A stretch of DNA of 64,000 bases from Arenibacter sp. F26102 (lineage in GTDB: Bacteria > Bacteroidota > Bacteroidia > Flavobacteriales > Flavobacteriaceae), in NCBI RefSeq assembly GCF_023015865.1, contig NZ_JALKBC010000004.1, positions 62,770 to 126,769 on the forward strand, given 5' to 3'. The position numbers and the translations under genes were made by a program. The notes under the pieces are model-generated. The model was not told where the DNA came from. It made no database searches and worked only from the letters and a program-made list of their open reading frames with translations. Shown here piece by piece: positions 1-64,000 of this stretch (position 1 is the first letter of the stretch; each line of letters begins with the position of its first letter).

Positions 1-266
1 TCAAACCCGATGAAGTGGCAAGGGTTTCGGAATCGTTCACAGCTATAATAGAAAATTCTTTGGACACCATGGATTTTATAGACGAAATCCTATCCAGTGA
101 TTATTTAAAAATGAGCGATGCCGAACGTGCCGAAATTCTAAAGGAAAAAGAGCTGGAATCTCAAGAAATGGTTTCCAATATCACTACTAAAACAAGACGC
201 TACAAGGATATTATTTCCTTCAGGAAAATGCAGGATAAAATCAATAACCGCGAAACCGAATATTAA
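1..266 (+). CDS. C-terminal end of a TraI-like conjugation protein (5'-truncated by window)
   Basis: The reading frame is open from base 3 and ends with TAA at 264-266; the GTG at 15 is internal, so this is the 3' end of a gene that starts before the window. The visible 88 or so residues are highly charged and probably helical (ILKEKELESQEMVSN). The gene lies 2 bp before a TraJ/VirB6-like gene. In Bacteroides-type conjugative transposons the gene before traJ is traI, an exported protein of the mating apparatus, and that position is the main basis for the name. No diagnostic motif is visible in the fragment. Confidence 0.6.
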   Translation, partial: KPDEVARVSESFTAIIENSLDTMDFIDEILSSDYLKMSDAERAEILKEKELESQEMVSNITTKTRRYKDIISFRKMQDKINNRETEY

Positions 267-268
267 AG

Positions 269-1111
269 ATGACGGCGACCATCATATTAGGGATAGGACT
301 GGAATATATAGATACTGTTTTCCAGACCATACAGAACAGCAGCTTCTCGCAATACACAATTGCAGGAATCAAAGCGCTTGCTGTTCTGTTCTTTCTGGTC
401 AATATCCTTAAAAAATATAATGAAGGGATTGCGGATAAGGATGGCTACACCTGGGGATTGAACCCTGGAGAATTGGCTAAGAATTTTGCAATAGTTGTAT
501 TGGTCATTTTTTCATCACAAGTATTGGGATTATTTGATGGCATTTTAGTAGCAATTGAAGGGCAATATCGCGGCACAGCACCAGCACTATTGCCATTACA
601 GATGCAGGACATTCCCATAGAGGAGGATATCAACTTTATTGGAGCAGCGCAAGCAGCTATGGCATTGCTCTATGAAGCCCTTATAACGCCACTATATGGC
701 TTTAAAATATTCGCCTTTATCATAAGTATCATTCTTTGGATTTTGGATTTGTTTATCTATCCATTATTTCTTGCAGAACGCTATTTTCTATTGGGAATAA
801 TGCAGGCATTGTTCCCATTGGTCATAAGCTTGGCAGTATTTGAAAAATTTCGATCACTGGCCTACACGTTTTTCAAATTGTATGCTGCAGTTTATATGCT
901 CGTACCCGCCTTCTTTTTGGTCAACATATTTGTGAATGCCATTTACACCGAAATCAATACCAATTTCTGGACAAATCTTTTTGGTACGGATGTAGGTCAA
1001 GGCTTTTTTGCCCCTGTGGTACAGCTTGGATCTGTGGGTTTCGTTGTCTTCTTGAAATTCAAATTATACAGGCGCGCCACTTCCTTCACACTCAGATTGT
1101 TTACTAGCTAA
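269..1111 (+). CDS. traJ: Conjugative transposon TraJ protein (VirB6/TrbL-like inner-membrane channel)
   Basis: This 280-residue polytopic membrane protein has hydrophobic segments at about residues 30-48, 72-95, 145-170, 172-200 and 205-227. TraJ of Bacteroides-type elements is the VirB6-like inner-membrane component of the type IV secretion channel. The ATG sits 2 bp after the preceding stop, and TraK follows after 11 bp, so the genes are one operon. The length is somewhat below the 300 or more residues usual for the family, but no internal break is seen. The identification rests on topology plus the diagnostic J-K-M-N order. Confidence 0.8.
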   Translation: MTATIILGIGLEYIDTVFQTIQNSSFSQYTIAGIKALAVLFFLVNILKKYNEGIADKDGYTWGLNPGELAKNFAIVVLVIFSSQVLGLFDGILVAIEGQYRGTAPALLPLQMQDIPIEEDINFIGAAQAAMALLYEALITPLYGFKIFAFIISIILWILDLFIYPLFLAERYFLLGIMQALFPLVISLAVFEKFRSLAYTFFKLYAAVYMLVPAFFLVNIFVNAIYTEINTNFWTNLFGTDVGQGFFAPVVQLGSVGFVVFLKFKLYRRATSFTLRLFTS

Positions 1112-1122
1112 TTTAACTTAAA

Positions 1123-1746
1123 ATGAAAACAGCATACAAGAATATTTATAACGTCCTAAAGTTAAACCGATTCATCGTTTTGACGGTTGTCGTTTTTGCT
1201 TTGTTGTCCAGCACCTTTTCGGTTTGGATGGCTTTTACGGCCAATAAAAATGCGCTAAATAGTGCGTTTGCCATCAATACCGATGGCAGTATCATTCCGT
1301 TAAAGCTTGTAACCCAAAAAGAGAATATCAGGGTCGAAGCTTTGGCCCATTTGGAACTGTTCCACAATTACTTCTATAATATTGATGCCAGTAACTATGA
1401 ACGTAATTTAAAAAAAGCACTTTGGCTAGGTAATAGTTCGGTGGATAATCTCTATCGCCAAAAAAAAGCTGATGGTGTCTATAATCGATTATTGCAATAT
1501 TCTTTGGTTCAAAAAGTACTGAGCATCGATTCACGGATAACAGAAAATAATGGCTCCTTTAGCTTTACCAGTACGACCATTTTTGAAATCAATAGAGGGT
1601 CTATAATAGACACCTATGAACTTGTTTCCACTGGCAACCTAGTTATGGTCGACCGAAACTTTCCAAACAATCCACATGGCCTATTGATTACTGATTTTTT
1701 CGAGAACACTTTAAAAAAAATTAATGATGAAGATAGAAAAAAATAA
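1123..1746 (+). CDS. traK: Conjugative transposon TraK protein (VirB8-like)
   Basis: The protein has 207 residues: a short cytoplasmic N-terminus, one transmembrane helix at about residues 17-39 (VLTVVVFALLSSTFSVWMAF) and a periplasmic domain. This is the VirB8 plan, and TraK is the VirB8-like scaffold of Bacteroidota conjugation systems. The segment ALAHLELFHNYFYNID is typical of TraK. The 3' end overlaps the next gene by 23 bp, implying translational coupling. It acts in the inner membrane, bridging the channel to the periplasmic TraM/TraN core. Confidence 0.85.
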   Translation: MKTAYKNIYNVLKLNRFIVLTVVVFALLSSTFSVWMAFTANKNALNSAFAINTDGSIIPLKLVTQKENIRVEALAHLELFHNYFYNIDASNYERNLKKALWLGNSSVDNLYRQKKADGVYNRLLQYSLVQKVLSIDSRITENNGSFSFTSTTIFEINRGSIIDTYELVSTGNLVMVDRNFPNNPHGLLITDFFENTLKKINDEDRKK

Positions 1747-2656
1747 AATTGTCTTTGCTGCAGTTCTGGCTGTGATATTCCTATTTCTAATTTCCTATTC
1801 CGTATTGGTAATGGGCGATGATGAAAGTGAAAATGAAAACCTGGAGCAAACCTTAGTGCCCGATTTGGAAGAGAATCAAAAAGAGTACAATTCCAAACTG
1901 GATGCCATCAATGATTTAAAGGAAGTACGTGAGAACAATGCTCCGAGTATTTATGATGAAAAACTGATTGATTCCCTTGGCTATTATAATCCAGATCTCC
2001 CTGAACTTGAAAAAGAGCGTATTGTGGATAGCATCTATGCAGCAGGGAAAATTAAATATTCTAAATCGTCCTATCAGAATCTTGGGGAAAGAAAAACCGC
2101 TCCCAAAAAAGTTCAGGAAATAGATTCCGCGGAAATAAAACGGGAACAGAAGATTGAAGCCAAGGAATTAGGACTTGAGCATCAATTATTCTTTGCTGCT
2201 TCGCCTAAACCAAACGAAATTTCAATTATCAGGAATACGGATGCTACGATTTATGCAGTTGCCGACGGCGACCAAGTAGTCCAGGCCAATTCTCGATTGC
2301 GAATGCGGTTGACCAACACAGCGACTATCAATGGCAAAGTTGTTCCTAACAATACACCTGTCTTCGGTTTCATCAGCTTTCAACCCAATCGTGCCTTGAT
2401 AGAAATTGAAAATATCAATCATCATCCTACCAAATTAAAGGCCTTTGATGTGCAGGATGGTAGCGAGGGTATCTATGTAGAAAATAGTTTTAGGGAAGAA
2501 GTTGGCACCGAAGTCCTCAACGATATTATTCAGGACATCAATATCCCCAGCGTTCCTCAGGTGAGCGGTGTGACCAAAGTACTTCGGCGAAAGAATCGAA
2601 ACGTAAAAGTAACCGTACTGAACAACTACAAACTAATTCTAAAACCAAAGCTATGA
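1724..2656 (+). CDS. traM: Conjugative transposon TraM protein (VirB10-like)
   Basis: The 310-residue protein has an N-terminal membrane anchor at about residues 9-29, a charged coiled or low-complexity periplasmic stretch (residues 35-160) and a C-terminal beta-rich domain carrying IYAVADGDQVVQANSRLRMR, which resembles the TrbI/VirB10 C-terminus. TraM is the VirB10-like energy-transducing component linking both membranes in Bacteroidota ICEs. Two adjacent ATG codons (1724, 1727) could start it. It overlaps TraK by 23 bp upstream and TraN by 4 bp (ATGA) downstream. Confidence 0.85.
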   Translation: MMKIEKNKIVFAAVLAVIFLFLISYSVLVMGDDESENENLEQTLVPDLEENQKEYNSKLDAINDLKEVRENNAPSIYDEKLIDSLGYYNPDLPELEKERIVDSIYAAGKIKYSKSSYQNLGERKTAPKKVQEIDSAEIKREQKIEAKELGLEHQLFFAASPKPNEISIIRNTDATIYAVADGDQVVQANSRLRMRLTNTATINGKVVPNNTPVFGFISFQPNRALIEIENINHHPTKLKAFDVQDGSEGIYVENSFREEVGTEVLNDIIQDINIPSVPQVSGVTKVLRRKNRNVKVTVLNNYKLILKPKL

Positions 2657-3507
2657 GAACATTTATATTGATATCTACTCTACTAATTTCCGCTTTTTCA
2701 TTTCGGCCTTGCTTAGCGCAGGCTCCAGCACAACAGCCAATAGCATTGGATACTATCTACGCCAATGACCATAAGAATGTAGCCCTGTTTTTTCCTGAAC
2801 CCATACGGCAAGGAATAACCGGTTCGGACAACTTCATCTTTACCTACAATCGGGAAAAAGAACAATATTTCGGTTTGCTTCAGGCAAAGCCCGGAAAGGA
2901 AAGCAACTTGCTGGTAGTCAATAGAAATGGTTCTATTTTTTCGTATATTGTAAGGTATAAAAAGGAGCTTTCCAAGCTGAATTATTTTATACCGGATTCC
3001 AGTAGTATAGGCAATGAAAAGCCTCTGGTCCCAGTGATTACCAGTAAAGATTCGCTTGTGGATACCATTGACAACAAAACGTTTTATTACAAGAAAATTT
3101 GCGCATACCTTCTAAACCAAAAGCAGAAAATAGGTAAGTTAAAAAAGGGAAGCGAAGATATCCTTTTAAGTGTTGAAAATATTGTTTTTGATACCGAAGA
3201 ACTCTACTTCGTTATCCAGATTGAAAACAAATCTACTTTGGATTACGATTTGAATTTCTTAAAACTCTCGGTTGAAACAAGACAGAAGGGAAAAAGGAAA
3301 TCTTTACAGAAATTGTATCAAGAACCGCTATTCAGATATAATGTGCCCTCCAGAATTACTAAAGGTGAAACCGTCAGATTGGTTTATGTAATGAATAAAT
3401 TCTCCTTGAGTGATGACCGAATCGCTGTCCTTGAGTTAAATGAAAAGAAAGGAGAACGAAATATCGAGCTAAAAGTCTCGCATAGATATATTAATAACCC
3501 AAATTAA
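2653..3507 (+). CDS. traN: Conjugative transposon TraN protein (DUF4138, VirB9-like)
   Basis: The 284-residue protein has a Sec signal peptide (hydrophobic residues 3-17, cleavage near CLAQA) followed by a beta-rich periplasmic/outer-membrane domain. The pattern YANDHKNVALFFPEPIRQGI, then a charged C-terminal half, is that of the DUF4138/TraN family, the VirB9-like partner of TraM. It overlaps traM by 4 bp (ATGA). It is the last recognisable channel gene: traO, traP and traQ of CTnDOT are not seen downstream, and only a broken lipoprotein gene follows. Confidence 0.85.
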   Translation: MRTFILISTLLISAFSFRPCLAQAPAQQPIALDTIYANDHKNVALFFPEPIRQGITGSDNFIFTYNREKEQYFGLLQAKPGKESNLLVVNRNGSIFSYIVRYKKELSKLNYFIPDSSSIGNEKPLVPVITSKDSLVDTIDNKTFYYKKICAYLLNQKQKIGKLKKGSEDILLSVENIVFDTEELYFVIQIENKSTLDYDLNFLKLSVETRQKGKRKSLQKLYQEPLFRYNVPSRITKGETVRLVYVMNKFSLSDDRIAVLELNEKKGERNIELKVSHRYINNPN

Positions 3508-3513
3508 AATATT

Positions 3514-3881
3514 ATGAAAACATTGATCACTTCCATATTGGCATTCTTGCTAATCGCATGTTCTAATAAACAAGACCTGTCCCATACAGAAACAGCGAAG
3601 ATATTGTAGAAAGTTTCTACGCCAAAGACAACACTACTTTAAAAAAATATACCACCCCTGATGGTTATAGTGGCTTGATAATGATTCAGAATTTGGTGCC
3701 CGATGAGGAAATTGGTGCCAAAGTTGAAATCCTAGACGAAGCTGTTGTAGACAATACGGCTTGGGTCCTATATAATTCTTCATTTGACAAAAAGCCTGGC
3801 ATCTTCAAACTGATCATAGAGAATGGCCATTGGAAGGCAACCAGTAAAGGACCTAGGGAAAAGGGTCCTTTTAATTTTTAG
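3514..3881 (+). pseudogene. Frameshifted small lipoprotein gene at the tra operon end
   Basis: An ATG at 3514 opens a lipoprotein signal (FLLIACSNK, lipobox LIAC), but the frame stops at 3607-3609. Another frame is open from 3570 to the stop at 3879-3881 and reads on sensibly (DIVESFYAKDNTTLKKY, then a domain ending WKATSKGPREKGPFNF). Joining the two needs one missing base restored between about 3570 and 3597. The rebuilt product would have about 122 residues and resembles DUF4878-like ICE lipoproteins. It starts 6 bp after traN. Sequencing error is the alternative to real decay. Confidence 0.6.
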
Positions 3882-3951
3882 ATAGCACCATTAAGCAGAT
3901 ATTCTTTTTGGTCAGAATATTCCTGATTTTAGTAATTTTCACTCGAAATTG

Positions 3952-4356
3952 CTACGCCCCGTTATTAATTAAAATAGCTATATTTTGTTCAATTGTTATT
4001 TTAACGGCTTTACTCGAAATATGTGAATAATTCGATTTGGTTAATTTTTTAACTTTTCCATATAATTTTTTATTAGATCTCATTTCCCTGAGTATTGGAT
4101 AGATTTTACTAGACGATTTAACAACACAGTATAAGATTTTGACCGCTTGACCCATATTAATCTTTTTATAGGATAAATCATCTATACTCCAAAGACCAAA
4201 TTTCAACTGCCTTTTGTTTTTAATATCTTTTAAAAGCAAATCTGATTTAGTAGGTTGTTTTTCTTTCTCTTTTGATGTTTTAGTATTTACATCGGAGAAC
4301 GGATGAAAAGTTCTATAGCCTCTCCCACCCTGATTTTCATATTTGAATTTGGTCAT
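3952..4356 (-). CDS. Hypothetical protein, 134 residues
   Basis: Family not recognised. The protein is basic and soluble, without signal peptide or membrane segment. Residues 1-45 are polar and probably disordered (KTSKEKEKQPTKSD); residues 70-134 look alpha-helical. It starts at ATG 4356. It converges on the tra operon, with about 70 bp between its stop and the end of the broken lipoprotein gene. It is the first leftward gene of the accessory zone. Function unknown. Confidence 0.5.
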   Translation of the reverse strand: MTKFKYENQGGRGYRTFHPFSDVNTKTSKEKEKQPTKSDLLLKDIKNKRQLKFGLWSIDDLSYKKINMGQAVKILYCVVKSSSKIYPILREMRSNKKLYGKVKKLTKSNYSHISSKAVKITIEQNIAILINNGA

Positions 4357-4435
4357 GGATTTGTTGGTATGGGTTTAATCTATGTATTTACTATAACGGT
4401 TTATGCACCAAGGAATTACTTATTGGGAAAAACCC

Positions 4436-4453
4436 ATCGTTTAATTAGACTTT
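4436..4453 (-). repeat. Stop-codon-linked 18-bp motif, variant copy
   Basis: The minus strand reads AAAGTCTAATTAAACGAT. The TAA inside it is the stop codon of the 78-residue gene at 4441-4677. It differs from the consensus AAAGTTCAAATAAAGGAT at four positions. Confidence 0.5.
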
Positions 4454-4677
4454 GATCGTTGATAATTATCAATTAATGCTTCCGACACGATTTGGGCTTT
4501 TTCATCGCTTATGCAATCAAAAGTAATTTTTTGGGTGGTTGTAAATTCCTTTAGCAGCTTACCAACATCCTCAGCGGTCAGAAAACCATTCTCGCCTAAG
4601 TTTCCCAATATATCGCTATATCTATGTGACCTAAATCCATCTTCTAACATATCCTTTGTTTGAACTTTCACCCTCAT
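4441..4677 (-). CDS. Hypothetical protein, 78 residues
   Basis: Family not recognised. This is a small soluble protein, probably a two- or three-helix fold, with segments LTAEDVGKLLKEF and KAQIVSEALIDNYQRS and no cysteines beyond one. Its stop codon lies inside a variant of the recurring 18-bp motif, as at 18186 and 12185. About 84 bp separate it from the next leftward gene. Divergent from the HTH/beta-lactamase fusion gene, it shares the 261-bp region 4678-4938 with it. Confidence 0.5.
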   Translation of the reverse strand: MRVKVQTKDMLEDGFRSHRYSDILGNLGENGFLTAEDVGKLLKEFTTTQKITFDCISDEKAQIVSEALIDNYQRSKSN

Positions 4678-4858
4678 AAATATACAGATAAAATAGTCCC
4701 TTAAAAAGGCCGTTTTTTCATTCCTTCAATTCATTCTTTCACCCCCTATCTTTTCATATTTTTAATTATATATGAGTATTTAGGTCAGGGTATGGAAAAC
4801 TGGGGTAAGTTTCGTTTCAAATCAGCCATTTTTTGTGTTAGAGTTGTTTTCGAGGCAA

Positions 4859-4887
4859 ATGACACTTAGGTGACACCTAAATGTCAT
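4859..4887. promoter_or_regulatory. 29-bp near-perfect palindrome, probable operator
   Basis: The arms ATGACACTTAGGTG and CACCTAAATGTCAT match as inverted repeats at 13 of 14 positions around a single central base. The palindrome lies 23 bp before a TAnnTTTG box and 52 bp before the ATG of a gene encoding an N-terminal Cro/CI-type HTH. Binding by that protein (autoregulation) is the simplest inference. Confidence 0.65.
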
Positions 4888-4909
4888 ATAAATTGCAAAA
4901 GGATATCGG

Positions 4910-4917
4910 TAGCTTTG
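4910..4917 (+). promoter_or_regulatory. Bacteroidota -7 promoter box (TAGCTTTG)
   Basis: TAGCTTTG matches the TAnnTTTG consensus of Bacteroidota sigma-ABfr promoters. It is followed 22 bases later by the ATG at 4939. A TTG at 4893-4895 is only 14 bp upstream, shorter than the usual spacing, so the -33 element is uncertain. Confidence 0.5.
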
Positions 4918-4938
4918 TACCAACAAAATCTTATATAG

Positions 4939-6696
4939 ATGAAAAACAAATCCATAGGGAAACACCTTATCTATCAAAGAAAACTAAAAGGCTATTCACA
5001 ACAACAGCTATCCGAGAAAACGGAGGTAACCGTACGCACTATCCAACGCATTGAAAAGGGCGAGGTTCATCCTCATTTGCAGACAGTAAAGCTATTGGCA
5101 ACTGCCTTGTATATTGACATGAATGACCTGCTGCCACTTGAAAATCCCAGGGAAGAGACCCTACAAAAGAAATGGCTCCTATTGCTTCACGCAACGCCCA
5201 TCCTCGGCTTTGTTCTGCCCTTGTGCAACGTACTCTTTCCGCTGTTTCTATGGATTCACAAAAGAGGGGACAATTCTATTTATGACAGGCACGGAGTCAA
5301 GGTCATCAACTTTCAGATTACGGCATTGATACTTTATGCACTATCTTTTGTGGCCTTGCTAACGGTCGAGAAATGGGGGTTTCTTTTTTTCATAGCTATA
5401 GTTCCCCTATGTGTATTGATTGTCTTGGGGAATATCGTCTATGCGGTCAAAGCCCACAAATGTTATTATCCTCTGTCCATACCATTTCTAAGGGCTAAAG
5501 CAAACGCTCCGGCAAAAGCGATTTTGTTATTGCTAGCTGGGATAGCTTCGTTTAATTGTTCCTCCCAAGGGATTGAAATAGTGACACGTTTGGACGGCAC
5601 AACCATTTCAAAAGATTCGCTTACCTCTAAAGTCGACCAGCTGATGGTAGATGCCCAAGTCTGCGGTATGGCCGTAACGGTATTTAATGATAGCTCTCCA
5701 GTATTCCAAAAAACGTTTGGCTATAAGGATTATCCCAATAAATTACCCTGGACCGATTCCACCAATATCTATGGTGCTTCTTTGAGCAAAGCGGTGTTCA
5801 GCATACTGGTGATGGACTTGGTGGAAGAAGGTGTAATCGATTTGGATACCCCGCTCGAATCCTATCTACCCAAGAAAATCTACAAGTACGAACCCCGGAC
5901 CCGTTGGCACGATGATTTTACTGCTCTGAAAGAGGATAGCCTGTACCACAAAATAACGGCCAGAATGTGCCTTTCACATACCACGGGCTTTGCCAACTGG
6001 CGATGGGACGAACCGGATAACAAATTAAGGGTACATGGGGAGCCCGGTGCTAAATACGGCTATTCCGGTGAGGGTTTTGTATATCTGCAAGTGGTTTTGG
6101 AAAAACTCATAGGGACGGGCTTGCAAGAGCTTGCGGATGAGCGAATATTCGAACCTTTGGGAATGCACCATTCCGCATACCAATGGAAAGCGCGTTTTGA
6201 TAAAGACTTCGCCTTTGGGCATAACAAGGAGAGCGAGAAATATAAAAAGGATATCGATAATGAACCACGTAGTGGAAGCACCTTAGAAACCACCGCCTCT
6301 AATTATACCAAATTTTTGCAGGCCGTGCTCAGAAAGCAACTGATTTCAGAAACTGCGTACAAGGAACTTTTCAGTCCCCAGATCAGATTGAAATCACTTA
6401 CTCAATTCTACGAGGGTTCCAATATAATGACCGATAAGTACGACCACCTTAACTTAAGCTATGGATTAGGTTGGGGCTATCTGGAAACACCTTATGGAAA
6501 AGGCGTCTTTAAAGAAGGCCACGGTAATGGCTTTCAACACTATTCCATTCTGTTTCCAGAAGCTGGAAAAGGAATTATGATTATGACAAATAGCGATAAT
6601 GCCGAAAGTATTTTTAAGGAACTTTTGGAAGTTGCCATTAAAGATGTCTATACTCCATGGGAATGGGAAAATTATATTCCATACATTAAAAGTTAA
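4939..6696 (+). CDS. XRE-type HTH - DUF4870-like membrane - serine beta-lactamase-family fusion protein
   Basis: Three modules are seen in 585 residues. Residues 5-65 are a Cro/CI helix-turn-helix (YSQQQLSEKTEVTVRTIQRI). Residues 78-172 hold three membrane helices like DUF4870 and normally end such proteins near residue 185. Residues 191-208 are a fourth hydrophobic stretch ending SFNCSS, resembling the lipoprotein signal of a separate gene. Residues 225-570 are a class C beta-lactamase/D-aminopeptidase domain with SLSK (Ser281, Lys284), Y375-S-G where YxN is usual, and a GHGNGF segment near the KTG position. The domain order would place the HTH in the cytoplasm and the hydrolase in the periplasm. 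The fusion may be a sensor-regulator, or an accidental join of two neighbouring genes. The frame is intact. Confidence 0.8.
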   Translation: MKNKSIGKHLIYQRKLKGYSQQQLSEKTEVTVRTIQRIEKGEVHPHLQTVKLLATALYIDMNDLLPLENPREETLQKKWLLLLHATPILGFVLPLCNVLFPLFLWIHKRGDNSIYDRHGVKVINFQITALILYALSFVALLTVEKWGFLFFIAIVPLCVLIVLGNIVYAVKAHKCYYPLSIPFLRAKANAPAKAILLLLAGIASFNCSSQGIEIVTRLDGTTISKDSLTSKVDQLMVDAQVCGMAVTVFNDSSPVFQKTFGYKDYPNKLPWTDSTNIYGASLSKAVFSILVMDLVEEGVIDLDTPLESYLPKKIYKYEPRTRWHDDFTALKEDSLYHKITARMCLSHTTGFANWRWDEPDNKLRVHGEPGAKYGYSGEGFVYLQVVLEKLIGTGLQELADERIFEPLGMHHSAYQWKARFDKDFAFGHNKESEKYKKDIDNEPRSGSTLETTASNYTKFLQAVLRKQLISETAYKELFSPQIRLKSLTQFYEGSNIMTDKYDHLNLSYGLGWGYLETPYGKGVFKEGHGNGFQHYSILFPEAGKGIMIMTNSDNAESIFKELLEVAIKDVYTPWEWENYIPYIKS

Positions 6697-6713
6697 GGCA
6701 TTCTTTGAATTAG

Positions 6714-6731
6714 ATCCTTTATTTGAACTTT
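6714..6731 (-). repeat. Stop-codon-linked 18-bp motif
   Basis: The minus strand reads AAAGTTCAAATAAAGGAT (consensus). It lies 19 bp after the stop of the broken gene at 6751-7080. Confidence 0.6.
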
Positions 6732-6750
6732 ATTCTAAAATATCTTGATT

Positions 6751-7080
6751 TCAGGTAAATAGTTCAATAGCTAAATAATGTTCAGAACCTTTCATTGTCA
6801 CATCATTAACAAAGCCATCTAAATCAGGATGATTATTCTTTATCCAACTAACTAAGGAGTCTTTCTCCTGGTTCCAAACTTCCCAATTTACATCAATGTA
6901 CTCTTAATCCTCAAGCTTTGAGATATTCTCCGAAGTGAAGGATATTTTGAGCTTAAACACCAAAGGATTGTTCTTTAAAAATTCATTACGAACATTCTCT
7001 TGGGCACTAGCGACGAGAATATCATTGTTCCTTTCGTCTAATTCAATTATTTTTAAGGATGGTTTACTATGGAATTCCAT
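6751..7080 (-). pseudogene. Small hypothetical gene with an in-frame stop
   Basis: From ATG at 7080 the frame reads 58 residues (starting MEFHSKPSLKIIELDERNND), hits TAA at codon 59 (6904-6906), then stays open and protein-like (EYIDVNWEVWNQEKDSLVSW and on to HYLAIELFT) to TGA at 6751. The intact product would be about 109 residues, acidic and soluble. Family not recognised. The single nonsense codon in otherwise coherent sequence indicates recent inactivation. Confidence 0.6.
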
Positions 7081-7149
7081 TTAATAAATCTATTAAAACT
7101 GTCATGGTTATATGGGTTGATGTAATCTACGTAAATTATTGTGACACTA

Positions 7150-7332
7150 TCATTTTGGCAAGTACATCGAAACTAAAATAACACCTATAAAAATCCTGAT
7201 AATCACTAATATCAATAACTGCATTAAGGATGAAAGTAATTTCGATTTCTCTTGTACTTCTATGGCGTATTGTTGATTGAGACGTTCAAAGAAAAATTCT
7301 GTTTGATTGGTTTCCTCTGCCACCTTAACCAA
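7150..7332 (-). pseudogene. C-terminal fragment of a type II secretion/pilus F (GspF/PilC-like) protein
   Basis: The 60 residues carry a helix-rich end with EVQEKSKLLSSLMQ followed by a long membrane segment and VILVSMYLP, the typical C-terminus of GspF/PilC inner-membrane platform proteins. A full protein has about 400 residues, so more than 80 percent is missing and only a TTG could start it. The upstream end of the fragment abuts, at about 7331, an oppositely oriented restriction-enzyme fragment, which marks a recombination junction. Confidence 0.55.
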
Positions 7333-7488
7333 AAAAGAAGAGTTTTAGTGGCTAGATTTGATTGAGGAAAACAAGATAAAAGCCCATGACCAACAAACCC
7401 AAGTAACCCAGAACGATAAACAAATTGATGCCATGGTGAATGAATGGTACGGGTTATCGGAGGAGTAAATTGCTATTGTGGGGCATTC
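7331..7488 (+). pseudogene. C-terminal fragment of a class II/Eco57I-like restriction-modification protein, copy 1
   Basis: The translation reads WLDLIEENKIKAHDQ, then IDAMVNEWYGLSEE, a stop, and IAIVGHS before the final TAA. The ending IDxMVYxLYGLTEEEIxIVE is characteristic of large restriction-modification methylase polypeptides. A stop (TAG) precedes the Trp codon and another interrupts the last residues, so it is a dead remnant. A homologous remnant lies at 11676-11776; homology starts at a shared TAACCAAA(A/T)AAGAAGAG. Confidence 0.6.
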
Positions 7489-7540
7489 GTAATTTTACCA
7501 AATCGTTAGGCAACACAGCTGTTACAATATTTTACAATGC

Positions 7541-7582
7541 AAGTAGAGTTCTAAAGAACTTTATTTCTTTAGAACTCTACTT
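7541..7582. terminator. Strong bidirectional hairpin terminator
   Basis: Perfect 18-bp inverted arms (AAGTAGAGTTCTAAAGAA at 7541-7558 and its complement at 7565-7582) enclose a 6-base loop. On the minus strand it lies 19 bp after the stop of the PorP/SprF gene. Confidence 0.8.
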
Positions 7583-7601
7583 ATTTATCAAAAATATTTT
7601 A

Positions 7602-8483
7602 TTAAAGTTGAAACTTTAAGATCAACTCATGCGTGCCATCATTATTTGTACTAAGGAATTCCGAAGTGCTGAACTCATAGGCGTATCCAAAATTGATTTT
7701 ATTGTCCAATAGCCCAACTGTTGCAAAGATGGCCAAACTCTCGTCAATCCTATAGTTGCCGCCAAGTTCAAAACGTTCTTCGTATAAAAACGATCCGGTA
7801 AGATCTATCGAAACTGGAGCGCCGCTTGTGATACGACTCAACACTGAGGGGCGTAATTTAAAACTATCAGACAGTTCAAAATCATACCCACCACCTGCAA
7901 AAATTACTAAGTCATCGCTAGCAGCAACTGGAGTTGTTCCGTCTTTTTCATAGCGGTCATTGGATAAAATACCCGGTGCAGATAGCGTTACGTAATATTT
8001 CTCAGCTTTTAGGTAAAAGCCCAGTCCTACATTTGGGCTAAACTTGCTTACATCACTAGTAAAAAGCGGGTCGTTCGTAATTCCCGTTTCACTTAGGTTA
8101 ACATCTAGGAAAGTACCACCAGCCTTTAAACCCGCATAAAGTTTTAGGGTTTCAGAGAGTTTTAGTTTATAGCTAAAATCGGCATATAGGTGGGTTTCAC
8201 CTAATACGAATACCTTATCGTTTACTACGCTAATACCTGCTCCTAAATTGTTGCCAAGTGGTGAGCTGAGATTAAAAGTTTGTGTTTCGGGACCTCCCTG
8301 CACGCCGGACCATTGGCTGCGTACTCCAAAAATGGCATCTGTAGTTTCATTGGCACCAGCATATGCCGGGTTAATGATATTCATATTATAACGGTACAGT
8401 GTAAAATGCGGATCCTGTTGTGCATTGGCAGTAAACCCAAACAGTGTGGTACAAGCGATTAAGATTATTGGTAGATATTTCAT
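7602..8483 (-). CDS. Type IX secretion system membrane protein, PorP/SprF family
   Basis: The 293-residue protein has a signal peptide (cleavage near ANAQQ) and a 14-strand-type outer-membrane beta-barrel. The family signature follows the signal: DPHFTLYRYNMNIINPAYAGA, then RSQWSGVQGGPET. The barrel ends in an aromatic-rich strand and finishes ELILKFQL. PorP/SprF proteins are needed for secretion or anchoring of type IX substrates with type B C-terminal domains, and one is often encoded next to its client. Here the client adhesin gene lies 125 bp upstream in the same direction. An 18-bp-arm terminator follows. Confidence 0.92.
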   Translation of the reverse strand: MKYLPIILIACTTLFGFTANAQQDPHFTLYRYNMNIINPAYAGANETTDAIFGVRSQWSGVQGGPETQTFNLSSPLGNNLGAGISVVNDKVFVLGETHLYADFSYKLKLSETLKLYAGLKAGGTFLDVNLSETGITNDPLFTSDVSKFSPNVGLGFYLKAEKYYVTLSAPGILSNDRYEKDGTTPVAASDDLVIFAGGGYDFELSDSFKLRPSVLSRITSGAPVSIDLTGSFLYEERFELGGNYRIDESLAIFATVGLLDNKINFGYAYEFSTSEFLSTNNDGTHELILKFQL

Positions 8484-8581
8484 GGTATATATTATTTTTA
8501 TTCGGAAATTAATGCCTTACCCTTAGGGTTACGGCGTGTCATTGCCCTGTATTTTTTTATAATGAAGCGTTTATAGTTGGA

Positions 8582-8600
8582 GGTAATTTTTTTAATTACC
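8582..8600. terminator. Hairpin between adhesin and porP genes
   Basis: GGTAATT and AATTACC arms enclose five bases, 8 bp after the adhesin stop on the minus strand. It may be a weak terminator or attenuator that sets porP expression relative to the adhesin. Confidence 0.4.
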
Positions 8601-8608
8601 CGGGTATT

Positions 8609-11422
8609 TTAATAGTTAATATAAATCCAGCCAGATTTATTACCAATCTCCAATGACCCAGTATCAATGACATAGTAGTACGCACCAGTAGGCAATCTTT
8701 TGTTATTACCTATAACCCGTTTTCCATTAGAAATACCTTCCCAATTATTTTGATAATTAGTAGCGCTAAAAACTTCATTACCAGATCGGTTATAAACTTT
8801 TATAATGTGGTTGGGAAATGCATCTAGATTCTCAATTACCCAACTATCGTTTATACCGTCACCATTGGGAGAAAAGCCTTTGGGTACCATTATGGCAGAA
8901 TCTTGGGTGTCTTTTTCAACAGAAACGACTGCACTACTAGTATTACCAGCTGCATCGGTTATGTTAACTGTAATAGTGACTATACCGTCTTGTAGATCAC
9001 TAATATCAATACCAGAAAAGGTTTGGCTTGCGGATGTAATGTCTCCCGAACCGGTTACTGACGCACCATTGTCATCGGCGATGGTAAAACCATAAGTTGC
9101 ACCAACTTCAGCATCGGTTAGCGAAAAACTGAAGCTATTCTGATTATCGACAGAAATAGAATTCTGAGCAATGGAGATGGTAGGAGTTTCTGGGGATGTA
9201 GTATCTACCACGTTCACGGTTCTTGTAACCTCTGTTGCGGAATTACCCGAAGCATTCATGGCATTGTACGTAATACTATAACTTCCTACAGCATCAATAA
9301 ACGCATTGTCATTTATTACAACCGTTGAACCATCATCAGTAGTGGCGCCCAATTCTGTGTAACCGGCCCCTAGTTCAATAATTTGTGGATTAGCTCCAGT
9401 CAGAGTGATAACGGGAAATGTAGAATCTACCACGTTAACGGTTCTAGTGACTTCTGTTGCTATATTTCCTGCGCTATCAACGGAATTGTAGCTTATACTA
9501 TAACTTCCTACAGCATCTAAGAATGCACTATCATCTATTGTAACGGTTGAACCTTCATCTGTTGTTGCGCCCAATTCTATATAACCTTCCCCCAGTTCTA
9601 TAATTTGTGGATTAGCTCCGGTTAAGGTTATTACTGGTGCAATTACATTTTTTAGTTGAGTATCCGTCGCTGCATCTCCGATATTTCCTGCAGTGTCTGT
9701 TAAAGTAACGGATAGGGTAATTGTGCCTTCGGCTAGCCCACTGATATCTATTCCCGTAATTTGGTCTGTTGTACTAGCAATAGTTCCAGACCCTGTAACG
9801 GTTTCTGTACCTTCAGTAGAACTAAGAGTATATTTATAGGTGGCACCAACTTCAGCGTCAGTAAATGTGAAGCTTATAGCATCTATATTATTGGCCGTTA
9901 TAGGGTTTTGATCAATAACTACCGTATATCCTGTTGGTGTTTCATAATCTATAGTTATTTCATTAGTTGTAGAATCGGTTGCCGAAAGCCCTACTAAGTC
10001 TGTAACTGTAGCTACTACCTCATAACTTACTCCATCTACAAATGTGCCCAATGAGCCATTTGCCGGTGTAGCCGAATCCGTATTTAAAGTCCAGTTTCCA
10101 TTTTCGTTTGGCACTACATTATAAGTAGCTCCATTTATGGTTACTGTCATCGTTTCTCCTGAAGGTAAAGCAGTATTTGAACCGTTCGTTCCTGTAATTA
10201 TAGGAGTTTCGTTTGTTATCATAGCCACTACTGTGGGAGTAGTTGGCGCTTGGTTATCTATAACATACCTGTCATTATTTGTACCTGTAGGCACCATATT
10301 TGTTAACAAATTACTGGAGGCATCTGCGATGTCTTGGCCACTTGCAAAATTCAATATAACCGTGCCATTTAATGTTGCTAAATCACCACCTGATGTAGTT
10401 ACTCTATAGACATTACCACTTGGGTTTGTAACCGACGTAATTGTAGCCGTAGAACCACTGATTAAAAAATCTGCTGCAGTTACATTAGAGACTGCGCTAT
10501 CAAAAGTGACATCCCAAATTAATGCATCAGCGTTTGTAGGACTATTTGTAGGGGATTGCCTTGTAATACTAGTTATAAGTGGAGCTTGATTATCCAACAC
10601 AAACGTGTTATCATTTGTGCCTGTAGGGGTGGTATTCGTTAACGCAGCGCCATTGCTATTTTGTATGTCCTGTCCAGGCGAAAAACCTAAAGTAACCGTG
10701 GCATTTAATGTTGCTAAATCGCCCCCCGATGTTGTTACCCTATAGACATTACCGCTAGGGTTTGTAACCGAAGCAATGGTAGCCGTTGTACCACTAAGAG
10801 CAAAATCTGTTGCATCTACGTTCGACACGGCTGCGTCAAAAGTAACATCCCAACTTAAAGTGTCTGCGTTTGTAGGACTGTTGGTAGGGGATTGTCGTAT
10901 AATACTGGTTACTTTGGGATCAACGGCGGCAAATACAAGATTATCTATACCAACTCTATAATTATTTACACTATATGATACTACTATACTCGTAACATTG
11001 CTCCAATCGGAAGGTGTAAATGTAGCTATCGCCCCGACAATTGCTCCATCATTATCAGCAATGCTAATGGGTGTGCCAATATTAGGTGTAAATACATATG
11101 GATTACCTGTAGAATTGTTTGTAAACTCTCCAATTTGAAAGCTAGAGATGTTTATGGCAGTATTAAAAGTTACAGTATAAGTATTACTACCTGCCATAAT
11201 ACCTGGATCCAAAAAACCAGAGGAAACGCCGTTTAGGTTACCGCCATCGCTTCGGGTGGCGGTTAAAGTAGTAGTGCCATCATCAGCAGTAGTTTGAACA
11301 GTTGGTGTTCCACCACCTGTATAAATACTCATTGTAAATTTACCACCTTGGGCAAAAGTTACTGTTGTTAACAGAAATAGTAATACTGAAAATAAGGTTG
11401 TTTTAGTGCGTTTGCTTTTCAT
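8609..11422 (-). CDS. Large secreted adhesin with Ig-like repeats and a type B type IX secretion C-terminal domain
   Basis: The 937-residue protein has a signal peptide (cleavage near TFAQG). An N-terminal beta domain of about 150 residues is followed by two near-identical units of about 105 residues starting RQSPTNSPTNAD, further bacterial Ig-like domains, two DUF5011-like units starting ITLTGANPQIIELG, and a final Ig-like unit. The end (VPKGFSPNGDGINDSWVIEN, then the YYYVID region) is the gliding-motility-associated type B sorting domain. It is therefore a surface or secreted protein exported by the type IX system, likely with the PorP/SprF protein encoded downstream. The internal repeats make length variation by recombination likely. 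Ligand unknown. Confidence 0.92.
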   Translation of the reverse strand: MKSKRTKTTLFSVLLFLLTTVTFAQGGKFTMSIYTGGGTPTVQTTADDGTTTLTATRSDGGNLNGVSSGFLDPGIMAGSNTYTVTFNTAINISSFQIGEFTNNSTGNPYVFTPNIGTPISIADNDGAIVGAIATFTPSDWSNVTSIVVSYSVNNYRVGIDNLVFAAVDPKVTSIIRQSPTNSPTNADTLSWDVTFDAAVSNVDATDFALSGTTATIASVTNPSGNVYRVTTSGGDLATLNATVTLGFSPGQDIQNSNGAALTNTTPTGTNDNTFVLDNQAPLITSITRQSPTNSPTNADALIWDVTFDSAVSNVTAADFLISGSTATITSVTNPSGNVYRVTTSGGDLATLNGTVILNFASGQDIADASSNLLTNMVPTGTNNDRYVIDNQAPTTPTVVAMITNETPIITGTNGSNTALPSGETMTVTINGATYNVVPNENGNWTLNTDSATPANGSLGTFVDGVSYEVVATVTDLVGLSATDSTTNEITIDYETPTGYTVVIDQNPITANNIDAISFTFTDAEVGATYKYTLSSTEGTETVTGSGTIASTTDQITGIDISGLAEGTITLSVTLTDTAGNIGDAATDTQLKNVIAPVITLTGANPQIIELGEGYIELGATTDEGSTVTIDDSAFLDAVGSYSISYNSVDSAGNIATEVTRTVNVVDSTFPVITLTGANPQIIELGAGYTELGATTDDGSTVVINDNAFIDAVGSYSITYNAMNASGNSATEVTRTVNVVDTTSPETPTISIAQNSISVDNQNSFSFSLTDAEVGATYGFTIADDNGASVTGSGDITSASQTFSGIDISDLQDGIVTITVNITDAAGNTSSAVVSVEKDTQDSAIMVPKGFSPNGDGINDSWVIENLDAFPNHIIKVYNRSGNEVFSATNYQNNWEGISNGKRVIGNNKRLPTGAYYYVIDTGSLEIGNKSGWIYINY

Positions 11423-11675
11423 AATTATTTGTAACTAATGGTCTTGATTAAAATGTAATTTTGGTGCTCGATTTTCTATTCTTGCCTTTAAGGCCGCAAA
11501 CATAGATGAATGGTGTAAGAAAAATCTTAGTTTGTTGTGAATTGCAATATTGTATCTGTGAATCGATAAAAAGTTGTGGTTGCAAGATGAAATATCGCTT
11601 TTAATGCCAATTTTGACAGGGCTGGAACAAATTGGAGTTCCGATTACTTTATGGTTTTTGTCTTAGGCTTATTGG

Positions 11676-11776
11676 TAACCAAATAAGAAGAGTGGCTAGA
11701 TTTATTTGAGGATAACAAGAAAAAATTCCAAGACTTACAAACCCAAATAACCCTAACTGACAAACAAATTGATTAG
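11676..11776 (+). pseudogene. Restriction-modification C-terminal fragment, copy 2
   Basis: The translation reads EEWLDLFEDNKKKFQDLQ, then DKQID and a stop (TAG at 11774-11776). It is homologous to the remnant at 7331-7488 and slightly less divergent from the family over its first half, but it is cut before the MVYxLYGL signature. A different broken gene follows directly. Confidence 0.55.
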
Positions 11777-11793
11777 AACAGATAAAAAATACT

Positions 11794-12107
11794 GTGACCT
11801 ACATTGTAAAAGTGCCTATTAATAACAAAGGGCAAAAGAAAACCCAGAACGGTTTTACGATAAAGTAGACAACCAATTAAGGCTCAACCGTAAAATATGG
11901 AAAGAATTTAATAAGGGAGGCAAAGTAACCGTAAGGGCTGAAGTATTGTTGAAATTGGGTTTTGACCCCAAATTTTTCACCCATTATTGGAAGAACCAAA
12001 AAGGGGCTGTTTACTTCTTCGTTTATGAATACGGATTTCGGAGAAAATCCGAAAACGGAAAGGACAAGTATGTTCTAGTAATATGGCAAGACTATATGGG
12101 AAAATAG
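11794..12107 (+). pseudogene. Frameshifted small gene, unidentified
   Basis: A GTG at 11794 opens a frame reading TYIVKVPINNKGQKK; the sense then moves to another frame, open from 11826 to TAG at 12105-12107 (NPERFYDKVDNQLRLNRKIW, then FDPKFFTHYWKNQKGAVYFF and YVLVIWQDYMGK). One base change near 11826-11841 restores a protein of about 104 residues. The second half is coherent and aromatic-rich. Family not recognised. It is the only rightward gene-like sequence between 7.5 and 35 kb other than its neighbouring fragment. Confidence 0.5.
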
Positions 12108-12124
12108 ATTTCGATAGAAGGACT

Positions 12125-12142
12125 ATCCTTTATTTGAACTTT
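12125..12142 (-). repeat. Stop-codon-linked 18-bp motif
   Basis: Consensus copy on the minus strand. A variant copy lies 39 bp away at 12181-12198 and overlaps the stop of the 117-residue gene (AAAAGTCTAAATAAGAAT). Confidence 0.6.
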
Positions 12143-12184
12143 CGATTTTCTATATGTTCGCCGACAATGTGTCCTTACTCATTC

Positions 12185-12538
12185 TTATTTAGACTTTTGA
12201 TTTGACAAAATTCTAAGCTTTTCAAAATATTTATCCCAAAGTGTAGCTTCATATTCTAAATGATTTGATGGATTCGTGGCATCGTCATAGAAAAATACCT
12301 TTGTTATTATATTATTATCATCCATATGAACAGAGGTAGGTCCATCTGCTAGTACCATTAATAATTTATCCGAAAGCGTACCATAATTAGTATAAATAAA
12401 ATCTTCTTCAGGAATATGCTTGAACAAATCATTTTCTCCTAAAGGCTTATATTCCCTGTTAAAAGCTGTCCAATGACCTTTATCGTTTCTTTTAATGCCG
12501 TAAGGCAAATTGATTTTGAAAAAATTACTGAGTGCCAT
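12185..12538 (-). CDS. Hypothetical protein, 117 residues
   Basis: Family not recognised. It is a soluble mixed alpha/beta protein rich in aromatics, with GHWTAFNREYKPLGENDLF and IITKVFFYDDATNPSNH. The length and layout resemble the many single-domain unknowns of cassette arrays or of immunity-protein sets. The stop codon lies inside a variant of the 18-bp motif, with a consensus copy 43 bp further. A broken small gene lies 5 bp upstream and was probably co-transcribed. Confidence 0.55.
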   Translation of the reverse strand: MALSNFFKINLPYGIKRNDKGHWTAFNREYKPLGENDLFKHIPEEDFIYTNYGTLSDKLLMVLADGPTSVHMDDNNIITKVFFYDDATNPSNHLEYEATLWDKYFEKLRILSNQKSK

Positions 12539-12543
12539 ATTTA

Positions 12544-12741
12544 TTAAATTTTAAGATCTTCCCAACCGTTTTTATCATCTCTATCGTCAAGCATACCCCT
12601 ACTTAATGCTTCATAAAATATTGTGATTGTAGGCTTTGCACAAGAGCAAGTGTCGGTATGTCCGTAATAACAAATTTTGTCTCCGAACTCGATTTTGCCT
12701 TTATTTATTAATTCTTACCATTTATGATATCTACTTTCCAT
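12544..12741 (-). pseudogene. Small gene with early in-frame stop
   Basis: From ATG at 12741 the frame reads MESRYHKW, then TAA at 12715-12717, then 56 more residues (ELINKGKIEFGDKICYYGHT, then TCSCAKPT and WEDLKI) to the stop at 12544. The CSC pair plus an upstream CYYGH could bind metal. The start of the 117-residue gene follows within 6 bp. Family not recognised; a nonsense mutation or sequence error explains the stop. Confidence 0.5.
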
Positions 12742-12808
12742 ATTTATTTGAATTTTCACTTTGTACTTTTTTGCCGATATGGACAGCCTCCTCAATATGG
12801 ACCAATCT

Positions 12809-13258
12809 TCAAAGTAATCTTTTGTCCCAATTGAAATCCTCAAAACCTTCTATGGTTATTTCTGAAAAATCCGGGTGTTGTGTATTAAGGACAAAATTAA
12901 ATTCCTGTTTAATAATTGCGGAAGGTACTTTTAACACTGTACTGCTCCTTTTCGAATACCAATCACTCCCATATTTTTGTGTGGTATATCTATTCTCTAA
13001 CAAATGCCAATCAATCACTAGCTTCCTTGTATCCACAGTATGTATAAAGTTGTTTTTGTCAGGGATGTTTATAATTACCATTTTGTATTTAATTCCCTCC
13101 ATAATCGCATTTCTATGTGCGACTAGTTCAAGTGTGGCCAATGACCGACTTGATGAAGCATAGATAACATATTGCTTTTCCATATTCCACCGATTGGTCC
13201 TACCTGAGGCCTCAAGTTTTTCGGCGTATTTTTCCCTTGTTATCCTAAATAACTTCAT
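12809..13258 (-). CDS. RES-domain toxin (NAD+ phosphorylase family)
   Basis: The 149-residue protein matches the RES domain: MKLFRITREKYA with the conserved Arg, GRTNRWNMEKQYVIYASSSR with the second Arg and the Ser/Tyr region, and a following LATLELVAH with the conserved Glu. RES toxins degrade NAD+ and are paired with Xre/MbcA antitoxins. The ATG at 13258 directly abuts the stop of the antitoxin gene upstream, the usual antitoxin-first order. It should act in the cytoplasm and be held inactive by its partner. Confidence 0.88.
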   Translation of the reverse strand: MKLFRITREKYAEKLEASGRTNRWNMEKQYVIYASSSRSLATLELVAHRNAIMEGIKYKMVIINIPDKNNFIHTVDTRKLVIDWHLLENRYTTQKYGSDWYSKRSSTVLKVPSAIIKQEFNFVLNTQHPDFSEITIEGFEDFNWDKRLL

Positions 13259-13681
13259 TTATATGTTATCTCCGTATTCAATGGCAACAAGGCGGTCGTC
13301 TATCATCCTTATTCCACTAATGGTATTCAAGAATTCAATAGGTTTCCTATTGTCCAGGAATACATTTTTGCTATCTAGCCAATGACTGAACCCCTCTTCC
13401 GAACCGAATACTTCGGAACCATGCCTGAGAAGTGAAATAAGCATAAGAATATGTTCTTTGGTGTCTACTTTGGTTTTCGAAATATCCTTTGTATAGCTGA
13501 CGAATGTTTTTGGAGCTAGGTTCAACAAGGATGAAAGAATCTTATCACTCGTATTGGCCTTAGCCCTTAAAACTCTGACGTGGCCTGAATTAAACTTGTT
13601 CTTTTCCAAATAATTCACGACCCAAGAAGGATCAAGTTCTATAGGAATACTTTTAAATATGTTTTTTTCAGCAAGGACCAT
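13259..13681 (-). CDS. Xre/MbcA/ParS-type antitoxin of the RES toxin
   Basis: The 140-residue protein has an N-terminal Xre-like helical region (residues 30-85) and the C-terminal toxin-binding domain (former DUF2384): GSEEGFSHWLDSKNVFLDNR, then PIEFLNTISGIRMIDDRL. The antitoxin neutralises the RES enzyme and probably represses the pair's promoter. It is the first gene of the pair, with 90 bp of AT-rich sequence upstream that would hold the promoter. Confidence 0.88.
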   Translation of the reverse strand: MVLAEKNIFKSIPIELDPSWVVNYLEKNKFNSGHVRVLRAKANTSDKILSSLLNLAPKTFVSYTKDISKTKVDTKEHILMLISLLRHGSEVFGSEEGFSHWLDSKNVFLDNRKPIEFLNTISGIRMIDDRLVAIEYGDNI

Positions 13682-13750
13682 TGTGGTAATTTTACATTAT
13701 TATATACGTAAATTTACTAATTCTGAATGAAATCACCAAAATTTAAAAAT

Positions 13751-13767
13751 TACCTTTATTTAACTTT
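13751..13767 (-). repeat. Stop-codon-linked motif, variant copy
   Basis: The minus strand reads AAAGTTAAATAAAGGTA, one base shorter than consensus. It starts 4 bp after the TAA of the receiver-domain gene at 13772. Confidence 0.5.
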
Positions 13768-13771
13768 GGTA

Positions 13772-14110
13772 TTAATCCTCGGTCCTTAAATGTTTTATAT
13801 AGTTATTCAAAAGCCCCTTTATTTGTTCAGCGGCAACCGGATTTGCAGAATGAACCATAAAATCTAGATTTCTTAAGTCTAGTCCAGATTTATAGACAAG
13901 CCATTTCGCCGCGGCTAATCCATCTGGGGCAACTTTGCCATCTTCTCCCAGTCCAAGATCATTGTCGAAACTTATATAATTTGGAAGTCCATTTTTTTCT
14001 ATGTATCCAACAAATTCATCATAAGTGCGAACAATATCGAACTCAGATTCCATTGTTTTATTATATACCATTTCAATGGTTCTTATATCATCTAAGAATA
14101 ACTTCTTCAA
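13772..14110 (-). CDS. Stand-alone receiver domain of the cyclic-phosphate-processing type (cPP-Rec)
   Basis: The 112-residue protein begins MKKLFLDDIRT, the two acidic residues of a receiver domain, then has FDNDLGLG for the central acidic strand end and MVHSANPVAA for the strand beta-4/loop. This matches the cyclic-phosphate-processing receiver family described for small stand-alone Rec proteins linked to nucleotide or RNA ligation and processing systems. The start overlaps the end of the membrane-protein gene by 4 bp (ATGA), so the two are coupled. Function in this context is unknown. Confidence 0.7.
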   Translation of the reverse strand: MKKLFLDDIRTIEMVYNKTMESEFDIVRTYDEFVGYIEKNGLPNYISFDNDLGLGEDGKVAPDGLAAAKWLVYKSGLDLRNLDFMVHSANPVAAEQIKGLLNNYIKHLRTED

Positions 14111-14823
14111 TTTTTACATCGTTTAATTGAACTTTGATGCCTCAATTCTTTGTTGCCGGTAGTACTTCTTCTGTAGTTTCTTAGTGTCAGGATATGTGAT
14201 AAAACCACAAGAGGAACTACAAAAGCAGGTAAATATACATACGGAAAATGCAATACAGCAATGTTTGGTTGGTCGAATGCAAATTTCTGTAAAGGTAATG
14301 GTGATGAAAGTATTGCGATAGCAATAATGAATAGAAGAAAACCCAGTCCAAGGATATTCCAAGCTAAAATAAAATATTTCGACAATATGTTCTTTGAAAG
14401 TAACAAATACAGCATCAATATTATAGCTGATATGCCCATAAAGATATCAAAATTCCAACCTTTGAAGGTCATTAAGACTGGTACTTTTCTTTCTATATAT
14501 AATTGATATAGCACAAGCTCTATCGGCAAACGAAGTGTATGAATGGCTAATAAAAGGCTTAAATTCAGTTGGTTTTTTTTTACTATTACGTAAAAAATTA
14601 CAGACAAAATAATTGCACCTAATAGTATCAATATGAATCTTGGTGGCTTTGCCAGTGTGTTCGTAAAATATCCACTTAACGAAACAATACCAACAAGAAC
14701 AACCCATAAAGTAGTCAAAGTCAAAAACCTTTTGTCCTTTCCTGTTCCGATATAGAACAGCGCAAAAGACAAAAGGGTGATTGATATAAATACAGATGAC
14801 AACATAATTTCATTAATTGCCAA
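14107..14823 (-). CDS. Multipass membrane protein of unknown function
   Basis: The 238-residue protein has about seven hydrophobic helices (near residues 7-25, 33-51, 62-82, 86-106, 127-143, 149-172 and 190-212) and a polar, basic C-terminal tail (YRRSTTGNKELRH). The topology resembles small permease-like or sensor-like seven-helix proteins, but no family signature is recognised. It overlaps the DUF1569 gene upstream by 11 bp and the receiver gene downstream by 4 bp, so all three are translationally linked. Confidence 0.6.
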   Translation of the reverse strand: MAINEIMLSSVFISITLLSFALFYIGTGKDKRFLTLTTLWVVLVGIVSLSGYFTNTLAKPPRFILILLGAIILSVIFYVIVKKNQLNLSLLLAIHTLRLPIELVLYQLYIERKVPVLMTFKGWNFDIFMGISAIILMLYLLLSKNILSKYFILAWNILGLGFLLFIIAIAILSSPLPLQKFAFDQPNIAVLHFPYVYLPAFVVPLVVLSHILTLRNYRRSTTGNKELRHQSSIKRCKN

Positions 14824-15256
14824 ACTGCCTTAAATGATGGTCAGTATGTTTGTAAACATAATTTCCGATTTGTTCTTTTGTCATTTTTCCGAAAAATGGA
14901 TGTACAAAATTGGGATTTAAAAAAGTAGAATAGGATCTCAAAAGCTCAATCCATTTTGTTTTTTCATTTTCAAAATTTCCTGTTCCTTTAATTTTCATTT
15001 CAGGATGGGTTGGTTGATTAGGTTTCATTGTATTTTCATTTTTCAAAATGCCTTTTAAAGCCATACTTCCAAATAATCTGCCAATAAACAAACGTTTGTA
15101 TTGCTTCTTTCCTTGAAACATTTCTTCGCTCATTGTGCAATGCTTGAGCATTTGGTAAGCGTCCATTTTACCCCATTGCGCATCGGCATTTACTTGTAGT
15201 GATTTTATTCTTTGCACTAATTCATCAATAGTATTTCTGTCAAAAATAGTTTTCAT
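14813..15256 (-). CDS. DUF1569 (DinB-like) family protein
   Basis: The protein has 147 residues from ATG 15256; the open frame extends 33 residues further into the YciI-family gene, but the sequence there is not protein-like for the family and MKTIFDRN is the natural start. Signatures are WGKMDAYQMLKHC near residue 27, GKKQYKRLFIGRLF and the final NYVYKHTDHHLRQFGN with a histidine cluster, as in the DinB/DUF1569 four-helix-bundle superfamily, which often binds metal. Substrate unknown. It lies 10 bp after the YciI-family gene. Confidence 0.78.
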   Translation of the reverse strand: MKTIFDRNTIDELVQRIKSLQVNADAQWGKMDAYQMLKHCTMSEEMFQGKKQYKRLFIGRLFGSMALKGILKNENTMKPNQPTHPEMKIKGTGNFENEKTKWIELLRSYSTFLNPNFVHPFFGKMTKEQIGNYVYKHTDHHLRQFGN

Positions 15257-15266
15257 AATTATGCTT

Positions 15267-15617
15267 TTAAGTTTGCATTGGAATGATGTTTCTAACTTCA
15301 ACCGAACCGCCCAATGATAAAACAGGACACCCTTTGGCAATTTCTGAAGCTTCACTTAGAGATGAGGCTTTAACCACCATATTTCCCATAAGTGTTTGAT
15401 TATTTGAAATGTTTATACAATTTGTGGCTTCCAAACTAGGATTGATTAAAATGCCTTCAAATCCTAAGCGACTGGTGCTTATTAGTTTTGCTTGTGAAGC
15501 AATTCCACCTATGAAAGTTCCCCATTGTTGTTGCATTTGAGAAACTTGCTCTTGAGTTGGCTGTTGTTCGCTAGGTTGCATTCGAAATAGCAACATATAA
15601 TCTTGTAATTGTTTCAT
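15267..15617 (-). CDS. YciI-like (YCII-related domain) protein
   Basis: The 116-residue protein begins MKQLQDYMLLFRM and contains QMQQQWGTFIGGIASQAKL and the end LSEASEIAKGCPVLSLGGSV, the ferredoxin-like alpha/beta pattern of the YCII family (DGPF-type proteins), small enzymes of largely unknown reaction. It sits between a Crp/Fnr regulator gene 85 bp upstream and the DUF1569 gene 10 bp downstream, a common Bacteroidota neighbourhood. Confidence 0.8.
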   Translation of the reverse strand: MKQLQDYMLLFRMQPSEQQPTQEQVSQMQQQWGTFIGGIASQAKLISTSRLGFEGILINPSLEATNCINISNNQTLMGNMVVKASSLSEASEIAKGCPVLSLGGSVEVRNIIPMQT

Positions 15618-15702
15618 TTTTTGAAAGTTTTATTTATTTATGATTGATAAGGCAAAGCTATCGTCATTGGAAAAAACAAAACTTGTCATAGGGCAAGAAA
15701 AG

Positions 15703-16284
15703 CTATTCGTCCGAAATTTCTTTTCTTATTCGGCTTAAAGAGGTATCTGTAATCCCTAAATAGGTTGCAATGTGCTTGAGAGAAATGTTTTGAATAATAT
15801 GTGGTTTTTCTTTAACCAATCTAATGTATCTTTCTTTGGCTTGGTCGGCAATCATTGACACACTATGCTTTTTTAATGAAAAATAGCTGTTAACAAGCGT
15901 AGTCCGTCCTTGTTCTCTAAAACTTTGTATACCGTGGAAGAGTTGTTGAAAAGTGTCAAAGTCCAATTGCCAACATTTGCAATCCATCGAAGCTTGAATA
16001 TTCTCTCTTGTAGGATTTCTAAGAAAAAATGAAGTCCAATCAATAACGATGTCTCCAACCGCATAAAAATTGGTTGTAATGTCGTTTCCCAATGTATCTA
16101 TAACATAAGAACGAATAAAACCACTTTCTACAAACCAATAATGACCTTCCGTATCGCCTTCCTTCAACAGATAGTCATTCTTAGAAAAGTTAACCTGTCT
16201 GAATTTTGAGATAACTAATTCCGATTCTTCTTTTGAAAAGTCTTTTGCTTTAAAAATATTTGTCAAAAAATGTTGTCCCGTCAT
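15703..16284 (-). CDS. Crp/Fnr family transcriptional regulator
   Basis: In 193 residues, the cyclic-nucleotide-binding-like beta-roll spans about residues 20-110 (NDYLLKEGDTEGHYWFVESG), followed by the dimer helix and a C-terminal winged HTH (ISLKHIATYLGITDTSLSRIRK). No invariant cAMP-binding Arg-Ser pair is evident, as is usual in Bacteroidota members. The final motif Y-R-x-D-x-x-L-S-R-I-R-K is typical of the group. It probably regulates the four genes downstream (YciI, DUF1569, membrane protein, receiver). Confidence 0.88.
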   Translation of the reverse strand: MTGQHFLTNIFKAKDFSKEESELVISKFRQVNFSKNDYLLKEGDTEGHYWFVESGFIRSYVIDTLGNDITTNFYAVGDIVIDWTSFFLRNPTRENIQASMDCKCWQLDFDTFQQLFHGIQSFREQGRTTLVNSYFSLKKHSVSMIADQAKERYIRLVKEKPHIIQNISLKHIATYLGITDTSLSRIRKEISDE

Positions 16285-16363
16285 ACTTTGTTTAGTTTAT
16301 TCTGTGTTGGGTTATCATTACCGCCAACGGTCTCGGTTCGTATGATTGATTCTCTTTAAATTA

Positions 16364-16381
16364 ATCCTTTATTTGAACTTT
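16364..16381 (-). repeat. Stop-codon-linked 18-bp motif
   Basis: Consensus copy; its first bases overlap the TAA stop (16380-16382) of the 103-residue gene. Downstream on the minus strand, before the Crp gene, comes GTTGGCGGTAATGATAACCC, which contains an imperfect inverted repeat. Confidence 0.65.
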
Positions 16382-16691
16382 AGTTCTTATTAAGTTTCCT
16401 AATCCTGTCGCTAACTTTCTCAATTCCTGGTCGCTCACCAGTTTCAATATACCTTATGGCAATTGTCTTGCATGAGCTGCACCAACCTTTTAAAATCACA
16501 TCATTTAAATTGCTGATATAACTTTTATAATTGACCAGTTTTTTATTTTCATCTCCACAATCACAAAAGAAGGAGTGCGTAAAAAGATGGATGTCTTCTT
16601 CCCAGGAATCACCAAACATCAAACGGAGTTGAAATGGTCCGATTTCAACTTCATCCTCTTGTGGGATATGTTCAGTTCTTTTTTTAGCCAA
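16380..16691 (-). CDS. Hypothetical protein with four cysteines (possible zinc site)
   Basis: This 103-residue soluble protein carries FFCDCGDENKK near residue 42 and WCSSCKT near residue 70, a CxC plus CxxC set suggesting a zinc ribbon or knuckle. Start chosen is TTG at 16691: no in-frame ATG precedes, and AAAGGA lies 6-8 bases upstream. Notably, the AAAGGA belongs to the recurring 18-bp motif at 16697-16714. Family not recognised. Confidence 0.55.
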   Translation of the reverse strand: MAKKRTEHIPQEDEVEIGPFQLRLMFGDSWEEDIHLFTHSFFCDCGDENKKLVNYKSYISNLNDVILKGWCSSCKTIAIRYIETGERPGIEKVSDRIRKLNKN

Positions 16692-16696
16692 TTTTC

Positions 16697-16714
16697 ATCC
16701 TTTATTTGAACTTT
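16697..16714 (-). repeat. Stop-codon-linked 18-bp motif
   Basis: Consensus copy, 35 bp after the stop of the Abi gene and 5 bp before the TTG start of the next gene, for which its AAAGGA can act as ribosome binding site. Confidence 0.6.
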
Positions 16715-16749
16715 ATAAATTTTGGTGTCGGTGTATTAAATAGTTAAAA

Positions 16750-17664
16750 TTATTGTTGCCAAAGTGGTTCTTTTATCCAATCCGGTTTCATGCCTAAAGC
16801 ATCAGGGTCAACATTTAGGTATTTGGAAAATAAACTATCTAACCGACCAGTAAAATCATTTTTAGGTTGAATGATGTTTATTAAATATTTCATGAGGCAC
16901 AGATGTACATAGAGCTTGCTGAATTCATGCTGCTTGGGGATGTTTTCTACTGCTGTTATCCAAGGGTGCGGTGGTTTAGACAATAACTTTACCGTTCCTG
17001 GTAAATTCCTATTCCAAAGTCTTGAATGGTGTGCGCAATAGTTTCTAAATTGGGCAATGGATTGTAACCAACTCGGCAAATAGGTATGGTTTACCGCCCC
17101 TAATTCTTGTGCTATAACATCTTTGGATCTAACAGTTGGTTTTAAGTTACCATACAATTTGGATAAAGCTCCAAAACTGGTCTGCTCCAAAGCCTTCCAT
17201 GCTGGCGGAAAACGCTTGTCATCTTTATGGTTTTTAAAATGGTTTTTTATGGTAATATCCTTAGATCTTTCCAATTCTTCTTGCAGGTTGGACAAGGTCT
17301 TGACCAACGCCATACTATCGTTAAACAATTCAAAATTTTGAAACCACCAAGGGTCAATTTCATGCGAAAGATGGTAAATAAGTTTGGTGCGTAAACTAAT
17401 TTCAATTTTTTCTATTACATCGAATAGTAGTAATCGTAATTCAGCATCAAAATTATAGAGTGCAATAACATCTTTAAACTTGCTATTAGGTTTAAATATA
17501 TGCCGTTCTTTATCTGATTGCATCACATACCAATACTCGCCTAAACGGTAATAACTGATATTGGATAGATATTTTCCGGCAAGTTGAGGGTTAGGAATAT
17601 GCAAACCTCTTTGTTGAAGCTGCTCAATTTGCTCTATTATGGTAAGCGCCTTTTTGCTGAACAT
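16750..17664 (-). CDS. Abi_2 (AbiD/AbiF) family abortive-infection protein
   Basis: The 304-residue protein follows the Abi_2 plan: an N-terminal AbiD/F helical region (QLAGKYLSNISYYRLGEYWY), a central IEKIEISLRTKLIYHLSH, and a HEPN-type end with the Rx4-6H RNase-like motif RNYCAHHSRLWNR near residue 210. AbiD/AbiF proteins stop phage growth, probably by RNA cleavage. A structured non-coding transcript is inferred immediately upstream, as known for AbiF genes. The neighbouring resolvase and toxin-antitoxin genes fit a defence-rich cargo zone. Confidence 0.88.
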   Translation of the reverse strand: MFSKKALTIIEQIEQLQQRGLHIPNPQLAGKYLSNISYYRLGEYWYVMQSDKERHIFKPNSKFKDVIALYNFDAELRLLLFDVIEKIEISLRTKLIYHLSHEIDPWWFQNFELFNDSMALVKTLSNLQEELERSKDITIKNHFKNHKDDKRFPPAWKALEQTSFGALSKLYGNLKPTVRSKDVIAQELGAVNHTYLPSWLQSIAQFRNYCAHHSRLWNRNLPGTVKLLSKPPHPWITAVENIPKQHEFSKLYVHLCLMKYLINIIQPKNDFTGRLDSLFSKYLNVDPDALGMKPDWIKEPLWQQ

Positions 17665-17688
17665 CTTTATTGTTGAATTGTATTACTA

Positions 17689-17762
17689 AAAACAAAAAGG
17701 GCCATAAAGCAAAAGACACACCCTGGGACGCTGTTCTTAAGGGTAGCGTGGTGTGTACTGTT
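17689..17762 (-). ncRNA. Candidate AbiF-type structured RNA upstream of the Abi_2 gene
   Basis: Reading the minus strand, a TAGTTTTG promoter box (17775-17768) is followed by a folded segment. An outer stem ACACACC (17756-17750) pairs with GGTGTGT (17722-17716). An inner 5-bp stem ACGCT/AGCGT (17749-17745 and 17732-17728) is stacked on it, with a 12-base loop and a 5-base one-sided bulge. A tail ends in GGCCCTTTTTGTTTTT (to 17689). It lies 25 bp before the abi start codon. A conserved RNA preceding abiF genes is described in the RNA-motif literature; membership here is inferred from position and fold only. Confidence 0.55.
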
Positions 17763-17767
17763 ATGTA

Positions 17768-17775
17768 CAAAACTA
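17768..17775 (-). promoter_or_regulatory. -7 promoter box (TAGTTTTG) for the Abi ncRNA
   Basis: TAnnTTTG consensus on the minus strand; transcription would begin about 5-7 bases later, directly at the hairpin. Confidence 0.5.
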
Positions 17776-17892
17776 CATATTTTACTACTTATTGTATTAC
17801 TTTTTAACATATTTTATTTTAAGACTATTCAAACATCTATTGAAACAAATCATTTTATTGGTTTTGGTATGCTCTAATTTACTGGATTTTTC

Positions 17893-17910
17893 ATCCTTTA
17901 TTTGAACTTT
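17893..17910 (-). repeat. Stop-codon-linked 18-bp motif
   Basis: Consensus copy overlapping the TAA stop (17909-17911) of the 84-residue gene. Confidence 0.65.
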
Positions 17911-18163
17911 ATTGAAGAAGCACACTTCGAAGTTTCCCGCGTTGCAACTTATCAAAGAGTTTGGGGTCATGCCTATAATACTTAATACTTTCCTGATACT
18001 CTATAATATACAAAATTTCACAATTGATGTGATCTTCACTTTTGGCTGAATCATATTCGGCCTCATTAACTAAATAAAAATTCTCTTGCTTTCTATCCAT
18101 AACTAAATTTTCTCCCTTCCCAATAAACTCAGTTGGAGTAAAATCTTTTGGTTTGTTTTCCAT
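17909..18163 (-). CDS. Hypothetical protein, 84 residues
   Basis: Family not recognised. It is a soluble protein with an acidic first half (YLVNEAEYDSAKSEDHINCE) and a basic C-terminus (LFDKLQRGKLRSVLLQ). Starts at ATG 18163, preceded by AAGGAAG as ribosome binding site. It lies 22 bp after the 54-residue gene, with a variant of the 18-bp motif between, and its own stop overlaps a consensus copy. Confidence 0.5.
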   Translation of the reverse strand: MENKPKDFTPTEFIGKGENLVMDRKQENFYLVNEAEYDSAKSEDHINCEILYIIEYQESIKYYRHDPKLFDKLQRGKLRSVLLQ

Positions 18164-18180
18164 CTTCCTTGTAATAATAT

Positions 18181-18198
18181 ATCCTTTAATTAGACTCT
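18181..18198 (-). repeat. Stop-codon-linked motif, variant copy
   Basis: The minus strand reads AGAGTCTAATTAAAGGAT and contains the TAA stop of the 54-residue gene at 18186. Confidence 0.5.
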
Positions 18199-18350
18199 AG
18201 TTTAGAATTAATTTCTTCCTCAAGCATATAAGACCAACCTAATATCTCTTTAGCTTTAGATGACGTGTTTGTGCCGTTTCCTTCATTTAAAACATCAATG
18301 TCTTTAGCGTTGTTTCTAATATCTTTCAGTAATAGAACTATTCTATCCAT
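18186..18350 (-). CDS. Small hypothetical protein, 54 residues
   Basis: The frame runs from ATG 18350 to TAA 18186, encoding a helical, charged protein (MDRIVLLLKDIRNNAKDIDV, then SSKAKEILGWSYMLEEEIN). AAAGGATAATT precedes the ATG; that AAAGGA is part of a motif copy at 18355-18372. The gene is flanked on both sides by motif copies, making it the clearest single-gene cassette-like unit in the window. Family not recognised. Confidence 0.5.
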   Translation of the reverse strand: MDRIVLLLKDIRNNAKDIDVLNEGNGTNTSSKAKEILGWSYMLEEEINSKLESN

Positions 18351-18354
18351 AATT

Positions 18355-18372
18355 ATCCTTTATTTAAACTTT
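18355..18372 (-). repeat. Stop-codon-linked 18-bp motif
   Basis: The minus strand reads AAAGTTTAAATAAAGGAT, one base from consensus. It starts 2 bp after the stop of the TPR gene and ends 4 bp before the ATG of the next gene. Confidence 0.6.
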
Positions 18373-18374
18373 GA

Positions 18375-20204
18375 TTAATTTATAATCATCAATTTCTCTA
18401 TTAAGTTCTTGAATTCTGTGGTTTCGCGGATAGGATTTAATAACTCTTCTGTACGCATCCAATAAATATCATCATAACCCATCGAAATTGACTTTTCTAA
18501 GTATCTGATCGCTTGGTCATTTTTCATTTTTAAAACATAGTAACAAGCCATATTTCTATACATCCAACTATTATTTTCATCAAGTAATTTCGATTTCTCT
18601 AGATCTTTAAAAGCATCAGTTATCCTATTTAGTTTTAAGAAACTAAATGCTCTATTATTGTAGGTAAAAGCATCGGTCGAATCCAATTCTATTGCTTTAT
18701 CAAAAGCCGAAATTGATTGCTTATATTCTTTCATTTCGCTAAATATGATACCCATTTGACCATAATTTTTAGAATGATTGGGGTATAAGTAACTTGCTTT
18801 TTTTATGGTTACAATAGCTTTTTCAAATTGTTTATTAAGAGTATACACTCCTGAAAGATTATTTAGGGTAAGTATATCATTTGGTTCTATTTTAATAGCC
18901 ATTAGAAAATCTTTAATACTTAAATCGTACTGTTTGAGATAAGCATATGCCGCTCCTCTATTAATATAACCTTTAGACTCTTGAGGACTTAAAGAAATAA
19001 AGGTGCTGAGTTCTTTTATGGCCTTCTCATAATCCATTAGTTGATAATATAAATTTCCCTTACTAAAATAAGTTCCGCTTAGTGAAGGTGCCAAGGAAAT
19101 AGCCATGTCATAATCCTTTAATGCCTTTAAGTTTTCATTTAAATTATTGTATGCCGCCCCCCGATTACTATAATAAACCGCATCGTTTGGATTCAACGAA
19201 ATTGCTTTGTTAAAATCTTTTAGACTCTTTTCATATTGTTTCAATTCGCCATACGTTGCTCCTCTATTTTGATAAAATCCACTTTCTTCGGGATATAATA
19301 AAATTGCCTCGTTAAAAACTTTTAAAGCCTTTTCATTTAGGCCTAATTCAAAATATGTTTGAGCAATTCCTGAGTACCGGTCTTTCCTTCGGGAAAGCTC
19401 TTTAATGGTTATGTACTTCTCACCGTTTACAGTTTTAGTTCCCAACTGCAATAAATCCCTCGCATTTGTCAATATTTCATCTAATTCCAAAAATGCATCA
19501 TTTGACTTATCGGCTTTAAGATTAATTAATGCTTTCGTCCATTTTTTCAAGGATAAGGAATCTGTTTTAAATAAACCCTTTTCTATATCTATAGTATTAG
19601 TAGAAGTATAATTCGAATCGTGTTTGAACGACTTAACCTCAATTACAGGGACTGCCTTAGAAGTAACGTGGGGGGATATATTATACCTAAAGGAAAGTTC
19701 AGCTCCTTCACAATCTGCCTTAACATTTCTAGCTAGTCCATAAATAACTAAATCAGCATTATGTCTACTCAGAATTTTCTTTGCATCATTCCTACTTCTA
19801 GGAGGCATTATACTATCTATATATTGGGTATTCAAGTTAATGGGTAAACTATCATTTGCAGAAATGTTATTCAAGTTTTCCTGAATTGCTCTACCAATAC
19901 AACTTGTTTCTTTTTGGGCAATATAGTCCTCAAAATTTAGTATAAGCACATTAAATGAAGTGGAATCATTTGAATTAAATATTGGTTTATAATGGGGTTC
20001 TATTAATAATTGTCTGTCTGTGGATACGTCCGTCGATCCGATTATTGCATAAAGTCCAGGTTTTATTAAATCTTGATACAATCCAGCTATTGTGCCAAGT
20101 ACAACGACAATCCCCCACCATTGTAATTTGTGCCTACGACAGAATATAAATCTCGTTGAATTCTTACATCTTTCTATATTCCTAGTAATTCCACAACATC
20201 TCAT
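18375..20204 (-). CDS. Membrane-anchored TPR protein with an N-terminal Cys/His cluster
   Basis: The 609-residue protein starts with a small Cys/His motif (RCCGITRNIERCKN then FCRRH), like the DUF5763-type zinc domain. One transmembrane helix follows (about 29-52), then an alpha/beta domain (residues 80-230, VLILNFEDYIAQ and ADLVIYGLARNV), then about nine tetratricopeptide repeats from residue 285 to the end (YQNRGATYGELKQYEKSLKD and similar). The start codon overlaps the recombinase stop by 4 bp. The repeats imply a protein-interaction platform; the function is unknown. A motif copy directly follows the stop. Confidence 0.75.
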   Translation of the reverse strand: MRCCGITRNIERCKNSTRFIFCRRHKLQWWGIVVVLGTIAGLYQDLIKPGLYAIIGSTDVSTDRQLLIEPHYKPIFNSNDSTSFNVLILNFEDYIAQKETSCIGRAIQENLNNISANDSLPINLNTQYIDSIMPPRSRNDAKKILSRHNADLVIYGLARNVKADCEGAELSFRYNISPHVTSKAVPVIEVKSFKHDSNYTSTNTIDIEKGLFKTDSLSLKKWTKALINLKADKSNDAFLELDEILTNARDLLQLGTKTVNGEKYITIKELSRRKDRYSGIAQTYFELGLNEKALKVFNEAILLYPEESGFYQNRGATYGELKQYEKSLKDFNKAISLNPNDAVYYSNRGAAYNNLNENLKALKDYDMAISLAPSLSGTYFSKGNLYYQLMDYEKAIKELSTFISLSPQESKGYINRGAAYAYLKQYDLSIKDFLMAIKIEPNDILTLNNLSGVYTLNKQFEKAIVTIKKASYLYPNHSKNYGQMGIIFSEMKEYKQSISAFDKAIELDSTDAFTYNNRAFSFLKLNRITDAFKDLEKSKLLDENNSWMYRNMACYYVLKMKNDQAIRYLEKSISMGYDDIYWMRTEELLNPIRETTEFKNLIEKLMIIN

Positions 20205-20824
20205 TTTATAACACTTCCGAATTTATAAGTTCTTAATTTCCCATTAAGCCCGTGATATTTTAAATACTTATAGTATGTCGCTCTAGAAACCCCTACCCGC
20301 TCACATATTTCTTTAACAGTTAGTTTCCCCTCTTTAAAATACTCCGTACAAATTATGGCTTTTTGTTGGTTTTTCTTACTGATTCCTTTGGGAGCTCCAA
20401 AAACTTTTCCCCTAGCTCTTGCAGATGCCATACCTGCTTTGGTACGTTCAATAATAATATCCCGTTCCAACTGGGCAAGAGCGGCAAACATGTTTACAAT
20501 GAATTGGCAATGTGAAGACTTATCGGTGGTATCCAAAAAAGGTTCAGTAATGCTCCGGAACTTGACCCCTTTTTCATTGAGTTGGTTGATAAAGTTTGTA
20601 AAATGAATCAAGCTTCTGGCCAGGCGGTCTAATTTCCAAACAACAATAGTGTCCCCTTCACGGGCATAGTCCAGAAGTTTGCTTAAGCTTTTACGTTCTT
20701 CTTGAGAACTGGAAACCTTATCTGTATAAATGTTCTTTGTATCAATGCCTTCTTTTAAAAAGGCATCTAATTGTAAATCTAAATTCTGCTCTGCAGTACT
20801 TACCCTAGCGTATCCAAAAACCAT
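20201..20824 (-). CDS. Serine recombinase (resolvase/invertase family)
   Basis: In 207 residues, the catalytic domain begins MVFGYARVSTAEQNLDLQLD with nucleophile Ser9, then VWKLDRLARS with the conserved Arg pair, and RDIIIERTKAGMASARARGK, the E-helix junction. A C-terminal HTH_7 follows (LTVKEICERVGVSRATYYKY). The size matches Tn3-type resolvases and DNA invertases. It is co-transcribed and translationally coupled with the TPR gene. Its promoter side carries an inverted near-copy of the 18-bp motif. Candidate enzyme for rearrangements in the accessory zone. Confidence 0.93.
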   Translation of the reverse strand: MVFGYARVSTAEQNLDLQLDAFLKEGIDTKNIYTDKVSSSQEERKSLSKLLDYAREGDTIVVWKLDRLARSLIHFTNFINQLNEKGVKFRSITEPFLDTTDKSSHCQFIVNMFAALAQLERDIIIERTKAGMASARARGKVFGAPKGISKKNQQKAIICTEYFKEGKLTVKEICERVGVSRATYYKYLKYHGLNGKLRTYKFGSVIK

Positions 20825-20829
20825 GACCC

Positions 20830-20847
20830 AAAGTTTAAATAAACCTC
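20830..20847 (+). repeat. Motif-like sequence in opposite orientation, upstream of the recombinase
   Basis: The plus strand reads AAAGTTTAAATAAACCTC, matching 14 of 18 consensus bases. It lies 5 bp upstream of the recombinase ATG and faces away from the array. Confidence 0.35.
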
Positions 20848-20952
20848 AAAGTACAAACTAATTATTTAGCACGTTACTTTAAACTATTTAATATCAATAA
20901 ATATTGTATGGCTATAAAGTTTAATAAAACGGTCGTTAAAAAGAACTCTTAG

Positions 20953-21039
20953 TGTCCCGTAAAAGGTGAATTAGCAGAACTATTAAAAAGAACTAGATAA
21001 ATCAGGTGGTGCCCCATAAAAAGTTAGTTCTATGGGACA
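20953..21039. mobile_element. 87-bp MITE-like element with TTAG target duplication
   Basis: The ends TGTCCCGTAAAAG and (complement) TGTCCCATAGAAC form imperfect terminal inverted repeats beginning TG and ending CA. They are flanked on both sides by TTAG (20949-20952 and 21040-21043), consistent with a 4-bp target duplication. There is no coding capacity. An inner inverted repeat (CCCATA at 21013-21018 with TATGGG) is also present. A non-autonomous derivative of an insertion sequence is likely; the parent is not in the window. Confidence 0.5.
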
Positions 21040-21084
21040 TTAGAAAACCTGTTTTTTATACACGTAGAATTGAAGGTTTTAATT

Positions 21085-21747
21085 CTATACTTTTCTCGCA
21101 TCCAAAAGATTGATGATTCGCGAACCATATGTAGCGTTCTTTTCTGAGTGGGTTACCTGAATTATGGTAACCCCTTCATTATTCAATTGCTTAAAAAGTT
21201 CCATAATCTCCTCGCCCTGTTTGGAGTTTAGGTTTCCGGTTGGCTCATCGGCCAAAATAAGTTTTGGAGATGAAATTAACGCCCGCGCAACACCTACCAA
21301 TTGTTGTTGCCCACCACTCAGCTGTGAAGGAAAAAGATCTTTCTTTCCAACAATATTAAAACGATCCAAGGTATCCGCTACCAGAGATTTACGTTCGGAA
21401 CTGCCCACTTTCTTATACAGCAAGGGCATTTCCAGATTTTCCTTTATGGTAAGATTATCCAATAAGTGGTAGGATTGAAAAACAAAGCCGATATATTGTT
21501 TGTACAAATTAGCGCGATGCTTTTCTTTTAAGGTGTGAACGGGCTCGTCCAAAAAACAGTATTCCCCTTCATTAAAATTATCCAACATGCCAATAACATT
21601 GAGCAGCGTTGATTTACCGGAGCCTGAGGGACCCATTATGGAAATAAACTCCCCTTCTGCCACGGTGAGGTTTATATCCTTTAACAAGAAGATACGTTGC
21701 CCACCTGAGTTTACCCATTTAAAAATGTTGTTAAGTTGTAATAGCAT
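21085..21747 (-). CDS. ABC transporter ATP-binding protein (LolD/MacB type)
   Basis: The 220-residue ATPase has Walker A GPSGSGKST (about residues 39-47), a Q-loop in FVFQSYHLLDN, the signature QLSGGQQQLVG with a Leu where Arg is usual (LSGGQQQRV), Walker B LILADEPTGNLNSK and an H-loop in IQVTHSE. The family pairs with FtsX/MacB-fold permeases that extrude peptides, lipids or antibiotics by mechanotransmission. It lies 97 bp after the fourth permease gene of the cluster and is probably one of two energising subunits. Confidence 0.92.
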   Translation of the reverse strand: MLLQLNNIFKWVNSGGQRIFLLKDINLTVAEGEFISIMGPSGSGKSTLLNVIGMLDNFNEGEYCFLDEPVHTLKEKHRANLYKQYIGFVFQSYHLLDNLTIKENLEMPLLYKKVGSSERKSLVADTLDRFNIVGKKDLFPSQLSGGQQQLVGVARALISSPKLILADEPTGNLNSKQGEEIMELFKQLNNEGVTIIQVTHSEKNATYGSRIINLLDARKV

Positions 21748-21844
21748 AATTATTGTTTTTCATTTGCTCGAACGGAGTCGAGTTATTATTCCAATGTCGT
21801 CCTGGTTTTCGATAGCTGCCGCAATAAAATTTTAGATTTATTTT

Positions 21845-24262
21845 TCACTCCGTTCTTAAACTTTTAAGAGGTTTGATCAATGCTGCCCCTATAGACTGGT
21901 AGCTAATTGTAGCTACGGCAACAGCCATAGCAATCCCACCTGCACTCAGGAATAATTCCCATCCAATATCCACCTTATAGGCAAAATCCTCCAACCATCG
22001 GTTCATCATATACCATCCTATAGGTATCGCAATAAGTATGGCAATAACAATCAACTTCAAAAAATCTAAGGTCAACAGTTTATAAATACTTTCAAAGGGA
22101 GCTCCTAAAACCAACCGAATACTTATTTCCTTTTTTCTTTGTTCCACCATAAAGGCGGACAGTGCAAACAGCCCTAAACATGCCACTAAAATAGCAAACA
22201 GGGCAAAGCTGTTGAATATTTTCCCCATACGTTGCACATCCTCGTGCATTTGGGTAAATTTCTGATCTAAAATGGAATAAGCAAAGGCTTGGTTGGGTAC
22301 ATTTTTATTCCAAATGGCTTCAATGGCTGCCAAGCCCCCCCCAATATTATCCGACTTAAGTTTTACCGAAATTGCACCGAGGTCATTGTTTGCAACAACT
22401 AAGGTAAGAGCGCTTATATCTTCCTTCAAGGATTTAAAATGGAAATCCTGTACCACCCCTACAATGGTCCAGTCCCTACCATTGTTAATGTACTTTCCAA
22501 TAGGGTTCTCATAACCGAGATCCTGGGCCATTTTCGCATTAATAATCATCGAATTAATGGAGTCGGAAGCAATTTCCCTGGAAAAATCCCTACCCTCCTT
22601 CACCTTTACCCCCAGTGTTTTTATGTAATCATAATCCACTCGCCAAAATTGCGCAGGTATCCCACGATCTTCAATCCCCTCCCCCACTTTTTTAAAAGTA
22701 TTGCCATTCCTTTTGGCGCCATCGATCGGTAAATAATCACTTTTTGTTACAGCTTGTACTTGAGGAAGCTGTAACAATTGTGCCTTGAAGCTTTCCGATT
22801 TATTTCCCAAAATATTGGCCCCTTCCAAAATCACAACCTGATCTTTGTCGTAACCCAGTTCTTTATGTAGGATATAGTCCATTTGCTTGTAAATGATCAA
22901 TGTTCCGATAATCAGGATAACCGATGCAGCAAACTGAAACACGACCAAACCGCTTCTAAGATTTCCGCTCTTACTGCCGACACTAAGGCTCCCTTTTAGA
23001 ACATTAACAGGTCTAAAGGAAGAAAGATAAAATGCAGGGTACATTCCTGCTATAATTCCAATAAATAGGGCCGAGGATGCCATAAGCGGTACAAACCACC
23101 AAACCTCCCAGGGAAATAAAATGGACTTTGCTGCAATTTCATTAAAGGTTGGTAGCAAGACCCAGGCTAACATCAGCCCCAATAAAAAGGAGATTAGACT
23201 GTACAGTACCGATTCGGTAAGAAATTGTGCAACCAAGTTACTTTTGTAAGCCCCAACAGTTTTACGCATTCCTACTTCCTTTGCCCTATTGGCCGATTTG
23301 GCGGTTGAAAGGTTAATGAAATTGATACAGGCCAATAATAAAATAAACCCTGCTATGGCTCCAAAAAGCCAAACAAACCGAATATCACCATGTTTTAGAC
23401 CATCCCCCATGGCAAGATCTGATCGTAAATGTATATCGGCAATGGGTTGCAACTTGTATTCAACAGTTTTTAGGACTTGGATAAAAGCTGGGTCACGTCC
23501 ATACGCCAATTGGGCCGGGATGATGTAGTTTTCCATTATGGAAAACATTTTTTTCTCCAAGGCTGGAATACTGGCATTTTCGTCTACGAGAACATAGGTG
23601 AAATAATTCTGATTGGTCCAGCTCATATTCGTATCCTCTATGGGTAACAAAAAATTAAACTGGAGATGGGATTTTTTGGGAAAATCTGGCATAACGCCGG
23701 TAATCGTATAAGGTCTTGAGGTGTTGTTATCCAATACAATAGACTTGCCCAGGGCATTCCCTTCAGGGAAATATTTATCTGCCTTGGATTTGGAAATTAC
23801 AATATTGCCAGGTTGTAACAAGGCCTCCTTGGTATTTCCCTGTACCAAGGTTATCTCAAGAATTTCAAGGATGTTCTGGTTGGCAAATACAAACCCGTCC
23901 TCAAAATTGTTCTGGGATTCACCCGTTAATCGCAGACCACGTTTCCCAGCGCCAAAGAGCTCGCTCATATTTATTTTTCCAGCCTTTTCTATCTCCGGAA
24001 AATCGGATTGTAGGGCATCCGCAAAAGGCAATTGAAAATGGACGCTCTTTTTAATTTCACCATCCATAAAGCCCTGCAAAACAACCCGATAAATACGGTC
24101 CTTGTTTTCGTATTGCTGGTCATAGCTGAGTTCATCTTTAATGAATAATGCAATCAACAGACATGCCGCAATGCCCATGGCAAAACCACCGACCTTAATA
24201 AAGGTGAAGAGCTTATCACTCTTAATGCTTCGCCAAGCAATTTTTAGATAATTTTTTATCAT
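21845..24262 (-). CDS. MacB/FtsX-family ABC permease (1 of 4)
   Basis: The 805-residue permease carries two MacB periplasmic core domains and two FtsX membrane units: a helix at residues 20-42, a periplasmic part, three helices from about 285, a second single helix near 430, another periplasmic part and three final helices. The coupling motifs RAKEVGMRKTVGAYKSNLV and KKEISIRLVLGAP are present, with C-terminus KSLRTE. It exports no known substrate. It is homologous over its full length to the three following permeases and lies 25 bp from the next. Confidence 0.9.
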   Translation of the reverse strand: MIKNYLKIAWRSIKSDKLFTFIKVGGFAMGIAACLLIALFIKDELSYDQQYENKDRIYRVVLQGFMDGEIKKSVHFQLPFADALQSDFPEIEKAGKINMSELFGAGKRGLRLTGESQNNFEDGFVFANQNILEILEITLVQGNTKEALLQPGNIVISKSKADKYFPEGNALGKSIVLDNNTSRPYTITGVMPDFPKKSHLQFNFLLPIEDTNMSWTNQNYFTYVLVDENASIPALEKKMFSIMENYIIPAQLAYGRDPAFIQVLKTVEYKLQPIADIHLRSDLAMGDGLKHGDIRFVWLFGAIAGFILLLACINFINLSTAKSANRAKEVGMRKTVGAYKSNLVAQFLTESVLYSLISFLLGLMLAWVLLPTFNEIAAKSILFPWEVWWFVPLMASSALFIGIIAGMYPAFYLSSFRPVNVLKGSLSVGSKSGNLRSGLVVFQFAASVILIIGTLIIYKQMDYILHKELGYDKDQVVILEGANILGNKSESFKAQLLQLPQVQAVTKSDYLPIDGAKRNGNTFKKVGEGIEDRGIPAQFWRVDYDYIKTLGVKVKEGRDFSREIASDSINSMIINAKMAQDLGYENPIGKYINNGRDWTIVGVVQDFHFKSLKEDISALTLVVANNDLGAISVKLKSDNIGGGLAAIEAIWNKNVPNQAFAYSILDQKFTQMHEDVQRMGKIFNSFALFAILVACLGLFALSAFMVEQRKKEISIRLVLGAPFESIYKLLTLDFLKLIVIAILIAIPIGWYMMNRWLEDFAYKVDIGWELFLSAGGIAMAVAVATISYQSIGAALIKPLKSLRTE

Positions 24263-24287
24263 TATTGTTGATTTTATTGATTGATGA

Positions 24288-26771
24288 TTATTCGTTTCTC
24301 AACGATTCTGCCGGGTTGACCATTGCCGTTTTAAACGATTGGGAGAGGATTGACAATGCTGCTACCAGTAGTACTACAATGAGTGGCACTACGAACATCC
24401 AAATACTTAGGTCAATTTTGAAGGCATATTTTTCCAACCATTTTTGGGTCACAAAATAGATGATCGGTAGTGCTATTGCCCCCGACAGCAGCACCAGGCT
24501 AAGCAATTTACTTGGAATTATAGCCAAGGCTTGTCCCACCGTGGCGCCCATAACTTTCCGAACACTTATCTCCTTGGTCTTTTGCATAGCCATATGCGAA
24601 CCCAGACCGAATAGACCTAAAGCAGCAATAAAAATTGCCAACAATGAAAACACCAAACAGATGATCCCAAATTTCGATTCGGCCTGGTACTGCCGATTAA
24701 AATAGTCGTCTATAAAAAAGGAGTTGTACAAATCGTTTGGAAAAAACTCTTTGAATTTGGACTCTATTTGGCCTGTGGTTTCACGAATATTACCAGCGGC
24801 TATATTTACAGTTACGAACGAGACCCCGTAGCCCATGAGATTCATAAAGACAATTGGGTCGTACCCTTTTTGAAGTGATTGTTGATGATGGTCTTCCACT
24901 ACTCCGATTATGTCAGCTGTTCTATCAATAGGGCCATACTTAAAAATCATCTTTTTGTTGATAGCCGCTTCAGGTTCTGAAAACCCTAATATTCTTGCCG
25001 CCGAACGGTTGATCAGGACCCTATGACCGGACGGAACGGGACCTTCCCTTGTATACAATGAACTAGTATCTTCCTTCGCAAAATCTCTTCCTGCCAAGAG
25101 GTCGATGTCGTAGGTCTTCATAAAATCTTGATCTATAATTACGAAATTGGCACTGACCCCCAATTCTCTTGGTTTATGCACCTGTCTTATGGTATTCCCT
25201 TGTACAATTGGTTTTCCTGGTATTTCATCGGACAAGGCAACACTATTGATTCTTGGGTTTTGAACCAATTCCATTTTAAAAGATTCCACTTTCAGTTGGG
25301 TGGTTGAATCAGCATAAGTTGGTGCTGCAAAGACAAGATTTTGTTCAGCATTGAAACCAAGGTCCTGGTTCTGCATGTATGAAAATTGGTTATAAACAAT
25401 GTAGGTTCCCGCAATAAGGGCTATTGAAATGGCAAATTGAGAAACTACCATAGCCTTTTGTAGTGTATTCCCTTTTGTTGTTTTATGGAACTTACCCCGA
25501 AGAACTTCAATGGGTACAAATCCGGACAATACAAAGGCTGGATATAGACCTGCTAAAACTCCCCCGATAAGAAATATACCTATCATGGCCCACCAGACTT
25601 GCCATTCACCCCACATTCCAAAGCTTAAAACCTCTATTCCGACCAATGAATTAAAAGAGGGAATCAACAAATTAATAAATACAAATGCTATGATAACTGC
25701 AAAAAAATTAATGAGGAGCGATTCAAATAGAAATTGATGTATAAGCACTGATCTAGGGGCGCCAACCACCTTTTTGATCCCGACTTCTTTCGCTCTCTCC
25801 ATCGATTTGGCAGTAGATAGGTTGATGAAATTAATCATGGCAATGGCAATGATAAAACCTGCTACGATCAATAAAAAGTACAAGGTACCTTCGCTGTTAT
25901 TGGCAGAAATCTCTTTTAATAAATGAGATTTTAAATGAATGTCCTTAACTGGTTGTAATGCCATTTTTGCTTCAAAACCGTGCTCAATCATAATATCCCC
26001 CAAATATTTTTTTACGAATTCCGGAAACTTGGCTTCAACGGTCTTCTGACTTGTTCCCGGTTTTAGTTTAATGTAATTGTAAAATTCCGGCCATACCCAA
26101 CTGTTGGCATGATCGCCATTTGGGCCGAAGATGTTATAGGAAACAATCATACCCATAGGTAAGTGCGTATTGTCCGGCCGTTCTTTAAAGACACCGGTTA
26201 CCTTTAATTTAAAATTATCATTGACCTCTATCATTTTTTCAATAGGGTCTTCATTCCCGAAAAAGCGATGGGCTATTTTCTCGCTCAGTATGACGGAGAT
26301 AGGTTCATTGAGTGCTGTTGCGGCATCACCTTGAATGAATTGTAAATCGAAAAGATCGATAATAGAATTATCGGCAAAATAAATATGATCATCATTGGCA
26401 TCAGATTTTATTTCGTCACCAAAGGTATTGGTATATGAAATATTCATGGTTCCAGAAAACGCCATCGGCTTATCGGCGATACGCGTATAACTTTCAACTT
26501 CCGGAAAATCAGATAGCATGGCCCGGCCCGTCATAGGGTGATTTGTCGCTGAAGTAACAAAACCATTGTCGCCCAAGTTTGTAGTCAGGGTAACCCTATA
26601 CAGGTCATCAACATCAGGAATAAAGGTATCATAGCTTTTTTCGAATGTGATGTATTGTGTCAACAGGATAAATGCCGTTATTCCAATTGATAGCCCTAAG
26701 ACATTGATGCCAGTAAACAGTTTGTTCCTTAAAAAGAATCGTAAGGCAATTTTTAGATGATTTTTTAGCAT
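24288..26771 (-). CDS. MacB/FtsX-family ABC permease (2 of 4)
   Basis: The 827-residue protein has the same duplicated MacB_PCD-FtsX plan. The coupling motifs are MERAKEVGIKKVVGAPRSVL and QKTKEISVRKVMGA, and it ends AESLRNE, the most divergent terminus of the four. The second periplasmic part is longer and contains DYFNRQYQAESKFGI before the last helices. It probably pairs with either of the two LolD-type ATPases and with the HlyD/TolC proteins encoded upstream. Confidence 0.9.
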   Translation of the reverse strand: MLKNHLKIALRFFLRNKLFTGINVLGLSIGITAFILLTQYITFEKSYDTFIPDVDDLYRVTLTTNLGDNGFVTSATNHPMTGRAMLSDFPEVESYTRIADKPMAFSGTMNISYTNTFGDEIKSDANDDHIYFADNSIIDLFDLQFIQGDAATALNEPISVILSEKIAHRFFGNEDPIEKMIEVNDNFKLKVTGVFKERPDNTHLPMGMIVSYNIFGPNGDHANSWVWPEFYNYIKLKPGTSQKTVEAKFPEFVKKYLGDIMIEHGFEAKMALQPVKDIHLKSHLLKEISANNSEGTLYFLLIVAGFIIAIAMINFINLSTAKSMERAKEVGIKKVVGAPRSVLIHQFLFESLLINFFAVIIAFVFINLLIPSFNSLVGIEVLSFGMWGEWQVWWAMIGIFLIGGVLAGLYPAFVLSGFVPIEVLRGKFHKTTKGNTLQKAMVVSQFAISIALIAGTYIVYNQFSYMQNQDLGFNAEQNLVFAAPTYADSTTQLKVESFKMELVQNPRINSVALSDEIPGKPIVQGNTIRQVHKPRELGVSANFVIIDQDFMKTYDIDLLAGRDFAKEDTSSLYTREGPVPSGHRVLINRSAARILGFSEPEAAINKKMIFKYGPIDRTADIIGVVEDHHQQSLQKGYDPIVFMNLMGYGVSFVTVNIAAGNIRETTGQIESKFKEFFPNDLYNSFFIDDYFNRQYQAESKFGIICLVFSLLAIFIAALGLFGLGSHMAMQKTKEISVRKVMGATVGQALAIIPSKLLSLVLLSGAIALPIIYFVTQKWLEKYAFKIDLSIWMFVVPLIVVLLVAALSILSQSFKTAMVNPAESLRNE

Positions 26772-26932
26772 GATTCCTGTTTTTAGTCCTCCCTCTAGTC
26801 CCGCCGTAGACGGGGAAACAGTTCGGTTTTTGATTTAACTTTTAATGTCTTCGTATCAATTGCACATCATTGGATATTCTTAGATATAGGATAATCTTTA
26901 CTGCTACTGCCATCGCTCTACTGATTACTTAA

Positions 26933-29332
26933 TTATTCCGTTCTCAAACTTTTTACCGGGTTGGCATTAGCCGCTTTAATGGCCTGAAAACTCACCGTTA
27001 ATATTGTAATCGCCAACGATCCAATAACGGCAAAAGCGAAGATCCACCACTCCAAGATTACATGGTATGGATAGTCTTGCAGCCAACCGTTCATAACGTA
27101 GTATGAAATAGGTATGGCTATAAAACAAGAAATGATTACCAGTTTTAAAAAATCTTTGGAAAGCATGTTCCACACATTGAATACTGTGGCTCCTAGAACC
27201 TTCCGGACCCCAATTTCCTTGGTACGCTGTTCCGCAACAAATGATGTGAGTCCGAATAGGCCAAGACAACTTATTAATATGGCCAAGGCCGTAAAAATTC
27301 CAGATAAGGTTCCAATGCGTTCTTCAGCAGCAAATTTTTCGCCATATTCATCATCCACAAAATCATATTGAAAAGGAAGGTTGGGAAAATGTTCTTTAAA
27401 CACATTTTCAATAATCGCCATGTTCTGACTTGCACTTTGATTTGGATTCAATCTTAAATTGTAGAAACTGGAATTGCCGTGTTTATCAAAAACATAAACA
27501 CCCTGCTTAACAGGTTCATATGGCGATTGCGTAATCATGTCTTCTACAACACCAATAATTTTTAAGGGCGGACCCGGATCTTCTTCATCATCATCTTTCA
27601 AAAACTTGCCAACTGGATCCTTGATGCCCATGTATTTTACTGCAGTCCGATTGATCAATACCGCGTTTGAATCGGTAGCGAACTCCCTCGAAAAATCTCG
27701 ACCATCAACAATTTTCATACCCAAAGACTTAACGTATTCCGGAGTTACTTCGGTCCATGCCAAATCTTCTTGAAAACCTTCGGGCTTCCCCTCCCAATCA
27801 AATCCACTGCGGTTGGACCAAATCTGCGTGGTTGGACTGCTGGAAGCCGACATTTCGATTACCGCACCTGAATTTAAAAATTCGCTTCGCATTAAATCAT
27901 ATTTACCTTCAAAATCTTGACTAAAGGTAGGTATCTGAACAAGGCCAGCTTTATCATACCCCACGGGTCGGTTTTTGGCAAAATTGATCTGCTGCATTAC
28001 GATGACGGTTCCAATAATAAAGGCCACGGAAACAGTGAACTGCAGTACGACCAAAATTTTTCTGGGCAAGCCGGCATATTTTCCAGATGTGAAGGTTCCT
28101 TTTAATACATCCACTGGTCTAAAAGAAGACAGATAAAGTGCCGGATAGCTACCTGCCACTAAAGCAGTAATCGTTATAAACACCAATGATACAACCCAAA
28201 AATTAGTGCTGTTCCAAGGGAACGAAATTTCCTTCTTGGATAAATCATTGAATCCGTTCATGGACAATAAAACTATTATCACGGCAATAATAAACGCAAA
28301 CAATACCACTAAGAAAGATTCACTCAAAAACTGGTTGATCAATTGATTTCTTTGTGAGCCAATGGATTTTCGAATCCCCACTTCCTTGGCCCTTTTTTCG
28401 GACCTAGCCGTACTAAGGTTCATGAAATTTATACATGCCAATAGCAATACAAAAGCTCCAATTATTCCGAATAACCACACATATTTTATGCGCCCACCAA
28501 CTTGCTCCCCGTTTTCGAAATTGCCTCGTAGGTACCAATCTTTCATTGGAAAGAGAAATATTTGTGGATTGAATTCCGCCGTATCCTCGTTTGCATTTTT
28601 TTTCACATTCAGAATGGCCTCGGTAACTTTTTCCATTGTAGAATTGTCAGCAATCTGGACGAACATCTGAAAGGAGTTATTTCCCCATTGATCTTCAGCA
28701 TTCTTCATCCATTCTTGGGTCGCGATCATTTTGTCCCACGGCATTAGGAATTCGACATCATTAAAGGAATTATTAAAAGGAATATCCTCATATACCGCAC
28801 TCACCATTACATCGTATTGATTGTTTACTTTTAAGGTTTTACCAATAGGATCCTCATTACCAAAAAGTGCATGGGAGACGGATTCGGACAGCATTACGGA
28901 ATTTAGTTCTCGCAAACCATCTTTCTCCCCTTTTATAATTTTTAAATCCAACATTTCAGGAGCTTCCCGCTGCATAAAATTTCCTGTTTTGGAAAGACTT
29001 TTCTCTTTGTATCGCAGATATCTGGAAATGTTCCAAGAAGACATCACCAAATGCTTAAAGTTATCTGCATAACCGTCACGTAATACTTTTTCCAAGGGTC
29101 GGGGTATCGCAGGGCCTGTACCGGTTTCTTGGTTAAATGTTTGTGATTGGAACACTTGGGCAATACTGTCTTTGTTTTTAAAATAGCTGTTATGACTAAG
29201 TTCATCTTGGATCCATAGACCAATTATGAGCGTTACCGCCATTCCCAAGGCAAGCCCGCCAACATTTATTACGGAATAGCCCTTATTTTTCCATAGGTTC
29301 CTCCAAGCTATTTTTAAATAGTTCTTAAACAT
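26933..29332 (-). CDS. MacB/FtsX-family ABC permease (3 of 4)
   Basis: The 799-residue protein has the duplicated MacB_PCD-FtsX plan with motifs EKRAKEVGIRKSIGSQRNQL and RTKEIGVRKVLGA and the end NPVKSLRTE. It is separated from permease 2 by 161 bp containing a palindromic GC-rich repeat (26800-26815). The polypeptide is intact from ATG 29332, with the first helix at about residues 20-42. Confidence 0.9.
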   Translation of the reverse strand: MFKNYLKIAWRNLWKNKGYSVINVGGLALGMAVTLIIGLWIQDELSHNSYFKNKDSIAQVFQSQTFNQETGTGPAIPRPLEKVLRDGYADNFKHLVMSSWNISRYLRYKEKSLSKTGNFMQREAPEMLDLKIIKGEKDGLRELNSVMLSESVSHALFGNEDPIGKTLKVNNQYDVMVSAVYEDIPFNNSFNDVEFLMPWDKMIATQEWMKNAEDQWGNNSFQMFVQIADNSTMEKVTEAILNVKKNANEDTAEFNPQIFLFPMKDWYLRGNFENGEQVGGRIKYVWLFGIIGAFVLLLACINFMNLSTARSEKRAKEVGIRKSIGSQRNQLINQFLSESFLVVLFAFIIAVIIVLLSMNGFNDLSKKEISFPWNSTNFWVVSLVFITITALVAGSYPALYLSSFRPVDVLKGTFTSGKYAGLPRKILVVLQFTVSVAFIIGTVIVMQQINFAKNRPVGYDKAGLVQIPTFSQDFEGKYDLMRSEFLNSGAVIEMSASSSPTTQIWSNRSGFDWEGKPEGFQEDLAWTEVTPEYVKSLGMKIVDGRDFSREFATDSNAVLINRTAVKYMGIKDPVGKFLKDDDEEDPGPPLKIIGVVEDMITQSPYEPVKQGVYVFDKHGNSSFYNLRLNPNQSASQNMAIIENVFKEHFPNLPFQYDFVDDEYGEKFAAEERIGTLSGIFTALAILISCLGLFGLTSFVAEQRTKEIGVRKVLGATVFNVWNMLSKDFLKLVIISCFIAIPISYYVMNGWLQDYPYHVILEWWIFAFAVIGSLAITILTVSFQAIKAANANPVKSLRTE

Positions 29333-29446
29333 GATTTGCGTTTTTGATTTGATTGATGATATGTGTTTTGATTACTATCTATCCACTATCCATTGTTTAC
29401 TGTTCAATTATCGCTGTATACATCATACTTCCCACTTTCCGATTAA

Positions 29447-31879
29447 CTATTCTGTACGTAAACTTTTTACCGGATTTACTATGGCCGCCTTTATACTTTG
29501 GTAGCTTACAGTTAGTACCGCTATGGTGAGGGCTATTAGCGCTGCAAATACAAATACCCACCAACTAATTTCTATTCTATAGGTAAAATCCTCGAGCCAC
29601 TTGTTCATTAAGTACCAGCCAACGGGCAGGGAAACTATAATGGCTACCCCTACCATTTTTAGAAAGTCGGTCGTAAGATGATAAGTTATTTGGCCAATAC
29701 TGGCGCCAAGGACTTTTCGGATGCCAATCTCCTTGGTGCGTTTTTGGGCATTGAAGGCCGCTAGGCCAAACAATCCAAGGCATGCGATTAAAATAGACAA
29801 TATGGTAAAGGTCACGAAAATGCGTCCTAACTGCCGCTCTGCTTCATAGGTGGTATTAAAGGAGTCCTCCATAAATCGATAGCCGAAAGGCTGCCCCGGT
29901 GCGACTTTGTTCCATATTCCTTCAATACTTGAAATCGAGTTTGAAAAATTCCCAGCCTCAAGTTTTACAGCCAAAGAACCGGTAGACCTTCCCAAAGTCA
30001 TACTCAAGGCGCCAATATTTTCCCTGAGCGATTCATAATTAAAATCTTTGATGACACCAATAATTGTAAAATTGTTAGAAGTCCCATTTTCAAAATTGCG
30101 AATAATTCGCATTCCCAAGGCTTCTTTGGGCTTCACTCCCAAAATGGCAACCGCCGACTCGTTGATCAGCATAGCCGTAGAGTCGGTACCAAACTGTCTA
30201 TCAAAATTCCTGCCCTCCAGGATTTCCATATTCATAGTGGGGATATAATCATCGTCAACATTCCATATCTGCATATTTATGGAATTTTCCGCCGTTGCCC
30301 CCCCTTCCTTAAAAAAGGAGGTATTACTTCGAACGGATGGAGTTGGTAAAAAACTGCTCAACGTTGCACTTTCCACTTGGCCAAGTTGTTCCACCTGCTC
30401 CTTAAAAGTGGTAGCTTTATCGCCCAATGTATATACATCATCAACAATCAGAACCTGATCTTTTGTAAAACCCAGATCTTTACTTTGAATGAACTTCAAT
30501 TGCATAAAGACTACCAAAGTGCTTACTATTAAAAATATTGAAATAGCAAATTGAAATACCACAAGTAAACTTCTAATGTTTCCTCCACCAGTACTAGTTG
30601 CTCCTGCCCCCTTAAGCACCTTCACCGGCGCAAAACGCGACATAAAGAATGCAGGATACATTCCAGAAAAGAGTGCTAAAACCGTAGCACCAACAAATAA
30701 AGCAATCCAGAAAATGGGATTGGTAAATGGTATGGAAATGGACTTCCCGGAAAGTGCATTAAAATAAGGGATGGCCACTATTGCTATGCCCAAGCAAAAC
30801 AAAAGGGAGATAAAGGAAATTAAACCCGATTCGGTCAAAAATTGCCGTATCAAGGCAGATTTGTCCGACCCCAAAGTTTTGCGAATACCAACTTCTTTTG
30901 CCCGTTTAAGGGACTGTGCCGTTGATAGGTTCATAAAATTAACACTGGCCAATAATATCAAGAACAAGCCAATGAACGAAAGAATATAGACATTTTGAAT
31001 ACTACTATTTGGACTTAGTTCATGGTCTTTGTTAGAATACAGATGTATATCCTTTAATGCTATGGTGTTATAATACAGGTAATTACCAGAGGCCGCCAAC
31101 TGTTCTTCGGTTACACCGGGCAGAAATGTCTGTACATACGGCATTATGTATGTACCGACCATGGACTGTAAGGGCTCCTGAAGATTGGCTATATCTGCAC
31201 CTGGTATCAGCTTAATAAATGTGAAAAAATTATGACTGGTCCATTCCTGATTTTGCGCATCTTCATTCCCTGCCATCGCCATAAAAACATTGTGATTTCT
31301 AAGAAATGAACGCTCTGGCATATCCTCTATTACGCCTGTTACAGTATAGGTATCGGTGTTGTTCAATATCAAACTTTGACCTACAGCTTTTTTTAATCCG
31401 AAATGTTTTAGGGCTGCCGTCTTGGTCAGGACTAAGGTGTTGGGTTCTTTTAGGGCAGTTTGCACATCCCCAACCAACAGTTCAAGACCGAACATCTCAA
31501 AGAAAGTAGCATCCACAAAGGTTGCACTTTGTTCCTTTATGTTGGCTTCCGTATTGCTCTTTCTAAGGAGCATACTGCCCAAATTCCTAAATCTAGTAGT
31601 TAGTTCAACCTGAGAAAAATCGCTTTCCATTGCTGCAGCCATTGGTGCTGAAACTTGTGCAGATTTACTCTCCGTTCCACCAAATTTTATATCTGTATTT
31701 ATTCTATAGATGCGATCGGCATCAGGGAACATCGTATCAAAATTCATCTCATCGTAGATGTATAATGATATGAGCAGTCCCCCGGCCATTCCAATGGCTA
31801 GGCCAAACGTATTTAGAAATGCAAAAAAGGGCTGTCTTTTAAGGCTTCTCCATGCAATTTTAATGTAATTTTTAAACAT
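29447..31879 (-). CDS. MacB/FtsX-family ABC permease (4 of 4)
   Basis: The 810-residue protein has the duplicated MacB_PCD-FtsX plan with motifs LKRAKEVGIRKTLGSDKSAL and KRTKEIGIRKVLGA and C-terminus NPVKSLRTE. It is nearest to the upstream ATPase gene (152 bp). Permeases 1, 3 and 4 share the end KSLRTE and the motif LYLSSFRPV(N/D)VLKG or a close form, pointing to tandem duplication. Confidence 0.9.
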   Translation of the reverse strand: MFKNYIKIAWRSLKRQPFFAFLNTFGLAIGMAGGLLISLYIYDEMNFDTMFPDADRIYRINTDIKFGGTESKSAQVSAPMAAAMESDFSQVELTTRFRNLGSMLLRKSNTEANIKEQSATFVDATFFEMFGLELLVGDVQTALKEPNTLVLTKTAALKHFGLKKAVGQSLILNNTDTYTVTGVIEDMPERSFLRNHNVFMAMAGNEDAQNQEWTSHNFFTFIKLIPGADIANLQEPLQSMVGTYIMPYVQTFLPGVTEEQLAASGNYLYYNTIALKDIHLYSNKDHELSPNSSIQNVYILSFIGLFLILLASVNFMNLSTAQSLKRAKEVGIRKTLGSDKSALIRQFLTESGLISFISLLFCLGIAIVAIPYFNALSGKSISIPFTNPIFWIALFVGATVLALFSGMYPAFFMSRFAPVKVLKGAGATSTGGGNIRSLLVVFQFAISIFLIVSTLVVFMQLKFIQSKDLGFTKDQVLIVDDVYTLGDKATTFKEQVEQLGQVESATLSSFLPTPSVRSNTSFFKEGGATAENSINMQIWNVDDDYIPTMNMEILEGRNFDRQFGTDSTAMLINESAVAILGVKPKEALGMRIIRNFENGTSNNFTIIGVIKDFNYESLRENIGALSMTLGRSTGSLAVKLEAGNFSNSISSIEGIWNKVAPGQPFGYRFMEDSFNTTYEAERQLGRIFVTFTILSILIACLGLFGLAAFNAQKRTKEIGIRKVLGASIGQITYHLTTDFLKMVGVAIIVSLPVGWYLMNKWLEDFTYRIEISWWVFVFAALIALTIAVLTVSYQSIKAAIVNPVKSLRTE

Positions 31880-32031
31880 GATTAGTGTTTTTTGGCACTG
31901 ATACTTGTTCAGTTCCTATTGATTTTGATGAATAAACTCCTTTATTGCATATTGTATAAACCTCCCAGGATTCAAAACCATGTAGGTTTCCTATTCTTAT
32001 AAGTTAAACTTTCCTAGCCCAGCCTAGTATT

Positions 32032-32727
32032 CTACATCAAGGCCCCCATAGCCCTATTATGGCTTTCGGTGGCAATCTGTCCATCAAATAGGTTAACCAC
32101 TCTGTGTGCATAGTGAGAATCCCGGTCCGAGTGGGTAACCATCACAATGGTGGTTCCTTCCTGATTCAACTCTGTTAATAGGTTCATCACTTCGATCCCG
32201 TTTTTAGAGTCCAAATTTCCTGTTGGCTCATCTGCCAAGATCAACTTGGGATTGGTAACCACTGCCCTTGAAATTGCTACACGCTGTTGTTGACCTCCGG
32301 AAAGTTGTTGTGGAAAATGTTTTTCCCTGTGCGCTATTTTCATTCGTTCCAATACGGCCATTACCTTTTGCTTGCGCTCACTCTTATTCATTTTAAGATA
32401 GATCAATGGCAATTCCACATTTTCAAAGACGGTAAGTTCATCTATCAAATTAAAACTCTGGAAAACAAAACCCAGGTTTCCTTTTCGTAATTGGGTACGT
32501 TGATTTTCCTTTAGGTGTCCCACTTCATGGCCAGCGAATTGATAACTTCCGGAGGTAGGATTATCCAACATACCGATAATGTTCAATAAGGTAGACTTAC
32601 CACAACCCGAAGGTCCCATTATGGCTACAAATTCGCCCTCCTGAACCTTGAGGTTTACATTGTTCAAGGCCAATGTCTCCACTTCTTCGGTCCTAAAGCT
32701 TTTTTTTAGATTTTGTATTTGTATCAT
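32032..32727 (-). CDS. ABC transporter ATP-binding protein (LolD/MacB type)
   Basis: The 231-residue ATPase has Walker A GPSGCGKST, Q-loop VFQSFNLID, the full signature QLSGGQQQRVAISRA, Walker B LILADEPTGNLDS and an H-loop in MVTHSDRD. All key residues are canonical, unlike the paralogue at 21085, whose signature is altered. It probably energises the four permeases together with the HlyD adaptor (148 bp upstream) and the TolC channel. Confidence 0.93.
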   Translation of the reverse strand: MIQIQNLKKSFRTEEVETLALNNVNLKVQEGEFVAIMGPSGCGKSTLLNIIGMLDNPTSGSYQFAGHEVGHLKENQRTQLRKGNLGFVFQSFNLIDELTVFENVELPLIYLKMNKSERKQKVMAVLERMKIAHREKHFPQQLSGGQQQRVAISRAVVTNPKLILADEPTGNLDSKNGIEVMNLLTELNQEGTTIVMVTHSDRDSHYAHRVVNLFDGQIATESHNRAMGALM

Positions 32728-32875
32728 TCTTCGATTGGATTTTAAGTGTTATAATTAAAGACTTCTATATTTCGTTTTAGTTACAGTTTTTTTAGTGTTA
32801 TTCTTTCTGCTAGACCACCTTTCGTCTCCGCTCAGGGTTCTTTTTTCCTAATTGGGTAGCTGAGGCTAGCCGAAG

Positions 32876-34126
32876 TTATTTCAGCACTATATTATCGGCA
32901 TCTCCAAAACTATCATAATTGGAGGTGATTACTTTTTCTCCATTCTCCAATCCTTCCAGCACTTCATAATATCTGGAGTTTTGTTTTCCTATTCTTATAT
33001 TCCGCTTCAATGCCTCATTACCATCCGGTTTTACCACAAATATCCATTGTCCCCCGGTACTTTGGAAAAAACTTCCTTTGGGCAGCAAGAGTGCATCACT
33101 GGATTCGCCCAACTGAAGTTTTATATTATAACTTTGCCCAGCACGGATGTTTTGTGGTTTTTCACCTATAAAGACCAAATCGATCTTGAACTTGCCATTG
33201 CGCACTTCAGGATATACCTTTCTCAACCGCAGGATATGCTCTGTTCCATTACGCTCAAAAGTTGCATTTAAATCGCGTTTCACACGATCTATGTAATGTT
33301 CATCTATATCTGCCTCGATCTTATAATCTGTGAGTACATTTACTTGCCCAATACGTTGGCCTTGACTTATATTCTGTCCTATTTCGGCATCCAAAAACCC
33401 CAATTGCCCATCTGCAGGTGCCCGTACGTTCAAATGGTCTAAGCGCTGATAGACCATGCCCAAAGTTTTTTGCATACGGTTTAAATCGGCCTCCAAGACA
33501 GGCAAGGAAGTTTTTCTTAGTTCGTCATCATTGTCTGTTTGTACTTTTACAATATCATATTGTTTTTCTGAAAGTTCATAGTTCTCTTTTGAGGTCAAAT
33601 ACACTTCCTTAGAAATTAATTCATCGTCATAAAGCGCTTGGTTCTGCTCAAAATTTCTTTTCAAACGTTGCAATTCGGTCCTAGCAGTAGCCAAGGATTT
33701 TCTGCCTTCTACCTGTCTGGAATCGAAGGTTAATTTGGTAGACCTAAGGTCGTTCTGCTTTAAGGCCAAATTGCTTTCACTATTCAATATTTGCTCATAA
33801 AGGCCAATGTTATCCAACTTAAGAATGATATCGCCCTTTTGCACCATAGCTCCTTCCTCAATTAGTTTTTCGGTTACACGCCCGCCTTCATAAGCATCCA
33901 TGTAAATGGTAGCAATCGGCGCCACGGTACCATTGATGGTTATATAATCGTCAAATTTCCCCTGAACAACTTCGGCAATGGACAGTTTGTCCTTTTCAGT
34001 TCTAAAAGTGTTGCCCACACTAGCCGTTAACATTTTCCATCCCACAAAGAGCAACAAAACGCCAAGGGCGATGTACCCATAGTGTTTTGGTCTCAATCCT
34101 TTCTTCTTTTCTAATTGTATATCCAT
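32876..34126 (-). CDS. HlyD/MacA-type efflux adaptor (membrane fusion protein)
   Basis: In 416 residues there is a membrane anchor at about residues 17-35, a biotinyl-lipoyl half (GGRVTEKLIEEGAMVQKGD), a long alpha-hairpin coiled coil (residues 110-220), the second lipoyl half (VRAPADGQLGFLDAEIGQ) and beta-barrel/membrane-proximal domains (IRAGQSYNIKLQLGES). The adaptor links inner-membrane permeases to a TolC-type channel. The stop of the TolC gene is 1 bp from its start, so both are made together. Confidence 0.92.
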   Translation of the reverse strand: MDIQLEKKKGLRPKHYGYIALGVLLLFVGWKMLTASVGNTFRTEKDKLSIAEVVQGKFDDYITINGTVAPIATIYMDAYEGGRVTEKLIEEGAMVQKGDIILKLDNIGLYEQILNSESNLALKQNDLRSTKLTFDSRQVEGRKSLATARTELQRLKRNFEQNQALYDDELISKEVYLTSKENYELSEKQYDIVKVQTDNDDELRKTSLPVLEADLNRMQKTLGMVYQRLDHLNVRAPADGQLGFLDAEIGQNISQGQRIGQVNVLTDYKIEADIDEHYIDRVKRDLNATFERNGTEHILRLRKVYPEVRNGKFKIDLVFIGEKPQNIRAGQSYNIKLQLGESSDALLLPKGSFFQSTGGQWIFVVKPDGNEALKRNIRIGKQNSRYYEVLEGLENGEKVITSNYDSFGDADNIVLK

Positions 34127-34127
34127 T

Positions 34128-35474
34128 TTAATTGGTGCTATTAATGTTGAAAATAGGTAAGCCTTGGTAAAAAGACAGTGTATTTTGGTTAATTTGAAGT
34201 TGCAGCTTTACCTGTAAATTTTTATTTTGGGAAGTGGCGTACATCGATTTTGCAAGATTCAGCTCCATAATGGTAAACAATCCCTTTTCATATTTTTTTT
34301 GTGCCACTCCAAAAGCCTGTTCCTGGGCCATAATTTGTTTTTCACTTTGTATAATTTCAACATTTAAGGCCTTATTTTCCTGTACCAATTGTTGTATGGC
34401 CTTATATATTTCCTGTTCCTGTATTTTTAGATTATTTTGTTCCCTTCCCAAGGCTATTTTCTGCTGCTTTATGGCAGACCGCGTGGACCAGGCATTAAAA
34501 ATGGGAACATTAAGGGAAAAACCTATAAACCTGGAGGCATTGTCCTCAATTTGAGTTTTAAATGGAATGGTGACGCCCAAAGTATCCCTAGTAGTTTCGT
34601 AATAACCGGTACCATAGCCAGTGGCAAAGGAAAGTGAAGGGTAAAGCCTTCCTCTAACAATTCCCAGTTCCTTTTTTGCCGCCTCCGTTCTAAGATGTTG
34701 TGCCTTTAAAAGGGGTACAAATTCCTTTGCTTTTCCGTAGATACTATCCGTTTCAATTTCGGTTTCAGAAATCGTTTTGGGTACAACAGGGTTTAACTGG
34801 ATGGTTTGGGCATTATCCAAATTCATTTCCTGAATCAAGGTTAGCTTGGCCGCCTGCAATTGGTTTTCACTTTGGGTAACATCCAACTGATCCGTGTACA
34901 GAATGGATTCCGCCTCATACAAATCAGCCCCGGCCTTCAGCCCCAGTTCAATTTGCTTTTTGGCAAGCTTAAAATTGGCCTCGGAAATGGAAAGTTGCTC
35001 TTTTGAAATGGCCAATATACCTTCATAAAACTGAATGTCATGGTAAGCTGTCATTACCCTAAGAGCCAGTAAGAACCTTTGTTGTTGTGCTGCTTCCTTG
35101 TTTGCTTTAAACAATAGTTTTCTTGCCTTGATAGTGTTGATCTTCTGGAATCCTTGAAAAAGATCAATGGAAGCACTCATGGAATAGCCATTGGAAAAGA
35201 AATCGGTATTTATTATATCATTGGTATTGGGATCGGTAGATCGGCCATACCGAATATTATAATCGGCGAATCCGTTCACTCTAGGAAGAAGGTCCCTTAT
35301 GGACTGATTATAACTTTCCTTGCCGGAATTTTCCAAATATTGGTAATCCTTCAGTGTAAGATTATGATCTAAGGCATAGGAAATGCAATTGTCCAAAGTC
35401 CAGTTCTCTTGACCAAAACCATTCAAGGTGATGAAAAATAGGATAAAAAATAATTTTCCTTTCTTAAAATTCAT
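34128..35474 (-). CDS. TolC-family outer-membrane efflux protein
   Basis: The 448-residue protein has a signal peptide (cleavage near NGFGQ), the start WTLDNCISYALDHNLTLKDY typical of Bacteroidota TolC proteins, two repeated long alpha-helical halves and two beta-barrel segments (NGFADYNIRYGRS and SFATGYGTGYYETT). It is the first gene of the efflux operon and is divergent from the NtrC-type regulator gene, with about 240 bp between the two start codons. Confidence 0.92.
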   Translation of the reverse strand: MNFKKGKLFFILFFITLNGFGQENWTLDNCISYALDHNLTLKDYQYLENSGKESYNQSIRDLLPRVNGFADYNIRYGRSTDPNTNDIINTDFFSNGYSMSASIDLFQGFQKINTIKARKLLFKANKEAAQQQRFLLALRVMTAYHDIQFYEGILAISKEQLSISEANFKLAKKQIELGLKAGADLYEAESILYTDQLDVTQSENQLQAAKLTLIQEMNLDNAQTIQLNPVVPKTISETEIETDSIYGKAKEFVPLLKAQHLRTEAAKKELGIVRGRLYPSLSFATGYGTGYYETTRDTLGVTIPFKTQIEDNASRFIGFSLNVPIFNAWSTRSAIKQQKIALGREQNNLKIQEQEIYKAIQQLVQENKALNVEIIQSEKQIMAQEQAFGVAQKKYEKGLFTIMELNLAKSMYATSQNKNLQVKLQLQINQNTLSFYQGLPIFNINSTN

Positions 35475-35638
35475 AATGCAAATGCGATTAAAAGGGCTTC
35501 ATATTGATAATTGAATTAACTGTCGACCTACAACCATATTCCAAGTTCGTGCCATATACTCAATTAATTGATTTACAGGTATTTATATCTTAATATTAAA
35601 GCTAAATAAATATTGATGTAAAATAGTTGTACAATAAT

Positions 35639-35655
35639 TGTCCAATAGTTGGACA
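35639..35655. promoter_or_regulatory. Inverted repeat in the divergent efflux/regulator promoter region
   Basis: TGTCCAA-TAG-TTGGACA is a perfect palindrome with 7-bp arms, midway between the TolC gene (leftward) and the regulator gene (rightward). A TGGCAC-like -24 element is seen on the minus strand near 35556, but its partner is one base too close for a standard sigma-54 promoter. Confidence 0.45.
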
Positions 35656-35714
35656 CTATTTGCATTTTAAAGAACAGGTTTTGTAGTTTTAACATGACCA
35701 ATTTTGATATAATC

Positions 35715-37088
35715 ATGGTAGATGCGCAGATTTTAGTAATAGATGATAACAAAAGTGTCTTGAGTGCACTGGAAATATTATTACAGTTTGAATACAAGAA
35801 CATAAGTACAATTTCCAATCCCAATCAAATATCGTCCTTTCCGGATTTAAACAAAATTGATGTTGTTCTGTTGGATATGAATTTTTCCGCCGGAGTGAAT
35901 TCCGGAAATGAAGGTCTCTTTTGGTTAAAGGAAATCAAGAAAAAAACACCACTGACCGCTGTTATTATGATGACCGCCTACGGAGACGTAGAATTAGCGG
36001 TCAAGGCCCTGAAAGAAGGCGCATCAGATTTTATCCTAAAACCTTGGAACAACGATAAATTCTTGGCCACTGTGAAAGCTGCCTATTTGCTTCGTAAATC
36101 CCAAAAAGAAATAAATCATTTAAAACAAAAGGAAAGCAACTTAAAACAGGTCATTAACCAAGACAAGAATTATATCATAGGTAATTCAAAGGCCTTGACT
36201 TCCGTATTAAATCTAACCCAAAAAGTAGCCAAAACGGATGTAAATGTTCTGATCACAGGTGAAAATGGCACTGGCAAAGAACTTATTGCCCGACAACTCC
36301 ACAAATTATCCCCTAGACAGAATGAAGTTTTTATTGCGGTAGATATGGGTTCCATTTCAGAAAATTTATTTGAGAGCGAGCTATTTGGCCACTTAAAAGG
36401 TTCCTTTACGGACGCTAAGGAAGATAGAATTGGCAAATTTGAAGCAGCTAATGCAGGCACCCTGTTTCTGGATGAAATTGGAAATCTTTCCCTACAAATG
36501 CAGGCCAAATTGCTTTCGGCCATTCAAAATAAGGTAATTGTTCGTGTAGGTTCCAATAAATCAATTCCCGTAGATATACGGTTGGTCTGCGCCACCAATG
36601 GCAATTTAAAGCAAATGGTAATGGATGGGCTGTTTAGGGAAGATCTACTGTATCGCATTAACACCATCCATATAGAGGTTCCCGCACTTCGAGACAGAGG
36701 TGATGATATATTGACCTTGGCTGACTTTTATTTAAAGAAATATAGTGCAAAATATGCAAAACATGGGATTCGAATAAACGATGTAGCCATAGAAAAGCTG
36801 AAACAATATTCATGGCCGGGAAATGTACGGGAACTACAACATACCTTAGAAAGGGCAGTGATCCTGTGCGAAGGAAATATTCTAAAACCTACCGATTTTA
36901 TATTGAATATCAAATCTTCGACAACAACAGAGGTCTTACCAAAAACTTTGGAGGAAATGGAGGAAATAATGATATTGAACGCTCTGCACAACAATGATGG
37001 CAATTATAGTGCCGCCGCTGCCCAATTGGGAATTTCTCGGCAAACACTGTACAATAAAATTAAAAAGCAGGAAAAAAATGGTGAGTAA
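35715..37088 (+). CDS. NtrC-family sigma-54-dependent response regulator
   Basis: Counting from MVDAQILVIDDN (ATG 35715; ATG 35694 is an alternative, as the frame is open from 35649), the protein has 457 residues. The receiver domain (1-120) has phospho-acceptor Asp54 in LLDMNF. The AAA+ domain has Walker A GENGTGKE (182-189) and the sigma-54 contact loop as GSFTDA (229-234), where GAFTGA is classical and GAFTDA common in Bacteroidota. A Fis-type HTH closes it (YSAAAAQLGISRQTLYNKI). It overlaps the kinase gene by 11 bp. It probably activates the divergent efflux operon. Confidence 0.93.
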   Translation: MVDAQILVIDDNKSVLSALEILLQFEYKNISTISNPNQISSFPDLNKIDVVLLDMNFSAGVNSGNEGLFWLKEIKKKTPLTAVIMMTAYGDVELAVKALKEGASDFILKPWNNDKFLATVKAAYLLRKSQKEINHLKQKESNLKQVINQDKNYIIGNSKALTSVLNLTQKVAKTDVNVLITGENGTGKELIARQLHKLSPRQNEVFIAVDMGSISENLFESELFGHLKGSFTDAKEDRIGKFEAANAGTLFLDEIGNLSLQMQAKLLSAIQNKVIVRVGSNKSIPVDIRLVCATNGNLKQMVMDGLFREDLLYRINTIHIEVPALRDRGDDILTLADFYLKKYSAKYAKHGIRINDVAIEKLKQYSWPGNVRELQHTLERAVILCEGNILKPTDFILNIKSSTTTEVLPKTLEEMEEIMILNALHNNDGNYSAAAAQLGISRQTLYNKIKKQEKNGE

Positions 37089-38427
37089 AAACTTCTATTT
37101 CCAGACTATTGGCAGAGTGCTGCTCATAAGCATTACAGCAGTTTTAATTGCCTTTCTCCTATACAGGGAAAAGTATGTCCTTGCGGCCATAACACTGGCC
37201 ATCCTTGTATTTCAAACCTACCATTTAATCAGATATGTTAACGAAACCAATAGAAAAATTGCCTATTTCTTTGATGCCATAAAAAATGAGGATTTCACCC
37301 TTAGATTTCCAGAAAAATTGAGTGTTAAGTCTCTAGAAGAACTAAATCACAGTCTTAACATGCTCAATGAAATGATTCAAAAAATTCATTTAAAAAATCA
37401 GACCCAAGAACGGTTCTACCAAGAAATATTAAAACAGGCGGATATAGGTATTTTAGCTATCAATAGTAAAGGACATATTCTTTTTGCCAATCCCAGAATT
37501 GAACAAATGCTGAATTACACACCCCTTAACCACATTAAGCAACTAACGCAAGTAGATGAGGATTTGTATCAAATATTTAGTGAATTAAAGCCATTTGAAC
37601 GTCGAATGCTCCAATTGACCAATGAACGGGAGAAAATAGATTTGGCCATAAAGTCCTCTTCCTTTAATATGGATGGACAAGAATTGTTATTGGTGGTCAT
37701 CCAAGATATTCATCAGGAATTGGACGAAAAAGAGACCGAATCCTGGACCAAACTTATTAGGGTGTTGACACATGAAATAATGAATTCCATCACTCCAATA
37801 ACTTCCATTTCAGAGTCTATTTTAAAATATCATACAAAGGGAGGTGAAAACCTTGTGCAAGGTACTGAATATCAAAAACGCATAGAAAACACCATTAAGG
37901 GTCTGGAAGTGATAAAAGATCAAGGAGCCAATTTAATGAGTTTCGTACAGTCCTACCGAAGTCTTTTAAATGTGCCCATGCCCGATAAAAAAATTGTGCG
38001 TGTTCATAATTTATTGGAGAAGATAATATTATTGATAGGACAAGATAAAGAGTTTTCAAATACGTCCATTGAATTGAAAATGAATACACAGGACTTAGAA
38101 CTTTTTATTGATGAAAAACAAATTACACAGGTATTGATCAATTTGTGTAGAAATGCACTACAGTCCCTTAAACAACAACAGGATAGTACCATAAGATTGA
38201 TGGCTGGAATCAATAAATCCGGACAAAAATTTATTGAAGTTAGGGACAATGGACCAGGTATACCCGACGAATTGATAAACGAAATCTTTGTTCCCTTTTT
38301 CACCACCAAAAATTCTGGAACGGGGGTAGGATTAAGTCTTTCCAAACAAATATTACGAATGCACGGCGGCAATTTAAAGGTGAATTCCTTACCCAACAAA
38401 GAAACTTCCTTTTTATTGATTTTTTAA
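37078..38427 (+). CDS. Membrane sensor histidine kinase, partner of the NtrC-type regulator
   Basis: From ATG 37078 the protein has 449 residues; the longer open frame starting 36994 lies inside the regulator gene. There are two membrane helices (about 11-29 and 34-50) with almost no periplasmic loop, a HAMP-like linker, a PAS domain (110-215), a phospho-acceptor His232 in LTHEIMNSITP, an N-box NLCRNALQSL, and G-boxes DNGPGIPDEL and GTGVGLSLSKQI. The lack of an outer domain suggests sensing in or near the membrane. Confidence 0.93.
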   Translation: MVSKNFYFQTIGRVLLISITAVLIAFLLYREKYVLAAITLAILVFQTYHLIRYVNETNRKIAYFFDAIKNEDFTLRFPEKLSVKSLEELNHSLNMLNEMIQKIHLKNQTQERFYQEILKQADIGILAINSKGHILFANPRIEQMLNYTPLNHIKQLTQVDEDLYQIFSELKPFERRMLQLTNEREKIDLAIKSSSFNMDGQELLLVVIQDIHQELDEKETESWTKLIRVLTHEIMNSITPITSISESILKYHTKGGENLVQGTEYQKRIENTIKGLEVIKDQGANLMSFVQSYRSLLNVPMPDKKIVRVHNLLEKIILLIGQDKEFSNTSIELKMNTQDLELFIDEKQITQVLINLCRNALQSLKQQQDSTIRLMAGINKSGQKFIEVRDNGPGIPDELINEIFVPFFTTKNSGTGVGLSLSKQILRMHGGNLKVNSLPNKETSFLLIF

Positions 38428-38490
38428 TAGTTCCTTAAATTGAACGTTTAACGAGACAAACTACCAGGCCTCTATGGTTTACTTAAACCC

Positions 38491-38507
38491 ACCTTTATTT
38501 AGACTTT
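38491..38507 (-). repeat. Stop-codon-linked motif, isolated variant copy
   Basis: The minus strand reads AAAGTCTAAATAAAGGT. No leftward gene ends here; it lies 64 bp past the end of the rightward kinase gene and 20 kb from the main array. Confidence 0.45.
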
Positions 38508-38584
38508 CAAGACTGCGTTCAAAGTTCAAAAAAAGGCTTCTATAATTATACTCTTCAGAAATCTTTCAAAAAGCACTTATTTCC

Positions 38585-38632
38585 ATTCCTATGGCTAAAT
38601 TTTTAGAAAGTTCACTGAAGGGTCATTTTTAA
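38585..38632. repeat. Degenerate direct repeat, left copy
   Basis: Shares the pattern CCTATnnCTAAAnnTTT...GAA and the end GTCATTTTTAA with 39673-39722; together they bracket the frameshifted queC-like gene. Confidence 0.4.
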
Positions 38633-38807
38633 TGTAGGCCAAAGGGTGGTATTAGTTTACTTTTTAATTTATAGAATGCTTCTATCTACAATCATTATTA
38701 CATCACACACAATATTTATTACAATCCATACAACGCTACTTGATTTGAGTATATAATTTATCTTTCTTTAATTAAAGAGTATGAATACATAACTTAAACT
38801 GAGAGAG

Positions 38808-39564
38808 ATGAGTAAATCACTAGTTCTATTTTCCGGAGGCCCTGATAGTACTGCAGTTCTACTATGGGCATTAAGAAATGATTTAGACCCTGAATTATTG
38901 ACTTTTCGATTTTTCGATAATTGGCAAAATGGGGAATTGAAGTCTGCTATGAATATTGCGAATGAGATGGATATAACTCACACAATTGTTGATTTAAAAG
39001 GAATATATAATTAATTCTGTTGGCGCAGCACCGCCACCTATGCACGGTTCCCAAAGAATAGCTGACGAAAGTCCCTATATTAAGCAGAGATTACCATTTT
39101 CCATGAGCATTATTTTATCTTTAACCTCAAGTATAGCCTTACATAGAGGTATTAACAAAATTCTTTGGGGCAACACTAGCGATGATGGCGTGGAAAAATT
39201 TGAATATACGACGAAGTTTTCGGTAGGCTTTTCTAAGATATTAAATGAATCAGAACCTGATAAGAAGGATATTGAAATTATAATGCCAATAGCCAACAAA
39301 AGAAAATGGGAGGGATTCATGGAGTTTAAGGATAATCCTGCCTTATTTTCATTAACATGGTCATGTATTACTGAGAGGCAAACTCAATGTGGCAAATGCG
39401 GTGCTTGTATTGCAAGACGTTTAGCGGCAAAACTTGGGGGAATTGAGGATACAACCAAATACCGTTCAAAGGAATTTGACAATCCACTTTCCATAAAACA
39501 AATGAATAATCCTAAAAATATTCCTTTAGGGTCTGTTTTTAAATCACCTAGAGGACCTGAATAA
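38808..39564 (+). pseudogene. Frameshifted QueC-like (7-cyano-7-deazaguanine synthase family) gene
   Basis: The first frame begins MSKSLVLFSGGPDSTAVLLW with the SGGxDS ATP-pyrophosphatase loop and ends at TAA after GIYN. The sense continues one frame over as NSVGAAPPPMHGSQRIADES, then to a zinc-binding CGKCGACIARR and a stop at 39562-39564. One extra T near 39011 explains the shift; the repaired protein would have about 251 residues, near QueC length. QueC makes preQ0; relatives work in tRNA queuosine, DNA deazapurine modification and the Qat defence system (QatC). No partner genes are seen. Confidence 0.7.
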
Positions 39565-39672
39565 TTAGGGCATGAATACTTAAAATATTTGATGCCTTCA
39601 TCGGTGGATATAAAATAACAATCCGCACCTTTTAATATACTTCAGATGGGAGTAATTATAAAGTTCATTTTC

Positions 39673-39722
39673 CCATACCTATCTCTAAACCTTTCGAAGG
39701 TTCCCTGAATAGTCATTTTTAA
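39673..39722. repeat. Degenerate direct repeat, right copy
   Basis: Partner of 38585-38632; the minus strand of this copy could read MTIQGTFERFRDRYGKMN, so it may be the 5' remnant of a gene. Confidence 0.4.
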
Positions 39723-39842
39723 GAAGGTTTTTGGGGAGTTTTTATACTTAATTAGTTCGGTTAATATACCTTTTACGGAACTAAATATTATAGTAGTCTA
39801 ACCTCAAAATTTATATTGCTCATATAGTATTATCAGGCAATC

Positions 39843-41423
39843 CTACTTAAATATTGATCTGGCCTCTGAATAAATCCGCTCAAAATTAGCTTCCATATCA
39901 GATTTGGAAAATTGTTTGGAAGGTTTAGGGAGCTCCCGTTGAATGTCCTGTAATTTAAATTGGACCTTTTTGTCCTTTCCATCTGCATAAGTGATAAACT
40001 CACCTTGTTCCAATCGAAAAAATACATCCGCTCTAATTTTCGGAATTTCCTTTTCTCCTGTAGTTATTCGGGTATCAAAATCGAGACTATGTCCCCGACT
40101 AACACTCTTGGTTGGGTCTTTGATAATCTCAAAAAACCGTTCATAATATTTTGCCGTGTCCGGGTCATTGACTTTGCCAAAGAATTGATAGGAAAGATTG
40201 CTCAAAATGGCCCTGCTTGCCTTATCTCCATACATCATGTCGTTTTGAATTTTGTCCTGCATTACATAGATTGTTGTTATATCATAACTCCTTAGCGTTG
40301 CCGGAATACGGTGCATGTTCAAGAGTTTGATCGTTGGGGCTTCCTCCATCAACAAAAAAGAAGGTTTTGAATGTCGAACGCTCATCTGTTTGGTTATGGT
40401 ATGTACAATAGTTGCAATTATGGGAGAATATGAGGTTTCAAACCTAGGATTGTTCACCACGGAAATAACGGCAGGATTATCCTTGTGGTTGATATTGAGC
40501 GGCACTTCATCCGCGGACAGGGCCATAAATATTCGAGGGGTACTTATCCTTTTTAATGCATTGCTTAAGGTACCTTTAACCCCTGCAGTCTGCCTGTCCG
40601 AATCCATCCCGCTAATAAAGGCGTCGGCCATTCCTTTGGAGATTATATTGGACTCCAAAAATGTAATAAGGCTTTCAGTATCCAGGTAATGGTATATTGC
40701 GATGACGTGTGGCAAAGTGCAATATTCGGGATAGGAAGACTTGAGTCTCCAGATCAATCCACCAATCAAGCCTTCCGCGGCATCGTGGAAGAACTTGGTA
40801 GCCCCAATCGAAACGGAATCTTTCTGTTCTAAGAGGTTTTCTATCAATACCCTGGAAACCTCGTTTACACTTTCCGGATTCTCCAAATATCGAGGTGCTA
40901 TGGGATTCACCCTGTGAATGATCTTATCAAAGGATATCACTTTAAACGGGATATCGGAATCCTTGAACAGCGGGTACGCCATTTCGGTAATCTCAAAATC
41001 CTTATAATCATGGATGACCCCACAGAAACCATTTCTTTGAAAATGTTGTAAGAAGCCATAGACCACACTTTCGGTCTTTCCACTTCCGGCAGATCCGATA
41101 ATGGAAACGCCCCGTTTGATATTTTTGATCTTGAAATTTCCTTTGGTAGTTTTAAAGCTGACCTGATATTTATCATTAATGGAGACACCTATATCCGATT
41201 TATGAAGGAAAACATATAAAACCGTATTGACCAATAACAAGGGACATGCTACATAAAGCATCCCCTGGGCCATCGGCATTAATTGGGCAGCCCCGACCAA
41301 CATTCCAAAAACGAGTAGGGTATTCAGGCCAAAAGCATATCTACTGATCTTATACAGCATATAAAATAGAATGCTGACCAAGCCTATGAACATGATTATC
41401 ATAAAAGGATCCACTATTTCCAT
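39843..41423 (-). CDS. Type IV secretion coupling protein (TraG/VirD4-like, MobC of Bacteroidota elements)
   Basis: From ATG 41423 the protein has 526 residues; a TTG at 41432 would add three. Two or three N-terminal membrane helices (to about residue 73) are followed by a cytoplasmic ATPase with Walker A GSAGSGKT (near 110-117), a Walker B region in FLLMEEAPTIKLLN, and the coupling-protein motif AILSNLSYQFFGKVND. It delivers the relaxase-DNA complex to the TraJ-N channel. It starts 9 bp after the relaxase stop; relaxase, coupling protein and MobA form one leftward operon. Confidence 0.92.
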   Translation of the reverse strand: MEIVDPFMIIMFIGLVSILFYMLYKISRYAFGLNTLLVFGMLVGAAQLMPMAQGMLYVACPLLLVNTVLYVFLHKSDIGVSINDKYQVSFKTTKGNFKIKNIKRGVSIIGSAGSGKTESVVYGFLQHFQRNGFCGVIHDYKDFEITEMAYPLFKDSDIPFKVISFDKIIHRVNPIAPRYLENPESVNEVSRVLIENLLEQKDSVSIGATKFFHDAAEGLIGGLIWRLKSSYPEYCTLPHVIAIYHYLDTESLITFLESNIISKGMADAFISGMDSDRQTAGVKGTLSNALKRISTPRIFMALSADEVPLNINHKDNPAVISVVNNPRFETSYSPIIATIVHTITKQMSVRHSKPSFLLMEEAPTIKLLNMHRIPATLRSYDITTIYVMQDKIQNDMMYGDKASRAILSNLSYQFFGKVNDPDTAKYYERFFEIIKDPTKSVSRGHSLDFDTRITTGEKEIPKIRADVFFRLEQGEFITYADGKDKKVQFKLQDIQRELPKPSKQFSKSDMEANFERIYSEARSIFK

Positions 41424-41432
41424 ACACTTCAA

Positions 41433-42485
41433 TTAGATTCCTATGGAACTCGATTTGATGGCCACCTCTACCCCCTGCCTAAGTTTATTGAAAACTTTTA
41501 ACGCCATTTGTGCCTTATTGATCGGGATGCTACCCATTATGGGCAAGCCCGTTTCCCGAATTATTTTAAAGGCAATGGCCTTCTCGTTGGTGGGCAGTCT
41601 AATCAAGGAATTAAAGTACATTTTCGGATTATTGATAAACTCCTTTCGGGCACTGTATTTTTCCGAAAAGTTTCTTTGGTATCCAAAGGTCCTATCGAAG
41701 GTCCTTTCCGCTCGTTCAAAAAATTGATCCCTATCAAAACCTCTTTTGACCATCTTTCCGTTCAGTTCCGTTTCGGATGCTTTGTATTTGCTCCCTGGCG
41801 ACAAACTGAAGGAATTGGAAGCATCCCTCCTGCTCATGACTATATGTACATGACTTTGGCTCCCCGCCTTGGCCATTCCCTGTACGATCCGTTGGCCATT
41901 TTGTTGATGAGGGGCCTGCCGTTCCAATCTATTGATCTGTCTTTCCATCTTTTTGATATTCCCTGCCATGGTCCCATTTTCCACCTTTCCGATGTTATTC
42001 CTTATCTCCAGTATTTTTGTGGCATAAGGTTGATTTTCCCGGATCTGCTTATCCGTTCCCTTGAATGTCCGTTGATTCTCGATCTTGGCAAAATACTTTA
42101 TATCATCAACAGTAACCTGTCGTCCATTAATCTCCCGATTAAAAGATACCACATAATCCTTCATCAGTTCCCGGGTATATGTCTTAAGGTCTGCGCTTGG
42201 ATTTTGTAATGCCTTAAGTTCATATTTGGAGGGGTTCATGGTAATAGAGTAAAACCTTGGTTCGGTCTTTTCTAGCTTAGCGGTATTGCCATCGATTTCC
42301 CTTACTACTTCCTCAGCTGAAATTTCATCGCCGTACTGATTAAAAAAATGTTCCATACCTGCCTCGCCGGCAGGCAGGTCCTCCAGCTCCACCCCTTGGT
42401 TTTCCTTCTCCAGATAATCCACAAAACCGGCCGAGCTTGGGGAATAGGAACCTCCCAGTTTTTGGGCCGTAATAGTGATGTACAT
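41433..42485 (-). CDS. Relaxase / mobilisation protein MobB (DUF5712-like)
   Basis: The 350-residue protein begins MYITITAQKLGGSYSPSSAG, the start of Bacteroidota MobB/DUF5712 relaxases, and carries SHVHIVMSRRD (residues 211-221), a two-His metal motif of rolling-circle relaxases. It should nick the oriT and pilot the strand. Residues 38-43 (PAGEAG) are encoded by a GC-rich palindrome that looks like an inserted repeat, still in frame. MobA is encoded 20 bp upstream and the coupling protein 9 bp downstream. Confidence 0.85.
   Translation of the reverse strand: MYITITAQKLGGSYSPSSAGFVDYLEKENQGVELEDLPAGEAGMEHFFNQYGDEISAEEVVREIDGNTAKLEKTEPRFYSITMNPSKYELKALQNPSADLKTYTRELMKDYVVSFNREINGRQVTVDDIKYFAKIENQRTFKGTDKQIRENQPYATKILEIRNNIGKVENGTMAGNIKKMERQINRLERQAPHQQNGQRIVQGMAKAGSQSHVHIVMSRRDASNSFSLSPGSKYKASETELNGKMVKRGFDRDQFFERAERTFDRTFGYQRNFSEKYSARKEFINNPKMYFNSLIRLPTNEKAIAFKIIRETGLPIMGSIPINKAQMALKVFNKLRQGVEVAIKSSSIGI
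42358..42378. repeat. GC-rich palindromic repeat inside the relaxase gene
   Basis: CCTGCCT (42358-42364) and AGGCAGG (42372-42378) flank CGCCGGC. Such CCTGCC/GGCAGG palindromes are scattered in Bacteroidota genomes; here it adds PAGEAG in frame. Confidence 0.55.
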
Positions 42486-42505
42486 AGTGCTCTTTTTTAT
42501 TGATT

Positions 42506-42868
42506 TTATTTATTACGCTTGTGAAATTTTGGTTGATTCTCCTCTTCTTTTTTCTTCTCCAAAATCAAAGTTTTCTTTTTTGGCTCTTCCATTTCGAACA
42601 AGGATTGTATCATTGCCACGGTGGGCTTGGTCTGGGTCTTTTCCATATCCCGTATAATCGCGATAGATGCATTAATCCTTTTCTTCAAGGACTGTTCAAT
42701 GGTCCTTCCGGTCGGTCCAAAATTTTCCCTAGGGGAGATTTCGTTATAAAAGAAAAAATCGAGCATAGTGGCCATGGCTTCCGTATGGGATTTGAAATGG
42801 GTGCGTGAAAACGACTGGAAACGCTTCGCGGTTTCCTTCTTAAAACGAATACCTATAAATGGGTCCAT
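42506..42868 (-). CDS. Mobilisation protein MobA (BfmA/BtgA family)
   Basis: The 120-residue basic protein matches the BtgA/BfmA accessory family: FIGIRFKKETAKRFQSFSR, then SHTEAMATMLDFFFYNEISP, a ribbon-helix-helix-like DNA-binding part, and a charged C-terminal tail rich in Lys/Glu. It helps the relaxase recognise oriT. Direct repeats TTTGTCGCAAATT (about 42883-42895 and 42919-42931) lie just upstream of its start and may be its binding sites or an operator. Confidence 0.85.
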   Translation of the reverse strand: MDPFIGIRFKKETAKRFQSFSRTHFKSHTEAMATMLDFFFYNEISPRENFGPTGRTIEQSLKKRINASIAIIRDMEKTQTKPTVAMIQSLFEMEEPKKKTLILEKKKEEENQPKFHKRNK

Positions 42869-43003
42869 AATCTTGTGTTTTGTCGCAAATTCTCTCTTTA
42901 AAATGGTCGTTTACATGGTGTTTGTCGCAAATTGCCGGAATTAAAAAAATCACATAATTTTTAAATATCTGATTATCAGTAATTTGAAATCAAAAAGGAC
43001 TTT

Positions 43004-43065
43004 GTAACGCGGCCTTGCCCGTTACCCTCTTGCTTCTCCTTTTTGTCACGCTAAAGCGTGACAAA
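43004..43065. other. Candidate origin of transfer (oriT)
   Basis: Two inverted repeats lie upstream of mobA: GTAACG...CGTTAC (43004-43025, around CGGCCTTGCC) and a perfect 11-bp-arm hairpin TTTGTCACGCT/AGCGTGACAAA with a 2-base gap (43042-43065). Position between the mob operon and the rest of the element and the GC-rich hairpins fit oriT; the nick site cannot be assigned by eye. Confidence 0.55.
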
Positions 43066-43215
43066 CTTTCGAACCATTCAATAGTAATTTAAGGGCTCTT
43101 TATGGTAACTGAAAACAGTTATGGTTTTTTAAGATTTAAAAAATTGGTATACCCTGATATCCATAATAAAATGGCGAAACCTTTACGAATACCTCAATGC
43201 TGTAACAAAATAAAA

Positions 43216-43236
43216 GGCCCTTGAGTTTCAAGGGCC
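43216..43236 (-). terminator. Rho-independent terminator of the SSB/DUF6876 operon
   Basis: GGCCCTTGA/TCAAGGGCC perfect 9-bp stem with a GTT-position loop of three bases, followed on the minus strand by TTTTATTTTG. Confidence 0.85.
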
Positions 43237-43269
43237 GTACCATTTCAATAGTTGAATTGAACAATTGAA

Positions 43270-43383
43270 TTAAATACTGAAAGTGTATTGATAGGAATAT
43301 AAATTTCGTATCGCTTCTTTGAAAGATACAAACAAACGTTCCAGGGTTTCTTTACTCAAATCGGTGAAATTAGGATAGACCAT
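43270..43383 (-). CDS. Possible small protein, 37 residues
   Basis: The frame ATG 43383 to TAA 43270 encodes MVYPNFTDLSKETLERLF and a further 19 residues, plausibly helical. It lies 11 bp after the DUF6876 gene and before the terminator at 43216-43236. No family is recognised; expression is uncertain. Confidence 0.35.
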   Translation of the reverse strand: MVYPNFTDLSKETLERLFVSFKEAIRNLYSYQYTFSI

Positions 43384-43393
43384 AGCATGGGAT

Positions 43394-43774
43394 TTAATAT
43401 TCGCTCGGGAGCATCAATGTATTGTCTACAAAGTACAACCTCAATTCGTCCAGTGGAAAATCCGTAATGCGGTACCGGTGCGATTCAAGAATATTGTCGT
43501 TGCCATCACTGTAAATTATTTCTGCCTCATATCCAGAATGATCCTGCTTTTCTTGCGATAGCCTTTTAAAGTCTACGGTTATAAATCTGCTTATCGTCAT
43601 GAGGCTTTTTGCCATGATCGAAGCATCGGTAATTAGCCAATAGCATTCCGCAGCATTGGCCAAATATTTAATTCCTTCAGTATATCTGGTTCCCATCAAT
43701 GGGATTTGGTACAACATTTCCGAACCATGAAAATTTTGCAATCCCTCAATTATTTCATTAATTTGTGCTCTCAT
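43394..43774 (-). CDS. DUF6876 family protein
   Basis: The 126-residue protein has the DUF6876 pattern: a start region ending GSEMLYQIPL, TEGIKYLANAAECYWLITDA, then ITDFPLDELRLYFVDNTLML and the final PSEY. Members are typical of Bacteroidota conjugative elements and their function is unknown. It lies 79 bp after the SSB gene in the same direction and ahead of the strong terminator. Confidence 0.8.
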   Translation of the reverse strand: MRAQINEIIEGLQNFHGSEMLYQIPLMGTRYTEGIKYLANAAECYWLITDASIMAKSLMTISRFITVDFKRLSQEKQDHSGYEAEIIYSDGNDNILESHRYRITDFPLDELRLYFVDNTLMLPSEY

Positions 43775-43853
43775 TGTAATTTCGTTTTTGAAGTTGATAA
43801 TGAAAAGATCAAGAGGGCGTTTAATTTTGGGAGCGACCTCTTTTGTTTAAAGG

Positions 43854-44207
43854 TTAATCGGCATCATTGCCTTTCTTGGTTCCTAACAAAAGGATCTCTT
43901 TGGCTTCCACCTCGGTGGCATACCGTTGGTTTCTATCGTCCGAAGTATAGGTTCGGGTCTTTAGTTTCCCCGCAACGCCGATTTCATTGCCCTTACGGGC
44001 ATATTTCTCGATAATTTCGGCAGTCCTTCCCCAGGCAACGATGGAATGCCATTCCGTGTTTTGGGTTTTCTCGCCCTTTTCATTTTTGTAATACTCATTG
44101 GTGGCGAGCGAAAAACGTGCTACTTTCTTCCCACTTTCCAAAACGGTTACCTTGGGATCCACCCCAAGGTTCCCGATCAACTGAACATGATTTCTAATAG
44201 TACTCAT
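43854..44207 (-). CDS. ssb: Single-stranded DNA-binding protein of the mobile element
   Basis: From MSTIRNHVQLIGNLG (ATG 44207; the open frame starts eight residues earlier) the protein has 117 residues and one OB fold: KVARFSLATNEYY, WHSIVAWGRTAEIIEKYARK and GNEIGVAGKLKTRTY. It lacks the long acidic C-terminal tail of chromosomal SSB and ends KKGNDAD. It probably coats the transferred strand in the recipient. Such short SSBs are standard near the mob genes of Bacteroidota ICEs. Confidence 0.93.
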   Translation of the reverse strand: MSTIRNHVQLIGNLGVDPKVTVLESGKKVARFSLATNEYYKNEKGEKTQNTEWHSIVAWGRTAEIIEKYARKGNEIGVAGKLKTRTYTSDDRNQRYATEVEAKEILLLGTKKGNDAD

Positions 44208-44253
44208 AATACAAGATTTAAAGCCTGCCATGTTGGCAAGACAAGATTAACAA

Positions 44254-44445
44254 TTACCTGCCCGAACCCCGCCAGAATGAATTGTCGGGCTGGCCTTCGG
44301 ACAGTGTACATTTATATTTTTTTTCAAATGATTTACTTATTATATCCGAAGGGTTTTCCTTTTTTTGTTTTTTTAACTTCGATCCCGATTCCTTTTTGAT
44401 ATTTTCGTAAGATTTCATAAGATTCATTTTAGATTTACTTTCCAT
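44254..44445 (-). CDS. Hypothetical basic protein, 63 residues
   Basis: The 63-residue frame from ATG 44445 is very lysine- and serine-rich (ENIKKESGSKLKKQKKENPS, then IISKSFEKKYKCTLSEGQPD). It lies 46 bp before the ssb start in the same direction, so it could be the first gene of that operon. Family not recognised; low complexity makes it uncertain. Confidence 0.4.
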   Translation of the reverse strand: MESKSKMNLMKSYENIKKESGSKLKKQKKENPSDIISKSFEKKYKCTLSEGQPDNSFWRGSGR

Positions 44446-45238
44446 AGAGCCGTCGCTGTTACCCTTTTTTGTTGCTTACAGGGTTACAATATTCAGGCTA
44501 GGCAAGGCGTATATAAAGTGGAGCATAGCGCAGTGGTTTATGCCGCCGTCCTAGAATGAATGTTGTTGTTTTGCTGTCAAAAAAAGATATGGACAGTGGC
44601 GGTTCGGGAAGTGTGGCTAATAGTCCTTGTGAAGTAGGAAAACTTTGGAAGCGGGACCGAGCAAACAATGCAATTCCGTTCTGGCGGACTCCGTTTCCGA
44701 TTTCATATTGGAGAGAAGCGCCCTTACCGGCAGCGCGGGAAGGACTAGCGTAACGGAAAATAGAAAGCGGGGACGGTGTCCAAGACTTTTGTAGAGAAGC
44801 TCTTTGCCCGGAATGGAGTGCAACGTAATGAAGTGGCAATGTGCTGAACGGAACATGATAAGGTATTATTCCTTTGAGGCAGGAACAAAAGCGGACTTAA
44901 CTATAAAGATGGAGATTTGGAATAAAGTGTTCCTACCTTTTTTAGGGCAGGATTAGCGCAGTGTAAGTCAGAATCTTTGAAGTTGTGTCTAAGATTTTGA
45001 AGTGAAGCTCTTTGCCTAGAATGAAGCCTTTCCGTGGAATGTAGGGGAATGGGTTGAGTTTGACAGAATAAAGTAATTTATAATCAATCGTATTGAACTG
45101 CTAAATATCTAAGTTTTTATTAACGGGAGATTTAAGCCGCTATATTTTGGATATACATTTGGCTGTAACCAAATTTATTAGAACGAGCTATGTAATTTTA
45201 CATTTAAAAATTATTAATGTGAATAAATAAATATAAAA
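44446..45238. other. GC-rich region without convincing genes; possible structured RNA
   Basis: Bases 44480-45020 are visibly richer in G and C than their surroundings. The frames open there (for example 44498-44839 minus and 44556-44753 plus) give translations unlike proteins. Elements recur: GAAGCTCTTTGCC at about 44796 and 44999, and CTAGAATGAA at about 44550 and 45014. The stretch lies just beyond the ssb end of the mobilisation module. A long non-coding RNA or an element-terminal structure is possible; the AT-rich remainder (45050-45238) holds nothing recognisable. Confidence 0.4.
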
Positions 45239-45330
45239 GGTGCGTAATTCGGTACGTTAAAAATCATACTGACTCTAAGCCTTAAGTATACTGGTAAAAT
45301 GAAGTTTTAGATATTCCCTCTTTTCCGCTA
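45239..45330 (+). repeat. Direct repeat bracketing the PUL, left copy
   Basis: The first 31 bases match 60399-60429 at 30 positions (core GGTGCGTAATTCGGT then CGTTAAAAATCATAC); similarity continues weakly for about 60 bases (AAAATGAAGTTTTAG versus GAAATGAAATTTTGG, then CCCTCTTT in both). Confidence 0.65.
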
Positions 45331-45446
45331 AAAAGCCCCTTAGACTAATGTTTACGGGTATTTATTTGTTATGGCATTAATGACATCATATTATATGGGT
45401 CATGCCTAATTTTCATATTGCCATGCAGTCCATTCCCAAGTTGATA

Positions 45447-47567
<2,121 letters not shown>

Positions 47568-47577
47568 TTAAAGGTTT

Positions 47578-50061
47578 TCAATTGTTAACTGTTATTGTGG
47601 TCTTTAGCTTCGTATCCGGCAACCTAATGGTTAGAACTTTACTGCTGGAGTCAAAGAAATATCCTGTTTCTGTAAAATTTGAGTTTAAATTTTCGGAAAG
47701 CTTGCTCAGTGTGGATTTTTTTAACTTCTGATGATTTATCACAACATTCTTTGGATTCGATGTGGTATATATTTTTAAAAGGTAATTCCTTTCACTCGTT
47801 TTGAATGCCTGTTGTTCGGGCTCCCCTATCTCAACATTTAATTTGCTGCCCACTTTATGCATTGTAATGTTGGTCTTGGAAAATTCGTTATTTTTATAAT
47901 TATTGGTTTCACCATCGTCCTCATAAAGATCAAATTCAGAGATCCGTTCCCCTGGAAACATTTCCAATACCACCGCTGCTTTTTTTATAGCATCGATATA
48001 AGGCATTATAGGTGATTGTGGAATAATAGATCCTACCTTTACAAATATTGGCGTCGTTTCAAGTTCTACCGGATAATCTATAATTGTCCCACCACTGTAG
48101 TTTATCTTGGGATCGTTGTAATCCAACCAATCTCCTTTAGGAAGATACAGGCTTCTTTGTTTTGCTCCCTTTTCTACTACCGGAGCAATAAGTAAGGCTT
48201 CACCAACCATGAATTGATCGTCAATTTCAAATGTATTGTCATCCTTCGGATATTCCAACAATAAGGCCCGTAAGATTGGGACCCCAGTATCGTATGATTC
48301 GCGGGCATAGGTGTAAAGGTAAGGATGTAGGCGATATTTCAGTTCAATTGCCGCTTTTGCTATTTTTTCTATTTGTGGCCCGAACAACCAGGGCTCTACT
48401 GCATTATTTCCCTCGTGATGCGCCCGACTTAAAGGATTGAAAACTCCGAATTGTAACCATCTGATATAGAGTTCGGAAAATTCGGAATAATCTGTTATAT
48501 CACCACAATATCCAGAAATATCACTTGACCAAAATGGAATTAACCCCATACCTGCCGATAATCCCAAAGGGATTTGATTTGCCAGATTGACCCATCCATC
48601 GTTTATATCCTCACCATTTCCGCTATCCCCAGACCACCCGAAGGTATAACGTTGAAGGCCCGCATATGCCGCTCTGGTCATTTGAAAAATACGTTGGTTT
48701 GGATTGTGTTTTTCAAACTCTTCAGTAACCACCTTATCCCAGGTTAATCCATATACATTGTGGATTTCATCGTGCATGCCCAAATGGTGCTTCATATTTA
48801 GTCTATCCGTACTTTCTTCATTACTCCATGCAGGTTCACCCATATCGGTCCAGAAACCTTTTACCCCATCGTTAATTGGAATCTGTTGTAAATGTCCCCA
48901 CCAGGTTGCTGTTTCTGGTTTTGTAAAATCAACTACACCTGCATTACCACCCCATGGCCAGGGCATATCATACGACTTTCCCGTTCTTATATCTGTTGCG
49001 AAATAACCTTTATTATCAGCCTCCTCCCATTGTTGTTTAGTTGCTTGGGACACTACCGGATCTTGGGAAACGATGACTTTAAACCCATTATTGGCCAAAT
49101 CGGACAGCATTTTTTTTGGATTGTCATATTTTTCCTTGGCCCACTTAAAATTCTGTAGCCCCTCGACCCAACCGATATCTTGATAAATGATATCACACGG
49201 GATATTGCGCTTTCTATATTCCAAGGCTATTTCCCGAGTCAAAACCTCATTAGTCAATAGTCCACGGCTTTGGGACCAACCGAAGGCCCATTTTGGAGGC
49301 ATTATTGGTTGACCCGTTAATTTGGTATAACTTGAAATAACTTCCTTATAATCCTTGCCATAAAAAAAATAGTAAATAAAAGGTCCATCCGGAGCACTAA
49401 ATGAAAAATAATTATTCGACATCTTGCCGAAATCAAATTCCGTTTTATACGTATTATCAAAGAAAATTCCATAATTGTAATTACTCATAAAAAATGGAAT
49501 ACTCTTATATAAAGGGTCTTCTTTATCCGAGTAACAAGGCTTATCGCTATTCCACATGGTGTATGATTTCCCTCTCCGATCCAAGGTTCCGGTTTTTTCA
49601 CCCAAACCAAAAAAATGCTCGTCACCCCTCAATACTTTCCTCGTCATAATCTCGGTGTCCCGTACAATATAGGATCGCTCGTCCGTATCACTCAATATCA
49701 GCTTTTGATATTTATTATAAATTTGAATTTTCAATGGGGATTTGGTAACTACTACCCTTAAATCATTAGTGAAAACTTCATAGTTCGCCGATGATTCGTT
49801 AATATTAATTTGATAGTTCGGATCAAATTCCTCATTGATTACAGCAAAAGATTCATTAGATCTCTCAAAACTCCCAGATGGCGAAAACCAAAATTTGATG
49901 TTCTTACCATCTAAGAATTTCAGTGATAGTTTTGCATTGTTCTCCAAAGAAAAAACAACATTATTGTCTTCTACTGAAAAGGAATTAACATCCAGTAAAT
50001 TTTGTGACCAACTGAAATTATAAACTAAGAGGACCAGAATGAGATTATGTTTTACTGTCAT
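47578..50061 (-). CDS. Glycoside hydrolase family 31 alpha-glucosidase
   Basis: In 827 residues, a signal peptide is followed by a GH31 N-terminal beta-sandwich, the barrel with catalytic nucleophile in GFWTDMGEPAW (Asp), acid/base region FGWSGDSGNG, and FWSSDISGYCGD, then proximal and distal C-terminal beta domains. The neighbourhood (GH66, GH97) resembles dextran loci, where the GH31 enzyme trims isomalto-oligosaccharides from the non-reducing end. It lies between GH66 (34 bp) and GH97 (13 bp). Confidence 0.94.
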   Translation of the reverse strand: MTVKHNLILVLLVYNFSWSQNLLDVNSFSVEDNNVVFSLENNAKLSLKFLDGKNIKFWFSPSGSFERSNESFAVINEEFDPNYQININESSANYEVFTNDLRVVVTKSPLKIQIYNKYQKLILSDTDERSYIVRDTEIMTRKVLRGDEHFFGLGEKTGTLDRRGKSYTMWNSDKPCYSDKEDPLYKSIPFFMSNYNYGIFFDNTYKTEFDFGKMSNNYFSFSAPDGPFIYYFFYGKDYKEVISSYTKLTGQPIMPPKWAFGWSQSRGLLTNEVLTREIALEYRKRNIPCDIIYQDIGWVEGLQNFKWAKEKYDNPKKMLSDLANNGFKVIVSQDPVVSQATKQQWEEADNKGYFATDIRTGKSYDMPWPWGGNAGVVDFTKPETATWWGHLQQIPINDGVKGFWTDMGEPAWSNEESTDRLNMKHHLGMHDEIHNVYGLTWDKVVTEEFEKHNPNQRIFQMTRAAYAGLQRYTFGWSGDSGNGEDINDGWVNLANQIPLGLSAGMGLIPFWSSDISGYCGDITDYSEFSELYIRWLQFGVFNPLSRAHHEGNNAVEPWLFGPQIEKIAKAAIELKYRLHPYLYTYARESYDTGVPILRALLLEYPKDDNTFEIDDQFMVGEALLIAPVVEKGAKQRSLYLPKGDWLDYNDPKINYSGGTIIDYPVELETTPIFVKVGSIIPQSPIMPYIDAIKKAAVVLEMFPGERISEFDLYEDDGETNNYKNNEFSKTNITMHKVGSKLNVEIGEPEQQAFKTSERNYLLKIYTTSNPKNVVINHQKLKKSTLSKLSENLNSNFTETGYFFDSSSKVLTIRLPDTKLKTTITVNN

Positions 50062-50095
50062 AATAAATTAATTATCGGTTATTTTTTATTGGTAT

Positions 50096-51856
50096 TTAAT
50101 ATTCAATTACGATCATACTCCAATATTCCAAATAGGGTAAGGAAATGGTTATTTGCCCTTCATCCGATTGAAAATCCAATTCTTGGGACGCACCGCCCAT
50201 ATAATCCGGAGAGGCCACCCAGACCTTCGAAACGGGCATGTTTACATGGACCATCACATTAATATTGTAAAAGGGATCCGGATTTGTTTGTGCCCTTTGG
50301 TTGTCCCGCCAGTTAAGTGTGGAAACACCATTAAAATTTAATAAATGCAATATTTGTTTATTATGTACATTTTTGCCCACCACTGCCACATTTCCTGTTA
50401 TTGGGGGCCAATTGTTGACACTTAGATCGTTCGAAGTAACGTTAGGCATATTAAAATCACCTCCATCCCTTAATAGATTTTCGTATGCGGTCATGAAATC
50501 ATAATATTCTTTCAAAGAGTTTTTCAGTTCATCCGGCAAAACCAAATTATTTGACGGAAAATACTCCCTATACAACATATGCTCACCAAGTTCCAAATGT
50601 GCGCCCCCAAATGCGAATATTACCGCATCTGCCATTAGTACGGCGGGGGTATTAAAACTTCCCTCTGTAGCTTCATAGTTTAAATAAGCGGCAAGAACTG
50701 TATTCACTTTATGGTTTGATGCCAAATTGTTTTCAATAATAACCTGAATTAAATCGGCATACTGGGTTCTGCTCCAAACTTCCGAGTAGGCAAAATTGAT
50801 AGGTGTCGATAAAATTTCTTTCTGACCATATTGATCTACCGCATTTAGAACATGAATTTTGTCAGGAAAGCGATCTGTTAAATTGTATAGAAATTCATTG
50901 AAGCCATTTTTCAAGTTTACTTGGTAACCATTATAATCATAAACTATTCCTCTGTCCCCTAATTGATCTAAATGCCATCCATCAAAATCCAGATTTGTAT
51001 ATACCTGGTTAGTTTTATTAAATATATATTGTTGCCAGTCCAAATTTTTAGGGTTAGCGACCAGTATTTTGCCAAAACTCTCCAAATCATGGGCATTGAT
51101 ATTGTTGTGAAACTGATCATTAAAGATTAGCCATTCCTCCAAAAATCCATCTCCTACCTCAGGTTTCCAAACTCCAAATAAAAGATTATAGAACATAGAA
51201 GAAATATTGAGTTCATGACCCAGGTCTATATAACCTTCAACAGTTGCTAGCTGAATTTCCCGATTAAAGAGGTCTACCCATGAATTATTAGGTCTGCCAA
51301 AATCGTCCAAAGGCAACGGAATGTGATGTTTGGCATGCCAATCATAAAATTGCAGGCCATTAATATGGAAATCCTTTAGATTTAAAAGAATTGAACTCAT
51401 TTTAGAGTCCGTTAAGTCTCCAAAGTACGATAAGAAACCATACCTTGGAAATTTTGTCCAGTCAGAGGATACATCAATCGCAGTGGTCCCCAACACTATT
51501 TCTTTACCATTTATTTCCTCAATTAATTCTACCATATATCCTTTAAAATCATCGGCTGGAGGTGTCCATTCCCATTGGTTGGATATCAACGGTTCTTCAT
51601 GTACAATCTGTCCTAAATATTTATATATTATGCGCGTATTTGGGCGTATGGTATTCACGGTAAAGAGCACTTTCTCTCCTGGTGCATATTTGGACTTATC
51701 CTTTACAAGATTTAAGACTTCATTATAGACAAAGGGTGGACCGGGAATCTGACCCGCTTCGTTAGGGGCATCATTATCTTTACTACAGGAGAATACCAAC
51801 AATAAGAGTAAAAAGAATGCTCCCCTAATTGAAAGGGCTATTTTCGTAATTGCCAT
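50096..51856 (-). CDS. Glycoside hydrolase family 66 dextranase / cycloisomaltooligosaccharide glucanotransferase-like lipoprotein
   Basis: The 586-residue protein has a lipoprotein signal (LLLVFSCSKD) and GH66 architecture: an N-terminal Ig-like domain, a barrel with RYGFLSYFGDLTDSK, HINGLQFYDWHAKHH, the nucleophile segment DGWHLDQLGDRG and the acid/base region NFAYSEVW, and a C-terminal beta domain. The length is that of endodextranases rather than the larger CBM35-inserted glucanotransferases, so surface endo-cleavage of alpha-1,6-glucan is expected. It lies 29 bp after the SusE-like gene. Confidence 0.9.
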   Translation of the reverse strand: MAITKIALSIRGAFFLLLLLVFSCSKDNDAPNEAGQIPGPPFVYNEVLNLVKDKSKYAPGEKVLFTVNTIRPNTRIIYKYLGQIVHEEPLISNQWEWTPPADDFKGYMVELIEEINGKEIVLGTTAIDVSSDWTKFPRYGFLSYFGDLTDSKMSSILLNLKDFHINGLQFYDWHAKHHIPLPLDDFGRPNNSWVDLFNREIQLATVEGYIDLGHELNISSMFYNLLFGVWKPEVGDGFLEEWLIFNDQFHNNINAHDLESFGKILVANPKNLDWQQYIFNKTNQVYTNLDFDGWHLDQLGDRGIVYDYNGYQVNLKNGFNEFLYNLTDRFPDKIHVLNAVDQYGQKEILSTPINFAYSEVWSRTQYADLIQVIIENNLASNHKVNTVLAAYLNYEATEGSFNTPAVLMADAVIFAFGGAHLELGEHMLYREYFPSNNLVLPDELKNSLKEYYDFMTAYENLLRDGGDFNMPNVTSNDLSVNNWPPITGNVAVVGKNVHNKQILHLLNFNGVSTLNWRDNQRAQTNPDPFYNINVMVHVNMPVSKVWVASPDYMGGASQELDFQSDEGQITISLPYLEYWSMIVIEY

Positions 51857-51885
51857 AAGATTTATTTTCTAAAACCGCTTTTAAA

Positions 51886-53379
51886 TTATTGGGATGTAAT
51901 TGTCATGATATTGGAATCCAGGTTTATCCTGATTTCATAAGTACCTGCTTGCCCCACCTGTAATTTCCATTTATTATCAGGACCATCGCATCCAACGGTA
52001 TTTATAAACGACGAGTTGAAAATAGATTGGTTGGGGACCGAGGAGTTGATCCAATCGCCATCACACCAGTTACCAATGAATTTGGAAATTTTAAATTCCC
52101 CTGTGGCATTATCGGCTCCAAGTTCGCCTATAAACACATACTCGCCATTTTCATATACCAATGGGCTTGGATTATTAATATTCCAACCATTAGGCCCTCC
52201 ATCGCCAATAATATAAAGTGACACTTTTTTAAATGTTATGGAATTCTCAATCGTATTTAAGATGATTTTGTACCTACCTTTTGTAGCTTCTGTTATTAAC
52301 CATTTATTGTCTGTATCACATCCTGCATTTTGTTCTATCGTATCATTGATCAGTTCCTGATTGTCGGTAGTAGGCCGATACCATTCGCCGCACCAATCCC
52401 CCAATGGACCCGCCAATATTTTGAAATTACCTGGGGAGAATGTTCCTTCATATATGAATTCGATCAGGTTGTTCTCGTTTTGAACGAACGCTACCGGAGA
52501 ATCAATATTCCATCCACTTTCCGAAGCGTCACCAACAATCCATAACATTGGGAACGGTGGTTCATCAGGGTTCACAGAAGTATAGGTTTCTTCCTTAATG
52601 GTTTTATTTAAAAGATCTACTGTTAGCCGATAATTATCCTTTGTTTCAATGTTCCATTGCAAATCGTCGCCACTACCACCTTCATTATATATAATTTTGG
52701 TCCCATCGGTCCCATCTTTAGTGTAAAAATCCTGACACCAACATCCATCTTGACTAACTGCAAACTTGTAATCACCGGGATTCAAAGGTCCTTCGTAAAC
52801 AAATACACCTCTTCGCTCGGTGGAAGCAACCAATTGGGTTGCACTTCCTATATTCCATCCATTTGGGGAGGCGTCCCCTACAATGTACAAATTTGGGGAA
52901 ACCGGCTTAAAAGTAGTTACTGTCAAATTAGTGGTCGCCACTTGTGTTGTCACCGATTCATGTGTAACATTGGCAACTATTCTTGCAGTTAGGTCATAAG
53001 ATTCATCTGGAATCATTCCATGGTCCAGAAGCATTTGATTAAGATTGCCATAAGACGTACTGAAAGTATATTTATTTTGAATTTCAGATAAAAATGTAGC
53101 AATTGGTTGCGTAAAATCTCCCGAAGCCAAATCCAGCTGCAACGTATATTTTATAGCTGCACCAGTATTTTCATTAGTACCTGTGGACCAGCTTAGATCC
53201 ACTGTATTATTGAACAACAATTCATCCAGTACTATTTCATTGTTTGAGATAGCCATCTTCAAGGTGTCCCTATAATCGAATGAATTATCCACTAATTCAT
53301 CATTGCATGAAAATAACATAATCAATATCGCCGAAACAATAGCAACCCGTTGTGCTCTAACTTTTATAAGTGCATTCAT
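51886..53379 (-). CDS. SusE/SusF-like outer-membrane glycan-binding lipoprotein
   Basis: The 497-residue protein has a lipoprotein signal (ILIMLFSCND), an N-terminal SusE-type Ig domain (IVLDELLFNNTVDLSWSTG) and three repeated modules of about 105 residues, each starting LYIVGDASPNGWNIG, LWIVGDASESGWNID or LYIIGDGGPNGWNIN. These correspond to the tandem starch-binding modules of SusE/SusF. It would hold alpha-glucan at the cell surface for GH66 and SusCD. It lies 12 bp after susD. Confidence 0.9.
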   Translation of the reverse strand: MNALIKVRAQRVAIVSAILIMLFSCNDELVDNSFDYRDTLKMAISNNEIVLDELLFNNTVDLSWSTGTNENTGAAIKYTLQLDLASGDFTQPIATFLSEIQNKYTFSTSYGNLNQMLLDHGMIPDESYDLTARIVANVTHESVTTQVATTNLTVTTFKPVSPNLYIVGDASPNGWNIGSATQLVASTERRGVFVYEGPLNPGDYKFAVSQDGCWCQDFYTKDGTDGTKIIYNEGGSGDDLQWNIETKDNYRLTVDLLNKTIKEETYTSVNPDEPPFPMLWIVGDASESGWNIDSPVAFVQNENNLIEFIYEGTFSPGNFKILAGPLGDWCGEWYRPTTDNQELINDTIEQNAGCDTDNKWLITEATKGRYKIILNTIENSITFKKVSLYIIGDGGPNGWNINNPSPLVYENGEYVFIGELGADNATGEFKISKFIGNWCDGDWINSSVPNQSIFNSSFINTVGCDGPDNKWKLQVGQAGTYEIRINLDSNIMTITSQ

Positions 53380-53391
53380 AGTTCTAATTTT

Positions 53392-54870
53392 TTAGTATCC
53401 AGGATTTTGACTGAGATTAGGATTTCTATCTATTTCTATTTGAGGTACCGGAAACAGGAGATGTTTTTGAGTAGCATTGTTCTTCCCCATGGAATGAAGG
53501 AAATCCAGCCCATACTGTCCATTGTCCACACGAATTAAATCAAACCATCTTTGTCCTTCAAAGGCCAATTCCAATCGCCTTTCCTCCAACACCTTTTTCC
53601 TAAATTCACTTTGGCTCAATCCTGTCTGAATGTCATCCAGGCCCGCTCGTCCCCTTACCATATTAAGATATTTTTCAGCTATTTCTAATTGCCCTAGCTC
53701 GTTTAACGCCTCGGCCTTCATCAAAAGAACATCGGAATATCTCAAAACCGGAAAATTCATCGGACTGTTGTCATAACTGGAAATAACACTTATCGGGACC
53801 AAAAACTTTCGTACATTATAACCTGTATATGAATATGCTGACTTATAATCATGGCCATCAAATTGTGGACAACCTTCATAAAGTACTGTGACCAATTTTC
53901 TTTCATCATCTGCTTCATATTGATCTATAAATTCTTGAGTTGGTTGGTTCCATCCATAGCCACCTCCAACAAAATTAGCCCCTCTTGGCCCCATAAACGG
54001 ACTTGCCCAAGACGACTGATTCTCATTGTCCCAAAAACTGTAACCGCCATCAGATGCATATTGTACTGCAAATATTGTTTCAGGGGAGTTTTCGTTTAAA
54101 ATATTGAAGTTGTCATAATAATCTGAGTTAAGAACGTAACCCAAGTCTTCCACTTGGGTGGTCAAATTAATGGTCTCTTGGTAGTTGCCCAGTGTAAGGT
54201 GCACCTTAGCCAACATACCAAAGGCGGCCCCTTTAGATGCTCTACCCAAATCCTGTTGGCTATAGGAAGCCTTTGCTGGTAACAACTGTGCTGCCTTGGT
54301 TAAATCGTCTATTATTAAATTATAGACTTCACCCTTTGGATTTCTTGAAGGAAACAGGTCATCATCAGAACTCAATGGTGTAGTAATAAGGGGAACATCC
54401 CCAAAATAGCGTACCAAAATAAAATAGTAATGAGCTCTTAAAAAATACGCCTCCCCCATAGATCGGTTCTTAATTTGGTCATCAATATCTAAGGTAGGAG
54501 CCGTTTTTAAAACAATATTTGCCATTAAGATACCTGGCCAAGGACCTCTCCATAGATCCAACACACCGGCATTGTCTGGCTGTACTATAAAGTTCGACAT
54601 ATCCTGGGTTTCTATGCCATCTGTTCCGCCTCCGGCCCCAACGATGCTATTACCGGCCATTATATCTGAAGTCCACATTCGCAAATTGTATAGCTTGGGC
54701 CATTGTAAAGGTTGATAGGCACCATTCACAACAGTCACAAGTTCTTCTGCGGTTTTTGGATAGTTTTCTGTATTAATAGTATCCAAGGGCTGTTTATCTA
54801 AAAAATCTTCACTGCAACTCATCAAAAAAAGTACAGCAATTACAGCTATATAGTATTTTGGTTTTTTCAT
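53392..54870 (-). CDS. susD: SusD/RagB-family glycan-binding lipoprotein
   Basis: The 492-residue protein has a lipoprotein signal (VLFLMSCSEDFLDKQPL, with the LDxxP motif after the cysteine), the TPR-like helical SusD fold (AYFLRAHYYFILVRYFGDVP) and the conserved end (LEERRLELAFEGQRWFDLIR, then LFPVPQIEIDRNPNLSQNPG). SusD caps the SusC pore and delivers the glycan. It lies 10 bp after susC. Charged and aromatic binding residues cannot be assigned by eye. Confidence 0.95.
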   Translation of the reverse strand: MKKPKYYIAVIAVLFLMSCSEDFLDKQPLDTINTENYPKTAEELVTVVNGAYQPLQWPKLYNLRMWTSDIMAGNSIVGAGGGTDGIETQDMSNFIVQPDNAGVLDLWRGPWPGILMANIVLKTAPTLDIDDQIKNRSMGEAYFLRAHYYFILVRYFGDVPLITTPLSSDDDLFPSRNPKGEVYNLIIDDLTKAAQLLPAKASYSQQDLGRASKGAAFGMLAKVHLTLGNYQETINLTTQVEDLGYVLNSDYYDNFNILNENSPETIFAVQYASDGGYSFWDNENQSSWASPFMGPRGANFVGGGYGWNQPTQEFIDQYEADDERKLVTVLYEGCPQFDGHDYKSAYSYTGYNVRKFLVPISVISSYDNSPMNFPVLRYSDVLLMKAEALNELGQLEIAEKYLNMVRGRAGLDDIQTGLSQSEFRKKVLEERRLELAFEGQRWFDLIRVDNGQYGLDFLHSMGKNNATQKHLLFPVPQIEIDRNPNLSQNPGY

Positions 54871-54880
54871 AATTCTATTT

Positions 54881-57800
54881 TTAAAATCCTAGGGTTGCTC
54901 CTAAAGTATATGTTGTAGTTACGGGATATATATTGTTGTCGATTCCATTGGATCCCACCTCAGGATCAAATCCTGAATAATCGGTGATAGTGAACAAATT
55001 TTGTCCAGACGCGTATAACTTTATAGACTTAAATATTGGTTTTTTGAAATTATTTATTGGAAGGTTATATGACAAATTCACATTTTTCAACCGTAGATAA
55101 GACCCGTTCTCAATATATCTAGTAGATTGCCTATTATTATTGTTAGGGTCTCCAAATACCGCTCTCGGTACCGAATTACTCGTTCCTGGCCCCCTCCATC
55201 GATCCAATACCGCTGTAGATTGATTGGTTGTTACCGACATGTTTTCGGTATATAATCGATTGGCATTAAATATATCATTCCCATAAATTCCTTGAATGAA
55301 AAGGCTCATATCAAAATTACCAAGGGAAAATGTATTGTTAATGGAATAGGTATATTTTGGATTTGGATCACCTAAAAATGTCCTGTCATCGTCATTGATT
55401 ACTCCATCGCTATTTAAATCCCTGAATCTAATATCACCTGCCGAGGTACTTGTGGTCGGGTCATTGCCGGGTATTTGTACGGCATAATCATTCACTTCAG
55501 ATTGAGTTTGAAAAATCCCGTCGTGTACAAAACCATAGAACACGTTTATAGGTTGGCCCGGTTGAATCCTTCCCAAGGAATAATTCAATCCAATGCTTCC
55601 CGTAGTTAACGGTGTATCACTATTGATATCTATGACCTCATTATTGTTATAAGCAAATACAACATCCGTCGTCCACTTGAAGTAATCATTATTGAAGTTG
55701 TTAGTACTTACAACTGCCTCGATACCCTGGTTTCTAATTTTTCCTGCATTAATAAAAGGTACATAGACATCAGAATACCCGGAAGTTACAGGAACTGTCT
55801 GGGGGACCAACATATCTTCCGTGTTTTTTACGTAACCATCAACTGTCACATTCAAAAAGTGGTCGAACAAAGTAGCATCAACGCCTATGTTGAATTGTTC
55901 CTGGGATTCCCATTTAACATTGGAATTAGGCAAAACAGTTGGTACTGCCGCCGTTACGAAGGCCCCGTTAAAATTATATAGATTGGTATTGTAAGAAGAC
56001 GCGAAAGAATAATTCCCTATATTTTGGTTTCCGGTTACACCGAAACCTACCCGTAATTTTAAATTGTTGATGGTCTGGGATTCCTTCAAAAATCTTTCCT
56101 CCGTTATTCGCCAAGCCGCGGAGGCAGAAGGAAAAGTACCATATTTATTACCTTCACCAAATCGGGAAGAGCCGTCTCTTCTTATGGTTGCCGTTAAGTA
56201 ATATCTATTCCTGTAATCATATTGCCCCCTCCCAAAATAAGATAGAATGGACCATTCAGATCCACTACCATTTATAGTAGGTTGAAGCAAACCATTATTT
56301 AAGGTTTGGGCACTTTCACTTGGAAATCCCTGTACAGACCCACCAATAAATTTAAATTGGTTTTCTTGTGTACTGGCTCCAACTACTGCAGTCACTGAAC
56401 TTCCATCATCAAAATCTTTATTGTAGGTTAAAGTATTGTCCCATAATAGTGTAAGACTTTTGTTAGACGTTTCCGACAAATATGCATTAGGTGCCATATC
56501 GGAATCCCAGCTATAAGAAGGTGACCAGGTTCTTGTGTCCCAAAAGTTGGTTTCAACACCTAATAAGGTCTTAAATTGAAAATGTTTTAAAAATCCTAAT
56601 TCCCCATAAACATTACCTTGTAGATTATATCCCTTTATGTTGTTCTTGACGATATTGGATTTTCCAATAGGGTTCTCCACATCACCAGCGTATATGGGTT
56701 GACCAATAGCTCCCGAGTAATTTCCATTGTCACGGTAGATAGGTTGTGTTGGTAACGACAGAATTGCATTTTGAATGTTATTATCTCCATTTTGCTTTAT
56801 GTCGTAATTAAGCTTCAAACTGTTCCCGAATTTTACATGTTCATTAATTTTTGTATCGGAATTAAATTGCAAAATATATCGGGTATAACCTGAATTAATG
56901 ATGATGCCCTCCTGATCAAAGACATTCAAGGAAGTAAATATGTTGGATTTCTCGTTACCTTGGGAATAGGAAAGTGTAACATTACTTTGTTTACCAGTCG
57001 TAAAAAAAGCATCAAGCCAATCAGTACCCATTCCTAGGGACGTCGGATTCGTAAAACTGGGATTCGGGGTAAAACCACCATTTATCAACATTTCATTGCT
57101 TAATGTCGCGAATTGTGTTGCGTTTAATACTTCTATGACATTTGTCGGATATTGAAGACTGGTAAATGTATCGAACTCAATCTGCCCCTTTCCCTTTGTA
57201 CCTCTTTTGGTACTAATGATTATAACACCATTTGAACCTCGTGAGCCATATATGGCGGTCGCAGAAGCATCTTTTAATACTTGGAAAGATTCAATATCTT
57301 TCATATTTACCTGGTTTAACCCACCATTTAATGGCATTCCATCGACTACTATAAGTGGATCATTATTTCCAATAGTTCCTGTGCCCCGAATGCGGAAGGT
57401 TGGGTTGTTCCCAGGTTGTCCAGATGTAATTACGGTAACCCCTGCGGCTCTCCCTTGAACAGCGTCACCAATATTCGTAGATGGCTGCCCAACAATATCA
57501 CTTATTGGAACCGTTGAAATAGAACCCGTAAGATCACTTTGTTTTGTTTTACCATAACCAATTATTACTACTTCATCCAAATTGGCTATATCCGGTACCA
57601 TTTGAATGGAAACAAAAGAAGTGGTAGCGTTAATTGTCGTGGATAAATAGCCGAGGTAACTAATAACCAATTTTGAATTTAAACTTGCAACGGATATTTC
57701 AAACTCTCCATCGAAATCCGTTGTAATTCCATTCGCTGTCCCCAACTCCAAAACCGTTACACCATATAAAGGCAAGTTGGATTCATCTGCTACTTTTCCC

Positions 57801-57925
57801 TTAACATTAACAATAGAGCTATAGTCTTGCGAGACCACTATTATTGGAGTTATGAAAGAACAAATAAAAATTAATGCGCAGCAACTGTTTTTAAGCAGAT
57901 CATTTCTAAAGTATTTATAGCTCAT
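54881..57925 (-). CDS. susC: SusC-family TonB-dependent outer-membrane transporter
   Basis: In 1014 residues, a signal peptide is followed by a carboxypeptidase-like regulatory domain (VKGKVADESNLPLYGVTVLE), a TonB box-like stretch DEVVIIGYG, the plug (GRAAGVTVITSGQPGNNPTF, then DPLIVVDGMPL and RGSNGVIIISTKRG) and a 22-strand barrel with C-terminal YTLGATLGF. Together with SusD it forms the import complex for long isomalto-oligosaccharides. It is the first gene of the six-gene PUL operon; 257 AT-rich bp separate it from the regulator gene upstream. Confidence 0.96.
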   Translation of the reverse strand: MSYKYFRNDLLKNSCCALIFICSFITPIIVVSQDYSSIVNVKGKVADESNLPLYGVTVLELGTANGITTDFDGEFEISVASLNSKLVISYLGYLSTTINATTSFVSIQMVPDIANLDEVVIIGYGKTKQSDLTGSISTVPISDIVGQPSTNIGDAVQGRAAGVTVITSGQPGNNPTFRIRGTGTIGNNDPLIVVDGMPLNGGLNQVNMKDIESFQVLKDASATAIYGSRGSNGVIIISTKRGTKGKGQIEFDTFTSLQYPTNVIEVLNATQFATLSNEMLINGGFTPNPSFTNPTSLGMGTDWLDAFFTTGKQSNVTLSYSQGNEKSNIFTSLNVFDQEGIIINSGYTRYILQFNSDTKINEHVKFGNSLKLNYDIKQNGDNNIQNAILSLPTQPIYRDNGNYSGAIGQPIYAGDVENPIGKSNIVKNNIKGYNLQGNVYGELGFLKHFQFKTLLGVETNFWDTRTWSPSYSWDSDMAPNAYLSETSNKSLTLLWDNTLTYNKDFDDGSSVTAVVGASTQENQFKFIGGSVQGFPSESAQTLNNGLLQPTINGSGSEWSILSYFGRGQYDYRNRYYLTATIRRDGSSRFGEGNKYGTFPSASAAWRITEERFLKESQTINNLKLRVGFGVTGNQNIGNYSFASSYNTNLYNFNGAFVTAAVPTVLPNSNVKWESQEQFNIGVDATLFDHFLNVTVDGYVKNTEDMLVPQTVPVTSGYSDVYVPFINAGKIRNQGIEAVVSTNNFNNDYFKWTTDVVFAYNNNEVIDINSDTPLTTGSIGLNYSLGRIQPGQPINVFYGFVHDGIFQTQSEVNDYAVQIPGNDPTTSTSAGDIRFRDLNSDGVINDDDRTFLGDPNPKYTYSINNTFSLGNFDMSLFIQGIYGNDIFNANRLYTENMSVTTNQSTAVLDRWRGPGTSNSVPRAVFGDPNNNNRQSTRYIENGSYLRLKNVNLSYNLPINNFKKPIFKSIKLYASGQNLFTITDYSGFDPEVGSNGIDNNIYPVTTTYTLGATLGF

Positions 57926-58182
57926 TTTCTGATTTAGTTAAGTTAAATAGGTTTACATATATTACTGGAAGTCATACATATATGCCAAAGGAACAAAAAA
58001 ATGTATATTAAAAAGGAGCTTTAAATTTTCGTATAGATAAATAGAAGTAAATTTGGAGTCAAATAATACATATTCACCTCATTATAAGTAGTATAAGTTT
58101 TTTTGAAGTCTAAATTTTGTATAGAAAATAGGAAGAGATTTAATAATAAAAAGAGCTTTAAAATGATAATATCTAATAAAAT

Positions 58183-59904
58183 TTAGACTTTAATTGTGGT
58201 ATTGTCAATTAAATTTTGATCGAAGTTCTCGTTTTGAACTATTGACATATTCCTTATTTTGGATTTGAATGCGTAAATCGAATTGACCGAATAGCCCAAT
58301 ATTTGGGCTATTTTATCATTGTGTTTTACTCCTAATCTAATAAGGGCAAATATTCTTAATTCCTTATTGAGGATTTGCCCTTCTTTCAATGCAACTTGGC
58401 TCATAGGTTTCATTAGACTATTAAACTCATTGATGAAATCAGGGAACAAACGGATGAAGGCGGTATCAAAATTATGCAATAACTTTTCCTTCTCTTTTTT
58501 TAAATCGTAACGAGAAAGGTGATAACGTGCTTTTTTATACTCCTCCATGGAAAGATTTTTTTCTATTTCGGAAGTGAATTCATTGAATTTTTCAAATATA
58601 TTATCATATTCGGTAAAGAAGAATCCAAGATATTCCTCTTTAATTTTGCTAGCTTCAGAAAGCCTATTGTTTACCTTTTCTATCTCAACGTTACGTGATT
58701 TTAACTGTTCATTGACAATAATTAATTGAGAATGGGTTTCTTTTAGTTGCAGATGGGCTTTGGAAATAGCACCTCTTGCCTTTTGAAGGCGTTTAAATTG
58801 TCGGAAAATAATTGAAGTAAATAGAATGGTTATTATCAAGAAAATAACAACGCTAACATATTGCCAATAGAGCCGCCTACGTTCCATCTCAATATTTCTA
58901 ACTATTTCCTCTTCGATTAAAGGCAAAATAGCTCCTACTTGTAGTTTACGTTGCTGCGCACCATAAAATTGTGCATCTGCGTAAGCCTTTTGTATTAGAG
59001 TAGATGCAGTTTCCAGTTTATTTTTCTTAAATAACAGTTCGGACAATCTAATAATAGCCAAGGATTCCTTAGTCGAGTTTTTAATATCCGCTATTGCCGC
59101 TCTGGTATAGTAATATTCCGCTAGATCATTCTGCTCTTTTTTTTGGAAAATTTCACCTAAAATGAAGTATGTCAATGCCAGCTCTCCCAATTTTAGATTC
59201 TGATTTAAGATCAACTTAAAGTCCTCGATAGCAATATTCAAATTACCTGCACTATACTTGTTAAATGCTATCATAAAGGAATTAAAAAAACTCTGTTCTT
59301 CCGTATGTTCAAGAGTCTTTCCTCTATAATAACGTGCAAGCTCATTATATTTTTGACTAAAATCTGGGAGCCCGCTATACTCGGCCATATCACTATAACA
59401 TCGGCCATATAAACCATAGAACATAGGCTTATCAAAGTCACGCACGAAATTTATATTGATTTTTTGAAGGTAGTCCAATGCCTCTTTGTACATCCCAACC
59501 GCTATAACTATATCAGCCAAGTTTAATAATGCTTTATTTATTAATGTGGAATCATTTAACTGAACTGCAATTTCTTTCGTTTTTAAGCTGTAGAAATATG
59601 CCGAATCACTTTTAAATACTTTGTATTGATCAAACAACTGGTTATATAAATTGAATTTATCTACCAATTTTTCATTATCGAATGCAGTTAGTTTCGATTT
59701 GATAATATTTATTGTATTCCGCTTTGTCTGATCATATATCTCCGAGGAATCGAGGGTTTCTTGCAATTCCAATATTAACGTTTTGTCCTGTGCATTAATG
59801 TTTATGGTACTGCAAAAATGAAGAGTCAGGATTAGTATAAATGACTTAAATGTTTTAGTAAAAATCCTCAGGAAAAATATTTCTATAATAATGGAACCTA
59901 TCAT
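58183..59904 (-). CDS. DUF6377-type TPR/LuxR-like PUL regulator
   Basis: The 573-residue protein has an N-terminal signal or membrane segment (LILTLHFCSTININAQ), a TPR-rich periplasmic part (about 45-320), a transmembrane helix (about 348-368, VIFLIITILFTSIIFRQF), a coiled coil (375-430) and a cytoplasmic domain ending in a LuxR-like HTH (GVKHNDKIAQILGYSVNSIY). Proteins of this plan replace SusR-type sensors beside many flavobacterial PULs and are inferred to activate susC upon binding oligosaccharides. It has the same direction as, and lies just upstream of, susC. Confidence 0.85.
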   Translation of the reverse strand: MIGSIIIEIFFLRIFTKTFKSFILILTLHFCSTININAQDKTLILELQETLDSSEIYDQTKRNTINIIKSKLTAFDNEKLVDKFNLYNQLFDQYKVFKSDSAYFYSLKTKEIAVQLNDSTLINKALLNLADIVIAVGMYKEALDYLQKININFVRDFDKPMFYGLYGRCYSDMAEYSGLPDFSQKYNELARYYRGKTLEHTEEQSFFNSFMIAFNKYSAGNLNIAIEDFKLILNQNLKLGELALTYFILGEIFQKKEQNDLAEYYYTRAAIADIKNSTKESLAIIRLSELLFKKNKLETASTLIQKAYADAQFYGAQQRKLQVGAILPLIEEEIVRNIEMERRRLYWQYVSVVIFLIITILFTSIIFRQFKRLQKARGAISKAHLQLKETHSQLIIVNEQLKSRNVEIEKVNNRLSEASKIKEEYLGFFFTEYDNIFEKFNEFTSEIEKNLSMEEYKKARYHLSRYDLKKEKEKLLHNFDTAFIRLFPDFINEFNSLMKPMSQVALKEGQILNKELRIFALIRLGVKHNDKIAQILGYSVNSIYAFKSKIRNMSIVQNENFDQNLIDNTTIKV

Positions 59905-60994
59905 ATTTTAAACTTCGTTTACATTCAAAATCTTATCTGGTGAGGTAGACTTGCCTTTAACTAGGATATCTCTAAATTCAACATTTTTTTGTTAATGTCG
60001 TCAATATATATGAAGAATTCTTATTTGGAACGAGCCTTATATTACACTTGAGATAATTGTACTGCAAATGTCATTCATTTTTGAGTTTTATCTATGCATT
60101 ATAATACCCTGACTAAATCCTTGACCTACCACCAAAAAGTTGCTATAAGGTCCTTGGCCAATCAAACGGTTATTTTGATTTCTTCTTATTTCACAGGGTT
60201 AAATTACAACTTAACTTGTTTTCTTAAATTTTGGAAGTATTATAAAGCTTGTTCTTTTAAAATGCTAAAATTTGTAAAAAATGAAAGAATTATTTCGAAT
60301 ACATTTAACATAATATTTTAAGTTAAGAGATTAAAATTAGAAAACATTTTTTTAAGACAATAATACGATCAACTGTATTTCATAATATTAAAATCTAGGT
60401 GCGTAATTCGGTGCGTTAAAAATCATACCAATTATGAGCTCCTATGAATGCTAAAGAAATGAAATTTTGGTTAGGCCCTCTTTGTCACTATATTTCATAT
60501 ATAGGTCTGTTTTAATAAAATTTTTTGTTGGCCTGTTTATTAATTAAAAGCTCATTGCCCTTACTTCCACTACCCTATTCTTGTTGGGCGTGGCTTTCCT
60601 TCGCCAACCTAGATTTATTTCTGTAAAGAAAAACATTTACTTGAAAAATAAGCTGCGGGAAACTATAATGCAATTGTAATTTTTGCCTCTGATTTTTTAA
60701 AGCGGCACTAATGGGCCGCATACCTGATACTTTAACCAAGGTATCGGAGAATTTGGCAACCCTTATAACATGTGAAAACTAGGCCAAAATTAGACCATCA
60801 AGTGTTCAAATTAGGCTCCTGCAGCTTTTAAGCGACAGTTGATAAAGTTAACACGTAAGTTTAGTGTTAGCGACCTATAAATTCACCACTAGTTACAGAA
60901 AGATTCATTGTGATTGTTAGCCTTTGTTTCTACCAAACTATTAGGTTCTTGTCTTTGCTTTTAAAATAAAGGCTTATACCATTGTGCCCACGTT
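59905..60994. other. Long intergenic region with repeat copy and gene remnants
   Basis: No convincing gene was found in 1.09 kb. The frame at 60094-60321 (plus) has low-quality composition. On the minus strand near 60551-60640 a short open stretch reads MFFFTEINLGWRRKATPN and on to a stop, possibly the end of a lost gene. The right copy of the PUL-flanking repeat is at 60399-60490. The rest appears AT-rich and featureless. Confidence 0.5.
60399..60490 (+). repeat. Direct repeat bracketing the PUL, right copy
   Basis: Same orientation as 45239-45330 and 15.16 kb from it; the 31-bp core differs by one base (G for A), and the following 60 bases are recognisably related. Confidence 0.65.
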
Positions 60995-61639
60995 TTATAT
61001 TTTTTTCAATATTGTCAATCCGAAGCCTACCGACCTTAGCCCATAACCGGACCCTGCGAAATAGGAATCTTCAAAGATTTTTGAAATACTATTATAGTAG
61101 TCTACAGTTAATTGTAAAGCTATTTTATTACTTACATTGTATTCCATACCACTTCCAAGTTTATATCCAATAACATATGAATTCGTCGTAGCCTCGTATT
61201 GAAGATTATTTAGAGGAAACATGTTGCTAACTCCTACTTCACCGAATAAACGGACCTTCCCGGGTAATAAATAGTACTTTAAAGCAATAGGAACTTCAAT
61301 TAAGCGCAATTCTACGTTTTCTGGATTTGAAGGGAATATAAAATCGCATACGTCGCAGAAATATGTTCCTGTAAAGTCCTTGTTAGAATAATTTAGTGAA
61401 CCATTAATAGTTAAATTTCCTTTTAATAAATACTCTAAATTTAGTCCAAACCTGTAATTGGACTTGTTATAATCTGCAAAAAAACCTGTGTACTCGCAAA
61501 AAGCCACTCTTTTCGAGCTTACATTTTTTTCTAGACTAGCAGACACTCCAAGCTTAATTTTTTTTGAAACGTCCTGAGCTGTAATTACAGGAGTAGAAAA
61601 TAAAAATATAGAAATCAATATTAAAATTCTAGTTGCCAT
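60995..61639 (-). CDS. Outer-membrane beta-barrel protein (porin/PorT-like family)
   Basis: The 214-residue protein has a signal peptide (cleavage near VITAQD) and an eight-strand-type barrel pattern of alternating residues: KLGVSASLEKNVSSKRVAF, YRFGLNLEYLLKGNLTING, VRLFGEVGVSNMFPL and the end GYGLRSVGFGLTILKKI. It is of the general outer-membrane beta-barrel (OMP_b-brl) class common in Bacteroidota; role unknown. It stands alone, in the same direction as the PUL but outside its repeats. Confidence 0.8.
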   Translation of the reverse strand: MATRILILISIFLFSTPVITAQDVSKKIKLGVSASLEKNVSSKRVAFCEYTGFFADYNKSNYRFGLNLEYLLKGNLTINGSLNYSNKDFTGTYFCDVCDFIFPSNPENVELRLIEVPIALKYYLLPGKVRLFGEVGVSNMFPLNNLQYEATTNSYVIGYKLGSGMEYNVSNKIALQLTVDYYNSISKIFEDSYFAGSGYGLRSVGFGLTILKKI

Positions 61640-62048
61640 TATGTTCTACTAATTGTTTCTATATTGACACCAAACTTGATACTTTGTAGATGTTTTATTG
61701 TCAAAAGGGTTGCTTATGGTAATGGATGCATTCATAAATTATATGTACGATAAAAGTCTATTAGACAATTTTTTCCAATGGTATTACTCAGTTTGTAGGC
61801 TTCCCCAAACCCTTTCATTCGAAACAGGAAAAGTTTTCCTAATTCCAAATTGAAACCCTAGATTTTTTTTTCCTATTTGTCTCTCGGTATTCTTATTTTT
61901 CATGTTTAAAAACTATTGAATCACATTCTAAGTACTATGCATAAAATTCTGTTTTACGCTTGATAGAGTTGCTTGGTTTCATTGGAAGGGAAAATTCCTT
62001 GATTTGAATAGCATCCATATTTTAAACTTTATTACCATTGTGTAACTT
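61640..62048. other. Intergenic region, nothing recognised
   Basis: About 400 AT-rich bp between the barrel gene and the decayed end of the ArsR operon. Short open stretches only, no hairpin terminator or motif copy noticed; 62022-62035 shows a chance resemblance (TTTTAAACTTTATT) to the 18-bp motif. Confidence 0.4.
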
Positions 62049-62225
62049 TTATATTTCTCGATCCATAAGTTCCAAAGCAATTCTTAAGGCTTCGATTCTA
62101 TTGCTTAGCAAGGTATGTTGTGAACTTTTGTCCGTTAGTTTTGCGAAAACTTTTCACATTAATTCATTACCGCTTCAATTAATGGTTGAAGCTTGAATTA
62201 ATTCGTCTTTAGAATAGTTTTTCAT
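62049..62225 (-). pseudogene. Decayed small gene at the end of the ArsR operon
   Basis: From ATG 62225 the frame begins MKNYSKDELIQAS and ends with SSQHTLLSNRIEALRIALEL then MDREI, but the middle contains two TGA codons in this frame. A neighbouring frame there reads LQPLIEAVMN, a TAA and CEKFSQ, so two compensating indels plus a nonsense codon are present. The intact protein would be a small helical one of about 58 residues. It starts 3 bp after the DUF4180 stop. Confidence 0.5.
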
Positions 62226-62227
62226 AT

Positions 62228-62588
62228 TTATTTTAATAAAAATTTTATAGCTTCTGAAAAATTAGATGCGAAATTAACATGCGTTACCTTGTTACTTTCG
62301 TAAATAAAGTCCTTTAAACTTTTGCTTTCATACGTTGAGAAGTCCCCAATAATAAATAACGGCATTCTATATTGACTAAATTTTTGAAGTATATCTCCTG
62401 CTATTTTTTGTTTTTAAATCAAAGAAGGCAGGAGTTATGTTATTCTCGTGAATTATGATTTTATCAAAACCTTGATAATATAAATTTCCAAGTATATCCA
62501 AAGCGGTTTCGGTATTCACAATAATTATCTCGTTAGAAATAACCTCTGCGATTTTAATATCACTTACCAAATGTTCTTTAATCTCCAT
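62228..62588 (-). pseudogene. Frameshifted DUF4180 gene
   Basis: The frame starts MEIKEHLVSDIKIAEVISNE, typical of DUF4180, but shifts in an A-rich run (near 62410) after FFDLKT. Removing one A restores KIAGDILQKFSQYRMPLFII and on through ESKSLKDFIYES to a TAA at 62228, giving about 120 residues. DUF4180 proteins are of unknown function. Sequencing error in the A-run is an alternative. It lies 5 bp after the DUF1801 gene. Confidence 0.75.
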
Positions 62589-62593
62589 TTGAT

Positions 62594-62950
62594 TTATAAT
62601 TCATTTATTTTAGCCTGATCTTTAATCAACTGTTTTAATTCAGCTACAGGAACCTTTTGGTCGAATTTTATTTGAATGGTTTTCTTCCCTGTTTTATAGC
62701 CTTTATTTTCGAGTACTTTTCTCACGTCTTCTGTTAATGCGTCTATGCCAAAACTTACGTGCTTTTTAGCCAAGGAAAAACCTGCAAGAATGCCGTTATA
62801 CTTATAAATAGGCACATTCCAACTTATACCGCCTTCAGCGGTGGGCTCTGTAGTTTCGATTAGGTTTTTAAGCTGTATCATTACCTCTTGCGCTTCTGCC
62901 GGTGAAATGTCGATATACTCATCCACTGTCTTTGGTTTTGAATCTTCCAT
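62594..62950 (-). CDS. DUF1801 family protein (YdhG-like)
   Basis: The 118-residue protein shows TVDEYIDISPAEAQEVMIQL, then EGGISWNVPIYKYNGILAGF and the end QIKFDQKVPVAELKQLIKDQ, the frataxin-like-fold DUF1801 pattern. The biochemical role is not established; some relatives are proposed iron chaperones. It lies 2 bp after the DoxX gene and 5 bp before the DUF4180 gene. Confidence 0.88.
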   Translation of the reverse strand: MEDSKPKTVDEYIDISPAEAQEVMIQLKNLIETTEPTAEGGISWNVPIYKYNGILAGFSLAKKHVSFGIDALTEDVRKVLENKGYKTGKKTIQIKFDQKVPVAELKQLIKDQAKINEL

Positions 62951-62952
62951 TT

Positions 62953-63330
62953 TTAATATTTTCGTGTTTTACGATCTGCAGGTCTGAAATACCAGGAGGT
63001 AATTGTTAGTGCCAAGAGTAATGCGGGCCCAAAAAGCGTTATCATTTCATCGCCAACTATTATATGTGAAGCCATTGCACCAGTCATAGTGAAGAAAAAG
63101 CCAGCATAGGCCCATTCTTTCACTAAAGGGAAGTTGGGAATTAAGATGGCTATAACACCTAGGATTTTCCATACACCAAGTATTGGTAACAAAAAGGTTG
63201 GGTAGCCCAAAGCATTTATGCTTTGTACTTCTTCCTCCATTTTTATCAATTGTACAATCCCTGTGGAAAGCATTCCTAATGACAACCAGACTGTGGCTAT
63301 CCAATAGATTATTTTTTCTCTTTTTTTCAT
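62953..63330 (-). CDS. DoxX-like membrane protein
   Basis: The 125-residue protein has four membrane helices: IYWIATVWLSLGMLSTGIVQ, LPILGVWKILGVIAILIPN, WAYAGFFFTMTGAMASHII and LLLALTITSWYF. The ALGYPTFLLPILGVWKILGV segment is typical of the DoxX_2 family. Its role is unknown but it is regularly found with ArsR and SRPBCC genes, as here. It starts 6 bp after the SRPBCC stop. Confidence 0.88.
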   Translation of the reverse strand: MKKREKIIYWIATVWLSLGMLSTGIVQLIKMEEEVQSINALGYPTFLLPILGVWKILGVIAILIPNFPLVKEWAYAGFFFTMTGAMASHIIVGDEMITLFGPALLLALTITSWYFRPADRKTRKY

Positions 63331-63336
63331 ATTGAC

Positions 63337-63801
63337 TTATTGTTGATTTACAAGTATTTCCTCAAGTTTGTTGTGAGCCATATTTAAGCCATATGCAAAT
63401 GGTAGTTTTAATTGTTCTGCTCTGTGTTTTTCTGATTTATAAATAATATGAATAGTTAACTTACTTTTATCTTCTGTAACTTTTTCAAAATTCAAGAACT
63501 CCAATTGTACTCCTATGGGCATATTTTCTATTTCAAAAGTTCTTACTATTTCTTGGTTGGGAATAAGCTTATGTATGGTTCCATTAGCCTTAAACATAAT
63601 ATTCCCATCGTGTGAGGTTTCAAACTCATAACTTCCGTGGTTTCTGTTTTCTAACTTTAGTACGTTAGTACCCATCCATTGTGCTATAAATTCAGCTTCG
63701 GTATATGCTTTGTAAACAAGTTCTACTGGAAGGTCAAATTCTCTCGTAATGGTTAGATCTTGCTTGCCTTCTAGGGCATTGATGTTGGTTTTTTGCTCCA
63801 T
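63337..63801 (-). CDS. SRPBCC/AHSA1-domain protein
   Basis: The 154-residue protein has the AHSA1/START-like fold: LTITREFDLPVELVYKAYTE, AEFIAQWMGTN, then the end EQLKLPFAYGLNMAHNKLEE and ILVN. Members bind hydrophobic ligands or act as small cochaperone-like modules. In Bacteroidota it usually follows an ArsR repressor gene; here it starts only 3 bp after that gene's stop. Confidence 0.9.
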   Translation of the reverse strand: MEQKTNINALEGKQDLTITREFDLPVELVYKAYTEAEFIAQWMGTNVLKLENRNHGSYEFETSHDGNIMFKANGTIHKLIPNQEIVRTFEIENMPIGVQLEFLNFEKVTEDKSKLTIHIIYKSEKHRAEQLKLPFAYGLNMAHNKLEEILVNQQ

Positions 63802-63804
63802 AAT

Positions 63805-64000
63805 CTATTTCAATTTTGATTGATGTTTCTTCATTATAGTTTCCAGGTTGTTAAAGCGCTCATCCCACATTTTCCTAAAAGGTTCAATGAAATCTGCTAT
63901 TTGTTTCATCCCCTTAGGGTTTAGTTGATAATAGATTTCCCTTCCTTTTTGTTCTTGTTCCAATAATTCACATTCAGTCAGAATTTGAATGTGTTTAGAA
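63805..64000 (-). CDS. ArsR-family transcriptional regulator, C-terminal part (cut by window end)
   Basis: The open frame runs in from the window edge and stops at TAG 63805-63807. The 65 visible residues cover the wing and C-terminus of an ArsR winged HTH: SKHIQILTECELLEQEQKGR, then EIYYQLNPKGMKQIADFIEP and FRKMWDERFNNLE. It is the probable repressor of the operon that follows. Confidence 0.85.
   Translation of the reverse strand, partial: SKHIQILTECELLEQEQKGREIYYQLNPKGMKQIADFIEPFRKMWDERFNNLETIMKKHQSKLK

Follow-up and report, generated by a model that had tools for sequence, protein, structure and literature searches.

Two pairs of an AbiF protein and a small RNA are the described systems closest to the locus presented here. 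PbAbiF-AbiFr originates from Prevotellaceae (PDB 8vz6; Zilberzwige-Tal et al., Cell 2025, cited via the accessible parts of PMC12373285 and PMC12737573), and RCd22-AbiFCd belongs to C. difficile phi027. For both systems, binding of the RNA to the protein is described in the accessible parts of the same two sources, and PMC12373285 names there the R and the H of the HEPN motif as the catalytic pair (R210/H215 in PbAbiF, R202/H207 in AbiFCd). AbiF is furthermore held to be ancestral to Cas13 in the accessible portions of PMC12165695 and PMC12737573.

The window, i.e., the whole stretch of 64,000 nucleotides of Arenibacter sp. F26102 DNA that was analyzed, carries a related locus. Judging from its sequence and from the analogy to these systems, we consider it very probable that the locus encodes an AbiF-type, type III-like toxin-antitoxin pair, and that toxin-less copies of the RNA, which occur in phages, could neutralize AbiF. 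The locus comprises the following features:

17768-17775, minus strand: TAGTTTTG, the TAnnTTTG promoter box before the RNA; the same box is found in other loci
17702-17763, minus strand: putative abiF-like antitoxin RNA, extent as given by model R1 (85.2 bits, with covariation)
17750-17756, minus strand: helix 1, 5′ strand ACACACC, 7 bp, pairing with 17716-17722; double changes in five of seven pairs
17745-17748, minus strand: helix 2, 5′ strand CGCT, 4 bp, pairing with 17729-17732; nearly invariant
17733-17744, minus strand: apical loop ACCCTTAAGAAC, 12 nt, conserved except for 3-4 positions
17729-17732, minus strand: helix 2, 3′ strand AGCG, partner of CGCT
17723-17728, minus strand: 3′ bulge TCCCAG, 6 nt, in size and place like the RF03085 bulge CAAAUC
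17716-17722, minus strand: helix 1, 3′ strand GGTGTGT, partner of ACACACC
17706-17715, minus strand: T-rich tail CTTTTGCTTT, a probable terminator tail judged by the T fraction after helix 1
16750-17664, minus strand: abiF gene for an AbiF-type HEPN RNase of 304 aa (Pfam, PADLOC, PDB sequence and fold matches)
17029-17046, minus strand: HEPN motif RNYCAH, residues 207-212, from an alignment of 46 proteins

The 304-aa protein belongs to one Pfam family only, Abi_2 (PF07751), which it matches with 186.3 bits at a curated cut-off of 25.6, and it was labeled AbiD by PADLOC (242.6 bits). Its closest solved relative in a sequence search is PbAbiF with ncRNA (PDB 8vz6_A, E 1.1e-54). The same chain was the top PDB fold match (TM 0.87, E 3.4e-19, 36% identity) of an AlphaFold2 model based on 46 sequences (pLDDT 91.7, pTM 0.89), and besides 8vz6, this fold search did not reveal any entry at E <=0.001. 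R207, N208, A211 and H212 of RNYCAH are invariant across the 46 proteins, and the R-polar-xxx-H motif was present in all 106 Abi proteins collected. The Abi_2 score, the RNYCAH motif and the PbAbiF-like predicted fold corroborate the HEPN Abi_2 gene that the initial annotation had proposed. By sequence and predicted fold the protein is a HEPN ribonuclease, whose activity may be assumed from PbAbiF and AbiFCd.

With PbAbiF it shares the fold, the Rx4H motif of the HEPN domain and an RNA in front of the gene, the comparison with 8vz6 referring to the protein chain and not to the RNA chain. The RNAs differ in subtype: the nearest of the fetched relatives, judged by eye (L226), has an RNA of the RF03085 type (59.8 bits), whereas that of the window is of the R1 subtype. 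Like RCd22-AbiFCd, the window combines an Abi_2 protein with an upstream RNA under its own promoter, and the read-through into the toxin gene described for RCd22-AbiFCd is also proposed here; in RCd22, however, the RF03085 motif occurs twice and the terminator is a separate element, in contrast to one hairpin directly abutting its tail and lacking an RF03085 match in the window (accessible parts of PMC12373285). Classical type III systems (ToxIN, CptIN, TenpIN) possess tandem RNA repeats, whereas the window contains a single R1 match above 12 bits. CRISPR-Cas13 comprises two HEPN domains and a repeat-spacer array, compared with one Abi_2 protein of 304 aa and a single hairpin without array at the locus.

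The box in front of the RNA, TAnnTTTG, is what we take to be the Bacteroidota-type -7 promoter consensus. The predicted start of the RNA lies near 17762/17763 and its predicted length is about 74 nt; box and tail suggest roughly 58-70 nt, and the hairpin RNA spans about 17763-17706. The R1 score of 85.2 bits includes the advantage that the window's own copy is among the 61 training sequences of the model. One unpaired A separates helix 1 from helix 2, the observed pairs do not require a pseudoknot of the ToxI type, and only one R1 match in the window exceeds 12 bits. Hairpin and T-rich tail probably double as a terminator in hosts; a terminator scan did not call one at the tail of the window RNA. 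Single-sequence folding gave z-scores of -2.74 (53-nt core), -0.59 (74 nt) and -0.83 (83 nt), and of -0.35 and -0.57 for 111-nt stretches. Moreover, paired hairpins of the same layout, with G-U pairs allowed, occur 33 times on the two strands of the 64-kb window. Folding alone was thus rejected as proof of an RNA, as it fails to set this hairpin apart from chance.

Homologues of the protein were detected in 44 of 395 Bacteroidota genomes. We compiled 108 loci with AbiF homologues (30 from the 395 genomes of the phylum, 77 from genome contigs and one from a virus contig), which take in the gene of the window itself, some that are broken, the duplicate L105/L108 and many close relatives. The RNA lies ahead of the AbiF gene in 105 of them, 102 of which were recognized by pattern (some via copied strings), the others being L006, L010 and L012. 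The three loci without RNA are L085, where the gene starts at the contig edge, and L102 and L107, which are truncated and match from residue 67. From 79 distinct RNA sequences, 61 were aligned, leaving out four of the RF03085 type, five with an enlarged loop, two Prevotella variants and seven near-duplicates. The mean column identity of this alignment is 79%. Pairing is kept in 99.9% of 671 pair cells, and double changes, found in six pairs, affect 54 cells compared with 12.5 in shuffles. Sliding of the partner strand lowered pairing to 58.9% at most, and RNAalifold returned the identical structure. Covariation resides in helix 1, while helix 2 is almost invariant, so that its pairing is not proven by covariation. 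TAnnTTTG was found 7-8 nt ahead of the RNA in 72 of 101 loci, as against 1.25 per control window of equal width. Within the 12 nt past helix 1 the T fraction is 0.69 (102 host loci), compared with 0.38 in the remaining spacer, and the RNA precedes abiF by 17-102 nt (median 47, 82 loci). Promoter box and two-stem hairpin with large loop, bulge and T-rich tail, which had been noticed in the window alone, were thus all located and are conserved across loci. On account of conservation, covariation and the fixed promoter distance, we concluded from these alignments that the window RNA is real. That the hairpin arose by chance, as the unremarkable folding and the 33 similar layouts might suggest, is refuted by covariation as well as by conservation and promoter distance, and its probability is negligible.

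In two loci (L182, L187), one and the same AbiF gene is preceded by two RNAs of the R1 type, spaced about 600 nt apart. Near-identical AbiF proteins are combined with another variant of the RNA in L104 (36.5 bits), L105, L106 and L108, loci of several Prevotellaceae and of a contig predicted to be viral.

The public abiF RNA model RF03085 did not match the 64-kb window at its gathering score (37 bits). At E 10 there was still no match in 16500-18500 or in the whole genome, and no RNA family was called in the window by Rfam. The check by covariance model that had been recommended in the initial annotation therefore failed with RF03085 even at this threshold. RF03085 does match the RNAs that precede more distantly related AbiF genes (L226 59.8, L029 57.4, L022 53.9 and L013 39.4 bits), which points to a limited reach of the model. 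Its score sinks below the cut-off of 37 as the AbiF genes approach that of the window (L015 35.5, L012 34.0, L009 23.5 bits). The corresponding R1 scores are 58.8 (L009), 40.8 (L012), 22.7 (L226), 21.1 (L015) and 18.5 bits (L029), and L012 is matched by both models (34.0 and 40.8 bits with RF03085 and R1, respectively). The window RNA and RF03085 have in common helix 1, the unpaired A, helix 2, the loop, the 6-nt bulge and the place in front of Abi_2 genes, but differ in the sequences of loop and bulge, which are CUCUCAACGAU and CAAAUC in RF03085 and ACCCnUnAGAAC and UCCCAG in the window. Because of its score under the cut-off, the window RNA was not filed as a member of RF03085. The same layout, together with loci that both models score or that fall between the two, makes a divergent abiF-type RNA of the R1 subtype, outside RF03085, the best reading of the sequences. 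In a tree of 53 proteins the RNA types interleave among the entries that have an RNA, the R1 label needing five changes instead of one and the RF label three; the inner order of this tree is unsure, since long branches meet there. The window subtype may already be covered by the covariance models that Zilberzwige-Tal et al. made for AbiF, which are named in the accessible part of PMC12804078.

The PbAbiF-ncRNA relative and the abiF RNA layout support the suggestion made at the outset that the locus is an RNA-guarded HEPN defense or toxin-antitoxin pair. In such a pair, the Bacteroidota-type promoter would start a short RNA near 17763, most transcripts would stop at the T-rich tail, and some would read through into abiF. 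By analogy with PbAbiF-ncRNA and RCd22, the RNA probably binds and blocks the AbiF dimer. Infection or loss of the locus could upset the RNA supply, whereupon free AbiF would cut cellular RNA and growth would stop.

The distribution of toxin and RNA in the 395 Bacteroidota genomes is asymmetric. R1 identified 66 places with at least 40 bits, 27 of them before an intact AbiF gene (including two second copies about 600 nt further upstream), ten before a broken one and 29 before none. Among these 29, four are located at contig ends, four are accompanied by AbiF remnants (tblastn) and 21 are orphans, a count that includes L205, whose sole AbiF-like match is 25% identical (E 0.010), as well as many RNAs from one genus and some near-identical pairs. 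Conversely, all 32 intact AbiF genes have an RNA, found by R1 with at least 40 bits in 25 cases and by RF03085 over the cut-off in four; that of G373 reached 35.5 bits with RF03085, just under the cut-off, and those of G078 and G384 were recognized by eye only. A broken AbiF gene (G213:C123) showed an R1 match of 36.8 bits, and three AbiF fragments (L234, L235, L237) were without RNA. Weak Abi_2 matches of 33-35 bits were obtained in G161:C115, G091 and G373:C2. With 21 of 66 RNAs being orphans and none of the 32 AbiF genes lacking an RNA, it appears that the RNA can outlive the toxin, whereas the toxin was never seen alone. In evolutionary terms, this asymmetry would be the pattern expected of a toxin that is not tolerated without its antitoxin. 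A sister Abi_2 clade of five genes (L219-L223, about 292 aa), in which RNxxxH is kept, has no abiF-type RNA upstream; it splits off at 100/100 in the 53-protein tree, which includes four of the five. R1 matches below 40 bits in the 395 genomes were discarded; the ones that were read (L215-L218) are simple hairpins followed by T tails and do not resemble the RNA.

That orphan RNAs guard an AbiF encoded elsewhere in the genome was considered and rejected for G053, G284, G311 and G303, as none of these belongs to the 44 genomes in which Abi_2 was detected. The neighbors of ten orphan RNAs were subjected to a Pfam run. A DarT gene begins 36 nt downstream of L195, and N6_N4 DNA methylase genes are located 42-50 nt downstream of L202, L204 and L205. 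L188 lies shortly upstream of a gene for a helicase with PLD domain, L190 and L196 shortly upstream of AAA ATPase genes. G053, for which no Abi_2 is listed, has two different abiF-type RNAs in tandem (L238, 6474-6592; 78.7 bits with R1 and 30.4 bits with RF03085). A TACTTTTG box precedes them, and they are part of a type I R-M operon, where they are flanked by an HTH gene and by hsdR. An orphan RNA that neighbors R-M genes in a bacterial genome is not necessarily an antitoxin.

RNAs of the R1 subtype were also found in viruses. IMG/VR, a collection of contigs predicted to be viral, many of them fragmentary, was searched with a pattern consisting of helix 2, loop and bulge and, of helix 1, only the innermost bases. 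It gave 38 matches, the reversed pattern none, and all 38 were scored at 33.4-87.9 bits by R1, which had been trained on host RNAs without viral copies. According to an HMM of the 106 Abi proteins, an AbiF gene follows the RNA in two cases (L246, L249), while in the remaining 36 none was detected in the searched stretch, which in two of them ends at the RNA, at the contig edge. Likewise, PF07751 at E 0.1 did not match any of 20 records searched whole (17 of the 36 and three isolate genomes). The 36 toxin-less copies correspond to 22 contexts. Among 197 PHROGs families, the 135 proteins around the RNA (35 of the 36 loci) matched terminases, portal, head protease, DnaB, UvsX and QueC. Blastn of the window RNA, and of a phage copy, against the isolated phages of INPHARED yielded no match; against plasmids, the window RNA had a single weak match, in Priestia megaterium (81%, E 9e-3). 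A search of viral contigs using the AbiF protein as query disclosed a single locus, a copy of a Prevotella contig, and 83 INPHARED records, mostly Streptococcus, contain AbiF proteins.

Helix 1 varies widely in the phage copies, yet pairs in 99.3% of 286 cells. This comparison comprised the window RNA and 25 of the 36 copies; the omitted copies were six whose spacing differs, two that are truncated by an edge, and three duplicates. Double changes affect 29 cells compared with 7.3 in shuffles, but only three pairs exhibit them, as many as are reached in 244 of 500 shuffles. The column identity of these 26 RNAs is 75%. These values also bear on the proposal that the RNA is a guide and AbiF a miniature Cas13-like, RNA-guided nuclease, with loop or tail matching a target. 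An RNA-guided role has been raised, together with the descent of Cas13 from AbiF, in the accessible part of PMC12165695. However, with column identities of 79% (61 loci) and 75% (26 RNAs including phage copies) there is no spacer-like variable stretch, and a passage of the review PMC12948488 describes AbiF as devoid of RNA-targeting specificity. We regard a guide function as highly improbable.

If the RNA is an antitoxin, phages would hold its half of the pair alone. The copies, whose presence and place were observed, could neutralize AbiF in trans. The nearest precedent for such a mimic is pseudo-ToxI of phage PhiTE, likewise a phage-borne mimic of a type III antitoxin (accessible text of PMC3475682). 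It belongs to another toxin family, and the expansion of its repeats took place under selection in a single phage; the RNAs described here, by contrast, are single diverged copies spread over 22 contexts, ten of them beside tRNAs. An abiF RNA in a lytic phage is known from cyanophage S-CREM1 (51.6 bits as printed), where it is listed as an sRNA, with no anti-AbiF reading in the accessible part of PMC9964418.

Nineteen of the 36 phage RNAs are situated within 100 nt of a tRNA on the same strand, all of them within 21 nt, whereas 2.18 would be expected from uniform random positions, a null model beside which phage small RNAs may favor tRNA regions anyway. They represent ten of the 22 context clusters (hand count), and 12 phage RNAs come after tRNA-Thr. 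The other 17 are located away from tRNAs, two of them with a visible TAnnTTTG-like box (L240, L274). After helix 1 the T fraction is 0.41 in 34 phage copies, compared with 0.69 in hosts. The weak tail suggests that phage copies are released by tRNA processing rather than by termination; such processing could free the copies lying near tRNA genes.

The tail is also relevant to the question of whether the hairpin acts solely in cis, as a leader that restrains abiF transcription by termination or attenuation and does not bind AbiF. A leader would fit the position of the RNA in the 5′ region of abiF (17-102 nt), the T-rich tail in hosts and the similar RNAs that precede R-M and other genes. A plain attenuator, however, needs no loop and bulge conserved down to 30% protein identity, and the phage copies lie in tRNA arrays without a downstream gene partner of this kind, have lost the tail (0.41 versus 0.69) and still keep loop, bulge and pairing. 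Moreover, PbAbiF and AbiFCd are bound by their RNAs, as stated in the accessible parts of PMC12373285 and PMC12737573. A function as leader only is therefore quite improbable.

Some of the phage contigs showed additional elements near the RNA. A second hairpin follows it in five contigs (L251, L252, L253, L275, L277); that of the first three resembles the Prevotella variant L104, and that of L275 and L277 gave a folding z of -3.55. A conserved hairpin with the loop TAGTTGCAAATG was seen after the RNA in L243, L244, L275, L276 and L277 (z -3.55 in L275 and L277). In contig L241, genes that look like those of a queuosine or preQ0 pathway are adjacent to the cluster of tRNA and RNA.

A pattern of the RF03085 type gave 63 matches in the viral set, two of them with AbiF. 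The reversed control gave five, indicating that some of the RF-type matches are due to chance. Helix 1 pairs at six of six positions in 42 of the 63, as against 41 of 1260 controls, and at just three of six in five matches, all from one context. Of 61 RF-type orphans, 20 lie within 100 nt of a tRNA, compared with 4.38 expected, and 16 of 18 RF-type sources submitted to Rfam exceeded the cut-off. Isolated phages harbor such RNAs as well: in Acj61 (RF03085 58.0 bits) the RNA is flanked by a hypothetical gene and one for a homing endonuclease, in CRP-143 (50.8 bits) by the genes for scaffold and capsid. Bacillus phage P59 contains an abiF-like hairpin, recognized by eye and under the cut-off, between tRNA-Asp and tRNA-Pro in an array of 15 tRNAs. 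A skipping-rope RNA (RF02924, 44.8 bits; L342 2428-2497) is located directly before this hairpin.

The phage copies might also be unrelated to AbiF and represent spacers of tRNA arrays, processing signals, regulators of phage RNA or traces of host recombination. Positions 6-8 nt from tRNA genes would suit a role in processing, and the five stretches matching the reversed pattern reveal that chance contributes to the RF-type matches. On the other hand, neither the loop and bulge of the AbiF type nor a covarying helix 1 would be required of a spacer, and the same type of RNA occurs outside of tRNA arrays, in 17 of the 36 phage copies and in Acj61 and CRP-143. We consider an origin of this kind rather unlikely. 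We are inclined, with some reserve, to the view that AbiF antitoxin RNAs are regular phage cargo, carried without toxin and tail beside tRNAs, as part of a combined answer to HEPN RNases. Helix 1 would have been rewritten in them while loop and bulge were kept, some copies being joined by a second AbiF-like hairpin. With the same reserve, the phage RNA would block the nuclease and the phage tRNAs would replace those that have been cut, and the bacterial RNAs before HsdR, DNA methylase, DarT and AAA_21 genes would be relics of antidotes or leaders sensing AbiF.

An 18-nt repeat, AAAGTTCAAATAAAGGAT, is present seven times in the window between 4651 and 18372 (five exact copies and two with one mismatch), always on the minus strand. 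It occurs nowhere else in the 5.4-Mb genome and was absent from the loci of other genomes. Two copies (16697-16714 and 17893-17910) flank the abiF unit, and others bound further small genes, resembling a gene-cassette array.

The host locus is of a known kind, but its RNA is missed by the public model RF03085. For toxin-less abiF RNAs spread in phages, often beside tRNAs, we did not find a description in open-licence PubMed Central, and they would represent a new form of RNA mimicry. If AbiF is the stock of Cas13, as proposed in the accessible parts of PMC12165695 and PMC12737573, the AbiF RNA would be a forerunner of the crRNA. The R1 subtype is strongly conserved in Bacteroidota, its loop and bulge likely being read by the protein while helix 1 is free. 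The findings raise the question of whether phages beat AbiF through RNA mimics kept near tRNA genes. If this is true, an abiF-type hairpin in a phage genome would mark an anti-AbiF function, and small orphan RNAs within the tRNA arrays of phages would be candidates for more RNA-based counter-defense.
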